From Hyphomicrobium sp. LHD-15 (GTDB taxonomy: Bacteria; Pseudomonadota; Alphaproteobacteria; Rhizobiales; Hyphomicrobiaceae): a stretch of 64,000 nt of DNA. This document shows, piece by piece, positions 1 through 64,000 of this stretch; the stretch's first letter is position 1, and the number at the start of each line of letters is the position of its first letter. Made by a program: the position numbers and the translations under genes. The notes under the pieces are model-generated. The model made no database searches and was not told the origin of the DNA. It saw only the letters and a program-made list of their open reading frames with translations. The DNA lies in the NCBI RefSeq assembly GCF_031157355.1, contig NZ_JAVIFT010000005.1, positions 214,818 through 278,817 of the forward strand, written 5' to 3'.

Positions 1-1
1 A

Positions 2-778
2 GCCAACATCGCCGACGACGTGGCCTCGTGGAAATCGGAGCACGACGAAAACGCCAAGCAGCTCCGATGGGCGGTGCCCGACAAGAACGCCGAATGCGCG
101 GGGGCACCCAATCCGCTCCCGCCGAGCGGCTGGCCGAACTGCCGGCGTAAAACCGGCACGGTCACGGCGCTGCAGGAACGCCAGACGAAGCTCGAAGCCG
201 ACATCAAGGCAGCTGGGACTGCCGGCGTAACGGGCGACCTCGGCTCCACGCTGTGGGCCTGGGCGCTTTCGTGGGCGGGCTTGACGGCCGGCGCCATCCG
301 CAAGGGCACCGTGATCGCCTTCGCCGTCGGCCTCGATTTCGCAATCTGGTCGCTGGTGGCGCTCGGCGAGTATCTGATCGCGTTGGCGCTGCAGGTGCGG
401 CGCGAACGGAAGGCCGAGCAAACCATTACGCTCCGTAATGCCTTGCCGGTCGATGCAGCCGGACAGTCGGATTATCCGGCGCTACTCAGGAACGCTCCGG
501 ACACTCCGGATCGTCCGGCCGGCGGCACCAAGCCGGACCGTCCGGCGCCGAAAGGCCCGAAGCCGGACGGACGGACGGACGGATTGAAGGGCGAGGTGCG
601 CAGTTACGTGCTCGGCCAGATCGCGGACGGACGGAGCGTGCCGAGCAACATTTCGTTGCAGGTGATGTTCGGAGCCCCGCGGTCGACGGTGTCGGACTGG
701 CTCGGAGAATGGGAACGCTCCGGCGTCATCCCAGCGCGCCGGACGGTCGGACGTTGCAAGGCGATCGTACCAGCGTAG
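2..778 (+). CDS. Membrane protein with C-terminal winged-helix-like region, 5' end missing
   Basis: The reading frame is open to the left window edge, so this is the C-terminal part of a longer protein; a GTG at 20 also lies in frame. Two hydrophobic stretches (about residues 78-92 and 96-122 counted from the GTG) look like membrane segments and end in a basic RRERK patch. A low-complexity linker rich in Pro, Asp, Gly and Lys follows. The last 60 residues look like a small DNA-binding fold, with a helix-turn-helix-like SLQVMFGAPRSTVSDWLGEW. The layout (membrane anchor, linker, DNA-binding tail) resembles host-range or replication-associated proteins of mobile elements. I do not recognise the family. 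A hairpin terminator at 843-875 follows. Confidence 0.6.
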   Translation, partial: ANIADDVASWKSEHDENAKQLRWAVPDKNAECAGAPNPLPPSGWPNCRRKTGTVTALQERQTKLEADIKAAGTAGVTGDLGSTLWAWALSWAGLTAGAIRKGTVIAFAVGLDFAIWSLVALGEYLIALALQVRRERKAEQTITLRNALPVDAAGQSDYPALLRNAPDTPDRPAGGTKPDRPAPKGPKPDGRTDGLKGEVRSYVLGQIADGRSVPSNISLQVMFGAPRSTVSDWLGEWERSGVIPARRTVGRCKAIVPA

Positions 779-842
779 TGGGTTGGGAAAGTCCAGACTC
801 GAACCAGACATACCGTTAGATGACTTCCCCAAAACCGCCCAG

Positions 843-875
843 CGCCCCGGAGGCTCACCCCTCCGGGGCGTTTTC
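843..875 (+). terminator. Rho-independent terminator
   Basis: A 10-bp perfect stem (CGCCCCGGAG with CTCCGGGGCG) and an 8-base loop are followed by TTTT. It would end transcription of the gene finishing at 778. The hairpin overlaps the last codons of the small minus-strand gene ending at 855. Confidence 0.7.
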
Positions 876-1034
876 GCCAAGCAGTTCACTCAGCCGGAGA
901 TCCAACACCTTCTGGGCCACATCAGCAATCTCACGCGCCTCATTGCTATCTGGCCGCGCCGCAAGCCGAATGCGCGCGTCAACATAGACGCCCAAGGCCT
1001 CAAAAAACCTGCTTCGTTCTATTCCGTTCGCCAT
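855..1034 (-). CDS. Small hypothetical protein (59 aa)
   Basis: The start at 1034 (MANGIERSRFFEAL...) is preceded by a clear AGGAGG six bases upstream. This is preferred to the longer in-frame start at 1049, which would place the Shine-Dalgarno sequence inside the coding region. The product is a single acidic, mostly helical chain with no signal peptide or membrane segment and no family I recognise. It is convergent with the gene ending at 778 and shares that gene's terminator hairpin. Compactness and the strong ribosome binding site support it being real. Confidence 0.5.
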   Translation of the reverse strand: MANGIERSRFFEALGVYVDARIRLAARPDSNEAREIADVAQKVLDLRLSELLGENAPEG

Positions 1035-1049
1035 CGTGCCTCCTGTCAC

Positions 1050-1512
1050 CGCTTCAAATTGCGAATGCTCTCCACAACGCCCTGCTCCGCGACCATATAG
1101 ATGCGGTTTTCGCCGCTGCCTCTATCGCATCGTTTCAAGCCGAGCGTGCCAAGTCCTCATCGTGGTTTAGGCCACGTAGCGCATTTAAGCTTACGTTACG
1201 GCATCCGCTACGTCGGATGCCACCTCAGGGGGTCATCGAACGACAGCTGCCTTTCGAACAGATCGTCCAAGATTACCGCTGCCTGTTGAGCGTGATCGTC
1301 ATCGCCTTTTTTCTCCTGCTGGAGTCACCTAGCCCAGTACTTATCGAGTGCCTTGTTGACGTACACTGACCTTGCCTCAAGGCAAGCTCCTCCGCTTCGC
1401 GAACGTCCGTTGCTATGGCACGCATGGCACCAGGCGGATCACTTGACTTGCTGGTCGGAACAATGCCGATAGGTCGAGTTCTAATGTTCACTCGAGACAT
1501 CATTGCCTTGCG
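1050..1512. other. Gene-free stretch
   Basis: No open frame here has a convincing start or composition. The only structure seen is a short perfect inverted repeat (CTTGCCT / AGGCAAG) at about 1372-1387. The promoter of the nuclease gene at 1513 should lie here, but I cannot point to it. Confidence 0.4.
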
Positions 1513-2802
1513 ATGGTCCATTTCGCCAATCACATCAGCCCAGATCAACTCCCAACCGCGTTCCGCGCGTTGATGCAGATTGTTCCATGGAGTGTCTGGG
1601 AGAAGCGGATTGGAGAGCTTCGGCCTTTGATGAACCGGCTGCCGGCATGGGAGCAATATTTGCGGGAGAGGCATGGCTTAGAATTCGCCCTTGCCGATTC
1701 TCGAGAGTATCTCAGGAACACTGGGCGGTGGCCTTGGCCGCCGCGCACTGCTGACGAGTACCGGCTTGCCGCATTCATCACGGTGCTCGTCCGAACGTTC
1801 GGAAACGTCAGCGATCCAGCGAAGCGTCGACTGGCTGGATCAATACGCAGCGCTCTGGAAAAAGATTCAGGTCTTGGACCATTGGCGTTGGAAATGAAAG
1901 CCACTGGCTTGGCGATGAGATCCGGCTTTGACGTTACGTTCCACGATCTCGAAAATGGCGGCGGATTTGATCTTCTCGCGCAGAAGGGATCTTCGCAAAT
2001 CGAGATCGAGTGCAAACACATTTCGGCGGACATCGGCCGGCAGATCCATCGCCGCAAAGTGTATGAACTTGGTGATAGACTCCAGGGATTTCTGTCAAAC
2101 TTGCTAGACAAATTCGACGGAGGGATGCTGGTCCGGATCAATATCCCAGGACGGCTAACAGGCAATCCTCAGCAACAGAGCGCTATTGTTCGCAATGTTA
2201 TGTCTGCGGCGGGCGGCCAACCTGTTAGCGACGACACCTGCGAAGCGCAGATTGAGCGGTTCTCACTCGAGAACTCACCGTTTTCTGGAGTATCGGGGCA
2301 TCTTTCGACCCTTGAGGACGTTCAGAACTTTACTGCTCGTAGATTCAATCTCGACAACGCTCATATTCTTACCCACTGGCGCCCCGGGAAGGCCGCCGTA
2401 GTTGTTCACATTGCAAGTGCGACGCCTGACAGCGTCATCGACAGACTGTTCAAACACATGATCGATGACACAAAACATCAGCTATCAGGAACTCGGCCTG
2501 GGTGCCTATGCGTGCATCTAGCAGACCTCAGTCCGGAACAGTTGCGTGATCTAGCGAGAGCAGAAAAGTTAGGTGAAGTCACCGGCATCCGTAGAGCGAT
2601 CAGCGCCTTACTGAATAGGCGTAGTCACTTGCATACGGTAGCGTTGCTGACGGACGGGGACGTCAACTTCTATCAGACGCGTATCGGGTCTAAACGAGTG
2701 ACAGAAGTGGTAGAAACTGGGCCAAGTTATGTATTTTACAATCCTGACCACCCCTCCGCAAACGACCCAGCACTAAAGCATTTGTTCGGCGGAAACTCCT
2801 AG
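1513..2802 (+). CDS. PD-(D/E)XK-type nuclease-like protein
   Basis: This is a 429-residue soluble protein. The central region (about residues 136-172) reads as a restriction-endonuclease-like core: a Gly-rich turn, FDLL with the first acidic residue, then a beta strand with IEIECKH. That matches the D...E-x-K active-site signature of the PD-(D/E)XK superfamily. The N-terminal 130 residues are helical. The C-terminal part ends in strands and has no other motif I recognise. No methyltransferase or helicase lies beside it, so it is not a normal restriction system. Base composition is visibly lower in GC than the surroundings, which fits recent transfer. Its end overlaps the convergent SRAP gene by 30 bases. 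No Shine-Dalgarno sequence is obvious at 1513, and an ATG at 1573 is an alternative start. Confidence 0.65.
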   Translation: MVHFANHISPDQLPTAFRALMQIVPWSVWEKRIGELRPLMNRLPAWEQYLRERHGLEFALADSREYLRNTGRWPWPPRTADEYRLAAFITVLVRTFGNVSDPAKRRLAGSIRSALEKDSGLGPLALEMKATGLAMRSGFDVTFHDLENGGGFDLLAQKGSSQIEIECKHISADIGRQIHRRKVYELGDRLQGFLSNLLDKFDGGMLVRINIPGRLTGNPQQQSAIVRNVMSAAGGQPVSDDTCEAQIERFSLENSPFSGVSGHLSTLEDVQNFTARRFNLDNAHILTHWRPGKAAVVVHIASATPDSVIDRLFKHMIDDTKHQLSGTRPGCLCVHLADLSPEQLRDLARAEKLGEVTGIRRAISALLNRRSHLHTVALLTDGDVNFYQTRIGSKRVTEVVETGPSYVFYNPDHPSANDPALKHLFGGNS

Positions 2803-3960
2803 TAGGTCCTGCTTGTCCATTCCGCTCTGCACGATGCGCATGCGCTCGGCCGGATAGGTCCGCACCAGACTGTACGCTGCTTCGGGGCTGCCGGTTAGCC
2901 AGGTCTCGAAGTCCTCGGGCTCGGACAGCAGTACCGGCATGCGGTCGTGCATGATGGTGGCGGTCAGCGCGTTCGGGCTTGTGGTCATGAACGCATAGAC
3001 GTCGACCTCGACCGGCTCGCCGTCCTTTTTCATCGGGCCGCGGTAGCGCTTCCAGATGCCGGGGAACGCGAACAGGGAGCGCGCATCCGAATCGTAGGGC
3101 AAAGTCTCGTCAATTCCGTCGTTTAGAGCGAACCAATGCCACCCGGCGGGCGAATTCGAATCTGGCTCGCAATAGGAGGACGCCGGCACCAGGCAACGCC
3201 GCGCCTCGAAGGATGGCCGCCAGAACGGCGACGTCAGCACGGTGTCGTCGCGCACGTTGGTCACCGGCTTCGGCGCGTAGCCTTTCCGTAGCAGCGGGAA
3301 ACCCCACGTCATCGGCACCAGCTCGCGCTCGCCGTCCGACGCCACGCGCACGACCGGCGCCACCGCCTTCGGAAAGATCGCCGGCATCGGCTCGAACGCA
3401 TAGGCGCGGTTGTCCGAGATCTTGAACGCCCCACGCAGCGCGTCGCGGGTCTTGGTGTTGCTGTAGAGGTTGCACATGTCGCCGAACCTAATTGATCCCA
3501 GCACAGGGGAATAGTCGATCTCGCCGGCTCCCATCGCTTTGTCGGCGAGGTAATGCATGCTCAGCGGCTCGGGCCAGACGGCAGTTCCGGTCCAGCGGTA
3601 GTGTTCGTCGATCGGCGGGTATGCGAATGGCGGCTTTCCGTCCGAATTGGGCCAGCGAACCGTCGTGCGCCGGCCGCCGCAGCGCGTGCAGCGAAATCCT
3701 GTGAGCAGCTGAGATCTCAACGCCTCGCGCCCCCACCGAATGATCAGCGGCGTAAGCGGGAGCGCTGCGCAACGGCCGCATCCCGAAACTTCGCAATAGA
3801 GCCAGAACCACGCGCCACCAGCCGAGCGGATCTCTGCCAGAGTGCGTTCCGGGCTAGGCGACGTGCGGCGCGTGATGCGCAAGCGGCGCTCAAACTCGGC
3901 GCGGCGGGCCACCAGTTCCTCGGGCGTGCATTCCAGCCGATCGTCATTCCTGGATCCCAT
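2773..3960 (-). CDS. SRAP-domain protein (YedK/HMCES family) with N-terminal cysteine-rich extension
   Basis: The last 234 residues are a full SRAP domain. It begins MCNLYSNT at position 3477 and contains the conserved Asn (PVTNVRDDT), Glu (SSYCEP) and His (IMHDRMPVLL). SRAP proteins bind abasic sites in single-stranded DNA and form a thiazolidine crosslink through the cysteine exposed when the initiator Met is removed. Here the frame continues upstream for about 160 residues without a stop. That part holds a candidate zinc-binding module (CEVSGCGRC ... CTRCGG), similar to stand-alone proteins I associate with rhizobia. Either the two parts are fused, which would bury the catalytic cysteine, or SRAP is also started internally at 3477, where only a weak AGG is seen. 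The start at 3960 has GGGAGG very close to the ATG. Confidence 0.8.
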   Translation of the reverse strand: MGSRNDDRLECTPEELVARRAEFERRLRITRRTSPSPERTLAEIRSAGGAWFWLYCEVSGCGRCAALPLTPLIIRWGREALRSQLLTGFRCTRCGGRRTTVRWPNSDGKPPFAYPPIDEHYRWTGTAVWPEPLSMHYLADKAMGAGEIDYSPVLGSIRFGDMCNLYSNTKTRDALRGAFKISDNRAYAFEPMPAIFPKAVAPVVRVASDGERELVPMTWGFPLLRKGYAPKPVTNVRDDTVLTSPFWRPSFEARRCLVPASSYCEPDSNSPAGWHWFALNDGIDETLPYDSDARSLFAFPGIWKRYRGPMKKDGEPVEVDVYAFMTTSPNALTATIMHDRMPVLLSEPEDFETWLTGSPEAAYSLVRTYPAERMRIVQSGMDKQDLLGVSAEQML

Positions 3961-4063
3961 ACCTCCCGATTAGCACGTTTAGAACGAAACGGGAACATTG
4001 TTGCATGGTGATCCACCAGTCCGTATACTCATCAGTGTCGGATGCGCTCTGCGTATCCGGTAT

Positions 4064-4136
4064 ATGCTCGTAGCTCAGCGGATAGAGCGCTCGCTTGCTA
4101 AGCGAGGGGTCGTGGGTTCGATTCCCACCGGGCCCC
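4064..4136 (+). tRNA. Atypical tRNA, anticodon GCU, class I body
   Basis: A cloverleaf can be drawn with a perfect D stem (GCTC/GAGC), a perfect anticodon stem (CTCGC/GCGAG) around loop TTGCTAA, a 5-base variable loop, and a perfect T arm (GTGGG TTCGATT CCCAC). Anticodon GCU reads the serine codons AGC/AGU, but serine tRNAs have a long variable arm and this one does not. The body, with A20 and with C35 and U36 in the anticodon, resembles an arginine tRNA. The top two acceptor pairs (A1-C72, U2-C71) do not pair and CCA is not encoded. A run of eight T follows. It may be a functional odd tRNA or a decayed relic. Confidence 0.65.
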
Positions 4137-4279
4137 TCTCGCTTTTTTTTGGGACTCGATTTCCTTCAGCGTCGCGTCCCAGCGCAACTTCGGCTCGTCA
4201 TAGATCGCCTTATGCTCACGCTTCCTGTTCGGCCGCGAGCACTGAGCGATGCCGACCTTCCCTGCATCCGCATGAAGCG

Positions 4280-4356
4280 TGGCGCGCTCCGCAGGACTCG
4301 AACCTGCAACCCTCGGATTCGAAGTCCGATGCTCTATCCAATTGAGCTAGGAGCGC
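4280..4356 (-). tRNA. tRNA-Arg (anticodon UCG)
   Basis: This is a complete canonical tRNA: acceptor GCGCTCC pairs with GGAGCGC, discriminator G is followed by encoded CCA, the D arm is GCTC/GAGC, and the anticodon stem TCGGA/TCCGA surrounds loop CTTCGAA. It reads CGA. It lies about 140 bases from, and opposite in strand to, the odd GCU tRNA. It may be a chromosomal gene marking an edge of the accessory region, or it may be carried by the element. Confidence 0.92.
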
Positions 4357-4820
4357 TGTTCGCTTCGCCGGCATCGAAGTACCGCAGAATTGAGTGCTCG
4401 CGAAACTCCGCAACTCGTCATGCAACAGGCAACGGCTGTTGCATGCCCCGTTGCATCCCCCCCGTTGCATTCATCAAACAAGCGCTAAGCGATTCCATTG
4501 ACTCAGGCTTTTCGCGCTCGACCGCGTCACACAATCTAAAATGCAACCCAATTTTTGCGCTTTCACCTAGCGGGGTTTCGCGCGCAGCGCTGCCCGCAGG
4601 TGTATCGGAGCTGGAAGGTACCTTGATGGTCGCACCGGCGCCTGGGTGGCACGGCGTCACGCGTTGCGTATGAGGCCCGACTGGTTGGCTCTTCACCCTC
4701 GCGCCTTTCCATATCAAGACCGCAACGGCGACAATAAACCAACGTAGCTACTAGTTTGCCAAGCAGAATGCGGTAAGATTCTCATCTCCTGTTACCCCCC
4801 AAAAAAAGGAGTTGCGATTG
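4357..4820. other. Gene-free stretch between tRNA-Arg and a small gene
   Basis: Open frames crossing this stretch have no credible start or composition and are rejected. It contains a cluster of GTTGCAT heptamers (4420-4470, and one more inverted copy at 4541-4547). A purine-rich leader comes just before the small gene at 4821. Confidence 0.4.
4420..4470. repeat. Cluster of GTTGCAT heptamers
   Basis: GTTGCAT occurs at 4438-4444, 4450-4456 and 4464-4470. The first also pairs with an inverted ATGCAAC at 4420-4426. Further copies lie at 4000-4006 and, inverted, at 4541-4547. Six copies of a heptamer in 550 bases is more than expected by chance. The cluster could be a regulator binding array or iteron-like sites. 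No protein partner is identified. Confidence 0.4.
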
Positions 4821-5015
4821 ATGGCAGAACACCACGGTTGGAGAGAAACTGTGCTCGACTTACTTGTCGAGCGCTTCAGATCTGCGCACCCTGAAGTGCG
4901 CCAGATCTCAGCCGGATTCTCCGAGGGAAATAACGGCGACGTTAATTTCCAAGTCCAAGATGCAAAGGATAGCCGGGTGAGAATGCATCACACTGAGCGT
5001 CGACCCGCTGCGTAG
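4821..5015 (+). CDS. Small hypothetical protein (64 aa)
   Basis: The ATG at 4821 follows a strong AAGGAG nine bases upstream; a TTG at 4812 is also in frame but sits on top of that site. The product begins MAEHHGWRETVLDLL. It is soluble and mixed in charge, with an N-terminal amphipathic helix and a Gly/Asn-rich middle (EGNNGDVNF). I do not recognise a family. The leader AAAAAGGAGTTGCG is shared almost exactly with the MutS-domain gene starting at 5911 on the other strand, which suggests shared origin or shared translational control. Confidence 0.45.
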   Translation: MAEHHGWRETVLDLLVERFRSAHPEVRQISAGFSEGNNGDVNFQVQDAKDSRVRMHHTERRPAA

Positions 5016-5048
5016 TTACGTCCGGACCAGAAGCATACGAATTGCAGA

Positions 5049-5074
5049 AACCCGGCCGGAAAGTTGCCGGCCGG
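5049..5074 (-). terminator. Possible hairpin terminator
   Basis: CCGGCCGG occurs on both sides of a 7-base loop (5052-5074), giving a strong 8-bp stem. On the minus strand it is followed only by GTTTC, so the T-tract is weak. Its place, 75 bases beyond the MutS-domain gene end, suggests it ends that transcript. Confidence 0.35.
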
Positions 5075-5146
5075 ACCATCCGGCGCCGTCTCGCTCCCGG
5101 AGTTTAATTTTGGAGCAGAACGGCGCCGATGCTATTCGTTGAAGCG

Positions 5147-5911
5147 CTACTCGGCGGCTTCCACCTTTACCGCCGGCTCAAGCAGGGCCCGCTCCACATC
5201 CATCCCGCCATCTTCATCACGATGAAAGCAAAGCAAGACCTTGTGCCCGAGATTTTCCAACTTGGTCGCATAGTATTCAATGCTGTGGCAGGGCACTCCC
5301 GATATCGGAATCGCTTGACCATTGTGCTTCCCGCGCGTGTTGAGGACGATCCCCAGCGCCGCAGAGACGGTCACGGCGTCATCAAAAAAGCACTCGTAAA
5401 AGCCGCCCATGCGATACATCAAGATTGCGCCGGGATGTGCAGCCCTTAGCTCCAGATATTGGTCGATCGAATTGGTCTTTGGCTTCGCCGTCGGAGTTTG
5501 CACGCGCTCGTTCTTGGCAAGTTCGTCAGACAGCTCCAACCCATCCAGGCAAAGACCGAAGCTCTCACGCCTCACGCCGTTTTGGCGGCAGAGGAATGCG
5601 CCGAGATTCCGCAAGCCCTCGTGCAACCTTTTTACCTCAGGATGATCGAAGCCTTCGGCGTCTGCGACGTCGCGTAGGGTCGCTGCGGTGGCTTCCAAAA
5701 ACACAACGTACTGTTGTTCTTGTCCAGGAGCGAGTTCTGCCACAGAAGCGATATCCGAAAGCTCCTCACCACGCTGGCAATGCCCGGCGTGCTCTTCCTC
5801 CAACCCATCGACACCCGGCGCGCCAGGCTCCGCAGTGCTCAACTGCGCAAACACCGGAGAATCTATCCTCTGCAGCTCAACGAGCTCGTTCGCAATCTCT
5901 GTGAAATTCAT
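5147..5911 (-). CDS. Stand-alone MutS domain I (mismatch-recognition domain) protein
   Basis: This is a 254-residue protein. Residues 148-232 match the N-terminal mismatch-recognition domain of MutS: QYLELRAAHPGAILMYRMG, then GFYECFFDDA with the Phe-x-Glu that contacts a mispaired base, then IPISGVPCHSIEYYATKL. Full MutS is over 800 residues with connector, clamp and ATPase domains; none is present here. The first 140 residues are acidic and helical and unlike MutS. A binder without an ATPase could mark lesions, compete with host MutS, or serve another DNA-binding role on the element. The start is fixed by an AAAAAGGAG site. The gene is divergent from an XRE regulator with a perfect palindrome between them, so it is probably repressed by that regulator. 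Confidence 0.75.
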   Translation of the reverse strand: MNFTEIANELVELQRIDSPVFAQLSTAEPGAPGVDGLEEEHAGHCQRGEELSDIASVAELAPGQEQQYVVFLEATAATLRDVADAEGFDHPEVKRLHEGLRNLGAFLCRQNGVRRESFGLCLDGLELSDELAKNERVQTPTAKPKTNSIDQYLELRAAHPGAILMYRMGGFYECFFDDAVTVSAALGIVLNTRGKHNGQAIPISGVPCHSIEYYATKLENLGHKVLLCFHRDEDGGMDVERALLEPAVKVEAAE

Positions 5912-5926
5912 GACGCAACTCCTTTT

Positions 5927-5943
5927 TCACGGATTTTCCGTGA
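5927..5943. promoter_or_regulatory. Palindromic operator candidate
   Basis: TCACGGA TTT TCCGTGA is a perfect 7-bp inverted repeat lying 16 bases upstream of the MutS-domain gene start and 84 bases upstream of the XRE regulator. Its size and position between divergent genes fit an operator bound by the XRE dimer. Because it lies next to the Shine-Dalgarno region, it could also form a small hairpin in the mRNA. Confidence 0.5.
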
Positions 5944-6026
5944 AGGCGAGATTCGCATGCAGAGAGGCAACGCGTCAATGCCGCCATTGGTTTGACTCGA
6001 ATCTTTTACGCTGGCTTGTCGGCCAT

Positions 6027-6263
6027 ATGATCACCGCCGGACAATGTCGAGCTGCACGAGGCCTGCTTGGATGGACTCAGGAGCAGCTTGCCGGCGCCGC
6101 AGGAATTGGTCTCTCGTCGATCCTGTACCTTGAGCGCGAGAAGCGCACGGTGTCAGACGAGATCAACGTAAGCATTCAGAAGGCGCTCGAGCGCGCCGGC
6201 GTGGAATTCATCCCGGAGAATGGCGGCGGTGCCGGCGTCCGTCTGAAGCGTCGCAAAACCTAA
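6027..6263 (+). CDS. XRE-family helix-turn-helix regulator (78 aa)
   Basis: The start is MITAGQCRAARGLLGWTQ, a typical opening of short rhizobial XRE proteins; longer in-frame upstream sequence lacks this signature. The helix-turn-helix covers about residues 1-60 (WTQEQLAGAAGIG, then SSILYLERE). The tail (ALERAGVEFIPENGGGAGVRL) is also typical of the family. It is divergent from the MutS-domain gene and probably represses it, itself, or both through the palindrome at 5927-5943. Its stop overlaps the convergent tape measure gene by four bases. Confidence 0.85.
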   Translation: MITAGQCRAARGLLGWTQEQLAGAAGIGLSSILYLEREKRTVSDEINVSIQKALERAGVEFIPENGGGAGVRLKRRKT

Positions 6264-8266
6264 CGGCCGGCATCCGGCATCGACTTGCCGGTGTTCAGGT
6301 TGCCTTTGAGATCTCCTCCGGTCTGCTTCGTCACCTCGCCATTGCCCTTGACGGTGACCTCGAGCTCCATCTTACCAGCCACGGTCCCCTGCACGTCGGC
6401 CTGCACGCGTCCCGTCACATCGATTGTCTGGGGCCCGGCCAACGGTTCAATGTCGCGGATCAACCCGCGCTGGCCGAAGTCAAAACGATCAACCGGTGCC
6501 GGAGGAACGTTAGGTCCAACCGGAGCCGGCGTTAGATTGCTGAATGGGTCCGAGAAGAATGACGCAATGTGATCCTTCCACTCCCGCATCTTGGCTTCGA
6601 TCTCATCCCAATTCTCGTACGCTTGGTATCCGAGATAGCCGGCGGCCCCGACACCCAGCGCCGCTAACCCCAAAGGGGTGCCGGCCAATAGCGTCAATCC
6701 AGTTGCGAGGGTCGGCAAAACACCCGCCAGCGCGGCAATGCCGCCTACGGCCCAGCCTGCTGCACCCAGCGCGAGCAGACCCGCGGCAAGACCGCCAAGT
6801 ACTTCCACGACCGATGGCGGCAACGAAGCAATCCCGTCGGCGAGCCGTCCGAAGACGCTGATGAGGTTGTTTACACCATCGGTCTCGCGCAGTTTGATCA
6901 GAGCGCGGCTCAATGAGGACACTGACTCTTCCCAGCGACCTGCTGCTGATTCCTTGTAGGCCTGAACTCGCGTGTCCTGCCCTCGTCCGGTCGCACTCTG
7001 GCTTAGCCCGAGGTACCGGTCCATCCACTCCGAATGTCCAAGAAGAGCACTCATTTTGCTGTAGTGGTGCTTGGTGAACGCCTCGATGAATGCCGCGTCA
7101 GAGAACTTGCCCTCCTTCTGGAGCTCAGCAATGTCGCGAAGATACCCGTAGTAATCGACCTTGCCTCCGGACGTCACGATCGCATTGAGCACCTTCATGT
7201 GCGTATCGTCGATGCTCTCTTTCGCACCCGTCGCCTTGTTCAGAATACCGGCGATTTCGCCGATGAACCCAGGATCAGCACCGCGACCAGATTTGAAAGC
7301 TTCAGTGAGCTTCTGAAACAGGCTCTGTTTGAGCGCCTTGTCGATGTATCCAGGAAAAAGTTGAACGAGCTGGTTTACCGAGCGCCTGGGATCCGCCGCG
7401 GTGATGTCGAGATATTTTGATCGATCAATTCCCGCGGCCGAAAGTGCCGAGCTGTGCGGAAGCGTCGGGCTGATGAGCCGAACCAAACCCATTTTGAGCG
7501 CGGTTCCGGTCTCGATATCGTCTTGCCCAAACTTGGTCGCCGTGCCCAACAGAGCATTGGCTTGGTCAATCGTTCCGCCGGACAACGCAAACGCACCGGC
7601 AAACTGGCGTAAGCCTTCCGAAAAACTCGATATATCCGTTGGCGCAGCGGCCGCCACGGTCGCGATTTTGTCCGCGGTTGCTTTGACCCACTCATTGTAG
7701 GCTTGCGGGTCTTCCGGAGCATTGAACATTGCAGCCAGCTTGCCCAGAAACTCGGCGGCCTCGGCCGGAGCGTATTCCTGCTCGGCCATATTCCAGATCG
7801 CGGCATTTCTTGCGACGCTCTCGGCTTGCTTGAGCGAGACGCCGAGCTTCGCAGCTGCTTCAGCCGCTTGCATAAGACCAGTCGGCGAAAAACCAAGCTG
7901 TTCAGACAAGCTCATGACCGAGCGCTTCAGCTGCTCTGCGTCCCGCTGCAGAAGCTTCACGTCATTGACTTGACGGAGATTGCCTAGGTCGTCCATCGCC
8001 GACATCGCAGCCAACTGCACGCCGAGCAGACGTCGCTCGAACTCCTGCGTTGCGTAGATCGTTGCGCCGAGCCCGAGTGTCGTTGGTCCGGAAAGCGTGC
8101 GCCCCATGCGGGAGAATGTGTTGCGCGCCGCAGCAGCTCGGCCGGCAAGCCGGTCGCCAGCCGTCACAACGCGAGACGTCAAAGTATTGAGGGCGCCGCC
8201 CATCGCCCTCACTGGACCGGAAAAGCGATCAATTGCGGTGATGATCGCGTTCGCTCGAAGATCCAT
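6260..8266 (-). CDS. Phage tail tape measure protein
   Basis: This 668-residue protein begins MDLRANAIITAIDRFSGPVRAM, a common opening of TP901-type tape measure proteins. It has a long helical body, a TMP repeat-like region around residues 120-260, and a hydrophobic Ala/Gly/Leu-rich stretch (about residues 480-550) that could insert in membrane during DNA ejection. Tape measure proteins set tail length and form the channel core. At 668 residues it would specify a short to medium tail. It starts two bases after the stop of the frameshifted chaperone product, the usual phage order. No tail gene follows it: the next gene is the convergent XRE regulator. Confidence 0.88.
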   Translation of the reverse strand: MDLRANAIITAIDRFSGPVRAMGGALNTLTSRVVTAGDRLAGRAAAARNTFSRMGRTLSGPTTLGLGATIYATQEFERRLLGVQLAAMSAMDDLGNLRQVNDVKLLQRDAEQLKRSVMSLSEQLGFSPTGLMQAAEAAAKLGVSLKQAESVARNAAIWNMAEQEYAPAEAAEFLGKLAAMFNAPEDPQAYNEWVKATADKIATVAAAAPTDISSFSEGLRQFAGAFALSGGTIDQANALLGTATKFGQDDIETGTALKMGLVRLISPTLPHSSALSAAGIDRSKYLDITAADPRRSVNQLVQLFPGYIDKALKQSLFQKLTEAFKSGRGADPGFIGEIAGILNKATGAKESIDDTHMKVLNAIVTSGGKVDYYGYLRDIAELQKEGKFSDAAFIEAFTKHHYSKMSALLGHSEWMDRYLGLSQSATGRGQDTRVQAYKESAAGRWEESVSSLSRALIKLRETDGVNNLISVFGRLADGIASLPPSVVEVLGGLAAGLLALGAAGWAVGGIAALAGVLPTLATGLTLLAGTPLGLAALGVGAAGYLGYQAYENWDEIEAKMREWKDHIASFFSDPFSNLTPAPVGPNVPPAPVDRFDFGQRGLIRDIEPLAGPQTIDVTGRVQADVQGTVAGKMELEVTVKGNGEVTKQTGGDLKGNLNTGKSMPDAGR

Positions 8267-8268
8267 CG

Positions 8269-8475
8269 CTATTGCCTCGGAAGTAGCCGCACGGCGTCAG
8301 TAACGTTTTGTTCGAGATACTGGCGGCGGTCCTGCTCGAGCTGATGGCGCACCCGGAAGAATTCCAAGGCGTGCCCATGCCAGAATCTAATTTTCTCGGG
8401 AGTCCACTGCTCGATGTACCAGGGGTCTACGCCGCAGATTAGCCAGAGCTCGACTGCGGCTTGTTCAAATTTCCC
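8269..8475 (-). CDS. -1 frame extension of the tail assembly chaperone (GpE/T-like)
   Basis: This frame has no credible start of its own and is entered by -1 slippage at 8469-8475. The 66-residue extension begins FEQAAVELWLICGV and has a Trp-rich motif (DPWYIEQWTPEKI) like the small GpE-type domains that bind tape measure proteins. It ends two bases before the tape measure start. In phages such as lambda (G and GT) and P2 (E and E+E') the frameshifted fusion links the chaperone to the tape measure protein. The predicted fusion is about 183 residues. Confidence 0.75.
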   Translation of the reverse strand, partial: GKFEQAAVELWLICGVDPWYIEQWTPEKIRFWHGHALEFFRVRHQLEQDRRQYLEQNVTDAVRLLPRQ

Positions 8476-8819
8476 ACGACGAAGACGTTCACCGCTTCGA
8501 CGACGGCCTTGCTCAGGTTGTAACCGTCGATTGGATCGAGCGTGGAGAGCACAATCTGGTCAATGTTGGAAAGCCGAGACGCCCAGCGCATAAGTCGCTG
8601 CAGATCGATCTTGCTTTCCATCTGACGGGCCTCGCCGTCGGCGTTCGAAAACACAAGGTTCTCGACCGGGCCGATCTCGATAAACTCGCCGAACTGGGGC
8701 TTTCGAAGAACGATCTCTCGAACGTCGCCTTGGTGGGTCTTGAGCGGCCGCGAGAGCGGCACGGTAGCGCAGGCAGACACATTAGCTGGGGTGGAAATTG
8801 CTACGGCAGCGTTTTGCAT
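8439..8819 (-). CDS. Phage tail assembly chaperone (zero-frame product)
   Basis: This is a 126-residue protein starting MQNAAVAIST at 8819. The middle (KTHQGDVREIVLRKPQFGEFIEIG) and end (GYNLSKAVVEAVNVFVV) fit the Mu gp41 / P2 GpE class of tail assembly proteins. It is expected to coat the tape measure protein until the tube is built. An in-frame upstream extension to 8909 exists but is less typical. Near its 3' end lies the slippery heptamer that yields a longer fusion with the -1 frame. Confidence 0.75.
   Translation of the reverse strand: MQNAAVAISTPANVSACATVPLSRPLKTHQGDVREIVLRKPQFGEFIEIGPVENLVFSNADGEARQMESKIDLQRLMRWASRLSNIDQIVLSTLDPIDGYNLSKAVVEAVNVFVVGNLNKPQSSSG
8469..8475 (-). promoter_or_regulatory. 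Programmed -1 ribosomal frameshift site
   Basis: On the minus strand the zero-frame codons GTG GGA AAT TTG contain G GGA AAT, a canonical X XXY YYZ heptamer that differs only in the last base from the GGGAAAG site of lambda G/T. A second heptamer, A AAT TTG, overlaps it directly. Slippage leads into a 66-codon open frame ending beside the tape measure start. Confidence 0.75.
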
Positions 8820-8862
8820 AGTGCGTTCTTTCAATGTTGAAGATTTGGGCCAGTCAAATGGT

Positions 8863-9024
8863 TCAGCGTCTGGTCTCGCTTTCGCCGCCCCGTCGCGGTC
8901 GGCTAACATCAGCTGTGGCCGGCAGGATGCTGCTCAGGTCGAATTGGAGCAGGCGATCGCATTCACGGCGCCGGGAATGTGCAAGCAGCCGAAGAACGGC
9001 AGGGTTATTCGCGTCCAGGTTCAT
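8863..9024 (-). CDS. Small hypothetical protein (53 aa) overlapping two neighbours
   Basis: The start ATG at 9024 follows a very strong GAGGAGGT eight bases upstream, inside the 3' end of the gene that ends at 9005. The product begins MNLDANNPAVLRLL and is Arg-rich, with a basic tail (SRPRRGGESETRR). It fills the gap between its neighbours in the tail operon, and the 20-base overlap is usual for phage genes. No family is recognised; it may be a small morphogenesis protein. Confidence 0.55.
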   Translation of the reverse strand: MNLDANNPAVLRLLAHSRRRECDRLLQFDLSSILPATADVSRPRRGGESETRR

Positions 9025-9253
9025 TCGGACAAACCTCCTCTAGCGGAAACGGGATGATCTCCGCAGTTCGCCGCGGAGGTGGCGTTACGCAAAGAACGAT
9101 AGGGGCAAGACCGTCTTCGACGATCTCAACCGTCCGAGAGACGCGAACAAGATCGATGTTGCCAAACCTCTCGATTGCGTCGCTTTCGCAGTACGCAAAC
9201 AGTCGTTGCGCTTGGTCGGCGACACCGGGTGCAAAGGCGATTTCCAAATTCAT
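9005..9253 (-). CDS. Small phage-type hypothetical protein (82 aa)
   Basis: It starts at 9253 after AGGGAG. The product begins MNLEIAFAPGVADQAQRL. It is acidic and soluble, ending in a Pro-rich tail. It lies just upstream of the tail assembly genes on the same strand and overlaps the next small gene, so it is probably co-transcribed with them. No recognised family; a minor tail or tail-completion role is only a guess from position. Confidence 0.5.
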   Translation of the reverse strand: MNLEIAFAPGVADQAQRLFAYCESDAIERFGNIDLVRVSRTVEIVEDGLAPIVLCVTPPPRRTAEIIPFPLEEVCPNEPGRE

Positions 9254-9337
9254 GGATCAGCAGCTCCCTATTGGTCCCAACAGGCCCCCCCAGCGCACCG
9301 AATGACTGAAACCGCGCGCTGGAGGGCCCTTCCATCC

Positions 9338-9364
9338 ACAGCCGCGGTTAGATCCCGCGGCTGT
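9338..9364 (-). terminator. Strong hairpin between operon genes
   Basis: ACAGCCGCGG pairs perfectly with CCGCGGCTGT around a 7-base loop. No T-tract follows on either strand, so it may be an mRNA stability or attenuation structure and not a true terminator. It sits between the gene ending at 9370 and the gene starting at 9253. Confidence 0.35.
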
Positions 9365-9369
9365 AGAAC

Positions 9370-9681
9370 CTAAGTCGGCGCTTCGGACGCTCCGATCCTC
9401 TCCACGGCAACCTGCGTTTCCGCGTGGCGTTCGCCTATCGCTGCAACGACCTTGCTCGGGTCAGTCGCCGCCCGGGCATCGCCCAGAGCCTCGATCCCCG
9501 AAATGACAGCTTCGGTGCTGGTCGGTCGGGGCGTCGTCGACGATACGGCTTCCATCAACGCTGCATGACCGGATTGGCGCTGCTTCGACATCACTTTGAC
9601 GATGTTGACTGGCGAAGACGCCTGGCGGGATTCCGTGAGCGCCTTAATTCCGTTCAAAGCATCCTGAGATCGGTGTTTCAT
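9370..9681 (-). CDS. Hypothetical protein (103 aa)
   Basis: The start at 9681 (MKHRSQDALNGIKALTESRQ) has AGGA about eight bases upstream. The product is helical and rich in Ser, Ala and Val, with no membrane segment and two similar stretches (ALNGIKALTESRQA and VISGIEALGDARAA) suggesting an internal repeat. It belongs to the minus-strand element operon. Family unknown. Confidence 0.45.
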   Translation of the reverse strand: MKHRSQDALNGIKALTESRQASSPVNIVKVMSKQRQSGHAALMEAVSSTTPRPTSTEAVISGIEALGDARAATDPSKVVAAIGERHAETQVAVERIGASEAPT

Positions 9682-9709
9682 TTTCCAATCCTGTCCTTCA
9701 TCGTGCTGA

Positions 9710-9949
9710 TCAGCGGCGATTGGTTCTTGGCGCAATCTGCGAGGCCATCTTCCGTGCAGACAAGACCAGGCTTGAACTGGCCGGCGTCGAGGCTGTCTCT
9801 GGCCCGATGCGGCCTGCGTCGTTTGCGCTGTGAGTAGCCTTCTGTCCGGCGACAACCCCGCCAGCATCGGCGTTTGCGCTTTGACTATGCTTCTGGCCGG
9901 CGACAAACCCGACAATCGCGGCTGCGAGTAGCGTTTGATCGGTGATCAT
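9710..9949 (-). CDS. Small protein with N-terminal hydrophobic segment (79 aa)
   Basis: It begins MITDQTLLAAAIVGFVAGQKH, a short hydrophobic stretch that may be a membrane anchor. A Gly/Ala/Ser-rich low-complexity region with two VAGQK repeats follows, then a basic tail. It sits just downstream of the coiled-coil gene on the same strand. A lysis or tail accessory role is possible, but nothing in the sequence proves it. Confidence 0.4.
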   Translation of the reverse strand: MITDQTLLAAAIVGFVAGQKHSQSANADAGGVVAGQKATHSANDAGRIGPETASTPASSSLVLSARKMASQIAPRTNRR

Positions 9950-9961
9950 GATGGATGTCTC

Positions 9962-11092
9962 CTACGCAGTTAACCGAGCCAGGGAATGCGTACGAGTCCC
10001 GGTTGTCGAAGTTTTTGCACCGGGATCGTCCGCGATTTCCGCCAGAGAGCGCTCCCCATCAACGCGGCATTCATTGAACGCTCCCAAGTCGACCTCGTTC
10101 GTGCGTTGGAGCTCCGGATATTTTGCCCTGAGCTCTTTCACGTCGATTTCGGTGATTGCGAGGTGCGCGGCGTGCTGGTCAACAGCGCCAGCCTTGACCA
10201 TCTCTTGCGCTATCGAGCACGCTACGTTTCCGGCGAAACCTGCCTTCCAAGTCCGCCGGCCTCGCTCGTCTTCTTGCGTGAAGCCACGTTTGAGCTCGAC
10301 CCTTACGTGCTTGGTCTCGACAATCACTGCGGCCCCGATGCGCACCGCTGCGTCTGCCACTGCTTTCGGCACCTCGATGAGCGCTCCGGCAAATGCGCCG
10401 AACGATGCGACGACCGGGTCTCCCATGTCTTTCCAGCGGATCGATTTGCGAACGTAGATGGGCGTGTCACGCGCGAGCGGTGGCCCTGGTCGCGCAAACA
10501 TTGGCTGACCTCCGAGGCGTTGCCCAGCGCTCTTCCGATACAAATCAGCTGAAGCGGTGAGTTTGGCAGACATTCCGTGGGGGCGATCCAGATTGCTGGC
10601 GTGAACGGCGTCGCGCAACGCTGATCCGATGTCGGCGAGGATCATCGCTCTGCGTTCCCCAGTGGCGGAGCGCTCGACGATGGCAACGACTTCGTTAAGG
10701 CGGTCGATGATGGCCGGCATCGCATCGGCGGAGACCAAAAGCTCATTCGCCTGGCTTTCCCAGCGCCGCGTTTGGATTTCGGCCTGCTCAAGGCCGGCGA
10801 GCTCATCTCGTCGCGCCTTTGCGACGCGAATAGCCTCGTCGATAAGGCCAAGCGACCGCTCGTTGTCATGAAGTTGCTTCTGCTGCTTTGCGCTTGGCGC
10901 CTCGCCTGCGATCTTGGCGAGAACACATTCGGAGTCGAGCCGAGCGGCCTCTGCGGAAAGCTCAGTTCTCTCTCGCTCGAGTTCGGGAATCCGTCGAGTG
11001 AGCTGCGCGATTTCCTCACGAATAACCGCAAGGATACCGTCTAAATCGCTTGGAATAGAAGGCGCCTTTTCTCCGCCGGTGCCTTCGCTCAT
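9962..11092 (-). CDS. Hypothetical element protein with N-terminal coiled coil (376 aa)
   Basis: The start at 11092 (MSEGTGGEKAP) overlaps the preceding stop by ATGA, so the longer in-frame extension to 11251 is not used. Residues about 15-150 are charged and heptad-like (REEIAQLTRRIPELERERTEL), indicating a coiled coil. A Gly/Pro-rich hinge (about 230-250) leads to a more globular C-terminal half of alternating strands and helices. No catalytic motif is seen. Length, coiled coil and position between replication-like and tail genes would fit a structural or scaffolding protein, but this is inference. Confidence 0.55.
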   Translation of the reverse strand: MSEGTGGEKAPSIPSDLDGILAVIREEIAQLTRRIPELERERTELSAEAARLDSECVLAKIAGEAPSAKQQKQLHDNERSLGLIDEAIRVAKARRDELAGLEQAEIQTRRWESQANELLVSADAMPAIIDRLNEVVAIVERSATGERRAMILADIGSALRDAVHASNLDRPHGMSAKLTASADLYRKSAGQRLGGQPMFARPGPPLARDTPIYVRKSIRWKDMGDPVVASFGAFAGALIEVPKAVADAAVRIGAAVIVETKHVRVELKRGFTQEDERGRRTWKAGFAGNVACSIAQEMVKAGAVDQHAAHLAITEIDVKELRAKYPELQRTNEVDLGAFNECRVDGERSLAEIADDPGAKTSTTGTRTHSLARLTA

Positions 11093-11631
11093 GCAGCTTT
11101 CCTCCAAGCGGTCATTCTGCGCGGAGTCGGCTCCACCGCCGCCGCTGGAGTCTCTCGCGAGATCTGAATCGTTCTCGGAGTCGGAGCCGGTATGTTGTAC
11201 ACACGCAACCGATGCTTCTCGCCGCTCGCGGGATCCACGATCCAGACCCATCGTTTAGTACCTCCAGATATTAGTAGGGACAGTTCTCGGCCAACGAGGC
11301 GCCACGGTTGTGGCTTCCACCCCATCTCGGCACAGAGCTCGCGATGCTGCCGCTCGACGTCACGAGCAAGCATTCGCCCGCTGAAGACTTCGGCGCTTAC
11401 CACCGAGGATCCGGACACATCGCCTTGTAGCCATGCAACAAGGCGCTTCGCCTGCTCTTTCGGAGGGACCACGGACAGGGCCGGCTGAGCAGGTTTTGAT
11501 TTGCGCCGCTCGACCGGCGGTTCCACATCGATCAAATGGCCTGGAGTCGGTGATTTTCCGACTTCAGATCCGCGGAGCAGTAGCACCACAGACTGGACCA
11601 GGATTAGGAGTCTCTCGGAAACGCGCACCAT
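11089..11631 (-). CDS. Hypothetical element protein (180 aa)
   Basis: It begins MVRVSERLLILVQSVVLLL with a short hydrophobic N-terminus. A Pro/Lys-rich linker leads to a compact domain (about residues 75-150) with KPQPWRLVGRELSLLISGG and KRWVWIVDPASGEKHRL. It starts within the TGATG junction with the preceding gene and overlaps the next by ATGA, so it is translationally coupled on both sides. No recognised family. The aromatic strand-rich C-terminal domain looks like a small beta fold. Confidence 0.55.
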   Translation of the reverse strand: MVRVSERLLILVQSVVLLLRGSEVGKSPTPGHLIDVEPPVERRKSKPAQPALSVVPPKEQAKRLVAWLQGDVSGSSVVSAEVFSGRMLARDVERQHRELCAEMGWKPQPWRLVGRELSLLISGGTKRWVWIVDPASGEKHRLRVYNIPAPTPRTIQISRETPAAAVEPTPRRMTAWRKAA

Positions 11632-11903
11632 CAGCGACCCCTCCGGCTCAAGCGGTCTGCTTTCGGTTCGATCGGCAGCTTTCCTAGAAGGTCGCTGACA
11701 GCCGCTGCAGGCAGATCGGTTTCGAGCGCAAGAGCGAGAGCTGTCACCGGACGCGCTGCCGCGGCGCCGTGTTCCACGATTGCTCGGATCCGCTCGCGTT
11801 CTTCTGCGCGCCCCACCTCAAACGCGACTTCGCGCTCGAGAACCGGATTGCCGAAATCCATGTGCTGGAAATCCGCGCGCCTTCCGCAAATGCTCTCCGT
11901 CAT
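11631..11903 (-). CDS. Small protein resembling the tail of phage head proteases (90 aa)
   Basis: The ATG at 11903 (MTESICGRRADFQHM) overlaps the previous stop by ATGA, which supports it over the longer frame to 11975. The C-terminal half (RAEERERIRAIVEHG ... ALALETDLPAAAV) is like the C-terminal segment often seen in S49/ClpP-type phage head proteases, but the protease domain itself is absent. It may be a remnant or an independent scaffold-like peptide. Confidence in the gene is fair and in the function low. Confidence 0.5.
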   Translation of the reverse strand: MTESICGRRADFQHMDFGNPVLEREVAFEVGRAEERERIRAIVEHGAAAARPVTALALALETDLPAAAVSDLLGKLPIEPKADRLSRRGR

Positions 11904-12319
11904 GAGCCAGACCTCGGGTTTTGCATCTGCTGCCCAGACGAATCGATTCGCGGACTGGCGGAAAGCTCGCCACATTTCCGCTGCCGCTTTCTTTCTCTCT
12001 CTTCCCTCGCCCTGCCTGCGAGAAAACTGGATTTGAACGACAAATCACATTGGCCGTACCAGGCACGGCTAAACTGCTCGGCTTTGATTCCGCGCGGGCA
12101 GAGCGACCGATGTGCGCGGATTTGTGCGGCTGCGGCGGTCGCGCCTACTGACCGGCGCCCCGTCGACGCAACATTCCGCCTGACCTCTTTGGCCAGCACC
12201 TTTGCAATGGTTGATCGATCGCGATTGAGTTGGGCAGCTATTTGCTGATCATCAGCACCCGCGCGACCCAACGCGGTGATTTCTTGGCGTTCAGTGTCAG
12301 ATATGCGGGGGCGTTTCAA
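11900..12319 (-). CDS. Helix-turn-helix protein (139 aa)
   Basis: Starts at a TTG (12319) overlapping the preceding stop, with GGAGG upstream. Residues 8-48 (TERQEITALGRAGADDQQIAAQLNR, then RSTIAKVL) form a sigma-70 region 4 / resolvase-like helix-turn-helix. The rest is basic, with a highly charged stretch (REERERKRQRK). It probably binds DNA and could regulate the operon or act with the DnaA-like neighbour in replication. A shorter true product is possible. Confidence 0.55.
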   Translation of the reverse strand: MKRPRISDTERQEITALGRAGADDQQIAAQLNRDRSTIAKVLAKEVRRNVASTGRRSVGATAAAAQIRAHRSLCPRGIKAEQFSRAWYGQCDLSFKSSFLAGRAREERERKRQRKCGELSASPRIDSSGQQMQNPRSGS

Positions 12320-12756
12320 AGGGTCAGCCCCTCCAGGCAGCCCGCGGTTTCCGGGGTATCCGCCAATGACGCTTCAGGCGCGCGGCTCGTCCTGCGAGCG
12401 GCCCGGGCCGCAATGCGCTCATCGAGGTGATCCTCGACCAGCTCCCTCACGAGCTTGGAAAACGCTGCATCGTGGCGCATTTCTTCTTTCGCAATCCGAG
12501 CCAGCTTTTTCACGGTTTGCGCTTTGCGATTTCCATAGACAGCTCCCACGACGCTAGGCTTTGCACTCGTCAGCAGGAGCGCCATGTAGCAGGCAACTTG
12601 AATCGCAAGTTCCCGCCGAACCTCGCAGCCAGGAGTTGCCGAAGTAGGTTCCGCGTAAATGGCCGCATCAGAGATCCCGAGGCGTTCGGAAACCATGCGA
12701 GCGATGCGTTCGAGCGCCTGACGCATGCGCCGGCCGATTTTGTTGGTCCCGATCAT
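12316..12756 (-). CDS. DnaA domain IV-like DNA-binding protein (146 aa)
   Basis: The start at 12756 (MIGTNKIGRRMRQAL) overlaps the previous stop by ATGA and has GAGGTG upstream; the long frame beyond it is an Arg-rich shadow. Residues about 50-100 (RRELAIQVACYMALLL ... VVGAVYGNRKAQTVKKLARI) resemble the C-terminal DnaA-box-binding domain of DnaA (helix, loop, helix, then the signature helix). There is no AAA+ ATPase. Directly behind a replication-initiator-like gene, it may recruit or mimic DnaA at the element's origin. Confidence 0.6.
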   Translation of the reverse strand: MIGTNKIGRRMRQALERIARMVSERLGISDAAIYAEPTSATPGCEVRRELAIQVACYMALLLTSAKPSVVGAVYGNRKAQTVKKLARIAKEEMRHDAAFSKLVRELVEDHLDERIAARAARRTSRAPEASLADTPETAGCLEGLTL

Positions 12757-13685
12757 GCGGCACCTCGTTGCGACTGCGCAGGCGGCCACTCCGACATCAC
12801 CTGCCAGACGCCGCTTTTGACCATCGCGCGTGCTTGACGTGGATCCGCCGTCTCGAAATGCACGACCCAGCGCTGCCACTGCGGCGTACCAGGGCGGATA
12901 ACAACCATTGCTCCGCCCTTGCGGGCACGGCCGATTTCTTCGCGGATTAGGACGACGGTCAGTTTGTGCGATTGATTGCAGAGCCGCTTGACGGTGGCGG
13001 TGAGCGCGGGCGCGGCGATGCCGTGCGCGGCGGCGGCGATCTCGGCCAGCGCTTCGAGGGGGGTCTTGCCAAGCGACAGGCGCTTGTTGGAAGCCAGCAG
13101 CGGCGCGATCAGCCCGTCGACCGCATCCCGGTGCTTGCCGCTCTCGCGCAGCGCTGCCAGCCAAGCGACCTTCTCGTTTCCAGAGTACCCACTAAGCCCC
13201 CCTTTGGGGGGTAAGGGGGAAACTGACGGTTCAGTTGATGGTTTGGGGCCATCTGATGGCCACGTTTGAACCAGCTCGTGGCCCGGCTCTTCCGTGAACG
13301 GGTCTACCGACTGGACCGGTCCACTGTCTGGACCGGTCCGATCAGTCGGCTCAATCGACCACTTTTCGGCTGACAAAACGAACTCTGCGGTGCCCATCGC
13401 TAGAGCGCGAAGCACCTTCAGATCGAAGCGCCTCACAGTGGTGTTTTTCCAAGCGCCTCCCGAGCTGCGCTCGTCGGCGATTAACAGTCCGCATGCGTCA
13501 AAAATCGAATTCCACCGCTTGACGACTGCTAAGCTACACCCCGTGTCCCGAGCTACCGTTCTATTCGACGGAAACACGTTTGAGCCGTTATCATGGGAGC
13601 AATCCGCGTGCTTGAGAGCAATAAGCTTTGCCACCGGAGTGGGAAACTCGGCGTCCCATACCAAGGTCATTACCCGAACGCTCAT
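12753..13685 (-). CDS. Replication-initiator-like helix-turn-helix protein (310 aa)
   Basis: It starts at 13685 after a close GAGGAG. The N-terminal 90 residues (MTLVWDAEFPTPVAKLIALKH..., SNRTVARDTGCSLAVVKRW) are the winged-helix opening seen in many alphaproteobacterial phage and plasmid replication proteins. A Pro-rich linker (about 130-165) leads to a helical C-terminal region. It heads the long minus-strand operon and overlaps the DnaA-like gene, so a role in starting element replication is the best inference. It could also be a regulator. Confidence 0.6.
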   Translation of the reverse strand: MSVRVMTLVWDAEFPTPVAKLIALKHADCSHDNGSNVFPSNRTVARDTGCSLAVVKRWNSIFDACGLLIADERSSGGAWKNTTVRRFDLKVLRALAMGTAEFVLSAEKWSIEPTDRTGPDSGPVQSVDPFTEEPGHELVQTWPSDGPKPSTEPSVSPLPPKGGLSGYSGNEKVAWLAALRESGKHRDAVDGLIAPLLASNKRLSLGKTPLEALAEIAAAAHGIAAPALTATVKRLCNQSHKLTVVLIREEIGRARKGGAMVVIRPGTPQWQRWVVHFETADPRQARAMVKSGVWQVMSEWPPAQSQRGAA

Positions 13686-13781
13686 CGACTCCTCGTATCG
13701 TCAGTTGCTGTGCGGAGGTGATGCCTCTGTGCCGGGCCCGCACGAGCCGGTGATTGAACGCAACGCAACTAACGCCACGCA

Positions 13782-13997
13782 TCAAATAGCCGGCCGGCCG
13801 AGATGTGCCGTGACCTGCCCGTAGTCGTAGAAAACGCGCCCCCCAGTCCTGATGGGTGTCAACAGGCCGCGATCTTCCCAGTCGTAAAGCGTCCTCGGCT
13901 GCACCTGCAGAATGCGAGCAGCGTCGGCACGCGTGATGCGGTTGCCAGGCAAAATGCTGACCTCCACCAACACGCGCTTCTCAACAATTTCCTGCAT
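13782..13997 (-). CDS. MerR/excisionase-type HTH protein (71 aa)
   Basis: The start at 13997 (MQEIVEKRVLVEV) has GGAG seven bases upstream. Residues 20-60 (ITRADAARILQVQPRTLYDWEDRGLL) are a helix-turn-helix of the MerR/HTH_17 type used by excisionases and phage switch proteins, followed by a wing (GGRVFYDYGQV). It is divergent from the RHH gene at 14115 and shares its control region, with a palindrome at 14042-14061. It probably acts as early regulator or recombination directionality factor. Confidence 0.7.
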   Translation of the reverse strand: MQEIVEKRVLVEVSILPGNRITRADAARILQVQPRTLYDWEDRGLLTPIRTGGRVFYDYGQVTAHLGRPAI

Positions 13998-14041
13998 TAG
14001 ACGTCTCCACACAGGCTTGCGATTCGTTATTTATGACGATA

Positions 14042-14061
14042 CGTGGTGATTAACGACCACG
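14042..14061. promoter_or_regulatory. Operator candidate between divergent regulators
   Basis: CGTGGT and ACCACG form a perfect inverted repeat with an 8-base spacer in the roughly 120-base gap between two divergent DNA-binding protein genes. The spacing fits a dimeric MerR or RHH protein. No -10/-35 boxes can be assigned with confidence. Confidence 0.45.
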
Positions 14062-14114
14062 CAATCGCATCGTTGCGTGTTGCTGTGGAAACAGACTCGT
14101 GACATCGAAAAGGG

Positions 14115-14744
14115 ATGAAGAATGCCAAGAGCCGTTTTCAGAAGCCGCGAGAGTCCATCGCATTTCGACCGCCGCAGGAGCTCCGAGAAAAGCTCGAGGG
14201 GGCTGCGGAAGCGGCTGGTCACTCACTTTCCTTCGAAATCACAACGCGTCTTCAACAGGCCTACTCTGAGCGTGATTGGGCTCGAGCGGAGTTGGGTGAG
14301 GCCTTCGGAGATTTTGAAACAATGGCCGTCGTCTTCACGATCGCGAGGGCCGCAATCGCCGTCACAAATCGCAGGCGAGCGCATTGGCTGGGGGATCGCG
14401 ACGCGTGGGACGAGGCGCGAGATGCGATTGAACGCATTTTATACCGCTTCGCTCCCTCAGGCCCGGGACAATGGTCTCCGACAGATTCTCGTAGACAGGA
14501 GTGGGAAACCTACAAGGCGTCTGATCAATTCAAGGCAGCCGGTAAAGTCACCGCCAACGAGCTACTCTCGCTCATCGAAATTGGCGGACAAGATTGGTGG
14601 CCCTTTGGCACGCCGGGACCGAGTAATCTTACGAAGGAATTGCAGCGCGATATCATCGAGCGCGACGAACTATTACACGTCCTGCAAAAACTCCTTGACG
14701 ATCGCGAAGGACTATCGCTGCCGAGCGACAAGAAAAAGAAGTGA
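14115..14744 (+). CDS. Ribbon-helix-helix regulator-like protein (209 aa)
   Basis: Residues 12-50 (ESIAFRPPQELREKLEGAA, then GHSLSFEITTRL) have the strand-helix-helix pattern of Arc/MetJ-type repressors. The remaining 150 residues are helical and contain several Trp, with no known domain. AAAAGGG lies directly against the ATG, so the start may be slightly different. It is divergent from the HTH_17 gene and upstream of the excisionase-like and integrase genes, fitting a lysogeny or maintenance regulator. Confidence 0.6.
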   Translation: MKNAKSRFQKPRESIAFRPPQELREKLEGAAEAAGHSLSFEITTRLQQAYSERDWARAELGEAFGDFETMAVVFTIARAAIAVTNRRRAHWLGDRDAWDEARDAIERILYRFAPSGPGQWSPTDSRRQEWETYKASDQFKAAGKVTANELLSLIEIGGQDWWPFGTPGPSNLTKELQRDIIERDELLHVLQKLLDDREGLSLPSDKKKK

Positions 14745-14768
14745 GGCCGAACACGAACTTGGCGGAGC

Positions 14769-15047
14769 ATGCTTGTGATGCCTCGCGCGCGGTCCCGTCA
14801 TGAGATCCTGCCGGCGAGCCTCCCACCGCGCGGGCTTTCGCGTGAGGAGGCCGCGGCTTACATCGGGATAGGCGCCACCAAGTTCGATGAAATGGTCGTC
14901 GACGGCCGCATGCCGAACCCCAAGCGTATCGACGGCCGCAAGGTCTGGGACCGGCTGCGGCTTGACTCCGCCTTCGCCGCGTTGCCCTCTGAAGGCGGCG
15001 AGGAACCGGCGGACACGGATGATCGGTGGAGCCGCGTCGCCGTATGA
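14769..15047 (+). CDS. Excisionase-like HTH protein (92 aa)
   Basis: Residues about 22-65 (LSREEAAAYIGIGATKFDEMV, then RMPNPKRIDGRKVWDRLRL) match the HTH_17/AlpA-type fold common in small proteins just upstream of rhizobial integrase genes. The stop overlaps the integrase start by ATGA, so the two are probably translated together. Likely role: bending att DNA as a recombination directionality factor, or activating the integrase. An ATG at 14778 is an alternative start. Confidence 0.75.
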   Translation: MLVMPRARSRHEILPASLPPRGLSREEAAAYIGIGATKFDEMVVDGRMPNPKRIDGRKVWDRLRLDSAFAALPSEGGEEPADTDDRWSRVAV

Positions 15048-16189
15048 GGGGCGCAGCGGACATGATCACCGTCAAGATTCCCTATGTTCATGAGGACGTT
15101 GACCGGCACGGCAACGTGCGGATCTACTTCTGGCGCAAGGGCGAGCGCAAGGTCAGAATCCGCGAGACACCCGGAACCGAGGCGTTCGAAAAACGCTATC
15201 GTGAACTCCTGGCCGCCAACACAGCCCCAAGCCCGCTAACGGAAGAAGCGCCAGGGTCGAAGCCGATAGCGGGGACCTGGCGCTGGCTTTGCGTCTGCTA
15301 TTTCAAATCGATGACGTTTTTGACGCTCGACCCTGAAACCCAGGCTACGCGGCGCGGCGTGCTGGAGCGCACGTTCCAGGAACTGATCCACCCCGAATCG
15401 TCAGACAGATTCGCGAACCTGCCGGTGCGGTTGATGAGCGCCAAGCACGTCGAAGTCCTGCGTGACCGGAAGCTGAAAACGCCGAACGCAGCCAACGATC
15501 GCGTGAAGGTCGCTCGCTACGTCTTCAACTGGGCAATGGAGCAAAAGCCACCGCTCTCGATTGGGAACCCGGCTCAGGGCGTGCGCCTGATCAAGGTTGC
15601 ATCTTCAGGCTGGCACACCTGGACCACGGAGGAGGTTGCGAAATACGAGCAGCGGCATCCCGTCGGAACCAAGGCTAGGCTGGCGCTCGCCCTGTTCATG
15701 TTCACAGGGGCGCGCCGGTCCGACGCCGTACGGCTCGGCCGTCAGCACGCAAGCAGTGGGTGGTTCAAATTCCGCCAGTTCAAGAACCGCAATCGGCACC
15801 CGGTCGATATCGAGATCCCGATTCTGCCGGAACTTCAGCGCATCATCGCCGCGAGCCCCACCGGCGACCTGACCTACCTTGTCACAGACTACGGGAAACC
15901 GTTTTCCACAGCCGGATTCGGCAACAAGATGCGCCAGTGGTGTGACGAGGCAGGCCTGCCTCAGTGCTCAGCCCACGGGCTCAGAAAGGCAGGCGCTACG
16001 CTGGCCGCAGAGAATGGGGCGACCGAGCTGCAGTTGATGGCCATTTTCGGCTGGAAAACCATGCAGGAGGCCGAGCGTTACACGCGCGCCGCGCGCCGCA
16101 AGAAAATGGCCGGCGACGCCATGGGATTGCTGCAGGGGCCGAGGTCGAAGAACGAGAATAAATCTAGAACAAAAGTTTCCCACCGCTAG
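15044..16189 (+). CDS. Tyrosine recombinase (integrase)
   Basis: The length is 381 residues from the ATG that overlaps the previous stop (ATGA); starts at 15026 (GTG) and 15062 (ATG, AGGGG upstream) are also possible. The N-terminal part carries a SAM-like core-binding domain. The catalytic domain shows Arg in FTGARRSDAVRL, His-x-x-Arg in SAHGLRKAG, and the nucleophile in AERYTRAA. The usual second His is Trp (FGWKTM), as is tolerated in the family. It lies next to tRNA-Glu and is the likely agent of integration there. Confidence 0.9.
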   Translation: MRGAADMITVKIPYVHEDVDRHGNVRIYFWRKGERKVRIRETPGTEAFEKRYRELLAANTAPSPLTEEAPGSKPIAGTWRWLCVCYFKSMTFLTLDPETQATRRGVLERTFQELIHPESSDRFANLPVRLMSAKHVEVLRDRKLKTPNAANDRVKVARYVFNWAMEQKPPLSIGNPAQGVRLIKVASSGWHTWTTEEVAKYEQRHPVGTKARLALALFMFTGARRSDAVRLGRQHASSGWFKFRQFKNRNRHPVDIEIPILPELQRIIAASPTGDLTYLVTDYGKPFSTAGFGNKMRQWCDEAGLPQCSAHGLRKAGATLAAENGATELQLMAIFGWKTMQEAERYTRAARRKKMAGDAMGLLQGPRSKNENKSRTKVSHR

Positions 16190-16210
16190 CGGGGGTAGGT
16201 TTCCCACCGC
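16175..16210 (+). repeat. Direct repeats near the attachment site
   Basis: GTTTCCCACCGC occurs at 16175-16186 and 16199-16210, 24 bases apart, between the integrase stop and tRNA-Glu. Position and spacing of about two helical turns suggest arm-type integrase or excisionase binding sites, but this is inference. Confidence 0.45.
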
Positions 16211-16247
16211 ACCTAAGTTGCTGATATTGCATGGGAAAAAAGGCGGG

Positions 16248-16322
16248 TGGCGGTCCCTACGGGAGTCGAACCCGTCTTTCAAGATTGAAAATCTCGCGTC
16301 CTAACCGATAGACGAAGGGACC
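16248..16322 (-). tRNA. tRNA-Glu (anticodon UUC)
   Basis: Complete tRNA: acceptor GGTCCCT/AGGGACC, discriminator G, encoded CCA, D arm GTCT/GGAC, anticodon stem CGAGA/TCTTG around TTTTCAA, and T arm ACGGG/CCCGT. Its 3' end faces the integrase gene and is the probable attachment site of the element. The tRNA itself is intact, as expected when the element restores the 3' end. Confidence 0.95.
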
Positions 16323-16453
16323 AGCCGAGCGGCGGCAGGGCCGCGGCGCGTCGGAAGCCGGTGTATAGGGACGTTTGCCGCCAGACGCAAGCGCGAGCCC
16401 TCGGAGGCCTCCCGAGCGCGCCATTTTCGCGCACTCCCCCTGAAAAGTCAGGG

Positions 16454-18310
16454 CTATTGCTTCCGCGGATCGGCCGCATCCTCGATCTGAAGCTCGATCC
16501 GGTTCCGCCCGCCCCAGGTGTCGCGCTTGAGTTGCCCCACCACGTGCAGGGGAAGCCCACCCGAGGCTTCCATCAGCAGGTCGCCAAGCGGCTGCCCGGC
16601 CGCGCGAAACGCCACCGCATCGAGCCGCGACCCGTCCCCCGCCTCCAGCACGCAGCGGATGTGAGCGGTCCCCACGGGCTTGGCAAACTTCACCCGGTGG
16701 GCCGGAAACGCAAAGCGCGGCTGCGGATTGCCCTGGCCAAAGGGCCCAGCGCGTCCCAACAGATCCACGAGCGCGTCCGACGCGGCCGAAGGCGTCAGCG
16801 CCCCGTCGACAGCAAGCGTAGCCCTCTCGGCGAGACGCGCCGCCGCCCCCTTGAGTTCGGTAGCGAAAAACTTCGCGAGGTCGTCGTGTCTGTCCTGAGC
16901 GACCGTCAGGCCCGCCGCCATCGCGTGCCCGCCGCCCTTGACGAGAAGCCCCGCCGCGACCGCGTGGCGAACCGCCGTACCGATGTCGATACCCGCAACC
17001 GAGCGCAGCGAGCCTGTGCCCGTTACCACGCCGCTCCCGCCATTCTTTTCCCACGCGATGACGCACGACGGCCGCTTGAAACGCTCGGTGATCCGGCTCG
17101 CGATCAGACCGACGACGCCCTTGTGCCATTCGGGCGATCCAACCATCACGACGCTCAGGTCCGGCGTTTCGTCGAGCAGCCGGTCGGCCATGGACGTGGC
17201 CTCTTCGAGCGCCGCCTGCTCGATCTCCTTGCGCTCCTTGTTCAGCCGATCGAGGATCGCCGCGATCTTGACCGCCTCGCCTTCGCTATCCGTCGAAAGC
17301 AGCTTCGCGCCGAGCCCCGCATCGCCGATGCGCCCGCCCGCATTGATGCGCGGGCCGAGAATGAAACCCAGATGATAGGCAGTTGGCGCCTCGCTGAGCC
17401 CCGCCGCATCCTGCAGTGCGCGTAGCCCGACGTTCTCGCGGCTGCGCATGACCGCGAGCCCCTTGGTGACATAGGCTCGGTTTAGCCCCTTGAGCGGCAC
17501 CACGTCGGCGACCGTTGCAAGCGCCACGAGATCGAGATCGCCGATCAGCTGCGGCTCCCGCAAATCGCCGTAGAAGTCGCGCCGCCGAAGCTCGCGCACC
17601 GTTGCCACCAGCACCAGGAACACCACGCCCGCCGCGCAGAGATGGCCCTGTCCCGAGATGTCGTCGAGCCGGTTCGGGTTGACCAGCGCATGCACCGCCG
17701 GCAGCACCTCGTCGGCCTGATGGTGATCGATGACGACCACATCGACGCCGCGCTTTCCCGCTTCCGCGAGCACGTCGACGCTGGTGGTGCCGCAGTCGAC
17801 CGTGACGATCAGCTTCGCGCCTTCGCCGATGAGCTGCTGGATTGCTGCCGCGTTCGGGCCGTAGCCCTCGGTCAGGCGATCGGGAATGTAGATCCGGCTC
17901 GGCACGTCGTGATGGGCGAGAAAGCGCGCAACTAGCGCCGACGAGCAGGCGCCGTCCACGTCGTAGTCGCCGAAGATCGCGACCGGCTCGCGCTTGACGA
18001 TCGCGTCCGCGAGCCTGCGCGCCGCCTTGTCCATGTCCGTGAGCGACGACGGATCCGGCATTAGCACCTTGATGGTCGGATCGAGAAACACCGGCACGTC
18101 GTCGAGCCCGACGCCGCGTGCGGCCAGCACCCGCCCGAGCAGCTCCGGCAGCCCATGCTGCTGGCTGATCGCAATCGCGTCCTTCACCCGGGAAGGATCG
18201 ATCGTCTCGACCCATCGATAGCGGCGGGCCGATTGCACGACGCCGAGAAACGCCGCTTCGGCGGGCGCCGCGTCCTTGAGATCGAGACGCGCCTTGCGAA
18301 CTGCCGTCAT
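16454..18310 (-). CDS. recJ: Single-stranded-DNA exonuclease RecJ
   Basis: The length is 618 residues, within the family range. The DHH core is clear: FGDYDVDGACSSALVARFL, IVTVDCGTTS, VVVIDHHQADE, then the DHHA1 part with GSGVVTGTGSLR and GGGHAMAAGL. RecJ degrades single-stranded DNA 5' to 3' in the RecF recombination and mismatch repair pathways. The start MTAVRKARLDLKD is taken as the first Met with sensible composition. It lies downstream of glpX on the same strand in an order seen in related genomes, separated by a short opposite-strand gene. Confidence 0.95.
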   Translation of the reverse strand: MTAVRKARLDLKDAAPAEAAFLGVVQSARRYRWVETIDPSRVKDAIAISQQHGLPELLGRVLAARGVGLDDVPVFLDPTIKVLMPDPSSLTDMDKAARRLADAIVKREPVAIFGDYDVDGACSSALVARFLAHHDVPSRIYIPDRLTEGYGPNAAAIQQLIGEGAKLIVTVDCGTTSVDVLAEAGKRGVDVVVIDHHQADEVLPAVHALVNPNRLDDISGQGHLCAAGVVFLVLVATVRELRRRDFYGDLREPQLIGDLDLVALATVADVVPLKGLNRAYVTKGLAVMRSRENVGLRALQDAAGLSEAPTAYHLGFILGPRINAGGRIGDAGLGAKLLSTDSEGEAVKIAAILDRLNKERKEIEQAALEEATSMADRLLDETPDLSVVMVGSPEWHKGVVGLIASRITERFKRPSCVIAWEKNGGSGVVTGTGSLRSVAGIDIGTAVRHAVAAGLLVKGGGHAMAAGLTVAQDRHDDLAKFFATELKGAAARLAERATLAVDGALTPSAASDALVDLLGRAGPFGQGNPQPRFAFPAHRVKFAKPVGTAHIRCVLEAGDGSRLDAVAFRAAGQPLGDLLMEASGGLPLHVVGQLKRDTWGGRNRIELQIEDAADPRKQ

Positions 18311-18472
18311 GTCCCGGATACCCCCGCACCGATTCGCACCAAAGACGCAGAATCCCAGGAGATTGGGCGCGGAGCGACCCCTCCGACCCCGTCATCCACA
18401 GGTCAAGCTTGTCCGGATGCGCCGCCTGTGGCAGAGGTGCAGGAGTGTCACAGATAAGGCCCAAGGGGACCC

Positions 18473-18601
18473 ATGGACTCCAAGAACATCATCATCGCCC
18501 TGCTGCTGATCGGCGTCGCCGTGCTCGGCTATCTTTATTACGAGAGCCAGCAGACCACGGTAAAGATCGACGTCCCCGGCTTCAAGCTCGAAGCCAAGTA
18601 A
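18473..18601 (+). CDS. Single-span membrane mini-protein (42 aa)
   Basis: MDSKNIIIALLLIGVAVLGYLY forms one transmembrane segment, followed by a short polar tail (YESQQTTVKIDVPGFKLEAK). AAGGGG lies four bases before the ATG. The tail ends in a KIDVPGFKLE motif that reads like a small beta hairpin. It sits alone on the plus strand between recJ and glpX. The pattern of a short hydrophobic helix plus conserved-looking tail is typical of real small membrane proteins. Function unknown. Confidence 0.65.
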   Translation: MDSKNIIIALLLIGVAVLGYLYYESQQTTVKIDVPGFKLEAK

Positions 18602-18641
18602 CGGCGCTCTTCCCGCAGCCGGATAAAAATCCTGGATGTGA

Positions 18642-19643
18642 TCAGTCGCGGGTCTGGGCGAGCAGATGCTTGCCCACGTCGCGGAAGCGGCTCTTGATCC
18701 GGCGCACGGTGCCGGTCTTGGAGCGCATGATGAGCGTTTCGGTTTCCGCCGTCTGGCCACGGAACTTCACGCCCTCAAGCAGCGATCCGCTGGTCACGCC
18801 TGTTGCGGCGAAGATCACGTCCGAGGACGCCATGTCCTCGAGCTTGAGCTTCTTTCTGATGTCGGTGATGCCCATCTTGCGCGCGCGGTCGCGCTCGTCG
18901 TCGTTGGAGGGCATCAGCCGGCCCTGGATCTGCCCACCGATGCAACGCAGCGCAGCAGCGGCCAGCACGCCCTCGGGCGCACCACCCGAACCCATGTAGA
19001 TGTCGATGCCGGTTTCCTCGGGATCGGTGGTCCAGATGACGCCCGCGATATCGCCGTCGGGAATGAGCTGGACGGCCGCTCCGGCTTCGCGCACCGAGCG
19101 GATCAGCTCGGCATGGCGCGGGCGATCGAGAATGCAGGCGGTGATGCCGCTGATCGGCACGCCCTTGGCTTTGGCCAGCGCCTCCAGGTTCTGCGCGACC
19201 GGCGCGTCGAGATCGACGACGCCTTCGGGATAGCCCGGGCCGATCGCGATCTTGTTCATATACATGTCCGGCGCGTGCAGCAGGCCACCCCGCTCCGAGA
19301 TCGCGAGAACCGCCAGCGCATTCGGCATCAGCTTGGCGCAGATCGTAGTGCCTTCGAGCGGATCGACGGCGATGTCGACCTCGGGTCCGGTGCCGTTGCC
19401 GACGACTTCGCCGATGTAGAGCATCGGCGCTTCGTCCATCTCGCCTTCACCGATCACGACCGTGCCGCGCAACGAGACGCGCCCGAGTTCGTGGCGCATC
19501 GCATCGACCGCAGCCTTGTCGGCGGCCTTCTCGTTGCCGCGTCCGCTGAGCCGCGCCGCCGCGAGTGCCGCAGCTTCCGTCACTCGCGCCACCTCGAGCA
19601 CGAGCATGCGGTCCAAACCGACCTCGCCGTTATCCTTTGCCAT
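18642..19643 (-). CDS. glpX: Class II fructose-1,6-bisphosphatase
   Basis: The 333-residue protein starts at 19643 (MAKDNGEVGLDRM) with AGAGGA upstream. Family motifs are plain: GTVVIGEGEMDEAPMLYIGE, VDIAVDPLEGTT (metal and substrate site), and DIYMGSGGAPEGVLAAAAL. It removes the 1-phosphate from fructose-1,6-bisphosphate in gluconeogenesis; in autotrophs and methylotrophs it also serves sugar-phosphate cycles. It follows the homoserine dehydrogenase gene by about 40 bases and is probably co-transcribed with it. Confidence 0.95.
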   Translation of the reverse strand: MAKDNGEVGLDRMLVLEVARVTEAAALAAARLSGRGNEKAADKAAVDAMRHELGRVSLRGTVVIGEGEMDEAPMLYIGEVVGNGTGPEVDIAVDPLEGTTICAKLMPNALAVLAISERGGLLHAPDMYMNKIAIGPGYPEGVVDLDAPVAQNLEALAKAKGVPISGITACILDRPRHAELIRSVREAGAAVQLIPDGDIAGVIWTTDPEETGIDIYMGSGGAPEGVLAAAALRCIGGQIQGRLMPSNDDERDRARKMGITDIRKKLKLEDMASSDVIFAATGVTSGSLLEGVKFRGQTAETETLIMRSKTGTVRRIKSRFRDVGKHLLAQTRD

Positions 19644-19684
19644 GCCGTCCTCTTGGCCCAATTTCGTCCTCGCCCCGAGTCTCT

Positions 19685-21019
19685 TTAGAGATCCTCGATC
19701 CGGATCATCTGCGGTCGCTCCGTGACCTTACCGTCGCTCTCGATAGCACGGAGTGCCTTGCGCATCGCAAGCTCGGTGGTGTCATGGGTAATCAGTATAA
19801 CATTGGCCGCCGGCTCCGCCGCACCGGGCGGCGGTTCCCAAGCCTGGCCAGGATGCACCGCACCCGGCCGCTTCTGAACGATGCTTTCGAGCGATACGTT
19901 CTCGTTGCTCATGCGCGTCATGATCGCGGCCATCGCGCCGGGGCGATCGTAAACCGAAAGACGCACGTAGAAATTTCCAACCCCGCCGTCGATGTTGGCT
20001 TTGTTGACCGGAGCCAGCGACGAGGTCGGCCGGATGAACGGCGGCATCACGAGCCCGCGCGCGATATCGACGATGTCGCTCGCCACCGCCGAAGCCGTCG
20101 GATTGGCGCCCGCCCCCGGGCCCACGAGCAGCAGGTTACCGACGAAATCGCCGTCGATGCCGACGCAGTTGGTCACGCCCGAAACCTCGGCCAGCGCCGA
20201 TTCCTCGGCGACGAGCACCGGCGTCACGCGCGCTTCGATGCCTTTGTCGGTCTGCGTCGCAACGCCGAGCAGCTTGATGCAGTACCCGAGCTCGGTCGCC
20301 GCCTCGATGTCGGCGGTGGTGACGTGCTCGATGCCTTCCACCTGGATCTGGTCGAACGCCAGCGTGGTCCCGAACGCGAGGCACGTCAGCAGCGACAGCT
20401 TGTGCGCCGCATCGAAACCGCCGATGTCGAAGGTCGGATCCGCTTCCGCGTAGCCACGCTCCTGCGCTTCCTTGAGCGCATCAGAGAAGGCCCGCTTCTC
20501 GTCGGTCATCTTCGAGAGAATGAAGTTGCAGGTGCCATTCAGGATGCCATAGACGCGGCGCACCTCGTTGGCGGCCAGCGCCTCGCGCAGCATCTTGATG
20601 ATCGGAATGCCGCCGGCCACCGCAGCTTCGAAGTTGAGCGCGACGCCGTTCTCCTCGGCAAGCCGCGCGAGCGCGACGCCGTGCTTTGCCAACAGGGCCT
20701 TGTTCGCCGTGACGACGTGCTTCTTGGCCTTGAGAGCCGTTTCAACCGCCGTCTTGGCCACACCCTCTTCCCCGCCGATCAGCTCGACGAAGACGGAAAT
20801 CGAAGGATCCTTGGCCAGCGCGACGGGATCGTCGAACCAGCGCACATCGCCAAATCCGGCCCCCCGCGCCTTGTCGCGCGAGCGCGCGGAAACGCCGACA
20901 ACGGTGATCGGACGGCCAAGCATCTTCTCGAGACGCGGCGCGTGGGCGGAAAGCAGTTGAATGAGACCCATGCCGACGGTGCCAAGTCCGGCAACGCCGA
21001 GGGTCAAAGGCTCTGACAT
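19685..21019 (-). CDS. hom: Homoserine dehydrogenase
   Basis: This is a 444-residue monofunctional enzyme. The N-terminal Rossmann motif GVAGLGTVGMG binds NAD(P). The middle has the catalytic region (NGTCNFILSKM, then ADPTFDIGGFDAAHKL). The C-terminal ACT domain (about residues 355-430, FYVRLSVYDRPGAMAAI) implies threonine feedback. It reduces aspartate semialdehyde to homoserine for threonine, methionine and isoleucine synthesis. The aminotransferase gene lies 35 bases upstream and glpX about 40 bases downstream, all on the same strand. Confidence 0.95.
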   Translation of the reverse strand: MSEPLTLGVAGLGTVGMGLIQLLSAHAPRLEKMLGRPITVVGVSARSRDKARGAGFGDVRWFDDPVALAKDPSISVFVELIGGEEGVAKTAVETALKAKKHVVTANKALLAKHGVALARLAEENGVALNFEAAVAGGIPIIKMLREALAANEVRRVYGILNGTCNFILSKMTDEKRAFSDALKEAQERGYAEADPTFDIGGFDAAHKLSLLTCLAFGTTLAFDQIQVEGIEHVTTADIEAATELGYCIKLLGVATQTDKGIEARVTPVLVAEESALAEVSGVTNCVGIDGDFVGNLLLVGPGAGANPTASAVASDIVDIARGLVMPPFIRPTSSLAPVNKANIDGGVGNFYVRLSVYDRPGAMAAIMTRMSNENVSLESIVQKRPGAVHPGQAWEPPPGAAEPAANVILITHDTTELAMRKALRAIESDGKVTERPQMIRIEDL

Positions 21020-21054
21020 GGGTTAATTCTTGGGCTGGATCAGATGCTTAAGGG

Positions 21055-22281
21055 CTAGCCGCTTGCTTTTTGCGGAATGGGGATGACGTTATGCATCGTT
21101 TCCGGGCTCTGGGCGAGAAACTTCTTGATCGAGCGCGCCGCCTGCCGGATGCGGTGCTCGTTCTCGACCAGCGCGATACGCACGAAGCCCTCGCCATATT
21201 CGCCGAAGCCGAGCCCCGGAGAAACGGCTACATCCGCTTTCTCAATCAAGAGCTTAGCGAACTCCACCGAACCCAGCGCCCGGAACGGCTCCGGAATCGG
21301 GCACCACGCGAACATGGTGGCCGGCGGCGGCGGCACCGGGAAACCGGCCCGTCCGAAAGCCTCGACCAGACAGTCGCGGCGGCTATTGTAAGTGCGGCGA
21401 ATCTCCTCGACGCAGTCCTGCGATCCGTTGAGGGCCGCTGCGGCCGCAACCTGGATCGGCGTGAACGCACCGTAGTCGAGATACGATTTGACGCGCGCGA
21501 GTGCACCGATCAGCCGCTCGTTGCCGACCGCGAACCCCATGCGCCAGCCGGGCATGTTGTAAGTCTTGGACAACGACGTGAACTCGACCGTGATGTCGAT
21601 GGCGCCCGGCACTTCGAGCACCGAGGGCGGCGGATTATCGTCGAAGTAGATTTCCGAATACGCGAGATCCGACAGGATGATGAGATCGAGCTTCTTCGCG
21701 AGCGCGACGGCTTCTTTGTAGAAGTCGAGAGAGGCCGTCATCGCCGTCGGGTTCGACGGATACGACAGCACCACCGCGAGCGGCTTCGGAATGGAATGAC
21801 GCACGGCGTGCTCGACCGCGCGCAGGAAATCCTCGCCGTTGCCCGCCTTCACGTGACGCATCGAGGCGCCCGAGATCAGGAATCCGAATTCATGAATCGG
21901 ATAGGTCGGGTTCGGAACGATGATCACGTCGCCGGGCGCGGTGATCGCCTGCGCCATGTTGGCGAAGCCTTCCTTCGAGCCGAGCGTCGCCACCACTTGC
22001 GTTTCGGGGTTGAGCTTCACGCCGAACCGGCGCTCGTAATAGGCGGCCTGCGCGCGGCGCAACCCAGGGATGCCTTTGGAGGCCGAATAGCGATGGGTGC
22101 GCGGCTTGGCCACCGTTTCGACAAGCTTGTCGATGATGTGCTGCGGCGTCGGCAGATCGGGGTTACCCATGCCGAGATCGATGATGTCCGCGCCCCGCGC
22201 TCGCGCACCGGCCTTGAGGCGGTTCACTTCGGCAAAAACATAGGGCGGCAAGCGCTTGATGCGGTGAAAATGGTCAATCAC
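21055..22281 (-). CDS. PLP-dependent aminotransferase (AlaC / LL-DAP aminotransferase-like)
   Basis: The 408-residue fold-type I aminotransferase opens with MIDHFHRIKRLPPYVFAEV and has IIDLGMGNPDLPTP (substrate loop), SYPSNPT and SLSKTYNMPGW with the PLP-binding lysine. This subgroup sits directly upstream of hom in many alphaproteobacteria and is annotated variously as alanine transaminase or LL-diaminopimelate aminotransferase. Sequence alone does not decide the amino donor. Co-location with hom suggests a role in aspartate-family or alanine metabolism. Confidence 0.85.
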   Translation of the reverse strand: MIDHFHRIKRLPPYVFAEVNRLKAGARARGADIIDLGMGNPDLPTPQHIIDKLVETVAKPRTHRYSASKGIPGLRRAQAAYYERRFGVKLNPETQVVATLGSKEGFANMAQAITAPGDVIIVPNPTYPIHEFGFLISGASMRHVKAGNGEDFLRAVEHAVRHSIPKPLAVVLSYPSNPTAMTASLDFYKEAVALAKKLDLIILSDLAYSEIYFDDNPPPSVLEVPGAIDITVEFTSLSKTYNMPGWRMGFAVGNERLIGALARVKSYLDYGAFTPIQVAAAAALNGSQDCVEEIRRTYNSRRDCLVEAFGRAGFPVPPPPATMFAWCPIPEPFRALGSVEFAKLLIEKADVAVSPGLGFGEYGEGFVRIALVENEHRIRQAARSIKKFLAQSPETMHNVIPIPQKASG

Positions 22282-22519
22282 GGGCGTCTCTTGGCTGTTG
22301 CGACCCTACGTCGTGAGGCTGCCTCTTGCGCGAGGCCGCCATCCAGGAGTTCACGACGAAACAGGGGTCTATAACTCTAAGTATTTACGCCATCCGAGGC
22401 ACCAACGTCCAGAGGCAGAACCGCCCGACTGGCGTCAACTGTGCACATCTCGCGGCTTATGTAAGTCCCCACTTTCATCCTACTATGCGTTGTCACAAGT
22501 ACCCCCTATCCTGGTGTCC

Positions 22520-24328
22520 ATGACCGAGACGATCACAAAGCCCGCCACCACCCCCTACCGGATCGAAAACCCCGAAGAGTTCGCGCACAACATAATGCGC
22601 TTTTTCGAGGAAGGCGGGCGAGCCCTGTCCGAGCTTCTCGAGCGGCCGGATGCCAAGATCAGCCCTTTTTCCGCGGCCAGCGAAGTCAACGAGGCCACCA
22701 AGACGCTGACCGACATCGCCCGCGTCTGGCTCAACGACCCCGCGCGCCTGGCGGAAGCCCAGGGCACCCTCGTCAGCTCCTATCTCGAGCTCTGGAACAA
22801 CGCGATTCGCCGGCTGCTCGGTGAAAAAGTCGCCCCCGTCGCCGAGCCGGAACCCTCCGACAACCGCTTCAAGGATTCGGAGTGGTCGTCGAACCCCTAT
22901 TTCGATTTCTGGAAGCAGGCCTACCTGCTGACGACCCATTGGGCCGAAGACGTTCTCCAGCAGACCGAAGGACTGGATGAGCACGAACGCCACAAGGCCG
23001 AGTTCTATCTGCGCCAGCTCTCGAGCGCGCTTTCGCCCTCGAACTTCCCGATGACCAATCCGGAGGTCGTCCGCGAGACCTTCGCCACCAATGCGAAAAA
23101 CCTCGTGCAGGGCATGGCCCATCTCGCGCACGATATGGAGAAGTCCGGCGATCTGCTGAAGATCAGCCAGACCGACACCACCGCCTTCGAGGTCGGCAAG
23201 AATCTCGCGACGACGCCCGGAAAAGTCGTTTTCGAAAACGACGTCTTCCAGTTGATCCAGTACACGCCGACCACCGACAAGGTGCGCGAGGTGCCGCTGC
23301 TGGTGATCCCGCCGTGGATCAACAAGTATTACATCCTCGATCTCACGCCACCCAAGAGCCTGCTCAAGTACGCCGTCGATCAGGGCTTTACGGTATTCGT
23401 CATCTCGTGGGTGAACCCGGACGAACGCCTCTCCCACAAAACCTTCGAGGACTACATGCTCGAAGGCATCCTGACCGCGGCCGACGCGGTCAAGCGTGAG
23501 ACCGGCGTCGAGAAGTCGAACGTTGTCGGCTACTGCGTCGGCGGCACGCTTCTCGGGAGCACGCTCGCCTATCTCGCCGCCCGCGGCGAAGAGCCGTTCC
23601 GCGCGGTGACATTCCTCACCACGCAGCTCGATTTCTCGAAAGCCGGCGACCTCCTGCTCTTCACCAACGACGACCAGCTGACTTCGCTGCAGGAGATGAT
23701 GTCCGAGCGCGGCTTCCTCGATGGCTCGCGCATGGCCAACGTCTTCAACATGATGCGTCCGCGCGACCTGATCTGGCCGTACATCGTCAATAACTACCTG
23801 CTCGGCAAGAAGCCGTTCCCGTTCGATCTCCTGTATTGGAACCAGGACTCGACGCGCATGGCTGCGGCCAACCACGCCTTCTATCTGCGCGAATTCTACA
23901 ACGAGAACAAACTCGCCAAGGGCGAGATGAGCCTCGCCGGCGTCAAGCTCGATCTCAAGAAGATCAAGCTGCCGGTATTCGAGGTGGCAACCAAGGAAGA
24001 CCACATCGCCCCGGCGAAGTCGGTGTTCATCGGCTCCAAGCTGCTCGGCGGCCCGGTCGAATTCGTGCTGGCGGGCTCGGGCCACATTGCGGGCGTCGTC
24101 AATCCGCCCGACAAGATGAAGTATCAGTACTGGACCGCCAACAAAGCGGCAGCCGATACGCTTGAAGAATGGATCGGCATGGCCAAGGAGCACCCCGGCT
24201 CCTGGTGGCCTTATTGGATGGAATGGCTGAACAAGCATTCCGGCGGCTGGACCATCCCGCGCGAGCCGGGCGAGAAGCTCGGCCCGATAGAGGACGCGCC
24301 GGGAAGTTACGTCAGAACCAAGTCGTGA
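22520..24328 (+). CDS. phaC: Class I poly(3-hydroxyalkanoate) synthase
   Basis: The start at 22520 (MTETITKPATTPYR) gives 602 residues, normal for class I PhaC; in-frame sequence upstream looks non-coding. The lipase-like box GYCVGGTLL holds the catalytic Cys (about residue 339), with the catalytic Asp in ATKEDHIAP and His in GSGHIAGVVNPP. The PHA N-terminal domain covers about residues 70-270. The enzyme polymerises 3-hydroxyacyl-CoA into storage granules. Its promoter must lie in the divergent gap to the aminotransferase gene. A cluster of small genes follows on the same strand. Confidence 0.95.
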   Translation: MTETITKPATTPYRIENPEEFAHNIMRFFEEGGRALSELLERPDAKISPFSAASEVNEATKTLTDIARVWLNDPARLAEAQGTLVSSYLELWNNAIRRLLGEKVAPVAEPEPSDNRFKDSEWSSNPYFDFWKQAYLLTTHWAEDVLQQTEGLDEHERHKAEFYLRQLSSALSPSNFPMTNPEVVRETFATNAKNLVQGMAHLAHDMEKSGDLLKISQTDTTAFEVGKNLATTPGKVVFENDVFQLIQYTPTTDKVREVPLLVIPPWINKYYILDLTPPKSLLKYAVDQGFTVFVISWVNPDERLSHKTFEDYMLEGILTAADAVKRETGVEKSNVVGYCVGGTLLGSTLAYLAARGEEPFRAVTFLTTQLDFSKAGDLLLFTNDDQLTSLQEMMSERGFLDGSRMANVFNMMRPRDLIWPYIVNNYLLGKKPFPFDLLYWNQDSTRMAAANHAFYLREFYNENKLAKGEMSLAGVKLDLKKIKLPVFEVATKEDHIAPAKSVFIGSKLLGGPVEFVLAGSGHIAGVVNPPDKMKYQYWTANKAAADTLEEWIGMAKEHPGSWWPYWMEWLNKHSGGWTIPREPGEKLGPIEDAPGSYVRTKS

Positions 24329-24501
24329 CACCAAAATCCTGAAGTAATTCGGATTGGTAAACGCGCCTTGCCTGCACCCGCATGCAATAAGTTCGACATT
24401 GCGGTGACGGGGGCGCATAGTGAGTCCATCATCGTTTGATTGCCATGGCCGACGATGACTGAGAGATGCGCAGCGCTCCCGCCTATAGCGAGGAGTCGTG
24501 C

Positions 24502-24732
24502 GTGCCGTTCATTCAAAAACCTGAAGGATTGAGCCTCGAAGCGCTCGAGTTGCTCGACACGGCCATGACCAAGCTTTGGCTGGATCATGTATCAACCGCC
24601 GCCGCCCAGAGTGGCGTTGCGCCAGAAGATCTGCTCCGCGCCAGAGCTGAAAACGATCGCAAGCACGATCGACTGGGCCTTCGCAACCGGAAGGTCCGTC
24701 CGCGCCATACATCCTCTTCATCGGAGAACTGA
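24502..24732 (+). CDS. Small hypothetical protein (76 aa)
   Basis: The GTG at 24502 has GAGGAG six bases upstream and is preferred to an ATG at 24466, which would place that site inside the gene. The product (MPFIQKPEGLSLEALELLDTA) is a helical N-terminal half with a very basic Arg/Lys/His tail. It abuts the next gene directly (TGA then ATG). Unknown family. It is first of four small co-directional genes behind phaC. Confidence 0.5.
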   Translation: MPFIQKPEGLSLEALELLDTAMTKLWLDHVSTAAAQSGVAPEDLLRARAENDRKHDRLGLRNRKVRPRHTSSSSEN

Positions 24733-24924
24733 ATGCCCCCGCACAAATACAAAACCGGCCAGGACGTCCACTACTCGCCTCCCAAGGGAACCGTGCTGGG
24801 CGCGTCGAAGTACACGGTGGTTCGGCCTCTTCCCACGGAAGGCGGCGAAATCAAGTACCGCATCAAATCGGCAGCCGAGCACTTCGAACGCGTGGCGAAG
24901 GAAAGCGAACTGACGAGGCGATAG
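24733..24924 (+). CDS. Small conserved-type hypothetical protein (63 aa)
   Basis: It begins one base after the previous stop. The sequence (KYKTGQDVHYSP, then YTVVRPLPTEGGEIKYRIKS and EHFERVAKESEL) looks like a compact SH3-like beta barrel with a closing helix. I associate this pattern with short proteins widespread in rhizobia, but know no function. Part of the small-gene cluster downstream of phaC. Confidence 0.6.
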   Translation: MPPHKYKTGQDVHYSPPKGTVLGASKYTVVRPLPTEGGEIKYRIKSAAEHFERVAKESELTRR

Positions 24925-24935
24925 CAGGAAAAGTA

Positions 24936-25199
24936 ATGAGCATGTTTGATTATACGGCAGAAGCAGAGCTGTTCCCGGCACGGGCCCGCGGCATGAAGCG
25001 ACTGGCGGTGTCATACAAGAAGTTCAATACCGCGGCAGACGCCCTCCGTTACGCTATCGAAGAACTCGATCCCGCCCTCCTCATGGGAGCGATCCTGGAG
25101 GTCGACGAGGAACGATTTGATAGTAATGACATCAAAAATCTCTACGCAGATGAGCGCTATCCCTTTAAACGGACCAATGCGGCGTCTGGAGGTGATTGA
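24936..25199 (+). CDS. Small hypothetical protein (87 aa)
   Basis: It starts 12 bases after the previous stop, behind AGGAAAAG. The helical N-terminal half (KKFNTAADALRYAIEELDPALLMGAILEV) is followed by an acidic and aromatic tail. Its stop overlaps the ATG of the next gene, suggesting coupled translation. Family not recognised; no membrane segment or signal peptide. Confidence 0.5.
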   Translation: MSMFDYTAEAELFPARARGMKRLAVSYKKFNTAADALRYAIEELDPALLMGAILEVDEERFDSNDIKNLYADERYPFKRTNAASGGD

Positions 25200-25426
25200 T
25201 GAAAGAAGACATCCACGTCACGCACCAGGACGGCTCAGGCTGGGTCGTCCAACGTTCCGAAGAAGCGAGCACGCCACTCGCAAACTTTCGTAGGCGCGCG
25301 ATCGCCGAAGCTTATGGGCGCGCACTCGCCCACCGCCATCGCGTCGAACTCGTCGTTCATCGGGTCGACGGCGAGCAGGTGCGCTATCACCATTCCGCAT
25401 TGAGCTACGCCGCGCATCTTTCGTGA
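25199..25426 (+). CDS. DUF2188-like small protein (75 aa)
   Basis: The ATG at 25199 overlaps the previous stop, and GGAGGTG lies just upstream. The pattern (VTHQDGSGWVVQRSEEAST, then ANFRRRAIAEAYGRALAHR and VELVVHRVDGEQVR) fits the DUF2188 fold: strand, helix carrying Ala/Arg, then a hairpin ending in a V-x-H-R-x-D-G signature. Function unknown. It is last in the four-gene cluster, which may be stress-linked as such genes often are, although no promoter proves it. Confidence 0.65.
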   Translation: MKEDIHVTHQDGSGWVVQRSEEASTPLANFRRRAIAEAYGRALAHRHRVELVVHRVDGEQVRYHHSALSYAAHLS

Positions 25427-25714
25427 TGGGCTGTGACGCCTCAAGCGCTTGGCTCGCGCCAATGCCCTACGCGCATGGCGCGGCAGGAAATCGATAAAAT
25501 TTTCTCGAGCCTGAACCATCCTCGTTCACCACGTCACCGTAAGTGACCGGGGAACAGGTGTTCACCTGCAGGGTCTTCCGAAACGATTAACCTCCGAAGA
25601 TCACCCTGCTGAGGATCGAACGATCGAGATCTTGATGGCCGCCAGCTCCATTCCTTAGCGCAGCATCGGAGCGGATCGGCCTCGATCGAGAAAAGAGAAG
25701 AGGGAGAGATCCGC
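25427..25714. promoter_or_regulatory. Upstream region of the diguanylate cyclase gene
   Basis: No gene is seen. A perfect inverted repeat CAGGTG TT CACCTG at 25555-25568 could be an operator or a small hairpin. It lies about 150 bases upstream of the cyclase start and also beyond the small-gene cluster, so it may serve either transcript. Confidence 0.35.
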
Positions 25715-27544
25715 ATGCTGGCCTCCTCCGGCCGCAGCGCTCGGGCGTTGTCCCAGTCCACGTGCCTCGCGGCCGAGCCACTCGCCGCCGTCATGGCCTT
25801 CGACTGGTCGAAGACAAGCGTAGGCGCATTCGCGCAATGGCCCGAAGCGCTTAAAAGCGCCGTCCGAAGTGCGTTGCTTTCGTCGTCTCCGATGGCTGTC
25901 CTCATCGGGCCCGCCGGCCTCTTGATTTCCAACAACGCCGCCCGCGCGATCCTGGGCGACAGCGCCGCCGCGCTCGGCAAGCCGGCAGCCGACATACGGC
26001 CTGACGCCGCAAGCTTCTTTGCATCCGTCGTCGCACGCTATCTCGAAGGCAAGACCACCAGCGTCCGCGACCAGCCTTTCAAAAGCCTGCCCGACGCACT
26101 TTCCACCCCGATCCAATCAACTGCGTGGTTCAACATCGACGTCGTCCCCATCGTGGATGCCAACGGCGCACCGCTGGGCGGCCTGATGCTCGCCTCCGAA
26201 ACCACCGAGCACATCCATAAAACGCTGGCGCTCTCGCAATCCGAAGAACGCTTCAGGCTCGCCCTCGAAGCGTCGGGCATGGTCGGCGTATGGGATCTCG
26301 ATCTGCGCACCAACATCAACACCGCCGACCCGGCAGTCGATAACGTCTTCGGAATCGACCCCAAACTGGCGCTCAAGGGACCGAGCCTCGAACGCTACAT
26401 CGAGGCCATCCACCCCGACGACCGCGGTCGCGTTGAACGCGCCGTGCAAGAAACCATCGATGCCGGACAACCGTATCGCATCCGCTATCGCGTTATCGAC
26501 GGCGACGGCAAACAACGCTGGGTCATCGCCGCCGGCAAGCTCGTCTATGACGAGCAGGGCCGGGCCGCACGCTTTCCCGGCGTCATCGTCGACGTCACCG
26601 AGCAGATGCAGACTGCCGCCGCGCTGAACGAAAGCCGCTTCCAGTTCGAAACCCTTACGGAAGCCCTTCCGCAAATCGTCTGGAGCTGCGATTCCGAAGG
26701 CGTGCACGACTACTTCAGCAAACGATGGCACGAATACACCGGCTTGCCGGAAGCCCCGGTTCATGCCGAAACCTGGAAGAAGCTCGTCCATCCGGATGAT
26801 CAGCAGCGCGTCTTTACCTGTTGGAGCGCCGCTCTGCGCACGGGCGCGCCGTACGACATCGAATACCGCTATCTCCACCACTCGGGCGAACATCGCTGGC
26901 TGCGCGTGATGGCGCTGCCGGTGCGCAACGAGCAGGGTCGCATCACCCGCTGGTTTGGCACCAGCACCGATATCCACGACGCCCGTCTGCTGGCCAGTGA
27001 ACGCGAGAAGATCTCGAAGGAGCTCGAGCGCATCGCCACGCAGGATCCACTGACGGGCATCCTCACGCGCCGCGCCTTCATCGAACGGACCAGCGCCTAT
27101 CTGGCCAAGCTCCCGCGAGACCGCGCAGCCTGTGTCCTCATGCTCGACATCGACCACTTCAAGCACATCAACGACACCTTCGGGCATGCCGGCGGCGACA
27201 AGGTGCTCTCTATCTTCGCCAAGCGTGTGGGGAGATGCCTCCGGAGCAGCGATCTGTTCGGCCGTCTCGGCGGCGAGGAATTCGCGGTTCTTCTCACGTC
27301 CTGTTCGGAAAAGCGTGGCGCACAGGTCGCCGAACGCATTCGCTCGAAGCTCGAGCGCGAGCCGGTCGATCTCGGCAACGGCGCACGCACCGCGCTGACC
27401 GTCAGCATCGGGATCACGGTAGCCGATGACCCGCGCTGGTCGCTCGAAGGGCTGCTGGCCGAGGCCGATCAGGCCCTTTACCGCGTCAAGAATTCCGGAC
27501 GCAATGCCTGCCTCGTCTGGAAGCGGGAGGAGATGGCCCTCTAG
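25715..27544 (+). CDS. PAS-containing diguanylate cyclase
   Basis: This is a soluble 609-residue protein. There are three PAS-like units (about residues 45-165, 172-295 and 300-420), the last two with PAC-type ends (PGVIVDVTEQ, FGTSTDIHDA). A coiled linker and a GGDEF domain (about 440-605) follow. The active site is GGEEF at about 519-523, competent for c-di-GMP synthesis. An intact RxxD inhibitory site (RSSD) lies ten residues before it, so product feedback is expected. There is no EAL domain or membrane segment, so signals sensed are cytoplasmic. No Shine-Dalgarno sequence of note; the start is the first Met. Confidence 0.92.
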   Translation: MLASSGRSARALSQSTCLAAEPLAAVMAFDWSKTSVGAFAQWPEALKSAVRSALLSSSPMAVLIGPAGLLISNNAARAILGDSAAALGKPAADIRPDAASFFASVVARYLEGKTTSVRDQPFKSLPDALSTPIQSTAWFNIDVVPIVDANGAPLGGLMLASETTEHIHKTLALSQSEERFRLALEASGMVGVWDLDLRTNINTADPAVDNVFGIDPKLALKGPSLERYIEAIHPDDRGRVERAVQETIDAGQPYRIRYRVIDGDGKQRWVIAAGKLVYDEQGRAARFPGVIVDVTEQMQTAAALNESRFQFETLTEALPQIVWSCDSEGVHDYFSKRWHEYTGLPEAPVHAETWKKLVHPDDQQRVFTCWSAALRTGAPYDIEYRYLHHSGEHRWLRVMALPVRNEQGRITRWFGTSTDIHDARLLASEREKISKELERIATQDPLTGILTRRAFIERTSAYLAKLPRDRAACVLMLDIDHFKHINDTFGHAGGDKVLSIFAKRVGRCLRSSDLFGRLGGEEFAVLLTSCSEKRGAQVAERIRSKLEREPVDLGNGARTALTVSIGITVADDPRWSLEGLLAEADQALYRVKNSGRNACLVWKREEMAL

Positions 27545-27732
27545 GTTTTGGAGACGCCCTCGTTGTCGTCAGAGTTAACCCTAAACCGACAATTAAGCGG
27601 CTGAGACCGCGAGCGGCGTGCTTGGCTCGCCTTGACGGCACGTTATCTCGGCACGGCAACAGCCGATTACGCGACGTTGTCGTTTGGGAGCCGCTAAGGC
27701 GTCCCGCGTCTCGAATGCATTCGAGCCACAGC

Positions 27733-28584
27733 ATGCCTATAAAAAATCCGCTCCCCCGCAGCACCTCGATCTCCGCCGCCTTTTGGGCGTGCCTTCGGTG
27801 TGCTTCTGCAATGATCGGTCTTGCCGCAATGGACCCCGCGCTTGCGGAAACGGCAGCGAATGCGGCGATGGCGAAGCAGGAAGGCTCACGGACCATACGC
27901 GTTCTGCCGTTAGGCGACTCGATCACCCAAGGCGGCCGCAGCGACCGCCCCGAATACACCTACCGATATCCGCTCTACTTCATGCTGAAGGACGCCGGAT
28001 ACGACGTCGACTTCATCGGCTCGCAACACGCCGGGCTCGAGGAAAGCGCAACCTGGCCCGACCGGAACGGCGTGGCCTTCGATCCCGATCACGAAGGACA
28101 CTACGGCTGGACGACCGCAGAAGTGCGCAACCACCTGCAGGAATGGCTGTCGAAATATCCGGCCCCGCCGGACATCGCCTTGATCGATCTCGGCAGCAAC
28201 GACCAGGAAGCCGACAGCTATCAAACCGCCATCGTCGAGCCGCTGAAGGACATCGTCGCGATGCTGCGCGAGAAAAACCCGAATGTCGTCGTGCTGCTCG
28301 GGCACATCCTTGCGAACGGGCGCAAGGCGCGCTCCATTCGTCCGCTCCTGGAACAGGTCGCCCGCGAAACCCGCACGCCCGTCTCTCCAGTTGAGACCGT
28401 GCTGCACTACAAAAACTGGCACGAACGGCCGGGCCTTCCCTACTCCGACACCTTCGACTGGGCCCATCCCAACCCGAGCGGCCAGCGCAAAATGGCCGAC
28501 AACTACTTCGCCGCCATGCGGCCCTATCTCGACCGGCTGCAGAGCGGCGAGGTGGGCGTCGCGCACCGCGCGCAAAGTGAATAG
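27733..28584 (+). CDS. Exported SGNH/GDSL hydrolase
   Basis: The start at 27733 (MPIKNPLPRSTSISAAF) gives a signal-like N-terminus (FWACLRCASAMIGLAA ... ALAETAAN), so the enzyme is probably periplasmic. Block I is VLPLGDSITQG with the catalytic Ser. Block III GSND carries the oxyanion Asn. Block V is DWAHPNPSG with Asp and His. It is an esterase, lipase or carbohydrate acetylesterase; the substrate cannot be told. It stands alone between the diguanylate cyclase and chrA. Confidence 0.85.
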   Translation: MPIKNPLPRSTSISAAFWACLRCASAMIGLAAMDPALAETAANAAMAKQEGSRTIRVLPLGDSITQGGRSDRPEYTYRYPLYFMLKDAGYDVDFIGSQHAGLEESATWPDRNGVAFDPDHEGHYGWTTAEVRNHLQEWLSKYPAPPDIALIDLGSNDQEADSYQTAIVEPLKDIVAMLREKNPNVVVLLGHILANGRKARSIRPLLEQVARETRTPVSPVETVLHYKNWHERPGLPYSDTFDWAHPNPSGQRKMADNYFAAMRPYLDRLQSGEVGVAHRAQSE

Positions 28585-28813
28585 AAGCACCGCGCGCTAG
28601 GGGAATGAGCGCATCGCGCCTAACGCGAATGAAATGTGACAACGCCTCCGTTCGAGCGGAATAATTCCAACGCGACATCCGCCGTTTGCGTCTTGAAGGC
28701 CGTGCGCCCGTCGCGATAATCTTGCAGCTATCCCGTGGGGCTCCAACCGCGACCGCCCCGTCAGGCATTCGCCCAAGCGTCGCTCCATCGGCCTCTTGGC
28801 TGAAGGAGTAGCC

Positions 28814-30145
28814 ATGTCCGGCGAACAAAGTTCTACCTTCGATACCATGCCCTCCCAGAAGCCTGCTCCGTCGTTTCAGGAAGCCCTGAGAACGTTCGCC
28901 CGCATCGGCCTGCTCTCATTCGGCGGCCCGTCCGCGCAGATCGCGCTGATGCACCGCGTGATCGTCGACGAGAAGAAGTGGCTAGATGAGCCGCACTATT
29001 TGAGCGCGTTGAGCTTCTGCATGCTGTTGCCTGGCCCCGAAGCCATGCAGCTTGCGACGTACGTCGGCTGGCGGCTCCACGGATTTGCGGGCGGTCTTGC
29101 CGCCGGCCTGCTGTTCGTACTGCCGGGCGCCTTCGTCGTGCTGGCGTTGTCGATGATCTACGCGGCCTACGGCAACGTGCCCGTGGTCGAAGCGCTGTTC
29201 CTCGGCATCAAGGCCGCTGTCATCGTGATCGTCGTCGAGGCATTGCTGCGCATCGCCAAGCGCGCCTTGAAGCTCACCGAGCACTGGGCCATCGCCGGCT
29301 TGTCGTTCGTGGCGATTTTCTTCCTGGGCGCACCCTTTCCGCTGATCGTCCTCGCCGCTGCGGTGTTCGGCTACTTCCGCGTCTCCCGCGACATCGTCTC
29401 CGCCAGCACCGCTTACGCCCAGCCCCTGATCGCCACAGCTCAGACGCTCCGCACCATTGCCGTTTGGCTTGTGATCTGGGTTGTTCCGCTTGCCGCGAGC
29501 GCCGCCGCCTTCGGCCGCGACCACGTCCTTTCCCAGCTCGGCCTCTTGTTTTCGAAACTCGCCGTCGTCACCTTCGGCGGCGCCTACGCCGTTCTCGCCT
29601 ACATGGGCCAGGACGTCGTGGGACACTACGGCTGGCTCGATGCGGGCGCGATGATGGACGGGCTCGGCCTTGCCGAGACCACGCCCGGCCCTCTCATCCT
29701 GGTGACGGAATTCGTGGGCTACCTCGCCGCCTATCGCAACGGCGGCGAGCCGCAGGCCGTCATGGGTCTGCTTGGCGCCTTCGTCGCGCTATGGGCCACC
29801 TTCGTCCCTTGTTTCCTGTGGATCTTTGCCGGCGCTCCCTACATCGAATGGATGACGCATCAGCCGCGCCTCAAGGGCGCGCTGACCGCCATCACCGCGG
29901 CCGTCGTCGGCGTCATACTGAACCTCGCAATCTGGTTCGCGCTCCATGTGTTCTTCGCCAAGGTGGACCTTGTCGAAGCCGGCCCCCTGAAGCTGTGGAC
30001 ACCCACGCTGTCGTCCCTCGACCTGCGCGTCGTGGCCCTGTCGGTGATCGCGGGATACGTCCTGCTCAAACGGCATTGGGACATCCCGGCCGTTCTGGCG
30101 CTGACCGCCGGATTGGCGCTCGCCATCAAGGCTGCGGGACTCTAA
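28814..30145 (+). CDS. chrA: Chromate transporter, long-chain CHR family
   Basis: The start at 28814 has GAAGGAG five bases upstream. The 443 residues hold two homologous CHR halves, each opening with an F-x-x-G-L-x-x-F-G-G-type motif ([16 protein letters not shown] near residue 28; [17 protein letters not shown] near 245), and about 10-12 membrane helices. [15 protein letters not shown] is a family signature. It is expected to export chromate across the inner membrane, although several homologues have no proven substrate. No chrB regulator is beside it. Confidence 0.92.
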
Positions 30146-30207
30146 GGCCGAAATCCAAATTAGCCCGTCCGGACAGGATTTCCTGAGCGAAAACGCGGTG
30201 TTGGGAA

Positions 30208-30230
30208 GCAGGGGAGATTGCCTCCCCTGC
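30208..30230 (+). terminator. Hairpin downstream of chrA
   Basis: GCAGGGGAG and CTCCCCTGC form a perfect 9-bp stem with loop ATTGC about 60 bases after the chrA stop. It is followed by GGCCTCTTCG, so the T-tract is poor. It may be a terminator or a 3' stabilising hairpin, or part of the rimO leader. Confidence 0.4.
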
Positions 30231-30302
30231 GGCCTCTTCGCATATGGGCTACACGACGGGCGAACCTATGGTAGAAGGCCGTTTTTCCGCCGAAGGCATC
30301 CG

Positions 30303-31694
30303 ATGACCGCCAGAACTCCGGTGACAATGAGAACTCCGGCCACCCAGAGCCCAACCGCACCCCCGCGCAGCCTGAAACCGGCCCCGAAGGTCGGCTTCGT
30401 CTCGCTTGGCTGCCCGAAGGCCCTCGTCGATAGCGAGCGCATCATCACCAAGCTCCGCTCCGAGGGCTACCAGGTGGCGCCCGACTATGCCGGCGCCGAC
30501 GTGGTCGTCGTCAACACCTGCGGCTTCCTCGATAGCGCCAAGCAGGAAAGCCTGGATGCCATCGGCGAAGCGCTCGCCGAGAACGGCCGCGTCATCGTCA
30601 CGGGTTGCATGGGTCTCGAGGAAGGCCGCATCCGCGAGGTCCACCCCGGCGTGCTCTCCGTGACCGGCCCACACCAGTACGAACAGGTGGTGACCGCCGT
30701 GCACGACGCGGTGCCACCGCTGCACGATCCCTATCTCGATCTCGTGCCGCCCGAAGGCCTGCGGCTCACGCCGCGCCACTACGCGTATCTGAAAATTTCC
30801 GAGGGCTGCAACAACCGCTGCTCGTTCTGCATCATTCCGAGCATCCGCGGCGACCTCGCGAGCCGCCCCGCCAATCACGTCATGACGGAAGCCGAACGCC
30901 TCGTGAAGGCGGGTGTCAAAGAGCTGCTCGTCATCAGCCAGGACACCAGCGCCTACGGCCTCGACATCAAATATGCCGAAAGCCAGTGGAAGGGCGCGCC
31001 GCTGAAGGCGAAGTTCCTGGATCTCTCCCGCGCGTTGGGCGAGCTCGGCGCCTGGGTTCGGATGCACTACGTCTATCCCTACCCGCACGTCGACGACGTC
31101 ATCCCGCTGATGGCGGAAGGCAAGATCCTTCCTTATCTCGACATCCCCTTCCAGCACGCCTCGCCCGCGGTTCTGAAAGCAATGCGTCGCCCGGCGCACC
31201 AGGAAAAAACCGCCGAGCGCATTGCCAACTGGCGCAAGGTCTGCCCCGATCTCGCGGTTCGTTCGACTTTCATCGTCGGCTTCCCCGGCGAGACCGAGGA
31301 AGATTTCACATTCCTTCTCGATTGGCTCCGCGAAGCGAAGCTCAACCGCGTCGGCTGCTTCAAGTATGAAGCCGTCTCCGGCGCAAAGGCCAACGAGATC
31401 GAGAGCGCTGTGCCGGAGGAAGTGAAAGAGGAGCGCTGGCACCGCTTCATGGCCACCCAGCAGGAAATCTCGCAGGAAATCCTGGCAAGCCGCGTCGGCA
31501 CCACCATCGACGTCATCATCGACGAAGTCGACGAGGACGGCGCGCTCGGCCGCTCCAAATGGGATGCGCCCGAGATCGACGGCAGCGTTTTTCTCAACGG
31601 CGAGCAAAACGTGAAGCCCGGCGACATCGTCAAGGTCCACGTCGACAGCGCCGACGACTACGACCTCTGGGGCACCGTGGCCGGCAAGGCATAA
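30303..31694 (+). CDS. rimO: Ribosomal protein S12 methylthiotransferase RimO
   Basis: The length is 463 residues from the ATG at 30303; the earlier frame opening at 30198 lies in the leader. Domains in order: UPF0004 ([19 protein letters not shown], with the cysteines of the auxiliary cluster), radical SAM with [16 protein letters not shown] (CxxxCxxC), and a C-terminal TRAM domain. The N-terminal 28 residues are a Thr/Pro-rich extension. It adds a methylthio group to an Asp of S12. No operon partner is evident. Confidence 0.95.
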
Positions 31695-31806
31695 GCCGCG
31701 TCCGCCAGCCCCGTCACCACTCCGTCATTCTCCGCGCCCCGCGTTGACAGCCGCCGCGAGCCGATGCGACAGTCCGCCCACGTATCACAAGGGGGAGGGA
31801 TTTCGC

Positions 31807-32562
31807 ATGGCCACGCCCGATCAGGCGACAGCGCCCGCGACGCAGAACGCGACGGAAATCCGCATTTATGGACACTCGGCGATCATCTTCTGGTGGCCGG
31901 TCTGGGCCTACGGCTTCGTCTGCGCGGCATTGACCTACGTCCAGGGCGTGCCGCTGATGCTTCCGGAGAGCCCCAAGCCCATTCTCGTTCACCCCGATGC
32001 CTGGGTCGGCCTGTCGTTCACGCTGCTGCTCCTGCTCGTGATCGTCGCGACCAGTGTCCGCGCCCGCGGCGTCAACGCCCTCCTGTTGCTCGCCTTGATC
32101 GGCGGAGCCGCGGTCGCAACCTATTTCATCATGAAGGTTCCCGGCCTTTGGAACTCTCCTCCGGCCCTCCTGCTGCACATGAACCTGGCCTTCTACCTGC
32201 TTGTCTCGTCGGTCCTGTTCATCGTCTGGTTCGTGATCGTCTTCATCATCGACCGGATGAGCTTCCTGCGCGTGCGCGGCACCCAGGTCGAGCGCGTACA
32301 GCTTTTCGGCTCGGCGATGGGACGCGCGCCAAAAACCTGGTCCGTTCTGCATATCCGCCTCGCCCGCTATAGCGACGACCTGATCGCACACAAAATCCTG
32401 TCCCTCGGCTTCCTCGGTTTCGGCACCAGTGACATCGACGCCAAGCTTTCCATCTTCGGCGGCGGCCACGAACAGTTCCGCGTCGAGAACGTCTGGCGCG
32501 CCACCCGTCCCCTGAAGGCGGTGCAGGCCGCCATGGGCCAGAAAGCCACCGTCGTCATTTAG
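31807..32562 (+). CDS. Unknown membrane protein (251 aa)
   Basis: The start at 31807 has GGGAGG upstream. There are four hydrophobic segments (about residues 27-47, 67-87, 93-113 and 120-145), with the acidic N-terminus and the C-terminal 105 residues probably on the cytoplasmic side. The soluble tail (DRMSFLRVRGTQVERVQLFG, SIFGGGHEQFRVENVW) has a regular strand pattern. I do not know the family. It lies between rimO and the cyclase gene with its own ribosome binding site. Confidence 0.7.
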   Translation: MATPDQATAPATQNATEIRIYGHSAIIFWWPVWAYGFVCAALTYVQGVPLMLPESPKPILVHPDAWVGLSFTLLLLLVIVATSVRARGVNALLLLALIGGAAVATYFIMKVPGLWNSPPALLLHMNLAFYLLVSSVLFIVWFVIVFIIDRMSFLRVRGTQVERVQLFGSAMGRAPKTWSVLHIRLARYSDDLIAHKILSLGFLGFGTSDIDAKLSIFGGGHEQFRVENVWRATRPLKAVQAAMGQKATVVI

Positions 32563-32648
32563 GGAACAGCCACGACAGCCGGCTTCAGACAACGTATGGA
32601 GAAACGAGCTCTTGCCCAGAGAGCCATCCCATCTCGTATGATCGAGCC

Positions 32649-34832
32649 ATGACCCTGTTGCGCCGCCCCTCGCTGCATCTGATCGTCACCGCCGTCGTGC
32701 TCGCGCTAGCGGTCGCGCTGCGCATCATCGATCCGAGCCCGGTCGCCCGCCTGCGCCTCTCGATCTTCGACAGCTACCTCAATCTCAAACCGCGCGACGC
32801 CGATCCCGCCTTCCCCGTGCGCATCGTCGACATCGACGAGGCTTCGCTGGCCAAGATCGGCCAATGGCCCTGGCCGCGCTCCGAGCTTGCCCACATCGTC
32901 GAACGGCTGGGCGAAGCCGGTGCCAAGACAGTCGCAATCGACTTGATCCTCGCCGAGCCCGACCGCTTGTCCCCGGCCGCCCTCGCGCGGCAAGCGCAAA
33001 TCCGGAGCGAGCTTGCGCCCATCGTGGCCGAGCTTGCCGCCCTGCCGTCGAACGACGATCTGTTGGCTCGCGCGATGACAAATGTCCCGGTTGTGCTTGG
33101 CGTTGCCGGCGACGCGGTTACATCCCGCGCGCCCAATCCGCCGAAAGCCCGCTTCGCAACCGCCGGCGACGACCCGACGCTGTTCGCCCCGCGCTTTCCC
33201 AACGCCATCGAGCCGTTACCCGTTCTTGCCGCGCCCGCCACCGGCCTCGGCGCCGTGAACTGGCTGCCCGCCGCCGACCAGATCGTCCGCCATGTCCCGC
33301 TTCTGATCACCCTGCATGGCACGCTCTATCCGACGCTCTCTCTCGAAGCCCTGCGCACCGGCATGCGCGAAACCACTGCCTTCGTCCGCGCGTCGGGCGG
33401 CAGTGGCGTGCTGTCGTTCGGCGAGCAGACCGGCATCGAGACGGTGCGCGTCGGAAAAATCGTGCTGCCCACCAGCGGCGACGGCCAGCTCTGGCTCAAC
33501 TTCGCGCGGCCCGATCCGCGCCGTTACATCTCGGCCCACAACGTCCTGGATGGAAGCTTCGATCCGAAGGACATCGCAGGCCGCCACGTGCTGATCGGCG
33601 CCAGCGCCACCGGCCTCCTCGATCTCAGGGCAACCCCGCTTGCGGCGTCCGTGCCGGGCGTCGAGATCCACGCCCAGGCCATCGAGCAGATGCTGTCCGG
33701 CGCCCACGTTTCACGCCCCCCGCTCGCGACCGGAGCCGAGATCGCCTTGCTCCTCGCTGTCGGCGCGCTCGTCGCAGGCCTGATCCGGCGATCCGGCCCG
33801 CTTGCCGCGGCCGCCATTGGAGCCGCGGCTACAGCTGTCATCGGCATGGGCTCCTGGCTCGCCTTTTCGAAGGCGGGTCTGCTGTTCGACCCTGTTTATC
33901 CCGCCCTCTCGGTCCTGGCCGTCTATCTCGCGGGCTCGCTGCTGTCGTTCGTGCGCACCGAAACCGATCGCGCCCGCGTGCGGCGCGCGTTCGGCCACTA
34001 TGTCTCGACCCCGCTGGTCGAGGAACTGGCCGCCGATCCGTCGCGCCTGAAACTCGGCGGCGAAACCCGCGCCGTCACGCTGCTGTTCGCCGACGTGCGC
34101 GGCTTCTCGCGCCTCTCCGAAGGCATGGACGCGGAGACGCTGATCCGGTTCGTGAACCGCCTGTTCACGCCGCTGTCCGAGATCATTCTCGAGCACCGCG
34201 GCACCATCGACAAATTCATGGGCGATGCGGTGATGGCGTTCTGGAACGCACCCGTTCCCGATCAGGCGCACGCCGCCAACGCCTGCCGCGCTGCGCTCAC
34301 GATGCAAGCCCGCATGGACCGCATGAACCGCGAAGAGGCCGCCCGCAAGGCCGCCGCCGGCGAGCCCGCGCAACCGATCCGCATCGGCATCGGCCTCAAC
34401 ACCGGCCCTTGCTGCGTCGGCAACGTCGGCTCGCCCCAGCGCTTCGACTACTCTGTGCTGGGCGATACCGTGAACGTCGCCTCGCGCATCGAGGATGCGA
34501 CCAAGATCTACGGAGCCCCCATCATCGTCGGCGCCGAAACTGCCCGCGAAGCTCCCGGATTTGCGTTCCTGGAGATCGCAACCGCCGCGCGCCTGCGCGG
34601 CAAGGAGCGCTCCGAGCAGTTGTTCGCGCTCGTCGGCGACGAACAGCTGGCGAAAACCGAGAGCTTCAAGGCGCTAGCTGCCCGCTACGCCACTCTCCGC
34701 GACGCATTGGTGCGCGCAGATGCGGCAGCAGCGGTCACCGAAATCGCCACCTGCCGCGCGCTGGCCAAGGCCGCGTCACCGTTGCCGCTCGATGCGATGT
34801 TCGACGCCTATGCGGCCTCCCTCAAAACCTGA
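32649..34832 (+). CDS. CHASE2-domain adenylate/guanylate cyclase
   Basis: Domains in the 727 residues: a membrane segment (about 9-24); a periplasmic CHASE2 sensor (about 30-350, with FPVRIVDIDEASLAKIGQW and HVLIGASATGLLDLRATP); two or three membrane helices (about 355-440); and a class III cyclase domain (about 465-660). The cyclase has its two metal aspartates in FADVRGFS and FMGDAVMAFW, and ends with LGDTVNVASRIE. It should make cAMP or cGMP in response to an envelope signal. It is convergent with a FecR-domain gene, with only 11 bases between stops; this pairing recurs in alphaproteobacteria. Confidence 0.92.
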   Translation: MTLLRRPSLHLIVTAVVLALAVALRIIDPSPVARLRLSIFDSYLNLKPRDADPAFPVRIVDIDEASLAKIGQWPWPRSELAHIVERLGEAGAKTVAIDLILAEPDRLSPAALARQAQIRSELAPIVAELAALPSNDDLLARAMTNVPVVLGVAGDAVTSRAPNPPKARFATAGDDPTLFAPRFPNAIEPLPVLAAPATGLGAVNWLPAADQIVRHVPLLITLHGTLYPTLSLEALRTGMRETTAFVRASGGSGVLSFGEQTGIETVRVGKIVLPTSGDGQLWLNFARPDPRRYISAHNVLDGSFDPKDIAGRHVLIGASATGLLDLRATPLAASVPGVEIHAQAIEQMLSGAHVSRPPLATGAEIALLLAVGALVAGLIRRSGPLAAAAIGAAATAVIGMGSWLAFSKAGLLFDPVYPALSVLAVYLAGSLLSFVRTETDRARVRRAFGHYVSTPLVEELAADPSRLKLGGETRAVTLLFADVRGFSRLSEGMDAETLIRFVNRLFTPLSEIILEHRGTIDKFMGDAVMAFWNAPVPDQAHAANACRAALTMQARMDRMNREEAARKAAAGEPAQPIRIGIGLNTGPCCVGNVGSPQRFDYSVLGDTVNVASRIEDATKIYGAPIIVGAETAREAPGFAFLEIATAARLRGKERSEQLFALVGDEQLAKTESFKALAARYATLRDALVRADAAAAVTEIATCRALAKAASPLPLDAMFDAYAASLKT

Positions 34833-34843
34833 GGCGACAGCCG

Positions 34844-35812
34844 CTACCTGGGCATCCGGCCACTGCTGCCGCGGTTCGGCATGTCTCCGCCACCGCGCGG
34901 ACCGTCATAGCCGCCACCGCGGCGCTTATTGAGCAGCCCGCCGCCGATCCCGACCGCGATATCCATCCCCGTGACGATGTTCTCGTCATCCGATTTGCGG
35001 GTCTTGGCCGTGCGCGTCTTCTTCGGCTTCGTCTTGGTCTCGGTCGGCTTGGCCTTCTCGGCGCGCTTGGTCGGTTTCGTCGTCTCTGTCTTGCGCTTCG
35101 GCTTGTCCGCGTTGGGATACGTGCCGAGCAGGATCGCATCACGCGTGAACACCGGCGTGGGATCGATGCCCGGCGATTTCGCAACGAACGGGAACGCGTT
35201 GTCGAACGGAACCGAATCCTTCCCCTGCAGCGAAGCCCATTTAACGGGCGATCCCACATCGCCGTCACCGCCGATGCGGATCAGCTTGCCCGGCTCATCG
35301 TGGATCCGGCACTTCCCGCGCTGGTTGCAGATCTCAACCGCGCCTTCGTGCAGCAGCAGCCACGACAGTCCATCCTCCTGCACATAGACGTCGAAGATCG
35401 TGCCCCGCACCGTGATCGCCGCCGCCGGCGTCTTGATCACGTAGGTCGGCTTCTCGGCGACGCCCGTCATGAACCGGAACGTGCCTTTCACGAGATCCAG
35501 AACGATCGAGCCTTTCGCCTTGGCCGGATCGTAGACGAATTTGTCAAGCGTCAGGTGCGAGCCGGGCCCGAGCGCCAGCTTGGTCTCGTCGTCGAGCTTG
35601 AGCTCGCTCGAGCCGTCGAGCCCCACTTCGATGGTCTCGTCCTGGTGCACCCGGTCGCCTTGCTGCAACGTGCGCGTATCGCGGTTGAACTCCGCCGTCA
35701 CCAGATTGACGACGATGAGCGCGGAGCCGACAGGTTCCTGAGGCGCCGCGGCCGCGACCGACGCTGAGGCCAGCAGCCCGCAGATTGCGAAGAATGCCGA
35801 AGGAAATTTCAT
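34844..35812 (-). CDS. Exported FecR-domain protein
   Basis: The start at 35812 gives a signal peptide (KFPSAFFAICGLLASASVAAAA). Residues about 45-165 form a FecR-type domain (LQQGDRVHQDETIEVGLDGSSELKLDDET..., PAAAITVRGTIFDVYVQEDG). The C-terminal third is a Lys/Thr/Pro-rich low-complexity tail ending in a Gly/Arg-rich stretch. No membrane segment is present apart from the signal, so it is periplasmic and cannot be a standard anti-sigma factor. Pairing with the CHASE2 cyclase suggests it acts in the same envelope-sensing path. The tail may bind polyanions. Confidence 0.85.
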   Translation of the reverse strand: MKFPSAFFAICGLLASASVAAAAPQEPVGSALIVVNLVTAEFNRDTRTLQQGDRVHQDETIEVGLDGSSELKLDDETKLALGPGSHLTLDKFVYDPAKAKGSIVLDLVKGTFRFMTGVAEKPTYVIKTPAAAITVRGTIFDVYVQEDGLSWLLLHEGAVEICNQRGKCRIHDEPGKLIRIGGDGDVGSPVKWASLQGKDSVPFDNAFPFVAKSPGIDPTPVFTRDAILLGTYPNADKPKRKTETTKPTKRAEKAKPTETKTKPKKTRTAKTRKSDDENIVTGMDIAVGIGGGLLNKRRGGGYDGPRGGGDMPNRGSSGRMPR

Positions 35813-36033
35813 GACAGCCAACTTTCCTTGGGGGGCCACGCAGAACTGAGGCGCGCTTTTTCAAGCTCGCCATTCGGTCGGCCCCAAACGAAGCGGCGTG
35901 ACCTACGTCTACCTTTATAGCAGACGGCTGATCGCCTCCAAAGCGACGAACGAACGTCCCGATGGATTGACACAATTTCTAGGAAGCACTGTCTTGCCGC
36001 CGGAAGCTGTTCCCGAGGGAACAAGGCTGCTCC

Positions 36034-36957
36034 TCAGAGCCGGATCGCGCTCTTGGAGTGCTTTTTGGCCTTATACTCAGGCTCGACATGGATGACGACC
36101 TCGGAGCCCTCGATTTCGGCTTCGAGCGCGGCTTCGAGCCGGTCGCAGATGTCGTGGGCTGCGTTCACGGTCATGGTCCCCGGTACCACCAGGTGAAACT
36201 CGATGAAGAGCGCGCGCCCCGCCTGCCGCGTCCGCACGTCGTGTGCTTCGAGCGCACCGTCCCCGCTCCGCTTGATCGCATCCCGGATGCGCGCCTGGAT
36301 ATCGCTGTCCGCCGCCTCGTCGAGAAGACCGCTGATCGACGCCATCGCGATCTTCGATCCGCTCCAGAGAATGTAGCAGGCAACTGCAATCGCGATCAGC
36401 GGATCGAGGATGTGCAGCCCGGTGGCCCAGCCCAGGACCAGCCCTAAGACGACGCCCACCGAGGTCAGCACGTCGGACAGCAGGTGCCAACCGTCGGCGA
36501 CGAGCGCAGGCGAGCGAAACGCGCGACCGCGGTTGATGAGAAATGCCGACCAGGCCCCATTCAAAGCCGTCGCAAGGAGGCTGAGCAGCATGCCGAACCC
36601 GAACTCGGAGAGGTCGCGAGGTTTAAGAAGAGCATCGTAGGCTTCGCGAATGATCAGGAGGGCCGCCACGACGATCAGCGCGCCTTCGAGCACGGCGGAA
36701 AGATACTCGGCCTTGTGGTGTCCGAATTGATGATTTTTGTCCGCCGGCCGCGCACTGACGTTGATGGCAACCAACGCCGCACCCGCCGCCACGAGGTTCA
36801 CGATGCTTTCAAGCGCATCCGAATAGAGCGCCACGCTGCCGGTCACCGCGTAGGCGGCGTACTTGAGCCCGAGAACCGCGAGCGCCACGGCAATGCTGCC
36901 CACGGCGATCAAATGCAGCGTTCGGGTTACGCGAGCCTCAGTCATCGGAGCAGCCAT
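36034..36957 (-). CDS. Cation diffusion facilitator (CDF) metal exporter
   Basis: About 307 residues, taking one of three close Met codons (36945, 36957, 36960) as start. Six membrane helices carry the metal site residues YSDALES in helix 2 and DGWHLLSDVLTS in helix 5, with FGHHKAEYLSAV between. The C-terminal cytoplasmic domain (about 210-300) has the CDF dimer fold, ending HVEPEYKAKKHS. It exports Zn2+, Fe2+ or similar ions using the proton gradient; the DxxxE variation in helix 2 leaves ion choice open. It has its own transcript. Confidence 0.9.
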   Translation of the reverse strand: MAAPMTEARVTRTLHLIAVGSIAVALAVLGLKYAAYAVTGSVALYSDALESIVNLVAAGAALVAINVSARPADKNHQFGHHKAEYLSAVLEGALIVVAALLIIREAYDALLKPRDLSEFGFGMLLSLLATALNGAWSAFLINRGRAFRSPALVADGWHLLSDVLTSVGVVLGLVLGWATGLHILDPLIAIAVACYILWSGSKIAMASISGLLDEAADSDIQARIRDAIKRSGDGALEAHDVRTRQAGRALFIEFHLVVPGTMTVNAAHDICDRLEAALEAEIEGSEVVIHVEPEYKAKKHSKSAIRL

Positions 36958-37130
36958 CATCCAAATCCATGAAACGCCAAATTCGTGAACCCCAAGGCCA
37001 TGAACCAACGGGCGATCTGAAAATACAGGCGCAACCCCGATCGGAGGGGACTCTAGGGTCCAAAGCACCCACCGGCCACCTTCAAGGACCGGAAGAGGAA
37101 CGCGGTTCCATCGGGATCAATCGCCGCCCT

Positions 37131-37181
37131 AGACCATGATCGCTTCGGACCCTATCAGTCCGAAGCGTGAATCATCGGTCT
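37131..37181. repeat. Palindromic intergenic repeat, simple copy
   Basis: AGACCATGATCGCTTCGGAC pairs imperfectly with GTCCGAAGCG...ATCATCGGTCT around a 7-base loop. The same two ends enclose a longer element at 60246-60408, so this is a dispersed repeat of the REP/BIME kind. Two more degenerate GCTTCGGG...CGAAGC hairpins follow at about 37202-37227 and 37244-37282. The 37.0-37.4 kb gap holds no gene. Confidence 0.75.
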
Positions 37182-37460
37182 TACCTAAAGTGACCATAGT
37201 TGCTTCGGGCCTTATCAGGGCGAAGCGTTGCAATTCTCTAAGTCGCTTCGGGCCCTACTTGCCAGATGAGAGGCCGAAGCGCTACCCCAACGAGGGATCG
37301 TGTCGCATACGCCCCAGGCCGCCTCGCATACGCGGCTTTATCCACATCGTTTGCATCCTGAAAGCTCCAACGACGAAGCAGAATCTGCTCCGAAAGAGAC
37401 CCGTAGCGCCAACTCGTTTGCGACACTGGCGCACGGCTTCGCATCGGGGAGCACTTCGCC

Positions 37461-38291
37461 ATGGCAAATTTCACGACGCATATCGCAGTCGGCACACTTG
37501 TCTCCGGCTCACTCGCCACCCTGACGCTGGCCGCCAACGTCATCGCGCCCGAAAATCTGATCCCCATCACGCTTGCGGGCGTTCTGGGCTCGGTGCTGCC
37601 GGATATCGACCTCAAGGAAAGCCGGCCCAGCCGCGCCATGTTCGGCGGGCTCGCCATCTTCTTCTCGTTCTCGGTGCTGTTCTCCGCCGCGGATCGCCTG
37701 TCCATCGTGGAGCTATGGATGCTCTGGCTCGGCACCTTGCTACTGGTGCGCTACGGCCTCCGCAACATCTTCCACAATGTCTCGGTCCATCGCGGAATCT
37801 GGCATTCCATCCTTGCCGGCCTGTTCTCGGCGGCCGCGACGGCCGTCGTTTTCGCCAATGTCCTGGATCGCCATGAGGGCGTCGCGTGGCTCGCGGCAGG
37901 GTTCATGTTCGTAGGGTTTCTTGTCCACCTCACGCTCGATGAGATCTATTCCGTCGATATCGAGGACAAGCGGCTGAAGTCGTCTTTCGGCACCGCCTTG
38001 AAGCTCTTCGACCGCCGCCACCCCTATGCCACGGCCGGGATGGCCGCCGCACTCGGTCTCGCAATCTGGCTCGCGCCCTCCCCCAACGTGTTCCTGACCG
38101 GCCTGTCTTCGCGCGACATGTGGGCGGGCCTCAATGAGCGCATGCTGCCGAAGGAGAGCTGGTTCGGACTTGTCAAAGTGCCGAGCCTGATCGCCCGCAC
38201 GCCGTCACCCGCTCCGCAGGACATTACGACGGGCGCAATTTCGAAGGATGCACCGAGCAATTCCGCAGCCCCGCCAGCATCCTCTCCGTGA
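37461..38291 (+). CDS. YdjM-type membrane-bound metal-dependent hydrolase-like protein
   Basis: It starts at 37461 (MANFTTHIAVGTLVSG). The His/Asp signature of the family is present: TTHIAVG near the N-terminus, SVLPDIDLKE, HRGIWHSI, and HLTLDEIYSVD. Five to six membrane helices are predicted by hydrophobicity, with a polar Ser/Pro/Ala tail of about 30 residues. Members are called LexA-regulated in enterobacteria, but no LexA box was looked for beyond eye inspection. Actual substrate unknown. Confidence 0.8.
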   Translation: MANFTTHIAVGTLVSGSLATLTLAANVIAPENLIPITLAGVLGSVLPDIDLKESRPSRAMFGGLAIFFSFSVLFSAADRLSIVELWMLWLGTLLLVRYGLRNIFHNVSVHRGIWHSILAGLFSAAATAVVFANVLDRHEGVAWLAAGFMFVGFLVHLTLDEIYSVDIEDKRLKSSFGTALKLFDRRHPYATAGMAAALGLAIWLAPSPNVFLTGLSSRDMWAGLNERMLPKESWFGLVKVPSLIARTPSPAPQDITTGAISKDAPSNSAAPPASSP

Positions 38292-38516
38292 GGAAGTAGC
38301 GGAGCTCTGCTCGCGTCGAAATGAAATACCGTTCTGATCACGCGACTTTCGATACGCCATTTTGGAGGCAACGAAAGATCGCAACATCAAAATCATCGAA
38401 ATTCGGAACAGCCTGCAGAAGTGAAATCGTTTTCATATCAAGAAAACAATGGTGGCCGATCAACGATCCCGGAACGAAACCGAAGGCGTAAATAGCCGAA
38501 CAGCAAAGCATTGGCC

Positions 38517-39131
38517 TCAGGAGGCCATCGCTCTTTGCGCTTCGTAGCCGACGAGATAATTCCGCACGAGATCGTTCATGAGCACGCTCGCGTCGTCCGC
38601 AGCGATAATCGAGAGCTTGTCTGCGGCGGATAGTGACGCAATGCCATGAACGCCCGCCCAGAGCACGCGCGCAGCGCGGCGAACATCCTCGGCGTCTCGG
38701 CCTTCCGAGAGGGGCAGAAGCGTGCCCTCGACCTCACCCATCAGCGCCTCGAGCTTCTGCCGGTACCAGTCGGGAACCACGCGTGACGCCGGGATGTGAT
38801 GCTCGAACAGCAGATTCCAGAGCTTCGGATTCCGCGCGGCAAAGGCAAGGTAGCAATTTGCAAGCTTGTGAACGCGCTCCCGCGGATTTCCTCCGCGCGG
38901 GACACTGGTGAGGTCGTGCAGCAGATCGTCGAGCAGCCTGCCCTCGATCGTAAGCACGAGATCGTCAAGGTTTTCGAAGGAATTATAGAGCGTTCCCGGC
39001 GAATAATTGATGCGCCGGGCGATTTCGCGAGCGGAAAGCCCGCCAAGCCCGGCCTGCTGGATCAATTCCGTGGAAGCTCCGATAATCAGTTCTCGCAGCT
39101 CTTCCGCAGTATGAAGCGATCGACGGCCCAT
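38517..39131 (-). CDS. TetR-family transcriptional regulator
   Basis: The length is 204 residues. The N-terminal helix-turn-helix (about residues 10-56; GGLSAREIARRINYSPGTLYNSF) is classic TetR. The ligand-binding half has the WHG-like pattern (LFEHHIPAS, RVLWAGVHGIASL) found in a subgroup of rhizobial TetR proteins. It stands alone: a 533-base gap lies upstream, and no target gene is obvious beside it. Confidence 0.9.
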   Translation of the reverse strand: MGRRSLHTAEELRELIIGASTELIQQAGLGGLSAREIARRINYSPGTLYNSFENLDDLVLTIEGRLLDDLLHDLTSVPRGGNPRERVHKLANCYLAFAARNPKLWNLLFEHHIPASRVVPDWYRQKLEALMGEVEGTLLPLSEGRDAEDVRRAARVLWAGVHGIASLSAADKLSIIAADDASVLMNDLVRNYLVGYEAQRAMAS

Positions 39132-39665
39132 GGTTGTCCCCTCGCTCGTAACTTCACATTCAGGGCGCCTTGGCGAACTGGCGCCTTATGTCCAAGTGAC
39201 TTCGATTCTGGCAACCGCGGCCCGAGGCCAACATCAAACACTGACTGGAAAATTGGATCGGGCCAAACCAAAGACAAGAGTTCCGAAACACGATCAATCA
39301 GACAATCAAAAAACAACAACATCCGAACCAGGATGGTCCGATCTCACCATAAATCGATTGTCGAGACCGTAACAAACATGACGTCTCCAGAGCTTTCTCT
39401 AGAGAGCGCTGATCTCGATCAGGCAGCACGATATCGTAGCAATATTCAGCGACAGGCGTTCAGAACAGCTCATGTCCGCAAATCACCCAACGAAGCCCAA
39501 CTTTAAGGACGGTGAAACGTTCCGAAACGGCCCGTCAATTCGCTTGGTGTAATTAGTTGCTGGGCTGAGCATACTGAAGATCGGTCACAACTTCAACAAT
39601 GAGCTCTCAATCATTTCACCTGCACACCGGAGGCACGTGGAGGAAAGCTGCAGATTGAAATTTGA
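39132..39665. other. Gene-free stretch upstream of the TetR gene
   Basis: AT-richer than the surroundings, with no credible gene on either strand. It must hold the TetR promoter and probably its operator. An imperfect palindrome TCTCCAGAG / CTCTAGAGA near 39390 is the only structure noticed. Confidence 0.35.
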
Positions 39666-40340
39666 TTAGGAGAAGCACGAACTTAAGCAGTTGTCGTCGA
39701 ACACGACGCAGAGCCCCTTTCGGGGTTTGGCGAAGGCCTTGCTCGTCCAATCGCTCGTGTTCATCAAATATCCGGCGAACATCGGCTTGAATTTGTAGGT
39801 CGCCTCCACGACGATCACGCTCTCGTTCTTGCTGAGAACGCCTTTGGTCAGCGAATAGGCCTGGCAGCGCGCCGGCTGTGCGCCACCGTTGAATGACGGA
39901 CGATTGGTCGTCGCGGGATAGACGCGGGTATTTTCCGCGTTTGAGGCGCTCGACATCACCGGGATGATCGAAATTTTGAGATCGTTGGCGTCGTACGGGC
40001 TCATCATCTCGCCCGCGATGTCGTAGATCGCCTTCACGTCGTCCGCGGTGAGCCTGTCTTCTCGCGCGACGAGATCGGCAATCGCGCTGGTCAGATGATC
40101 GAACCTCTGGTCGATCGCGATCGCACGGGTCAATTCGATCGTCCCGAGCAGGAACAGCAGCATGATCGGGGCGATGAAGCCGAATTCGACGGCCGCGATC
40201 CCACGGATATCGGCTCCGAACTTGCTTACCGCGTGCCCAACTCGCGCGATCGCCCGCTTCGTCGACGCGACCGGCATCGAACACGCTCCCGCTTCAACGC
40301 TCTGGCGGCTGGTCATGATACGCATCCCGTCGTCGCTCAT
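39666..40340 (-). CDS. TadE/TadG-like pseudopilin
   Basis: The start at 40340 overlaps the preceding stop by ATGA, giving 224 residues; the longer frame upstream is a shadow of the neighbour. A cytoplasmic head is followed by the TadE-type segment (RGIAAVEFGFIAPIMLLFLLG, with the prepilin Glu), then an extracellular domain with two or three cysteines near the end. These proteins join Flp/Tad pili or are exported pseudopilins. No tad assembly genes are in the window. Confidence 0.8.
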   Translation of the reverse strand: MSDDGMRIMTSRQSVEAGACSMPVASTKRAIARVGHAVSKFGADIRGIAAVEFGFIAPIMLLFLLGTIELTRAIAIDQRFDHLTSAIADLVAREDRLTADDVKAIYDIAGEMMSPYDANDLKISIIPVMSSASNAENTRVYPATTNRPSFNGGAQPARCQAYSLTKGVLSKNESVIVVEATYKFKPMFAGYLMNTSDWTSKAFAKPRKGLCVVFDDNCLSSCFS

Positions 40341-40933
40341 CTGTAGGGCTCGGACCGGAACGCGGTCGTCGCGGAAAGAACGGTCTTGCCCTGCAAGATC
40401 GGAGTTGGCGAGATGAGATCCCAGATCGTCTGCCAGAAAACCGAGCCCATCTCCCATTCGTAGCAGGCCGTAACTTGAACCGCCGTGCTCTCCTCGCCGG
40501 ATCGCGAGCTGACGGCATCCGTCCCGTTCCCCGCCGAAGGGGTCAACTTGCCGTTCGTCAGGCAGCTCGTCGCAGGCGCGAGCCCCGCGAACTTGGCGTT
40601 GCTCTTGATATGAATGACCAGATGCTTGTCGCACGAGATGAAGCTGCCTGCCGCATTGCAGACCAGTTCACGGAAATCGTCGAGATCGAGCCCCGCCTTC
40701 TGCGCCTCGCCCGTTCTTAACTGACGCGCGGCATCCAACACCCCCCGTTGGAGTGAATGGGAGGTCAGGAAATGAATGCCGACCGTCATCATCGCGAGGA
40801 TCATCACGACGAACGGAATCGAGACGAGAGCGAACTCGATCACGGTCGTCCCCTCGCTATCGTGGCGAAATTCGCGGAAGAAGCGCGCCAGCTTTGCGCG
40901 AACTCTCGGAAGGGGAAGGCTGATGCGACGCAT
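40337..40933 (-). CDS. TadE-family pseudopilin
   Basis: The start is taken at 40933 (MRRISLPLPRVRAKL); a TTG at 41011 would add 26 residues, and neither has a strong ribosome binding site. The basic N-terminal head is followed by SEGTTVIEFALVSIPFVVMI, the TadE membrane segment with the conserved Glu, and a Cys-containing extracellular domain. It overlaps the second TadE-like gene by ATGA, so the two are coupled and probably form a pair of minor pilins. Confidence 0.8.
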   Translation of the reverse strand: MRRISLPLPRVRAKLARFFREFRHDSEGTTVIEFALVSIPFVVMILAMMTVGIHFLTSHSLQRGVLDAARQLRTGEAQKAGLDLDDFRELVCNAAGSFISCDKHLVIHIKSNAKFAGLAPATSCLTNGKLTPSAGNGTDAVSSRSGEESTAVQVTACYEWEMGSVFWQTIWDLISPTPILQGKTVLSATTAFRSEPYR

Positions 40934-41163
40934 GGGAAGTCCGGCCGGCGGAGGAATGGGCTCCACGAGCTTAGGGACCGGCCGATCTAGGAATGGTTGA
41001 CGCGCGCGCAATTTGCGCGGGGAAGGTAAAGAGGGGGTTACTGACCGCCCACCGGAAGTAGGAAGGGCTGATGAGAGGGGCCATCAAGGCCACCTTGCCC
41101 ACCGGCAGCCGCGGGCGGCCTGCCAATCCGGACTCCGGGCATTCACCGGAAGTGAGGCCCTAG

Positions 41164-41191
41164 AAAAGCAAACACCCGGCAAGCCGGGTGT
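41164..41191 (-). terminator. Terminator of tRNA-Leu
   Basis: ACACCCGGC AA GCCGGGTGT is a perfect 9-bp stem. On the minus strand it is followed by TTTGCTTTT, about 20 bases after the tRNA 3' end. Confidence 0.8.
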
Positions 41192-41211
41192 CTCAAGCTC
41201 CAAGAGCTCTA

Positions 41212-41296
41212 TGGTGCGGTCGAGAAGACTCGAACTTCCACGGGTTGCCCCGCTACCACCTCAAGGTAGTGCGTCTACCAATTCCGCCACGACCGC
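41212..41296 (-). tRNA. tRNA-Leu (anticodon GAG)
   Basis: Class II tRNA of 85 bases: acceptor GCGGTCG/CGACCGC, discriminator A, encoded CCA, long variable arm (GCGGGGCAACCCGT), anticodon stem ACTACC/GGTAG around TTGAGGT, and T arm GAAGTTCGAGTCTTC. It reads CUC. A terminator follows at 41164-41191. Confidence 0.95.
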
Positions 41297-41819
41297 ATCA
41301 CGGCTTTGAAGCGCCCCATATAGCCAACCCGCGTCGGCTGAACAAGGGGCACCTGAGTGCCTGGCCGTTCAGGATGCGAGAGGAAAGCTCGCATGAGGAA
41401 CAGAACAGGCGCTCAGCCAATTTCCCGGAGCACATCAGCGCTCTGGGAGCCCGCGGAACTAACAGAGGGCGACCGGGAAGGCAAGCCCGAAACGACGGCC
41501 GTCCCGGAGGGGCCGGAAAGCCGTATGAACGGGGTAGGCGGCAGGATCGCGAAATGCCCGAAACACCAAGCCGCGAGCCCGATACCGAGGCTCCAGCCCG
41601 CCCGGTGCGACATCGGGGCCGAACACCTCCTGCACCCCATTTTCGATAGACCATCGTCGAAGCTGGCGACATCGCGCTCCGAACCGCCCATTCGCACTCT
41701 ATATATGCAATCGAGGAAACGTTCGCAGTCGTTGGCCGCGCTTCCGATAGAGATTGAGAAACCCGCACGGTCCGCAACGGCGTCCCATCGCGGCAAGCCC
41801 GAAGACAAGAGCGTCATCC
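41297..41819. other. Gene-free stretch upstream of lipB
   Basis: Long open frames exist on both strands but have shadow-like Arg/Ser/Pro composition and no ribosome binding sites. A perfect inverted repeat ATGCGAG / CTCGCAT at 41374-41394 may be an operator. The lipB promoter should be here. Confidence 0.35.
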
Positions 41820-42515
41820 ATGATGGATTTCGATAGAAGCCCGGTCGCGTGGATGGTGAGCCCGGGGCTCACCGACTACCCGTTTGCCGTCTCCACAATG
41901 GAAGAGCGCGCCGCCCAAGTCCGCCAGCGGCAAGCCTCCGAGGCGATCTGGCTCGTGGAGCATCGCCCCCTCTACACGGCCGGCACCAGCGCCCGCGCGC
42001 TCGACCTCAGAGATCCGAACCGCCTGCCCGTCTTCACCACCGGACGCGGAGGGCAATACACCTACCATGGCCCTGGCCAGCGCATTGCCTATGTGATGCT
42101 GGACGTTCAGCAGAGGTTCGGCACCGATGTCCGCGCCTTCGTCGCAACGCTGGAGCGCTGGATCATCGACAGCCTCGCCTCACTCGGGATCACCGGAGAG
42201 GTCCGCCCGGGCCGGGTCGGCGTCTGGGTGGTGACGAATGGCTCGTCCGAACGAGCAGCCTCGGAGAGCAAGATCGCCGCCATCGGCATCCGCATCAGCC
42301 GGGGCGTGAGCTATCACGGCATCAGCCTCAACGTTGCTCCCGACCTCTCCCACTACGACGGCATCGTACCGTGCGGAATTTCCGATCACGGGGTCACGAG
42401 CCTCGGCGATCTCGGCCGCACCACCGCGATGAAAGATGTGGATATGTCCCTCAGGCAGTCCTTCGAACGCCATTTCGGACCGACACACGAAGCCTCCCCC
42501 CCATCGCGAGCCTGA
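41820..42515 (+). CDS. lipB: Octanoyltransferase LipB
   Basis: The length is 231 residues from the Met pair at 41820/41823; the earlier in-frame Met at 41754 is unlikely. Motifs: [15 protein letters not shown] (substrate loop), catalytic Lys in [12 protein letters not shown], and catalytic Cys in [15 protein letters not shown]. It moves the octanoyl group from acyl carrier protein to lipoyl-dependent enzymes. The insertion [10 protein letters not shown] before the Lys is somewhat longer than usual. The C-terminus is a short Pro/Ser tail. Confidence 0.93.
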
Positions 42516-42570
42516 TTTCGGAGCCGTAAAACGTATCGAAATGGAACGCGGGGCGCATCGCTTGCAGCCC

Positions 42571-42606
42571 AAAAGAAAACCCGGCCCCGCAACAAGCGGG
42601 ACCGGG
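42571..42606 (-). terminator. Terminator of the gene ending at 42633
   Basis: CCCGGCCCCGC and GCGGGACCGGG pair with one mismatch around AACAA. On the minus strand the stem is followed by TTTTCTTTT, a good T-tract. Confidence 0.75.
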
Positions 42607-42632
42607 CCTCTATTCACTACAACGGATCTCTT

Positions 42633-42980
42633 CTACGGACGCGAGTTGGGCCGAGAAGGCTGGGCGTCATTACCTAACGCAGGTTCTGACGGCACCCCCA
42701 CCTCATCGTCGTAGAGCTGGCCATCCTCGATCGACGTAATTTCCGAGCCCTCAAGCTCGAACGGGTCTTCTCGACTGGCGCCGAGCCGGATCAAGCACCC
42801 CTTCTGACAAATCCCATCAAGAACCGCATTCGGCTTGAGAATATGGTCTTTTTGGGAACTTCCCTCGATGACGGTGACCGTTTGGTCCCTGGCATCTCGA
42901 TTTGTGATCGAAGCCGCCTGAGCGGCTGAGGTGGACAGAAGCAGAGCGATCAGGAACCCCGGAATGACGCGATCAGATGA
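42633..42980 (-). CDS. Small secreted hypothetical protein (115 aa)
   Basis: A GTG at 42980 with GGAG six bases upstream is preferred to the GTG at 43001. A signal peptide (VIPGFLIALLLSTSAAQA) leads to a mature part with ASITNRDARDQTVTVIEG, a short Cys pair (ICQKGCLI), and an acidic tail. I associate this pattern with small exported proteins of Hyphomicrobium relatives; function unknown. It has its own terminator. Confidence 0.7.
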   Translation of the reverse strand, partial: SSDRVIPGFLIALLLSTSAAQAASITNRDARDQTVTVIEGSSQKDHILKPNAVLDGICQKGCLIRLGASREDPFELEGSEITSIEDGQLYDDEVGVPSEPALGNDAQPSRPNSRP

Positions 42981-43015
42981 CACAACCAACTCCGAGACCA
43001 CGTGGCAGAAACTCT

Positions 43016-43090
43016 TTACTTCTTCTTCTTCGCAGCGGGCTTCTTTGCAGCAGCTTTCTTCGCGGCGGGCTTCTTAGCAGCTTTAGCCAT
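43016..43090 (-). CDS. Lys/Ala-rich micro-protein (24 aa)
   Basis: MAKAAKKPAAKKAAAKKPAAKK then KK: almost only Lys, Ala and Pro, with two nearly identical KKPAAKKAAAK-type repeats. AAGGA lies about nine bases before the ATG. It is like the C-terminal tail of histone H1-like bacterial proteins, without the folded part. It would bind nucleic acids. The long in-frame upstream extension (to 43357) is antisense to the LysR promoter and start and has no start signal. It lies directly upstream of the secreted-protein gene on the same strand. Confidence 0.55.
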   Translation of the reverse strand: MAKAAKKPAAKKAAAKKPAAKKKK

Positions 43091-43270
43091 CTTCGTTAGT
43101 CCTTCCATTGAACGCCCAGCGTGGGCTGAGCCGAATCTGACCCGACTCACGACGGGCCGATCGTCAATGTGGTCAGAATCAATCCGAGCTTCAAACGGAA
43201 ATTTCCGGTGACTGATATCGAAGATTTCGATAGATAGCTCGAAAGCGTCTCTGCGCAATGCGAGCGGCAT

Positions 43271-44122
43271 ATGGATATCAATCTCGCGCGTACGTTTCTG
43301 ATGGTCATCGAGACCGGCAGCTTCATCGAAGCTGCGGTGAAGCTCAACATCACTCAATCCACAGTTTCAGCGCGCATTAAGGTGCTCGAGGATCTCCTGG
43401 GGCGCCCGCTTTTCGAGCGTTCGAAGTCCGGCGCGGACCTCACCGCAGCCGGCGAGCAGTTCAGAAAGCACGCCCTCGCGCTCGTGCGCGTATGGCAGCG
43501 GGCCCAGCTCGAAGTCAGTCTTTCGGATCAGCACCGCGATCACCTCGCGATCGGCGCCACCATCGGATTGTGGCAGGGATTCCTGTTGAAATGGGTTGCG
43601 CGGCTACGCACGGAGACCCCCGATATCGCCGTTTCTGCCATCTCGGCGCCATCCACGACCCTCACCCAGCGCCTGATCGAGGGAACGCTCGATCTCGCGG
43701 TCATGTACCGGCCCATTCAGCCGCCGGGGCACGTCGTCGAGCATCTGTTCGACGAAGAGTTCGTCTTGGTGACCAGCGCCAAGCAGACGAGTCGCAGGGC
43801 CGGCGCCAGCGATTACGTCTTTGTGGATTGGGGACCGGACTTCCAGCAGGACCACGCCGCCGCCTATCCGGAGCTCACCAACCCGGGCCTGCATCTCGAC
43901 CTCGGATCGGTCAGCATCGAATATCTGCTCGCCAACGAGGCCTCCGGCTACTTCCCGTCCCGTATCGTCAAGCATCACCTGGCGCGCGGCCGTCTGCGCC
44001 AGCCAAAACGCGCGCGCCGTTTCGTCTATCCGGTCTACATGGTCTATCCGGAAGCCCGTGATGAGGACACTTACGAGCTGATCATCCACGGCCTGCGCGC
44101 CGCCGCCGCCCGTCTCGGCTGA
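43271..44122 (+). CDS. LysR-family transcriptional regulator
   Basis: The length is 283 residues. The N-terminal winged helix (MDINLARTFLMVIETGSFIEAAVKLNITQSTVSARIKVLE) is standard. The C-terminal co-inducer domain (about residues 90-280) is complete. It is divergent from the micro-protein gene at 43090, with the control region 43091-43270 between them, so that small operon is a possible target. No effector can be inferred. Confidence 0.92.
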   Translation: MDINLARTFLMVIETGSFIEAAVKLNITQSTVSARIKVLEDLLGRPLFERSKSGADLTAAGEQFRKHALALVRVWQRAQLEVSLSDQHRDHLAIGATIGLWQGFLLKWVARLRTETPDIAVSAISAPSTTLTQRLIEGTLDLAVMYRPIQPPGHVVEHLFDEEFVLVTSAKQTSRRAGASDYVFVDWGPDFQQDHAAAYPELTNPGLHLDLGSVSIEYLLANEASGYFPSRIVKHHLARGRLRQPKRARRFVYPVYMVYPEARDEDTYELIIHGLRAAAARLG

Positions 44123-44131
44123 CCCGTTCGA

Positions 44132-44276
44132 TTGTCATTCCGGCCAAGCGACGGCCTCCAGCGGAGCCCGAGCACCGAGCCGGAACACAGCGCAAAGCTT
44201 CTATCACCCGAGACTTCTCGCGCCTTCGGCAACTTCTGCGCCGGGTTCGGCTCTCGAATGACGATAGGGGCTCCTA
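44132..44276. repeat. Inverted-repeat intergenic element
   Basis: The ends TGTCATTC...GAATGACGA are inverted. The inside is GC-rich and partly self-complementary. It resembles the short dispersed elements common between genes in rhizobia (RIME-like). It fills the gap between the LysR gene and acyP, where no gene is seen. A related-looking element lies at 56053-56174. Confidence 0.45.
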
Positions 44277-44294
44277 GACGACAGCAAACACGCT

Positions 44295-44570
44295 CTAAGC
44301 CGTCTCGCGCTGCTCGAAGCCGGTGAACGTTCCAGCCTCCACCTCGAGCAACAGCACCTGAGAGACATCGGACATCTCCGGGCCCCGCCGGCAGCGCGCA
44401 ATCATAGTGTCGACGGCTTCGGCCGGTCCCTGGAAGACCGCCTCGACCGATCCGTCGCGACGGTTGCGCACCCAGCCCGTGAGCCCGAGCGACAACGCGG
44501 TCCGCCGCGTCCAGGCCCGATAGCCCACGCCCTGTACGCGCCCCTCGATCCTGACATGCTCCGTCCGCAC
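44295..44570 (-). CDS. acyP: Acylphosphatase
   Basis: The length is 91 residues, normal for the family. The phosphate loop [12 protein letters not shown] carries the catalytic Arg, and [13 protein letters not shown] carries the catalytic Asn. It hydrolyses the carboxyl-phosphate bond of acyl phosphates such as acetyl phosphate. It lies downstream of the carboxylase gene but behind that gene's strong terminator, so it probably has separate expression. Confidence 0.93.
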
Positions 44571-44605
44571 AGCCTCGCCCTGCCTGCTACCTGCCCAAAA
44601 TGAAT

Positions 44606-44640
44606 GACGCCTCCCTCTCCGGCAAGGAGAGGGAGGCGTC
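44606..44640 (-). terminator. Strong terminator after the carboxylase gene
   Basis: A perfect 15-bp stem (GACGCCTCCCTCTCC with GGAGAGGGAGGCGTC) and a 5-base loop, followed on the minus strand by ATTCATTTT. It lies 45 bases beyond the carboxylase stop. Confidence 0.75.
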
Positions 44641-44684
44641 GAACGATCTCATCGTGCAAAATCGCGAGTGTCTCGCGCTATCCC

Positions 44685-46703
<2,019 letters not shown>

Positions 46704-46945
46704 TAGCCCTTGGCGCCCTTTTGAATCTCGAAAGAGTGTCATGAATGTCGGGAGAGGAAGGTCGATACGGCTCTTCTAGACTAAACCCGGCGAGCCCGTA
46801 AACCGCGATAAATAGCGGCCGGCAGGCTGGGCATGACAGATTTTAGTCGGGATTTGGGCCGGGCTGCCCCGCACGCGGCATTATGGCCGCGGGCATTGCC
46901 TGCCCGCGGCACGCGGCCGGAAACGGTAAACGCCTGATGGAAGGC

Positions 46946-47953
46946 TTAGGCTGCCCAGCCGCCGCGGGCGACCACCCTCTGGATCTCCCAGTCTTCGCCG
47001 ATCAGGCATTCCCGGCTGAGATGATCCATAACGGCGGCTTCGATCGGCGCGCGCGAGAGCCGCGAGAAGACGAGGTCGGAGAACCAGCCGGCGTCCTCGG
47101 TCACGATCGATTCCCCGGTCACGATCTCGATCCGCTGGCGTTCGAGACGGGCAAGCGCCCGCTCCTCGACCGACTGGCTGTGATAGTCGAAGCGCAGGGT
47201 GCCGAGCGAAAGCGCCACCTGCTCGTCGAGCGCCGCCGGCGGTTCGGCGGCAACGCGCGGCCGGAGCGCCACCGAGCGCGGCGGAACCGAATAGCCATGC
47301 TCGGAAAGGATTACGTTCGCGATCGCCTTGGCAAAAAGATCCGTCCAGGCGGCCGGAACCTGCCGGCCTGCGATCGCTTTGTTTACGCCGATCAGAATTT
47401 CCATCTCGGCCCGCGTCAGCGGCAACGCGCTGTCACCGCCGAACGCATTGAGAATGGTCCGGAGAAGCGCGATTTCCCCCTCTCCGATGGAGCCGGGCAC
47501 CGCGCCAAGCTGGCCGTAACCCTGGCCGTTTCTCAGCGGCCCGTAGCCGTGAATGACCGCACCGGCCACCTGGTCGAGCGCGAAGGTCGCCAAGCTCAAC
47601 GGGAACCAGCGGGCCTTTCCGAGAATGCTGACCAGAAGATCGAACTCGGCTCGGTTGGCGATCCATCCGTCGGTCGCAAGCTTGCCGATGAGCCAGCGGC
47701 TCTTCTCGGAGGTGATGTATCCCTCCGGGCCGCTCTGATTCAGAATGTAGTCGGCGATGACCTCGACCAGGAAGCCGCTCCACGACGGTGCCTGGATCGG
47801 GCAGCTCCGGTTGAGGCGAAGCAGCGCCTCCGCCTCGTTCTCATGGACGTGCGGATCCTCGGCAAAAGCCCTGATCATCCGGGTAACGTCGCTGTCCTTG
47901 ATGCTGCCGCGAAACTCGAAATCCTCAACTGGAACAGACTTGACCACGCGCAT
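46946..47953 (-). CDS. Conserved-type hypothetical protein (335 aa)
   Basis: The start is taken at 47953 (MRVVKSVPVEDFEFRGSI); nine more residues are possible. A soluble, helical protein with no signal peptide, membrane segment or catalytic motif. Features seen are NRSCPIQAPSWSGFLVEVI in the N-terminal third and a repeated TRAEMEIL / ANRAEFDLL pattern suggesting two similar helical halves. I recall similar uncharacterised proteins in rhizobia, always about this length. It stands alone between pccA and gltX. Confidence 0.75.
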   Translation of the reverse strand: MRVVKSVPVEDFEFRGSIKDSDVTRMIRAFAEDPHVHENEAEALLRLNRSCPIQAPSWSGFLVEVIADYILNQSGPEGYITSEKSRWLIGKLATDGWIANRAEFDLLVSILGKARWFPLSLATFALDQVAGAVIHGYGPLRNGQGYGQLGAVPGSIGEGEIALLRTILNAFGGDSALPLTRAEMEILIGVNKAIAGRQVPAAWTDLFAKAIANVILSEHGYSVPPRSVALRPRVAAEPPAALDEQVALSLGTLRFDYHSQSVEERALARLERQRIEIVTGESIVTEDAGWFSDLVFSRLSRAPIEAAVMDHLSRECLIGEDWEIQRVVARGGWAA

Positions 47954-48251
47954 CCGACTTCCCCGCCCCGAGCACTTCACTAGCTCTGAACGTAGGAAAC
48001 TAGTCTTACCAATAACCTAAGATGTGTCCCCGATTGAACGCGCCCGCCCGAGTGCGCCCCCAGTGTGACCCAATTGCCGCGTTTGCCCCCTGGCTCCCAG
48101 GGGCGGCTGGCTGACCTCGGCGCCGCCCCAGCCGCCACGACCGCCAGGGCTTGAGTTCTCGGTCGCGGGCGATAGGGTGGCGCCGAATCCGATCGTCACC
48201 GGATCGCCATCGCGCCCAGCGCCGCGCCAGCACGCCGAGACCGTCCGCACC

Positions 48252-49622
48252 ATGAAACCAACCGTCCGCTTCGCCCCGAGCCCCACCGGCCGGCTCCACA
48301 TCGGCAACATCCGGACCGCAGTGCTGAACTACCTTCTCGCGCGCCGGGCCGGGGGCACCTTTATCCTGCGCCTGGACGACACCGATCGCGAGCGCTCGAC
48401 CGACGCCTTTGCCGAAGGCATCCGGACGGATTTGCGCTGGCTCGGCTTCGAATGGCAGCGCGAGGAGCGCCAGTCGGACCGGATGGCCCGTTATGCCGAA
48501 GCGGCCGAAGAACTGAAATCAAAGGGCCGGCTCTATCCCTGTTACGAAACCGAGGACGAGCTCGACCGCAAAAGAAAGCGCCAGCTCGGCCGCGGCATGC
48601 CGCCGATCTACGATCGCGCCGGTCTCAAGCTGACCGATGCGGACAAGGCCAAGCTCGAAGCCGAAGGCCGCCGGCCGCACTGGCGCTTTCGCCTGGACAA
48701 CACCAGCGCCGAGAGCGGCCTAGCCCCGCTCCCCACCATCGTTTCGTGGAACGACCTCATTCGCGGCGATCAGACCGTCGACATCGGCTCCCTGTCCGAT
48801 CCCGTGCTGATCCGCGAGGACGGCACGCCGCTCTATACATTCACGAGCGTCGTCGACGACATCGATTTCGCCATCACCCACATCGTACGCGGTGAGGATC
48901 ACGTCACGAATTCCGGCGTCCAGATCTCGATCTTCGAAGCCCTCGGCGCCGTCCCGCCCGCATTGGCCCACCACAGCCTGCTGATTGGCGCCGACGGGCA
49001 CGCCCTGTCGAAGCGCCTCGGCACGCTTTCCATCGAGACATTCCGCAGCGACGGCCTCGAACCGATGGCGATCCTGAGCCATGCGGCGCTCGTTGGCACA
49101 TCAGATGCCATCGAGCCCCACGCCAAGCTCGAAGAGCTTGCGGCTCTGTTCGACCTCGGCAAGATCTCGACCGCACCCGGCCGTTTCGATGTCGAGGAGC
49201 TGAAATCTCTCAACGCCAAACTGCTCCACAAGACCGCTTATGAAGCTGTGGCCGAACGATTGCAGGGTATGGGCATCTCGGGCGGCGCTGCATTCTGGGA
49301 CGCCGTGCGCGGCAACATCACCTTGGTCGGCGACGCGCGCGATTGGTGGACCGTCGTTTACGCCGAAATCGACCCGGTAATCGAAAACATCGATCTCACG
49401 ACCAAGGCCGCCGGGCTTCTGCCTCCCGAGCCCTGGGACGCAACCACCTGGGGCGCGTTGACGGCGAAGGTGTCCGCCGAAACCGGCCTCAAGGGACGGG
49501 CGCTGTTTCATCCGTTGCGCTTAGCGCTCACCGGGCGCGAGGCGGGGCCGGAGCTGAAGGCCCTCCTCCCGCTGATCGGCCGCAGCCGAGCCGAAACCCG
49601 CCTGCTGGGAAAACGCGGATAG
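48252..49622 (+). CDS. gltX: Glutamyl-tRNA synthetase
   Basis: The start at 48252 ([19 protein letters not shown]) gives 456 residues. The HIGH signature is HIGN and the second signature is ALSKRLGT in place of KMSKS. The C-terminal anticodon-binding part is shorter and looser than in the main type, fitting the GltX2-like paralogue that many alphaproteobacteria carry beside a canonical enzyme. It charges tRNA-Glu and, through the amidotransferase route, possibly tRNA-Gln. No partner gene is adjacent. Confidence 0.92.
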
Positions 49623-49675
49623 CCCAGGCACGAAGCCCAGGCAAAACCACCCAAATTCTCGATTGCAGAAACGCC

Positions 49676-50836
49676 TTACTGTGGCGTCGTCGACCAGGGC
49701 AGCGTCTCACCGCTTCCTTGCGGCGCTTGAGCCGGCGGCGGCTGTGCAGCCGGATTCGCCCCAGTGGGGCTTTGCGAGACCCACCCGCCGGCATCGCCAG
49801 TTGCACCCGGCACGGGCGAACCGGGCGGCGGCGTATACTCCGCCATCTTGCAGGAGCATCCCTGCACGTATTCCTTGCGGTAGCGGAACGCGGTCTTGAG
49901 CTGCGTGTATTGCACGTTGCTGCGAGCGGCCACCGCCTGCTCCATGCCCGCGCCCGGGTTCTGATGGTAATAAAGCTCGGCCGGCGCCGCGCACTTCGAC
50001 TGGCACACTTCTTCGTCGCGCTGGAAATGGTTCGGCAGAGTCGAGAAGCTCACCGGAAAATAATAGCCGTCGCACAGCCGGACGCAGACGGTCCGGTAAG
50101 TTGCATAGGGCAGCGATCCGAATCCCGATCCGCCACCGCCGGAGCTGCTCTCTTCATCTTCCCAGAACGCGGACAACCCGCCGCCGCTTTGCTTGCGGGC
50201 CTGTTGCTGGTAGTTCGCGCCGCAATTGTTGCGGGCAAGCTCGCGCACGATTTCGTCCTGATAGGACCGCCCGGATGAAGATCCCTGCAGCTGCTGAAGC
50301 TGCACTTCAAGATCCTCAATCCGCTGCCGCGTGGCGTCCGCCTGGTTGGCGAGATCCACGCACCGCCGCGTACGCCTCAGCGTCTTGGAGAACAGAAAAT
50401 ATTCGTAGCAGTCGCTGCGATCGAGCTGCTGCTTGTGGCCGCGATAAGTCTGCTCGGTCTGCCGAAGCTCGTTCTCGACCATCGGAATGAGATTGCGGGA
50501 CTCGCTGCCGCGCTGGCCTTCCTGGACCAGGCGCTGCTCGAGCTGAAGACAGATCGGGCTCCGGTTGCCTCCGCTCCAATTGCCCTGCGCTTGCGGAGGC
50601 GGCGCCTGCTGGGCCGGATCCTGGTAAACGGGCTCGCGCGGAACCGGCGCCTGTCGCTGCTGAGGTTGATTGTCGTTGAACGGCCACCAGCTTTGCGCCA
50701 GGGCGGGCACGGCCACGCTGCCGGCGAGCAGAATGCCAGCCAGCGCGGCATACGCCGTGCGCTTGTCGACTTTGGTCGCGAAGCTGAAAACCGCGCGCCC
50801 GCGTCCGCTGTTTTTAGAACCTTCCATCGACCCCAT
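49676..50836 (-). CDS. Exported DUF2865 protein
   Basis: The length is 386 residues. An N-terminal signal (KRTAYAALAGILLAGSVAVPALA) is followed by QSWWPF and a Gln/Pro-rich stretch. A coiled-coil region (about 95-200) with CLQLEQRLV comes next, then the DUF2865 core with many Cys (YRTVCVRLCDGYYFPVSFST, EEVCQSKCAAPAELYYH, KEYVQGCSCKM). The tail is Pro/Ala-rich. Periplasmic or surface location is likely. The function of the family is unknown. Confidence 0.85.
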   Translation of the reverse strand: MGSMEGSKNSGRGRAVFSFATKVDKRTAYAALAGILLAGSVAVPALAQSWWPFNDNQPQQRQAPVPREPVYQDPAQQAPPPQAQGNWSGGNRSPICLQLEQRLVQEGQRGSESRNLIPMVENELRQTEQTYRGHKQQLDRSDCYEYFLFSKTLRRTRRCVDLANQADATRQRIEDLEVQLQQLQGSSSGRSYQDEIVRELARNNCGANYQQQARKQSGGGLSAFWEDEESSSGGGGSGFGSLPYATYRTVCVRLCDGYYFPVSFSTLPNHFQRDEEVCQSKCAAPAELYYHQNPGAGMEQAVAARSNVQYTQLKTAFRYRKEYVQGCSCKMAEYTPPPGSPVPGATGDAGGWVSQSPTGANPAAQPPPAQAPQGSGETLPWSTTPQ

Positions 50837-51346
50837 CGATTACCAAGGGTCTCAACGCCCCTGACATGGCCATGTCGTTCACTTGACTACGTGACCCAGC
50901 GCATAGATGCCAAAGCGCATTCCGGCAAGAGGCACGCGAACGCCTAAGGCCGTTCCGGGATTGAACTAAAACCGCAAAGACCCTAGGGGGTCAATGCGGG
51001 AGAAATGCGGCGTGTCGCCCTTTCCCTTGGTTTTTCGGCGGAAACCCGCGCCAAGGCCGCCGCTTGACGGCACCGATACGTCCAAGCATAACACCCGCCA
51101 TGAGAACCACGCCGTTGAACATTGCCGTCGCCATCTGCTGCGGCATTATTATTTCGAGCTAGTCCACACCGGCTGGCGCGCGGCCCCGTTCTTTGCCTCA
51201 TGACAAGACAGAGAAACGCCCCGCCAGACGGAGGGGACGCCTGTGCACGTGGCCTGATCCGCTACGGCAAGGGCAAAGCGCGGAACGGACACGGCTTGGG
51301 CATGGAATGACCGGGCGGGCCCCGCCGGAGCATGAGGAGAGAACGC
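50837..51346. other. Gene-free stretch upstream of cysS
   Basis: No gene on either strand is convincing. It must contain the divergent promoters for the DUF2865 gene and cysS. No conserved box or palindrome stands out by eye. Confidence 0.35.
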
Positions 51347-52768
51347 GTGTCGCTGACGCTTTATAATACGCTCTCGCGGCGCAAGGAGACGTTCCAGCCG
51401 ATCGATCCGGCACGCGTCCGCATGTACGTCTGCGGCCCCACCGTCTACGACTATGCCCACATCGGCAACGCGCGCCCCGTCATCGTCTTCGATCTCCTGT
51501 TTCGCCTGCTCCGCCATGTCTACGGAGCCGACCACGTCACCTACGCGCGCAACATCACCGACGTCGACGACAAGATCAACGCACGCGCCGCCCAGGACTT
51601 CCCGAAGCTTCCGTTGAACGAAGCCATCCGCCGCGTCACTTCCGCCACCGAACAGCAGTTCCACGACGACATCGCGGCCCTGGGCGTCCTGCCGCCGTCT
51701 GTCGAGCCGCGCGCCACCGAGCACATCGAGGAAATGAAGCAGCTCTGCGACGCGCTCGTCGCCCGCGGCCACGCCTACGTCGCGGAAGGTCACGTCCTGT
51801 TCGACGTCTCGTCGATGGCCGACTACGGCAAGCTGTCGAACCGCTCCCTCGAGGAGATGGAGGCCGGCGCCCGCGTCGAGGTCGCGCCCTACAAGAAGGG
51901 CCAGATGGACTTCGTGCTGTGGAAGCCATCCAAGGCCGGCGAGCCGGCCTGGCCCTCTCCGTCCGGCATCGACATCCCCGGACGCCCCGGCTGGCACATC
52001 GAGTGCTCGGCCATGTCGGAAAAGCACCTCGGCCCCGTGTTCGATATCCACGGCGGCGGCATCGACCTCGTCTTCCCCCACCACGAGAACGAGATCGCTC
52101 AGTCGCGCTGCGCCCACGGCACGCCGGTGATGGCGAACCTCTGGATGCACAACGGCTTCCTGATGGTCGAGGGTGAGAAGATGTCGAAATCGCTCGGCAA
52201 CTTCATCACCATCAACGAGCTGCTCGAAACCAAGAAGTTCGGCGCGAGCCCCTGGCACGGGCGCGTCATACGCCTCGCCATGCTCGGCACCCATTACCGC
52301 CAGCCCATCGACTGGACCGCCGATCGGCTGCTGCAAGCCCGCGCGACGCTGCTCGATTTCGCCGATCTCGTATCGGGTGTGGAACCGGCTGCCGCCCCGA
52401 ACGCGGACGTCATCGCCGCTCTTTCGGACGATCTCAACACACCAAGTGCGCTCTCGATCATCCACGGCCTCGCGAAATCCGCGCGCCGCAACGCCGATAC
52501 AGCGGCCGAACTCAGCGCCACGCTTGCCTTCATGGGCCTTTACGGCGGCGAGACCCGCGACGAGCTGAATGTCGGCGTCGAGGCCGTTGCCGTCGACGCA
52601 GCAAAGGTCGACGCTCTCGTCGCCGCGCGCTTGGCCGCGCGCAGGTCTAAGGACTTCAAGGAATCCGATCGTCTCCGCGACGAGCTGGCCGCCATGGGCG
52701 TCGCCTTGAAGGATGCCAAGGATCCCACGACCGGCGAGATCGTCACCACCTGGGAAATCGCCCGATGA
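51347..52768 (+). CDS. cysS: Cysteinyl-tRNA synthetase
   Basis: The GTG at 51347 is chosen because AGGAG at 51334-51338 is eight bases upstream; an ATG at 51332 would overlap that site. The 473 residues carry the zinc Cys in [16 protein letters not shown] (also the HIGH-type motif), [10 protein letters not shown] (zinc ligands) and [10 protein letters not shown] (KMSKS). It charges tRNA-Cys. Its stop overlaps the start of a 38-aa membrane protein gene. Confidence 0.96.
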
Positions 52769-52881
52769 GCGACTGGCGCAAGGACACGCCGTTCCCACGG
52801 CACTGGCTGTTCTACGTGGCAGTCAAGATCGCCATTCTTGCGCTCGCCTTCTATCTCGCCCGCGCCCACGGCTATATCTGA
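52765..52881 (+). CDS. Single-span membrane mini-protein (38 aa)
   Basis: [20 protein letters not shown], then [18 protein letters not shown]: a polar basic N-terminus and one hydrophobic helix. The ATG overlaps the cysS stop by ATGA, so it is translationally coupled to cysS. The GNAT gene starts 11 bases later. Function unknown; compactness and coupling argue that it is real. Confidence 0.6.
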
Positions 52882-52891
52882 GCGTACACCC

Positions 52892-53383
52892 ATGACCGCA
52901 TCTTTCCCGCTCCGTCCGTTCCTACCCGCCGACACCATGGCGCTGCGCGAGCTATTCGCCCAGAGCATCGAGGAACTGACCGCCGACGACTACGACGAGG
53001 ACCAGCGTGTCGCCTGGGCCAGCACCGCGGCCGACGCGGAAGCCTTCGCCAAGCGCCTCGGCGCCATGGTAACGCTCGTTGTCCAGGTCGAGGGCGAATA
53101 TGCGGGCTTTGCCTCTTTGAAGGACAACAACATCTTCGACATGCTCTATGTTCACCCCTACTTTGCCGCACAGGGCGTGGGCTCCGCTCTGGCGGACGCC
53201 GTCGAAGCGCTCGCCAAGGGACGGGGCGCAACCGAGATCACGGTCGAAGCGAGCGACACGGCCGAGCCATTCTTCGAAGCCCGCGGCTATGCAGCGACCC
53301 AGCGCAACATGGTGCCCCGCGACGACCTCTGGCTCACCAACACGACGATGAAGAAGCAGCTCGTCGCCGCGAACGACGGCTGA
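52892..53383 (+). CDS. GNAT-family N-acetyltransferase
   Basis: The start at 52892 (MTASFPLRPFLPADTM) gives 163 residues. The acetyl-CoA binding loop is in the YVHPYFAAQGVGSALADAV region (Q-x-x-G-x-G/A), with the C-terminal pattern EASDTAEPFFEARGYA. It may acetylate a small amine or a protein N-terminus. It lies between the cysS pair and cimA with short gaps, so the four genes may form one transcript. Confidence 0.88.
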   Translation: MTASFPLRPFLPADTMALRELFAQSIEELTADDYDEDQRVAWASTAADAEAFAKRLGAMVTLVVQVEGEYAGFASLKDNNIFDMLYVHPYFAAQGVGSALADAVEALAKGRGATEITVEASDTAEPFFEARGYAATQRNMVPRDDLWLTNTTMKKQLVAANDG

Positions 53384-53398
53384 GACCCGAGACGGACA

Positions 53399-55009
53399 AT
53401 GACCAAGGAACGCCTTTATCTGTTCGATACGACCCTGCGAGACGGCGCGCAGACGACGGGCGTTGACTTCTCGCTTGAGGACAAGCGGCGCATCGCGGCC
53501 CTCCTCGACGACCTGGGTCTCGACTACGTGGAAGGCGGCTATCCCGGCGCCAACGACACCGATTCCGAATTCTTCAAGTCGAAGCCCGCATTCCGCCAGG
53601 CCCGCTTCACGGCTTTCGGCATGATCAAGCGCGCCGGCCGCTCGGTCTCGAACGACCCCGGCCTGCAGGCGCTTCTCACATCCGCCGCCGACAGCATCTG
53701 CCTCGTCGCCAAGTCCTGGGACTATCACGTCCGCGTCGCGCTCGGCATCTCGAACGAGGAAAACCTCAAGGGCATCGACGAAAGCATTCGCGCCGTCGTC
53801 GCCTCCGGCCGCGAGGCGATGCTCGATTGCGAGCACTTCTTCGACGGCTTCAAAGGCAACCGCGACTACGCCCTCGCCGTCGCCAAGACGGCTTATGACG
53901 CCGGCGCCCGCTGGGTCGTGCTGTGCGACACCAACGGCGGAACGCTCCCGCACGAGGTGGAGCGCATCGTCGCCGAAGTCGCGCGCCACGTCCCGGGCAA
54001 GAACCTCGGCATCCACACCCACAACGACACCGACAACGCCGTCGCCAACACGCTGGCCGCCGTGCGCCAGGGCTGCCGCCAGATCCAGGGCACGCTGAAT
54101 GGCCTCGGCGAGCGCTGCGGCAACGCCAACATGACCTCGATCATCCCGACGCTGCTCCTGAAAAAGGACTTCGCCGAGAACTTCGAGACCGGCGTCACAC
54201 CCGAGCGCCTGCGCACGCTGACCCACGCAAGCCGCGTGCTCGACGAGTTGCTGAACCAGGCGCCGAACCGCCACGCGCCCTATGTCGGCGACAGCGCCTT
54301 CGCGACCAAAGCCGGCATCCACGCCTCCGCGATCGTGAAGGATCCCGAGACCTACGAGCACATACCGCCCGAAGCCGTCGGCAACGAGCGCCACCTCTTG
54401 GTCTCGAAGCAGGCCGGCCGCTCGAACGTGCTGGCCTCGCTCGAACGCCTGGGCCTCGCGACCGACAAGGACGACCCGCGCATTCAGTCCCTGCTCGATG
54501 AGGTGAAATCGCGCGAGAGCGCCGGCTACGCCTACGAATCCGCCGACGCCTCCTTCGAGCTGTTGGCGCGCCGCCACCTCGCCGACGTGCCGCATTATTT
54601 CTCCGTCGACAGCTTCCGCGTCATGGTCGAGCGGCGCCACAACGCGTTGGGCGAGCTCGTCACCGTGTCGGAAGCGACGGTGAAGGTGTTCGTCAACGGC
54701 GAGAACGATCCGCTCTGGTCGGCCGGCGAGGGCAACGGCCCGGTCAACGCCCTCGACCGCGCGCTGCGCAAGGACCTAGGCCGCTACCAGAAGCACATCG
54801 AGAGCATCGAGCTGGTCGACTACAAGGTGCGGATCCTGACTGGCGGCACGGAAGCGATCACACGCGTGCTGATCGAAACCTTCGACAACGCAACCGGCGA
54901 GCGGTGGCTGACCGTCGGCGTGTCCCCCAACATCATCGATGCAAGCTTCGAGGCGCTTCTCGATTCCATCAACTACAAGCTCTTGAAAGACGGAGCCACG
55001 GCGGCCTAG
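53399..55009 (+). CDS. cimA: (R)-citramalate synthase
   Basis: The length is 536 residues. The catalytic TIM barrel opens with LFDTTLRDGAQTTGV (metal Asp and catalytic Arg), continues with DCEHFFDGFKGNR and LCDTNGG, and has the IHTHNDTDNAVANTL metal site. The C-terminal regulatory domain (about 400-530) is like LeuA/CimA. It condenses pyruvate with acetyl-CoA to citramalate, an entry to isoleucine by the threonine-independent route. The DxTLRDG-QTTGVDFS start is CimA-type, not LeuA-type. It follows the GNAT gene by 15 bases. Confidence 0.93.
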   Translation: MTKERLYLFDTTLRDGAQTTGVDFSLEDKRRIAALLDDLGLDYVEGGYPGANDTDSEFFKSKPAFRQARFTAFGMIKRAGRSVSNDPGLQALLTSAADSICLVAKSWDYHVRVALGISNEENLKGIDESIRAVVASGREAMLDCEHFFDGFKGNRDYALAVAKTAYDAGARWVVLCDTNGGTLPHEVERIVAEVARHVPGKNLGIHTHNDTDNAVANTLAAVRQGCRQIQGTLNGLGERCGNANMTSIIPTLLLKKDFAENFETGVTPERLRTLTHASRVLDELLNQAPNRHAPYVGDSAFATKAGIHASAIVKDPETYEHIPPEAVGNERHLLVSKQAGRSNVLASLERLGLATDKDDPRIQSLLDEVKSRESAGYAYESADASFELLARRHLADVPHYFSVDSFRVMVERRHNALGELVTVSEATVKVFVNGENDPLWSAGEGNGPVNALDRALRKDLGRYQKHIESIELVDYKVRILTGGTEAITRVLIETFDNATGERWLTVGVSPNIIDASFEALLDSINYKLLKDGATAA

Positions 55010-55134
55010 CTCAGGAAAATTGCCCTACCCTCGCCTCGCCGCCCGTGGTTACGTCGCGCCTCGTCTTTCGAAACGAAGTTCGCGGCCCTCGATCAAGCCA
55101 AGGGAAGCCGCGCAAGCACCGGAGCAACCGCGCC

Positions 55135-55998
55135 ATGCGCGCCAACCCAGCCAGCCGCTTCATCACGCTTGCCCTGGCGTTCGCCGCCGCGGCGCCCGCG
55201 GCCGCCGACGATCTGCCGAGCTACACCACGCCGGGTGCCCCTGCTTCGGGCGCCGAACAAGCGGTCAAGCTAACGGCGCGCGCGGTGACGGAGCGCCTGT
55301 TCAAAGCGCCGGCTGGCACGCGCCCCGATCTGAAGTCTGCCGACCTCAACAGCCTCGATCTCGCCGAGCTCGATTTCAAGGCGGCAGAGCTTGCGGGCTC
55401 CAACCTTTACGCCGCAGATCTGACGAAGGCCCACCTCGCCGGCGCCTCCCTCGTCGGCGCGGTTCTCGACCGCGCGACGCTCACCGCCACCGACTTTTCG
55501 AATGCCGACCTGACCGACGCCCGCATCCTGCGCCCGACCATCTTTACGTCCCTCGAAGTGGCGACCAACGAGGCTCCTAAATTCCGGGGCGCGAAGCTCG
55601 TGCGCATGCGCTCGGACGGCATGTTCGAGCGCGCCGACTTCTCGGGCGCCGACCTGACCGGCGCCGTGCTCGGCCGCTCCGCCGTTCGCGAGCCGGCGGT
55701 CAACTCGCCCGCCAGCCTGTCGAGCGCCAACTTCACGCGTGCGATCCTCAAGGAAGCGAAGTTGCCCGGCACTTCGCTCGCCTACGCCCGTTTCATCGAA
55801 GCCGATCTGCGCGACGCCAACCTGCGCGGCTCCAATCTGACCCGCGCCGATTTCACCGGAGCCGACCTTACCGGCGCCGACCTGACCGGCGCCAACCTCG
55901 ACGAGGCCGATCTGCGCGGTGCCAAGGGCCTCGACAAGGTCACCGGCCTCACCTCCGCCACCAACTACGACCGCGCCCAGCGCGACCCCATCCCCTGA
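55135..55998 (+). CDS. Exported pentapeptide-repeat protein
   Basis: The start at 55135 (MRANPASRFITLALAF) gives a signal peptide ending near AAPAAADD. From about residue 65 the chain is built of A-(D/N)-L-x-x repeats (ADLNSLDLAELDF, SNLYAADLTKAHLAGASL, ADFTGADLTGADLTGANLD), in two blocks separated at about residues 125-165. These fold as a right-handed quadrilateral beta helix. Secreted members may be periplasmic structural or inhibitor proteins. The last 25 residues cap the helix. Partner unknown. Confidence 0.88.
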   Translation: MRANPASRFITLALAFAAAAPAAADDLPSYTTPGAPASGAEQAVKLTARAVTERLFKAPAGTRPDLKSADLNSLDLAELDFKAAELAGSNLYAADLTKAHLAGASLVGAVLDRATLTATDFSNADLTDARILRPTIFTSLEVATNEAPKFRGAKLVRMRSDGMFERADFSGADLTGAVLGRSAVREPAVNSPASLSSANFTRAILKEAKLPGTSLAYARFIEADLRDANLRGSNLTRADFTGADLTGADLTGANLDEADLRGAKGLDKVTGLTSATNYDRAQRDPIP

Positions 55999-56052
55999 TC
56001 ACGGCCCGGCAAGGCCGCGGACCACGATTAAACCCGACTGCCCTCCAACAGT

Positions 56053-56174
56053 GTCATCCTAGGCCCTGTGCCTCGGATCCAGCGGACAACGCACCGCCAC
56101 CTCAAACGGCACGCCCTCCGTCACCGCTTGCGCGCGTGGAAGGCTGGATCCTCGGCATAAAGCCGAGGACGACA
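56053..56174. repeat. Inverted-repeat intergenic element
   Basis: TGTCATCCTAGGCC...CTCGGATCCAGC and GCTGGATCCTCGGC...GAGGACGACA are imperfect inverted arms around a roughly 58-base middle. The second arm contains its own hairpin CTCGGC ATAAA GCCGAG. It is typical of dispersed intergenic palindromes in rhizobia. No gene lies between 55999 and 56304. Confidence 0.6.
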
Positions 56175-56304
56175 GTGGCAGCTCATTGCCCCCACTCCCG
56201 CGTGCCGAATGCCGATTGCCGACATACGGCCTGCCTGCTGCCCGCCACCCTCTGCCTCCGTTCCTGCCTGTTGCCCGCTGCCCGCCGCCCGCCTAAAACA
56301 CGGC

Positions 56305-57531
56305 ATGTCCGACACACTCTCCCTTGCCGCGCTCGCCGACGGCACCATCCTGTCCCCGTTCTCGCGCCTGCGTCAGCTGCTCGACGGCGTCGCGCCCGGG
56401 CACGCGAAGCCGATCGACCTGACACTCGGCGAGCCGCGCGAGACGATGCCGCCGTTCGTCGCCGCCAAGATCGCCGAAGCCGAAGCCCTGTTTGCGAAGT
56501 ACCCGCCCATTCGCGGATCGGATGAGTTGCGCGCCGCCATCGCCGCCTGGATCGGCCGCCGCTTCAATCTCGAAGGCATCGTTGATCCCGCAACCGAGAT
56601 CCTGCCCTGCAACGGCTCCCGCGAAGGGCTGTTCTATGCGGCCTTCCCCGCCGTCGGCCGCAAGCAGAAGCAGGGGCTCGCCGAGCGTCCGGCGATCCTG
56701 ATGTGCAATCCGTTCTATCAGGCCTACCTCGGCGGCGCGTTGGCCGCCGGCGCCGAGCCGGTGTTCCTCGATGCCACCGCCGCCACCGGCCATCTGCCCG
56801 ATCTCGACGCGCTCGAAGCCGACCCGGCCCTGCTCGCGCGCACGGCGGCGCTCTATCTCTGCTCGCCCGCCAATCCGCAGGGCGCCGTCGCCAGCGAGGC
56901 CTACATCGCCCGTGCGCTCGCCCTCGCCCGCACCCACGACTTCATGCTCTTCTTCGACGAATGCTATTCGGAGATCTACAGCGGCGCCCCGCCGCCAGGG
57001 GGGCTCGAAGTTGCAGCCAAAACCCCGGAACGCTTCCGCAACCTCGTCGTGTTCAATTCCCTGTCGAAGCGCTCGAACCTCCCCGGGCTGCGGTCGGGCT
57101 TCTCGGCCGGAGACGGCGGCTTCCTCGCCACCCTGTTCGAGGTTCGGAACCTGATCGGCCCCCAGATGCCGGGCCCCACCCAGCACGCCTCGGCCGCCGT
57201 CTGGGCCGAAGAGCAGCACGTGACCGCCAACCGGCTCGCCTATAGCCGCAAATATGATGTGGCCGATGCCGTCCTCGGCGACCGCTTCGGCTACCGGCGC
57301 CCGGCCGGCGGCTTCTTCCTTTGGCTCGACATGAGTCAAATCGGTGACGGCGCTCACGCCGCACTAACCTTATGGAAACGTTTCGGAGTCAAGGTGATAC
57401 CCGGTGCCTACCTGGCTCAGACCGGACCCGACGGAACCAATCCCGGCGCGAATTACATTCGCGTGGCTTTGGTTCACGACGAAGGAACGATCAGGGAGGC
57501 GCTCGAACGGTTGGTTCATGTATCTGCGTAA
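56305..57531 (+). CDS. dapC: N-succinyldiaminopimelate aminotransferase-like protein (DapC)
   Basis: The start at 56305 (MSDTLSLAALADGTILSPF) gives 408 residues. Fold-type I motifs: DLTLGEPRETMPPF, LCSPANPQGAV, FDECYSEIY, and FNSLSKRSNLPGLRSGF with the PLP lysine. The sequence is of the DapC group that makes N-succinyl-LL-diaminopimelate for lysine and peptidoglycan. It is followed 16 bases later by ftsK on the same strand. Confidence 0.85.
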   Translation: MSDTLSLAALADGTILSPFSRLRQLLDGVAPGHAKPIDLTLGEPRETMPPFVAAKIAEAEALFAKYPPIRGSDELRAAIAAWIGRRFNLEGIVDPATEILPCNGSREGLFYAAFPAVGRKQKQGLAERPAILMCNPFYQAYLGGALAAGAEPVFLDATAATGHLPDLDALEADPALLARTAALYLCSPANPQGAVASEAYIARALALARTHDFMLFFDECYSEIYSGAPPPGGLEVAAKTPERFRNLVVFNSLSKRSNLPGLRSGFSAGDGGFLATLFEVRNLIGPQMPGPTQHASAAVWAEEQHVTANRLAYSRKYDVADAVLGDRFGYRRPAGGFFLWLDMSQIGDGAHAALTLWKRFGVKVIPGAYLAQTGPDGTNPGANYIRVALVHDEGTIREALERLVHVSA

Positions 57532-57546
57532 AAGACGTTCGGCCCC

Positions 57547-60234
57547 ATGCCCTCAGTTGCGTCCGTTAATGGACATGATCGTCAGCGCCTATTGCCGCCC
57601 GCTCTCGAGGCCCGCCTAATCGGCACCCTCGGCCGCGGATGCGGGCTGCTGCTCCTCGCCACCCTGGCCGCCGCTTGGGCCAGCATGGTGACGTGGTCCG
57701 TAACCGACCCTAGCCTCACGCATGTCACCGGCGGTTCCGTCCGCAACGCGCTCGGCGCACCCGGCGCCATCATCGCCGATCTTTTGATCCAGACCCTCGG
57801 CCTCTCGGCTGCCATCGCTCTTTTGCCCCTGATGATCTGGGGCATCGAACTCGTATTCGCAGAGCAGATCACCGGGCTTCGCGCCAAGATCACCTATTAT
57901 CCGTTCGCAGTGCTCGGCATGGCCGGCGCCGTGAGCGCGTTTCCGCTTGCCGCATCCTGGCCGATCTCGCGCGGCTACGGCGGCATCCTGGGCGACGTGC
58001 TGTTTGACGTCACCTCGTCCCTGCTCCGCTTCATCAATTCCGAGACGGCGGCCATCGCAGCCGTGATCCTTCTCGGCGGCCTCGGCCTGTCCGCACTGTT
58101 ACGCACGCTCGGTTTCAGCAACGACGACGTCATGCGCTGGACCCGCCGCCGCCCGACTTACGCGACCCAGTCCGCGCAGCCCGCGTGGGCGGCCGCCGCA
58201 CCCCATCACGAGATCATGCCTCGCCTCGATCAGCCGCGCAGCGGCGGCCTGATGGCGGCCTTCGGCGCTCTGCGTCCCTGGACACTTCGCGCACCAACGT
58301 CACACGACGATTACGGCGCGTCCGAACCGGTACTTCCCGGCATGTTCGCCAACGCGCGCCAACCGTCAGCCGAGCCGCGTCGGCCTGGCTACGGCGCAGC
58401 CCCCTTCGATGCGGATCACGACGCCTTCGACCACGACGCGCCCGAGACTTTCGGGCACGACGAACACGAGACCGACATGGGCGACCCCGCCCTTGAAATC
58501 TCGAGCCGTGCCATCGCCGAGCGCTTTGCCCCGGCCAACGGCCGGCCCATTCCGCGCGAGCCGTCTCCCGCCGATCAGGATCTGCCCCGCATCGTGCGTG
58601 ACGCAGCCGCTGCCCGCGCGCCCGCTCCCGTTCCGGCTGCGAAGCCTCAAGAAGCGCCGCGCCGTCCGAAATCCGGCCTGCTGCGCGCCGTCAAACCGCG
58701 CCGGGCCGACCCCATATTCAAGCGCCCTCAGCCGTCGATGCTGAAGAAGAGCCCGCCATCGAAGGCCGGCAGCGAATTTTCGCAGACGGTTCTGCGCGGC
58801 ACCGCGCGCCTCCTCGAAGACGTGCTTGCTGATTTCGGCGTCAAAGGCGAAGTCCGCGACATCAAGCCCGGCCCCGTCGTCACCTTGTTCGAGCTGGAAC
58901 CCGCGCGCGGTACCAAGGCCACGCGCATCATGGCGCTCGCCGACGACATCGCCCGCTCCATGAGCGCCACCAGCTGCCGCGTCGCCGTGATCCCCGGCCG
59001 CAACGTCATCGGCATCGAGCTGCCCAACAGCCGCCGCGAGATGGTTGGCCTGCGCGAGCTCCTGGAAAGCCCGACATTCGCATCCGCTGACGGCGTGCTG
59101 CCGCTGACCCTCGGCCGCTCCATCGGCGGCGAGCCCGTCATCGCCGATCTCGCGCGCATGCCCCACCTCCTGGTCGCGGGCACCACCGGCTCCGGCAAGT
59201 CCGTCGGCGTCAACGCGATGATTTTGTCGATCCTGTTCCGCCATACGCCGGAGCAGTGCCGCTTCCTGATGATCGACCCGAAGATGCTCGAGCTGTCGAT
59301 CTACGACGGCATCCCCCATCTGCTGACACCCGTCGTCACCGACCCGCAGAAGGCGGTCGGCGCATTGAACTGGGTCGTGGCCGAAATGGAAGAGCGCTAC
59401 AAGCGCATGTCCAAGCTTTCTGTGCGCAACATCGAGGCCTTCAACACCCGCGTCAAAGGCGCGAGCGAGCGCGGCGAGCAGCTCGGCCGCACCGTGCAGA
59501 CCGGCTTCGATCCCGGAACCGGCCAGCCGATCTACGAGCGTGAGGACATGGACCTCGCGCCCATGGCCTACATCGTCGTCGTCGTCGACGAGTTCGCCGA
59601 TCTGATGATCACCGCCGGCAAGGATATCGAAACGGCAGTCCAGCGCTTGGCCCAGAAGGCCCGCGCCGCCGGCATCCACTTGATCATGGCGACGCAACGC
59701 CCGTCGGTCGACATCATCACCGGCACCATCAAGGCGAACTTCCCGACCCGCATCAGCTTCAAGGTGGCGTCCAAGATCGACAGCCGCACCATCCTGAACG
59801 AGCAGGGCGCCGAGCAGCTGCTTGGCCAGGGCGACATGCTCTACACGTCCGGCGCCGGCCAGATGCTGCGCGTCCACGGACCGTTCGTGTCCGACGATGA
59901 AGTCGAGGCGGTCGCCGCGTATCTGCGCACGCAGGGTGCACCCCGCTATATCGAGAGCATCGCGGACGCGCAGGAAGCCTCGTCCGGCGCCCAGCCCGGA
60001 CACGCCGGCGGCGGCGAGGACGGCAACGACAGCCTCTACGATCGCGCCGTCGCCATCGTGCTGCGCGACCGCAAAGCCTCGACGAGCTATGTCCAGCGCC
60101 GCCTTTCGATCGGCTACAACCGCGCCGCCGACCTGATCGAACGGATGGAGCAGGAAGGCCTGATCAGCGCCCCGAACCACACCGGCCGCCGGGACATCCT
60201 GGCAGGCGACGGCCCCGCCCGCCATCAGGCGTAA
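57547..60234 (+). CDS. ftsK: DNA translocase FtsK
   Basis: The length is 895 residues. Four membrane helices lie in the first 185 residues, anchoring it at the division septum. A Pro/Asp/His-rich linker follows (about 195-400), shorter than in enterobacteria. The motor has Walker [11 protein letters not shown] (about 545) and [10 protein letters not shown]. The C-terminal gamma domain (about 825-890, [22 protein letters not shown]) reads KOPS-type DNA sequences. It pumps chromosome ends during division. Confidence 0.95.
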
Positions 60235-60245
60235 GGCTTTTCCCT

Positions 60246-60408
60246 AGACCATGATCGCTTCGGGCCCACGCGCTCCGATCGTCGCGCCCCTTATCGGGCG
60301 CGGCGTGAATCGGCAGTGCAGGAAATGCGCTCCGATCGTCGCGGCCCCTATCGGGCGCGGCGTGAATCGGCAGCGCAGGAAAGGTCCGAAGCGATGAATC
60401 ATCGGTCT
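60246..60408. repeat. Palindromic intergenic repeat, expanded copy with internal tandem duplication
   Basis: The outer ends (AGACCATGATCGCTTCGG ... GGTCCGAAGCG...ATCATCGGTCT) match the simple palindrome at 37131-37181. The loop is replaced by two nearly identical 57-base units (60271-60327 and 60328-60384), each itself containing a CGCGCCCC / GGGCGCGG hairpin. It lies right behind ftsK, where it could stabilise or end the transcript. Confidence 0.75.
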
Positions 60409-60659
60409 CATCAAGAATCTAGAGCGGGATTGCGATCCGAAGAAAAGCAAACCTACCCTAGGTATGGATGTGACAGTCCCCAACGGGGAAAACTGCGCGC
60501 TTCTCCGCATCAAAGCTGGCGTGAGCAGGCTGATCCCGTTAGACCAGGGTCGCCGATCTGACCCTTCCGGCAAATCCGCCAACTTGTGGTCGCATTTGTC
60601 CGGTCAGACAACGAGACGTGCCTTCAAAGCTTCGGAGGCGGGGGCTAGTGAGACGGAAC

Positions 60660-61445
60660 ATGAAGACATTCGAGTTGCTCGCTGCAGCGGGATTCGCGCT
60701 TGCGGCCATGACGATATCCCTGCCTGTGCAGGCGGAGGATACGAAAGCGGCTCAACCCGCCGTCCCAGCTCCCGTGCCCGCCACGCGCCCCGATTCCAAC
60801 ACCACGCCTCCGCCCGCCGATGGAGGCGCCGCGGCCGTCGGCCAAGGCTCCGGCTGGAATGCCGAGGTCGCCACCCCAGGCGGCGGCATCATGCTGAATG
60901 ACGCCCAGACCGACGTCGTCAAGAAGATCAACGGCTACTTCAATAACCTCGGCGATCTGAAGGGCGATTTCGTCCAGACAACTGCCGATAACAAGCGCAT
61001 GAAGGGCAAGTTCATGGTCAAGCGGCCCGGCCGCTTCCGCTTCGATTATGCGCGCCCGTCGCGGCAGATCATCATTTCGGACGGCGAGTATCTCGCCATT
61101 CAGGATCTCGACCTCAACAACGAGGATCGCGTTTCGCTCGATCAGACGCCGTTCCGCCTGCTGCTCCGCAAGGATGTCGACCTGATCCGCGATGCCAAGA
61201 TCGTCGAGGTTCAGGAATCGGACGACCAGATCGTACTCGCCATGCGCGACAAGAGCCCCGACGCTCCGGGCAAGATCAAGCTGTTCCTGTCGACGAAGCC
61301 GGAGCTTGAGCTCAAGGAGTGGCTGACGACCGACGCTCAGGGCCTCGATACCCGCGTCGAGCTGTCGCAGCTCTCGAAAACCGAAACCCTCGACGCCAAG
61401 CTCTTCAAGATCGAGGCCGTGAGCCTGAATAAATTCCATCCCTGA
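60660..61445 (+). CDS. LolA-like outer-membrane lipoprotein carrier protein
   Basis: The start at 60660 gives 261 residues with a signal peptide (FELLAAAGFALAAMTISLPVQAED). A Pro/Ala/Thr-rich spacer of about 55 residues precedes the LolA fold (about 85-255; YFNNLGDLKGDFVQTTAD, GRFRFDYARPSRQIIISDG, IELDTRVELSQ-like end). LolA carries lipoproteins through the periplasm. The spacer is longer than in enterobacterial LolA. It follows ftsK, as lolA often does, behind the palindromic repeat. Confidence 0.85.
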   Translation: MKTFELLAAAGFALAAMTISLPVQAEDTKAAQPAVPAPVPATRPDSNTTPPPADGGAAAVGQGSGWNAEVATPGGGIMLNDAQTDVVKKINGYFNNLGDLKGDFVQTTADNKRMKGKFMVKRPGRFRFDYARPSRQIIISDGEYLAIQDLDLNNEDRVSLDQTPFRLLLRKDVDLIRDAKIVEVQESDDQIVLAMRDKSPDAPGKIKLFLSTKPELELKEWLTTDAQGLDTRVELSQLSKTETLDAKLFKIEAVSLNKFHP

Positions 61446-61962
61446 ACGATGTCGAATTGATATTGAGGGCGAAAGCCCTTGCGCTTTCGCCTGCGCCGCC
61501 TAAATAGGCAGTGGACGGAAGCGCTTAAAACAAAGGCATTTTTGGCGCTTTCTTAAGGCCGACTCGCGGCCTTCTTGGGGATATCGGGCAAAAGTCAATC
61601 ACGTTTTCGTGATATCTCTCGCTCCCCCCTATTGAAAGCTAGCGTGTTGCGCTTATGTCATTGTCAGTCAGGCGATGCCATATACATCGGTAGCTCCCCC
61701 CGTCTAACCGAGGCAATCGTCTGGAACGCCGGCTTCCCTCCCGGCGTTGCGCGCGAGAGCGCTAACACGCCCAGCCCCGCCCCCCGGGGTTGGGCGTTCT
61801 CGTTTCTGGGCGCGCTTTCTCTTTTGTTGCGGCCCTCGTTCCCAACATGAACGCCCGCTGAAGGCACCATTCAGTCCCGGTTCAAAGCCGTCCCGCTATC
61901 AGTTGCTTCATCGAACACCGGCATCGCGCCGGATACGAATGAAACACAACTGGAGACGGAAC
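61446..61962. other. Gene-free stretch with hairpins
   Basis: Contains GGCGAAAGC/GCGCTTTCGCC (about 61469-61491), AACGCCGG/CCGGCGTT (61725-61748) and CGCCCAGCCCCG/CGGGGTTGGGCG (61768-61796, followed by TTCTCGTTTC). GGAAC with CGTT 17 bases later (61723-61748) matches the consensus of the general-stress sigma factor EcfG but coincides with one of the hairpins. No protein-coding gene is credible. A small RNA ending near 61800 is possible. Confidence 0.35.
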
Positions 61963-62295
61963 ATGATCCGCATCACTTCGATCGCCCTCGCAGCTCTCAT
62001 TGCGGTCCCGGCGATTGCCTCGGCCCACACGATCGAAGATCGCAAAGCGATCCAGGCCTACAAGATCGAGCAGGGTCGCAAGGACGGCTCCATCACCTGG
62101 CGCGAAGGCATCAAGCTGCGCGGCGAGCAGCGCAAGATCGAACGCACGGAAACCCAGATGAAGGACAAGGGCTACCTGAGCAAGCGCGACCGCCGCGAGC
62201 TGAGCCAGATGCAGAACAAGGCCGCCAAGCACATCTATGCCGAAAAGCATGATCGCTGGCACCGCGCCTGGTTCCTCCCGCGCGTTGGTCGCTAA
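61963..62295 (+). CDS. Small secreted basic protein (110 aa)
   Basis: The start at 61963 has GGAG eight bases upstream; an ATG at 61939 is less likely. A signal peptide (MIRITSIALAALIAVPAIASA) leads to a mature part that is one long charged helix region (IEQGRKDGSITWREGIKLRGEQRKIERTE ending KHIYAEKHD), Lys/Arg/Glu-rich. Function unknown. It is the first of three consecutive small exported proteins. Confidence 0.8.
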   Translation: MIRITSIALAALIAVPAIASAHTIEDRKAIQAYKIEQGRKDGSITWREGIKLRGEQRKIERTETQMKDKGYLSKRDRRELSQMQNKAAKHIYAEKHDRWHRAWFLPRVGR

Positions 62296-62325
62296 TCAAC
62301 ACGAATGCGATCCTGAGGTCGTCCG

Positions 62326-62658
62326 ATGATCCGTTCTGCTCAATCCCTGCTGCCGGCTTCGGCCCTGATGCTCGCCGCGACAACGAGCGCGGCGAGCGCC
62401 GGCTGCCACCTGGTGGATTGCGTCGAAAACGTCTTCGTGACGCCGCAACAGCTGAAGACCAAAAGTTGCGAGGATCTCTGGATCCTTCGCAACTCGATCT
62501 GGAAAGATGCGGGGTATTGCTTCAAGACCCCGCGCGCCATCAAAGCCTTCGGCACGCAGGGCTGCCTGCATACCGACCAATCCGCCGTGCCCCTCAATGA
62601 GTATCAGCGACGCAACGCCGAAACGCTTCTTTCGGTAGAGACAGAAAAAGGCTGCTGA
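62326..62658 (+). CDS. Small secreted YARHG-domain protein (110 aa)
   Basis: A signal peptide (SLLPASALMLAATTSAASA) is followed by a Cys-rich mature part. The stretch SCEDLWILRNSIWKDAGYC, FKTPRAIKAFG and CLHTDQSAVPLNEYQRRNAETL fits the YARHG domain, a small extracellular fold of unknown role, often in surface or peptidoglycan-binding proteins. Six Cys suggest disulfides. Confidence 0.8.
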   Translation: MIRSAQSLLPASALMLAATTSAASAGCHLVDCVENVFVTPQQLKTKSCEDLWILRNSIWKDAGYCFKTPRAIKAFGTQGCLHTDQSAVPLNEYQRRNAETLLSVETEKGC

Positions 62659-62697
62659 CGACGCGTTTCCGACAGAAACGAACGGAGATGATCCGAG

Positions 62698-62763
62698 ATG
62701 TTTTGTCCGATGAATGCGACCAGCCAAGAACCTCTCGCCAGTTGCGCCCGCTCCTCCCGATGA
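62698..62763 (+). CDS. Possible leader peptide (21 aa)
   Basis: ATG at 62698 has GGAG upstream; the product MFCPMNATSQEPLASCARSS ends with R. Its stop codon overlaps the first base of the terminator hairpin at 62761. The arrangement recalls a translated leader with attenuation, but no gene follows within 160 bases, so it may be an ordinary 3' region of the YARHG transcript. Confidence 0.3.
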   Translation: MFCPMNATSQEPLASCARSSR

Positions 62764-62791
62764 GCCGATCTCCCGATCGGCTCATTTTTTT
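62761..62791 (+). terminator. Rho-independent terminator
   Basis: TGAGCCGAT and ATCGGCTCA form a perfect 9-bp stem with a 6-base loop, followed by seven T. It ends the transcript of the two small secreted-protein genes at 61963-62658. Confidence 0.9.
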
Positions 62792-62952
62792 ATGCGCGCC
62801 CGATCGCGTTGATCAGGATGGAAACGCCACCCCGCGAGATGAACGCAGAATGACCGGAGCATTCAGAGCGGGTTCAAGGGGCCGAGCGCATCATCTCCTC
62901 AACGCTGGACAAACCGACGTGGGGTCGGCCAGCCGCAATAGGGAGACGCAAT

Positions 62953-63267
62953 ATGTTGAACACCAAGCTTCTGAAAGGCGCGCTCGCTGCCGTTGCCGCG
63001 CTCGTCGTCGTTTCGCCGGCACTCGCTGGCCCGGCCGTACCGATGAAGTTCGATCAATCGAAGGTCGAACTCGTCCGCTCGGACCGCGGCTACAATAGAG
63101 ATCGTTACTACGGCAACGATCACTACAAGCCCTCGCCTTACGCCTGGAAGCACAAGAAGCGGCATTTCTTCGGTTGGCGTAAGCATCGTCATTGGGGCCC
63201 GAGCTACGGCTATGGATACGGGTACGGATACGATCGTCCCCATCACCACCATCGCGACTGGCGCTAA
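62953..63267 (+). CDS. Small secreted Gly/Tyr/His-rich protein (104 aa)
   Basis: The signal peptide (LLKGALAAVAALVVVSPALA) is followed by a short strand segment and a low-complexity tail with YGYGYGYGYD and RPHHHHRDWR. Such His/Tyr-rich exported proteins may bind metals or the cell surface; this is inference. GGGAGACGC lies before the ATG. It has its own strong terminator. Confidence 0.8.
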   Translation: MLNTKLLKGALAAVAALVVVSPALAGPAVPMKFDQSKVELVRSDRGYNRDRYYGNDHYKPSPYAWKHKKRHFFGWRKHRHWGPSYGYGYGYGYDRPHHHHRDWR

Positions 63268-63296
63268 GCCGATCCGAACGTAAATCCTCCCCCTCT

Positions 63297-63325
63297 GGCC
63301 CGGCCTCAGCGCCGGGCCTTTTTTT
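63297..63325 (+). terminator. Rho-independent terminator
   Basis: GGCCCGGC and GCCGGGCC form a perfect 8-bp stem with loop CTCAGC, followed by seven T. It ends the secreted-protein transcript just before the thiamine riboswitch. Confidence 0.92.
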
Positions 63326-63371
63326 GTGCGCGATTTGCCCTTGCGCCGCGCGGGAGAAAATCCGAAGCTCC

Positions 63372-63463
63372 CCATGTTCCAAGGGGCGCCGGATGACCGG
63401 CTGAGATCGCAGTGTGCCTGCGAGAATCCTTCGAACCTGATCCGGCTCATACCGGCGAAGGGA
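63372..63463 (+). promoter_or_regulatory. TPP riboswitch (THI box)
   Basis: The core is unmistakable: AAGGGGCGCC ... CTGAGAT ... AATCCTTCGAACCTGATCCGG ... TACCGGCGAAGGGA, in the right order and spacing, with a short variable P3 arm (CGCAG...CTGCG). It senses thiamine pyrophosphate. It is followed within nine bases by the start of a membrane protein gene, then thiC. The closing 3' strand of the aptamer contains AAGGGA, the Shine-Dalgarno sequence of the next gene. Confidence 0.95.
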
Positions 63464-63471
63464 TGGACGAT

Positions 63472-63861
63472 ATGTCAAACGCAGAGCTGATAGCCGGCTT
63501 TGCCGGCCCGCTATTCTTGGCGGTCGCGGCCGCACTTCTGGTCAACCGGCGCACGGTGACCGGATTGGTCACCGGCGTCTTGAACCGCCCCGAGTTTATT
63601 TTCTTTTCCGGCATTCTCACCCTGCTCGCAGGGCTCGCCATCGTACGCACTCATAACGTCTGGTCGGCCGAATGGACGGTGCTCGTCACTGTCATCGGCT
63701 GGTTGTGCGTGATCGGCGGGATCATCCGCATCATCTGGCCGGAGCGTGTCTCGTCGCTCCGCGAAGGCATGATGCGAGGCGAAAACGCCGTCACCGCCTG
63801 GGCACTCGTCACGCTGCTGCTCGGCGCGTTCCTCACCGCCAAGGGCTACGCGCTCGTCTAG
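63472..63861 (+). CDS. Unknown four-helix membrane protein in the thiamine operon (129 aa)
   Basis: The start at 63472 (MSNAELIAGFAGPLFLAVAA) uses AAGGGA, part of the riboswitch, eight bases upstream; an ATG at 63463 lies inside the aptamer and is unlikely. Hydrophobic segments at about 8-24, 40-58, 67-90 and 105-126 give four helices with little else (NRRTVTG, HNVWSAEW, WPERVSSLREGMM). It lies between the TPP riboswitch and thiC, so it is probably under thiamine control. It could help transport thiamine or a precursor. Family not recognised. Confidence 0.75.
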   Translation: MSNAELIAGFAGPLFLAVAAALLVNRRTVTGLVTGVLNRPEFIFFSGILTLLAGLAIVRTHNVWSAEWTVLVTVIGWLCVIGGIIRIIWPERVSSLREGMMRGENAVTAWALVTLLLGAFLTAKGYALV

Positions 63862-63904
63862 CGCCGTCTCTTCTCCCATTCTCATTTTCTTGGAGCGCAT
63901 TCCT

Positions 63905-64000
63905 ATGAACAAGCCCGCACGTCCGTCCGAGATGACGCCGTTTCAGGTCACCACCGGCCCGCTGTCCGGCTCGCGCAAAATCTATTCGGCCCCGGCAGAA
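63905..64000 (+). CDS. thiC: Phosphomethylpyrimidine synthase ThiC, 5' end only
   Basis: The first 32 codons (MNKPARPSEMTPFQVTTGPL, then SGSRKIYSAPAE) match the N-terminus of alphaproteobacterial ThiC, including the VTTGPLSGSRKIY pattern. GGAG lies ten bases upstream. ThiC makes the pyrimidine part of thiamine from aminoimidazole ribotide using a radical SAM [4Fe-4S] cluster. The gene runs off the right edge. It is in one transcript with the riboswitch and the preceding membrane protein gene. Confidence 0.88.
   Translation, partial: MNKPARPSEMTPFQVTTGPLSGSRKIYSAPAE

What the first reader, a model, noticed from the sequence alone, without database searches (positions are those of the whole stretch)
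5147..5911. Orphan MutS mismatch-recognition domain carried by a mobile element
The FYE-containing domain I is present without clamp or ATPase and is joined to an unknown acidic N-terminal half. It could bind mismatches or modified bases and block host mismatch repair during recombination of the element, or it may have become a new DNA-binding regulator. Divergent XRE gene and operator suggest tight control.
Basis: partly seen in the sequence, partly recalled or inferred. Interest (0 to 1): 0.7.

Follow-up and report, generated by a model that had tools for sequence, protein, structure and literature searches.

The report
Lone mismatch-sensor domain on phage island
A likely phage-derived DNA island in a bacterium carries a gene for just the mismatch-reading piece of the repair protein MutS, joined to a front half for which no relative was found; the protein would likely bind misshapen DNA to shield the island, a kind of gene met before in gut phages and conjugative elements but seen in no other bacterium of the two related sets searched here.

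The parts
5147..5911 (-). 254-aa two-part protein: helical acidic N-half plus MutS domain I
5174..5476 (-). MutS domain I, residues 146-246 (structure match); Pfam match covers residues 148-233
5393..5401 (-). Phe171-Tyr-Glu173, equivalent of E. coli MutS Phe36-x-Glu38 mismatch wedge (role and numbering recalled; E38 mutants appear in PDB titles)
   Evidence: alignment A2, both residues invariant in 27 rows
5477..5911 (-). N-half, residues 1-145, pI 4.57, predicted helices, no relative found
5919..5925 (-). Shine-Dalgarno AAAGGAG of the MutS-I gene
   Evidence: sequence
5926..5944 (.). palindrome TTCACGGA-TTT-TCCGTGAA, candidate operator
   Evidence: unique in genome; 60 of 5000 shuffles
6027..6263 (+). 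XRE-type HTH protein, 78 aa, divergent
   Evidence: PF01381 29.9 bits
6260..8266 (-). tail tape measure protein
   Evidence: PF10145 E 4.8e-19; phrog_28 E 7.6e-21
8439..8909 (-). tail assembly chaperone-like protein (weak match)
   Evidence: PF10109 E 0.0076, under cut-off; 33% to a relative prophage locus L146
12753..13685 (-). phage replication initiation O-like protein
   Evidence: phrog_391 E 1.7e-8
13782..14012 (-). MerR/excisionase-like HTH protein
   Evidence: PF00376 E 7.2e-8; phrog_66 E 8.1e-7
14769..15047 (+). excisionase/regulator-like protein
   Evidence: phrog_25900 E 1.4e-17, phrog_66 E 4.4e-5
15026..16189 (+). tyrosine integrase
   Evidence: PF00589 E 4.4e-11; phrog_1 E 9.3e-25
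16247..16264 (.). 18-bp direct repeat at the 3' end of tRNA-Glu; second copy 6028 bases left of the window (L128:13789)
16248..16322 (-). tRNA-Glu, likely insertion site
2773..3960 (-). SRAP protein inside the repeat-bounded stretch
   Evidence: PF02586 E 6.4e-30

Best explanation
A gene on a repeat-bounded, integrase-bearing stretch encodes the MutS mismatch-reading domain without the rest of MutS, and its protein likely binds mispaired, looped or single-stranded stretches of the element's own DNA, which would shield it from host mismatch repair and nucleases during entry, replication or excision. Shown: intact two-part ORF, MutS-I sequence match, kept Phe-x-Glu residues, divergent XRE gene, unique palindrome, integrase and tRNA-Glu repeats. 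Predicted: the MutS-I fold and the helical N-half. Inferred: DNA binding by the lone domain; that the N-half supplies a second contact (dimerisation or a docking site) that the MutS clamp would otherwise give; that the XRE protein represses the gene through the palindrome next to its ribosome-binding site and releases it on induction or transfer; and that the benefit is protection of element DNA.
For: MutS-I sequence and predicted fold. 34 of 53 positions that are at least 95% conserved in the other 26 rows of A2 are kept, the Phe-x-Glu included. Same domain in mobile elements: Iyer 2017 proposes that it recognises short ssDNA stretches of the element after entry (passages). Of 80 viral-contig loci fetched (of 150 confirmed), 67 hold MutS-I in complete frames that are not MutS, 27 of the 67 with at least 80 residues before a C-terminal MutS-I, as here. 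In 145 same-strand neighbour proteins of such loci the commonest Pfam families were ArdC-N (5) and MPTase-PolyVal (5), with N6_N4_Mtase 2, DUF2958 2, ArdA 1, RadC 1, PcfK 1, and the commonest named PHROG was an anti-restriction protein (5): an antirestriction and establishment setting. Phage B124-14 has an 81-aa MutS-I gene beside resolvase, nuclease and antirepressor genes. The island also bears an SRAP gene.
Against: The protein is acidic overall (pI 4.78), though over the same 96 residues the domain's net charge (-3) equals that of the host's MutS domain. In MutS the clamp supplies much DNA binding (recalled), so a lone domain may bind weakly. No relative of the whole protein was found, so no co-conservation can be shown. 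Only 37 Pfam families matched among the 145 neighbours, most once, and some are structural (SPP1 portal 2). Asp170 of the RMGDFYE motif is Gly here. None of nine relative prophage loci has a MutS-I match, so the gene is not a fixed part of such phages.
Confidence: 0.4

Rival explanations
1. Mismatch-repair antagonist: the lone domain competes with, or pairs with, host MutS and dampens repair or anti-recombination while the element recombines.
For: Kept mismatch wedge; host has an intact mutS to act on; an element that recombines would gain (inference).
Against: No direct evidence; 19 of 53 strongly conserved positions have changed, five of them after Val225, the side that leads to the connector domain (location recalled), so pairing with host MutS is not favoured by sequence.
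Confidence: 0.2
2. New DNA-binding regulator: with the XRE protein it forms a small switch controlling the island's genes.
For: Divergent pair with a palindrome in the 115-bp gap.
Against: The XRE match to an antitoxin model is below its cut-off (TIGR03070, 35.3 against 71.65 bits); MutS-I reads distortion, not sequence, in MutS (recalled); palindrome support is modest (60 of 5000 shuffles).
Confidence: 0.15
3. Decaying leftover: a captured mutS piece fused to junk on a degraded prophage, without function.
For: No clear head, portal or large terminase gene among the island proteins scanned; no relatives of the protein found.
Against: Open frame with a good ribosome-binding site after a branch of 2.1 to 2.7 changes per site; coding-type GC by codon position (0.66, 0.40, 0.65); conserved core kept.
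Confidence: 0.15
4. MSL-type accessory of a diversity-generating retroelement.
For: MSL proteins are given Pfam PF01624 (PMC10053308, passages).
Against: No RVT_1 match in the whole genome. A motif search flagged no such reverse transcriptase in the 80 viral-contig loci; RVT_1 in 1 of 145 neighbour proteins, so the motif search may miss some.
Confidence: 0.05

Closest known systems
MutS-I domain of polyvalent proteins (Iyer et al. 2017, PMC5512222)
   Same: MutS domain I outside MutS, on a mobile element, joined to other modules.
   Different: Those are reported from Bacteroidetes and Firmicutes, about 80% with ArdC-N (passages); here no ArdC-N, an unmatched N-half, and an unnamed host whose MutS groups with that of Methylobacterium.
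Bacteroides phage B124-14 ORF064c, 'putative mismatch repair protein' (HE608841.1)
   Same: Phage-borne MutS-I without the rest of MutS.
   Different: 81 aa, no N-half; 31% identity over the domain.
N-part plus MutS-I proteins of IMG/VR contigs (e.g. L219, L222, L241, L253)
   Same: Same layout and size, 220-261 aa with C-terminal MutS-I.
   Different: The N-parts of 14 of them do not match the window's (hhalign probability 0.85%; score within the range of shuffles).
DNA mismatch repair protein MutS, domain I
   Different: No connector, core, clamp, ATPase or dimer domain.
DGR accessory MSL (PF01624; PMC10053308)
   Same: Protein given the MutS-I family.
   Different: No reverse-transcriptase match in this genome.

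Membership tests
MutS (full protein) | mismatch-recognition domain I | tested here: met
MutS (full protein) | connector, core, clamp and ATPase domains | tested here: not met
   254-aa ORF, only PF01624 found; NCBIfam MutS models far under cut-off, 92.9 of 480 and 88.6 of 641.7 bits
MutS-I proteins of mobile elements | MutS-I outside MutS | tested here: met
MutS-I proteins of mobile elements | encoded on a phage, plasmid or integrative element | tested here: met
   integrase, phage genes, 18-bp repeats at tRNA-Glu; mobility itself not shown
MutS-I proteins of mobile elements | partner module such as ArdC-N, MPTase, ParB | tested here: not met
   N-half matches no Pfam family at E 1 or less; about 80% of polyvalent cases have ArdC-N and 24 of 67 viral frames are nearly bare domains, so not strictly defining
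MutS-I proteins of mobile elements | common descent with the Bacteroidetes-type mobile MutS-I | tested here: inconclusive
   p-AU 0.595 for the window with 19 other rows of that clade, 0.546 for the window with 12 related MutS rows; an earlier set with two very long rows gave 0.0106 against the first
DGR accessory MSL | PF01624 domain | tested here: met
DGR accessory MSL | DGR reverse transcriptase in the same element | tested here: not met
   no RVT_1 match in own genome
type II toxin-antitoxin pair | co-directed two-gene operon with a recognised antitoxin | tested here: not met
   genes are divergent; TIGR03070 35.3 bits, cut-off 71.65
mismatch-binding protein | binds mismatched DNA | not testable with these tools
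   needs purified protein

The most novel reading that the evidence does not exclude
A mobile element has turned the mismatch sensor of MutS into a free-standing anti-repair factor: the N-half replaces the MutS clamp as a dimerising handle, letting the lone sensor cap mismatches and loops in the element's DNA so that host MutS cannot start repair or reject recombination.
Probability: 0.15. Interest if true: 0.75.

Novelty: new variant of a known kind. Interest (0 to 1): 0.4.

Why it matters
MutS-I proteins on viral contigs are numerous (67 of 80 fetched loci), yet no function test was seen in the passages read. A small two-part protein with the canonical Phe-x-Glu wedge is an easy test case for whether mobile elements use a mismatch sensor to protect their DNA or to blunt host mismatch repair.

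Tried and rejected

Relatives elsewhere: viral contigs with the single protein, none. Domain alignment A1 in viral contigs: best 80 of 398 confirmed were fetched; the nine with frames under 600 aa all read as MutS, eight cut by an end of the stretch and one (L076) closed early. Genome contigs: 34 of 92 stretches confirmed; by frame length MutS, three of them cut at the end. Protein search with A1 returned 7993 matches, the 120 listed being short MutS-type pieces, uninformative. Plasmids: 54 records, 40 listed; six looked at: four annotated MutS, one unannotated 936-aa MutS (L007), one fragment on an Acinetobacter plasmid. Phage records: 29 with the domain at E up to 5; 14 looked at, five MutS-length, nine not MutS. 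The tape measure protein has no match in the phage records.

Surveys with PF01624: order, 297 genomes, three with two matches: own; G097, second in a 938-aa frame; G297, split by contigs. G016's single match lies in a 300-aa frame, but MutS goes on in the same frame for 615 residues, so it is an interrupted mutS. Class, 387 genomes, three with two matches: own; G565, split by a contig end; G673, two long frames. A few genomes are in both sets. Frame lengths were listed only for the best matches, so genomes with one match were not all inspected.

Empty-site check: six same-genus genomes have the tRNA-Glu beside the same 618-aa gene; none of 19 island proteins hits within the stretches fetched (up to 11.8 kb, one only 349 bases). 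The gene left of the island was not seen beside it in any of the six, whose assemblies are partly fragmented, so no clean empty site was shown.

Tree: placement of the window unresolved; the first test against the mobile rows (p 0.0106) did not hold with two long rows removed and ten added (p 0.595).

Phe-x-Glu in the 67 viral rows: the script counted 59; of the 8 others it printed, 6 keep it (it had caught an earlier tyrosine-arginine), so 65 by eye; one of the two search patterns contained this motif, so the figure is biased.

Full report

The N-half. Residues 1-145 are acidic (27 D/E, 13 K/R, pI 4.57) and predicted helical: two helices at 65-86 and 91-111 with block pLDDT mostly 83-87 in the full model, and helices of low confidence when folded alone. 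Sequence searches found no relative and fold searches nothing above chance. Over 96 residues the MutS-I part has net charge -3, the same as the host's own MutS domain, so the extra acidity lies in the N-half and the tail.

The carrier. An 18-bp direct repeat lies at the 3' end of tRNA-Glu (16247-16264) and 6028 bases left of the window start, bounding about 22.3 kb. Inside are a tyrosine integrase, an excisionase-like protein, a phage O-like replication protein, a tape measure protein and a weakly matched tail chaperone, but no clear head, portal or large terminase gene among the proteins scanned. Tape measure relatives occur in 10 of 99 genomes of the family, own included; none of the nine other loci, 18-19 kb each, has a MutS-I match. 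One of them (L146) also shares the chaperone and the 180-aa protein, so the island is likely a stripped relative of a tailed prophage. In six genomes of the genus the tRNA-Glu sits beside the same gene without the island genes tested; the left flank is not comparable, so the empty site is not proven.

Control region. The XRE gene (6027-6263) diverges from the MutS-I gene across 115 bp. A perfect 8-bp inverted repeat with a 3-bp spacer abuts the ribosome-binding site of the MutS-I gene; it is the only such site in the genome within two mismatches, and 60 of 5000 shuffles of the gap contain one as good. A repressor operator is plausible, not shown.

Not a broken mutS. The host has a separate mutS in a 966-aa frame. 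The window's domain is 49-50% identical to it, with an end branch of 2.1 to 2.7 changes per site, yet the frame is open. In PF01624 surveys of 297 genomes of the order and 387 of the class, two genomes besides the own had a second match in the first set and two in the second: a contig split and a 938-aa frame, a contig split and two long frames. One 300-aa frame (G016) proved to be an interrupted mutS. Frame lengths of all single-match genomes were not listed.

What it resembles. Iyer et al. 2017 (PMC5512222, passages) describe MutS-I in polyvalent proteins of Bacteroidetes and Firmicutes, about 80% with ArdC-N, then the only instance outside MutS, and suggest that it recognises short ssDNA stretches of the element shortly after entry. 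PMC10053308 (passages) reports PF01624 for the DGR accessory MSL. BFVD lists short MutS-I entries of 74, 84 and 153 aa from tailed phages and one of 135 aa from Klosneuvirus. Phage B124-14 has an 81-aa one; of 14 phage-record loci looked at, nine are not MutS. With an alignment of eight such domains, one full MutS (L159) and the window (A3) I scanned viral contigs: 150 of 186 candidates confirmed, best 80 fetched. Of these 80, 67 are complete frames with fewer than 600 residues from the domain on, 11 are MutS-length, 2 are cut. Layouts of the 67: 24 nearly bare domains, 27 with at least 80 residues before a C-terminal MutS-I, 16 other; some N-parts read as ParB-like or ArdC-like (by eye). Among 145 same-strand neighbour proteins (of 151 such, out of 184 neighbours of 48 non-redundant loci) the commonest Pfam families were ArdC-N and MPTase-PolyVal (5 each), with two or fewer each of methylases, DUF2958, DUF3560, SPP1 portal, ArdA, RadC, PcfK and others. 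The window protein is therefore one of a known kind, with a new N-half and in an unnamed host whose MutS groups with that of Methylobacterium.

Origin. Identity is highest to related bacterial MutS (48-53% for ten of twelve rows), but the tree does not decide between capture from such a MutS and membership in the mobile clade (p-AU 0.546 and 0.595). The 17 mobile rows and two MutS rows (one from a Bacteroides plasmid record) form one side of a branch at 100/99.

How it likely works. The retained wedge and fold, the company kept by its kin, and the SRAP gene on the same island favour an element-protecting binder of distorted or single-stranded DNA, switched by the XRE repressor. DNA binding, repression and protection are all inferred. 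The anti-repair rival and the regulator rival remain open; a decayed leftover is less likely; a DGR role is unlikely because the genome has no RVT_1 match.

Literature limits. Searches were: 'polyvalent proteins' with MutS, 'MutS domain I' with phage, PF01624 with prophage, DGR with MutS-like and with MSL, B124-14 with mismatch repair (listing only), MutS domain terms (listing only). No paper testing a lone MutS-I protein of a mobile element appeared in these; most subscription papers are not held.

Noticed in passing
L128:13998-18143 (left of window, inside the island): 1381-aa protein with an N-terminal HTH and a weak match to PD-Lambda-4_A (E 4.3e-5), a possible defence gene at the island's left end.
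   Followed up: no
window 1513-2802: 429-aa protein with a very weak Mrr_cat match (E 0.06), next to the SRAP gene.
   Followed up: no
window 4064-4356: tRNA-Ser and tRNA-Arg genes lie inside the repeat-bounded island; cargo or nested insertion sites.
   Followed up: no
L003, L004, L006: Acetobacteraceae plasmids carry a full mutS; in L003 and L006 beside a T4SS DNA-binding protein gene and in L003 a MobF relaxase, in L004 near TraM-type and DUF1173 genes; the three form one strong clade.
   Followed up: partly
many of L028-L107: Many IMG/VR prophage contigs appear to end close behind a host-type mutS (judged from locus and contig lengths), as if the prophages sit next to mutS or were cut there.
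   Followed up: no
L200, L250, L257, L268, L272: Viral-contig proteins that read by eye as ParB-like partition proteins fused to MutS-I; not checked with a family model.
   Followed up: no
L153:3479-4471: 331-aa protein that reads by eye as a PcfK-like N-part with MutS-I behind it, on a human faecal contig.
   Followed up: no
L005:4929-5333: Acinetobacter indicus plasmid pXG01-X3 holds an unannotated 134-aa mutS fragment a few kilobases from an integrase gene, a likely recent truncation.
   Followed up: no
L021 (G016): A same-family genome has mutS interrupted after about 300 codons, the rest following in the same frame.
   Followed up: partly
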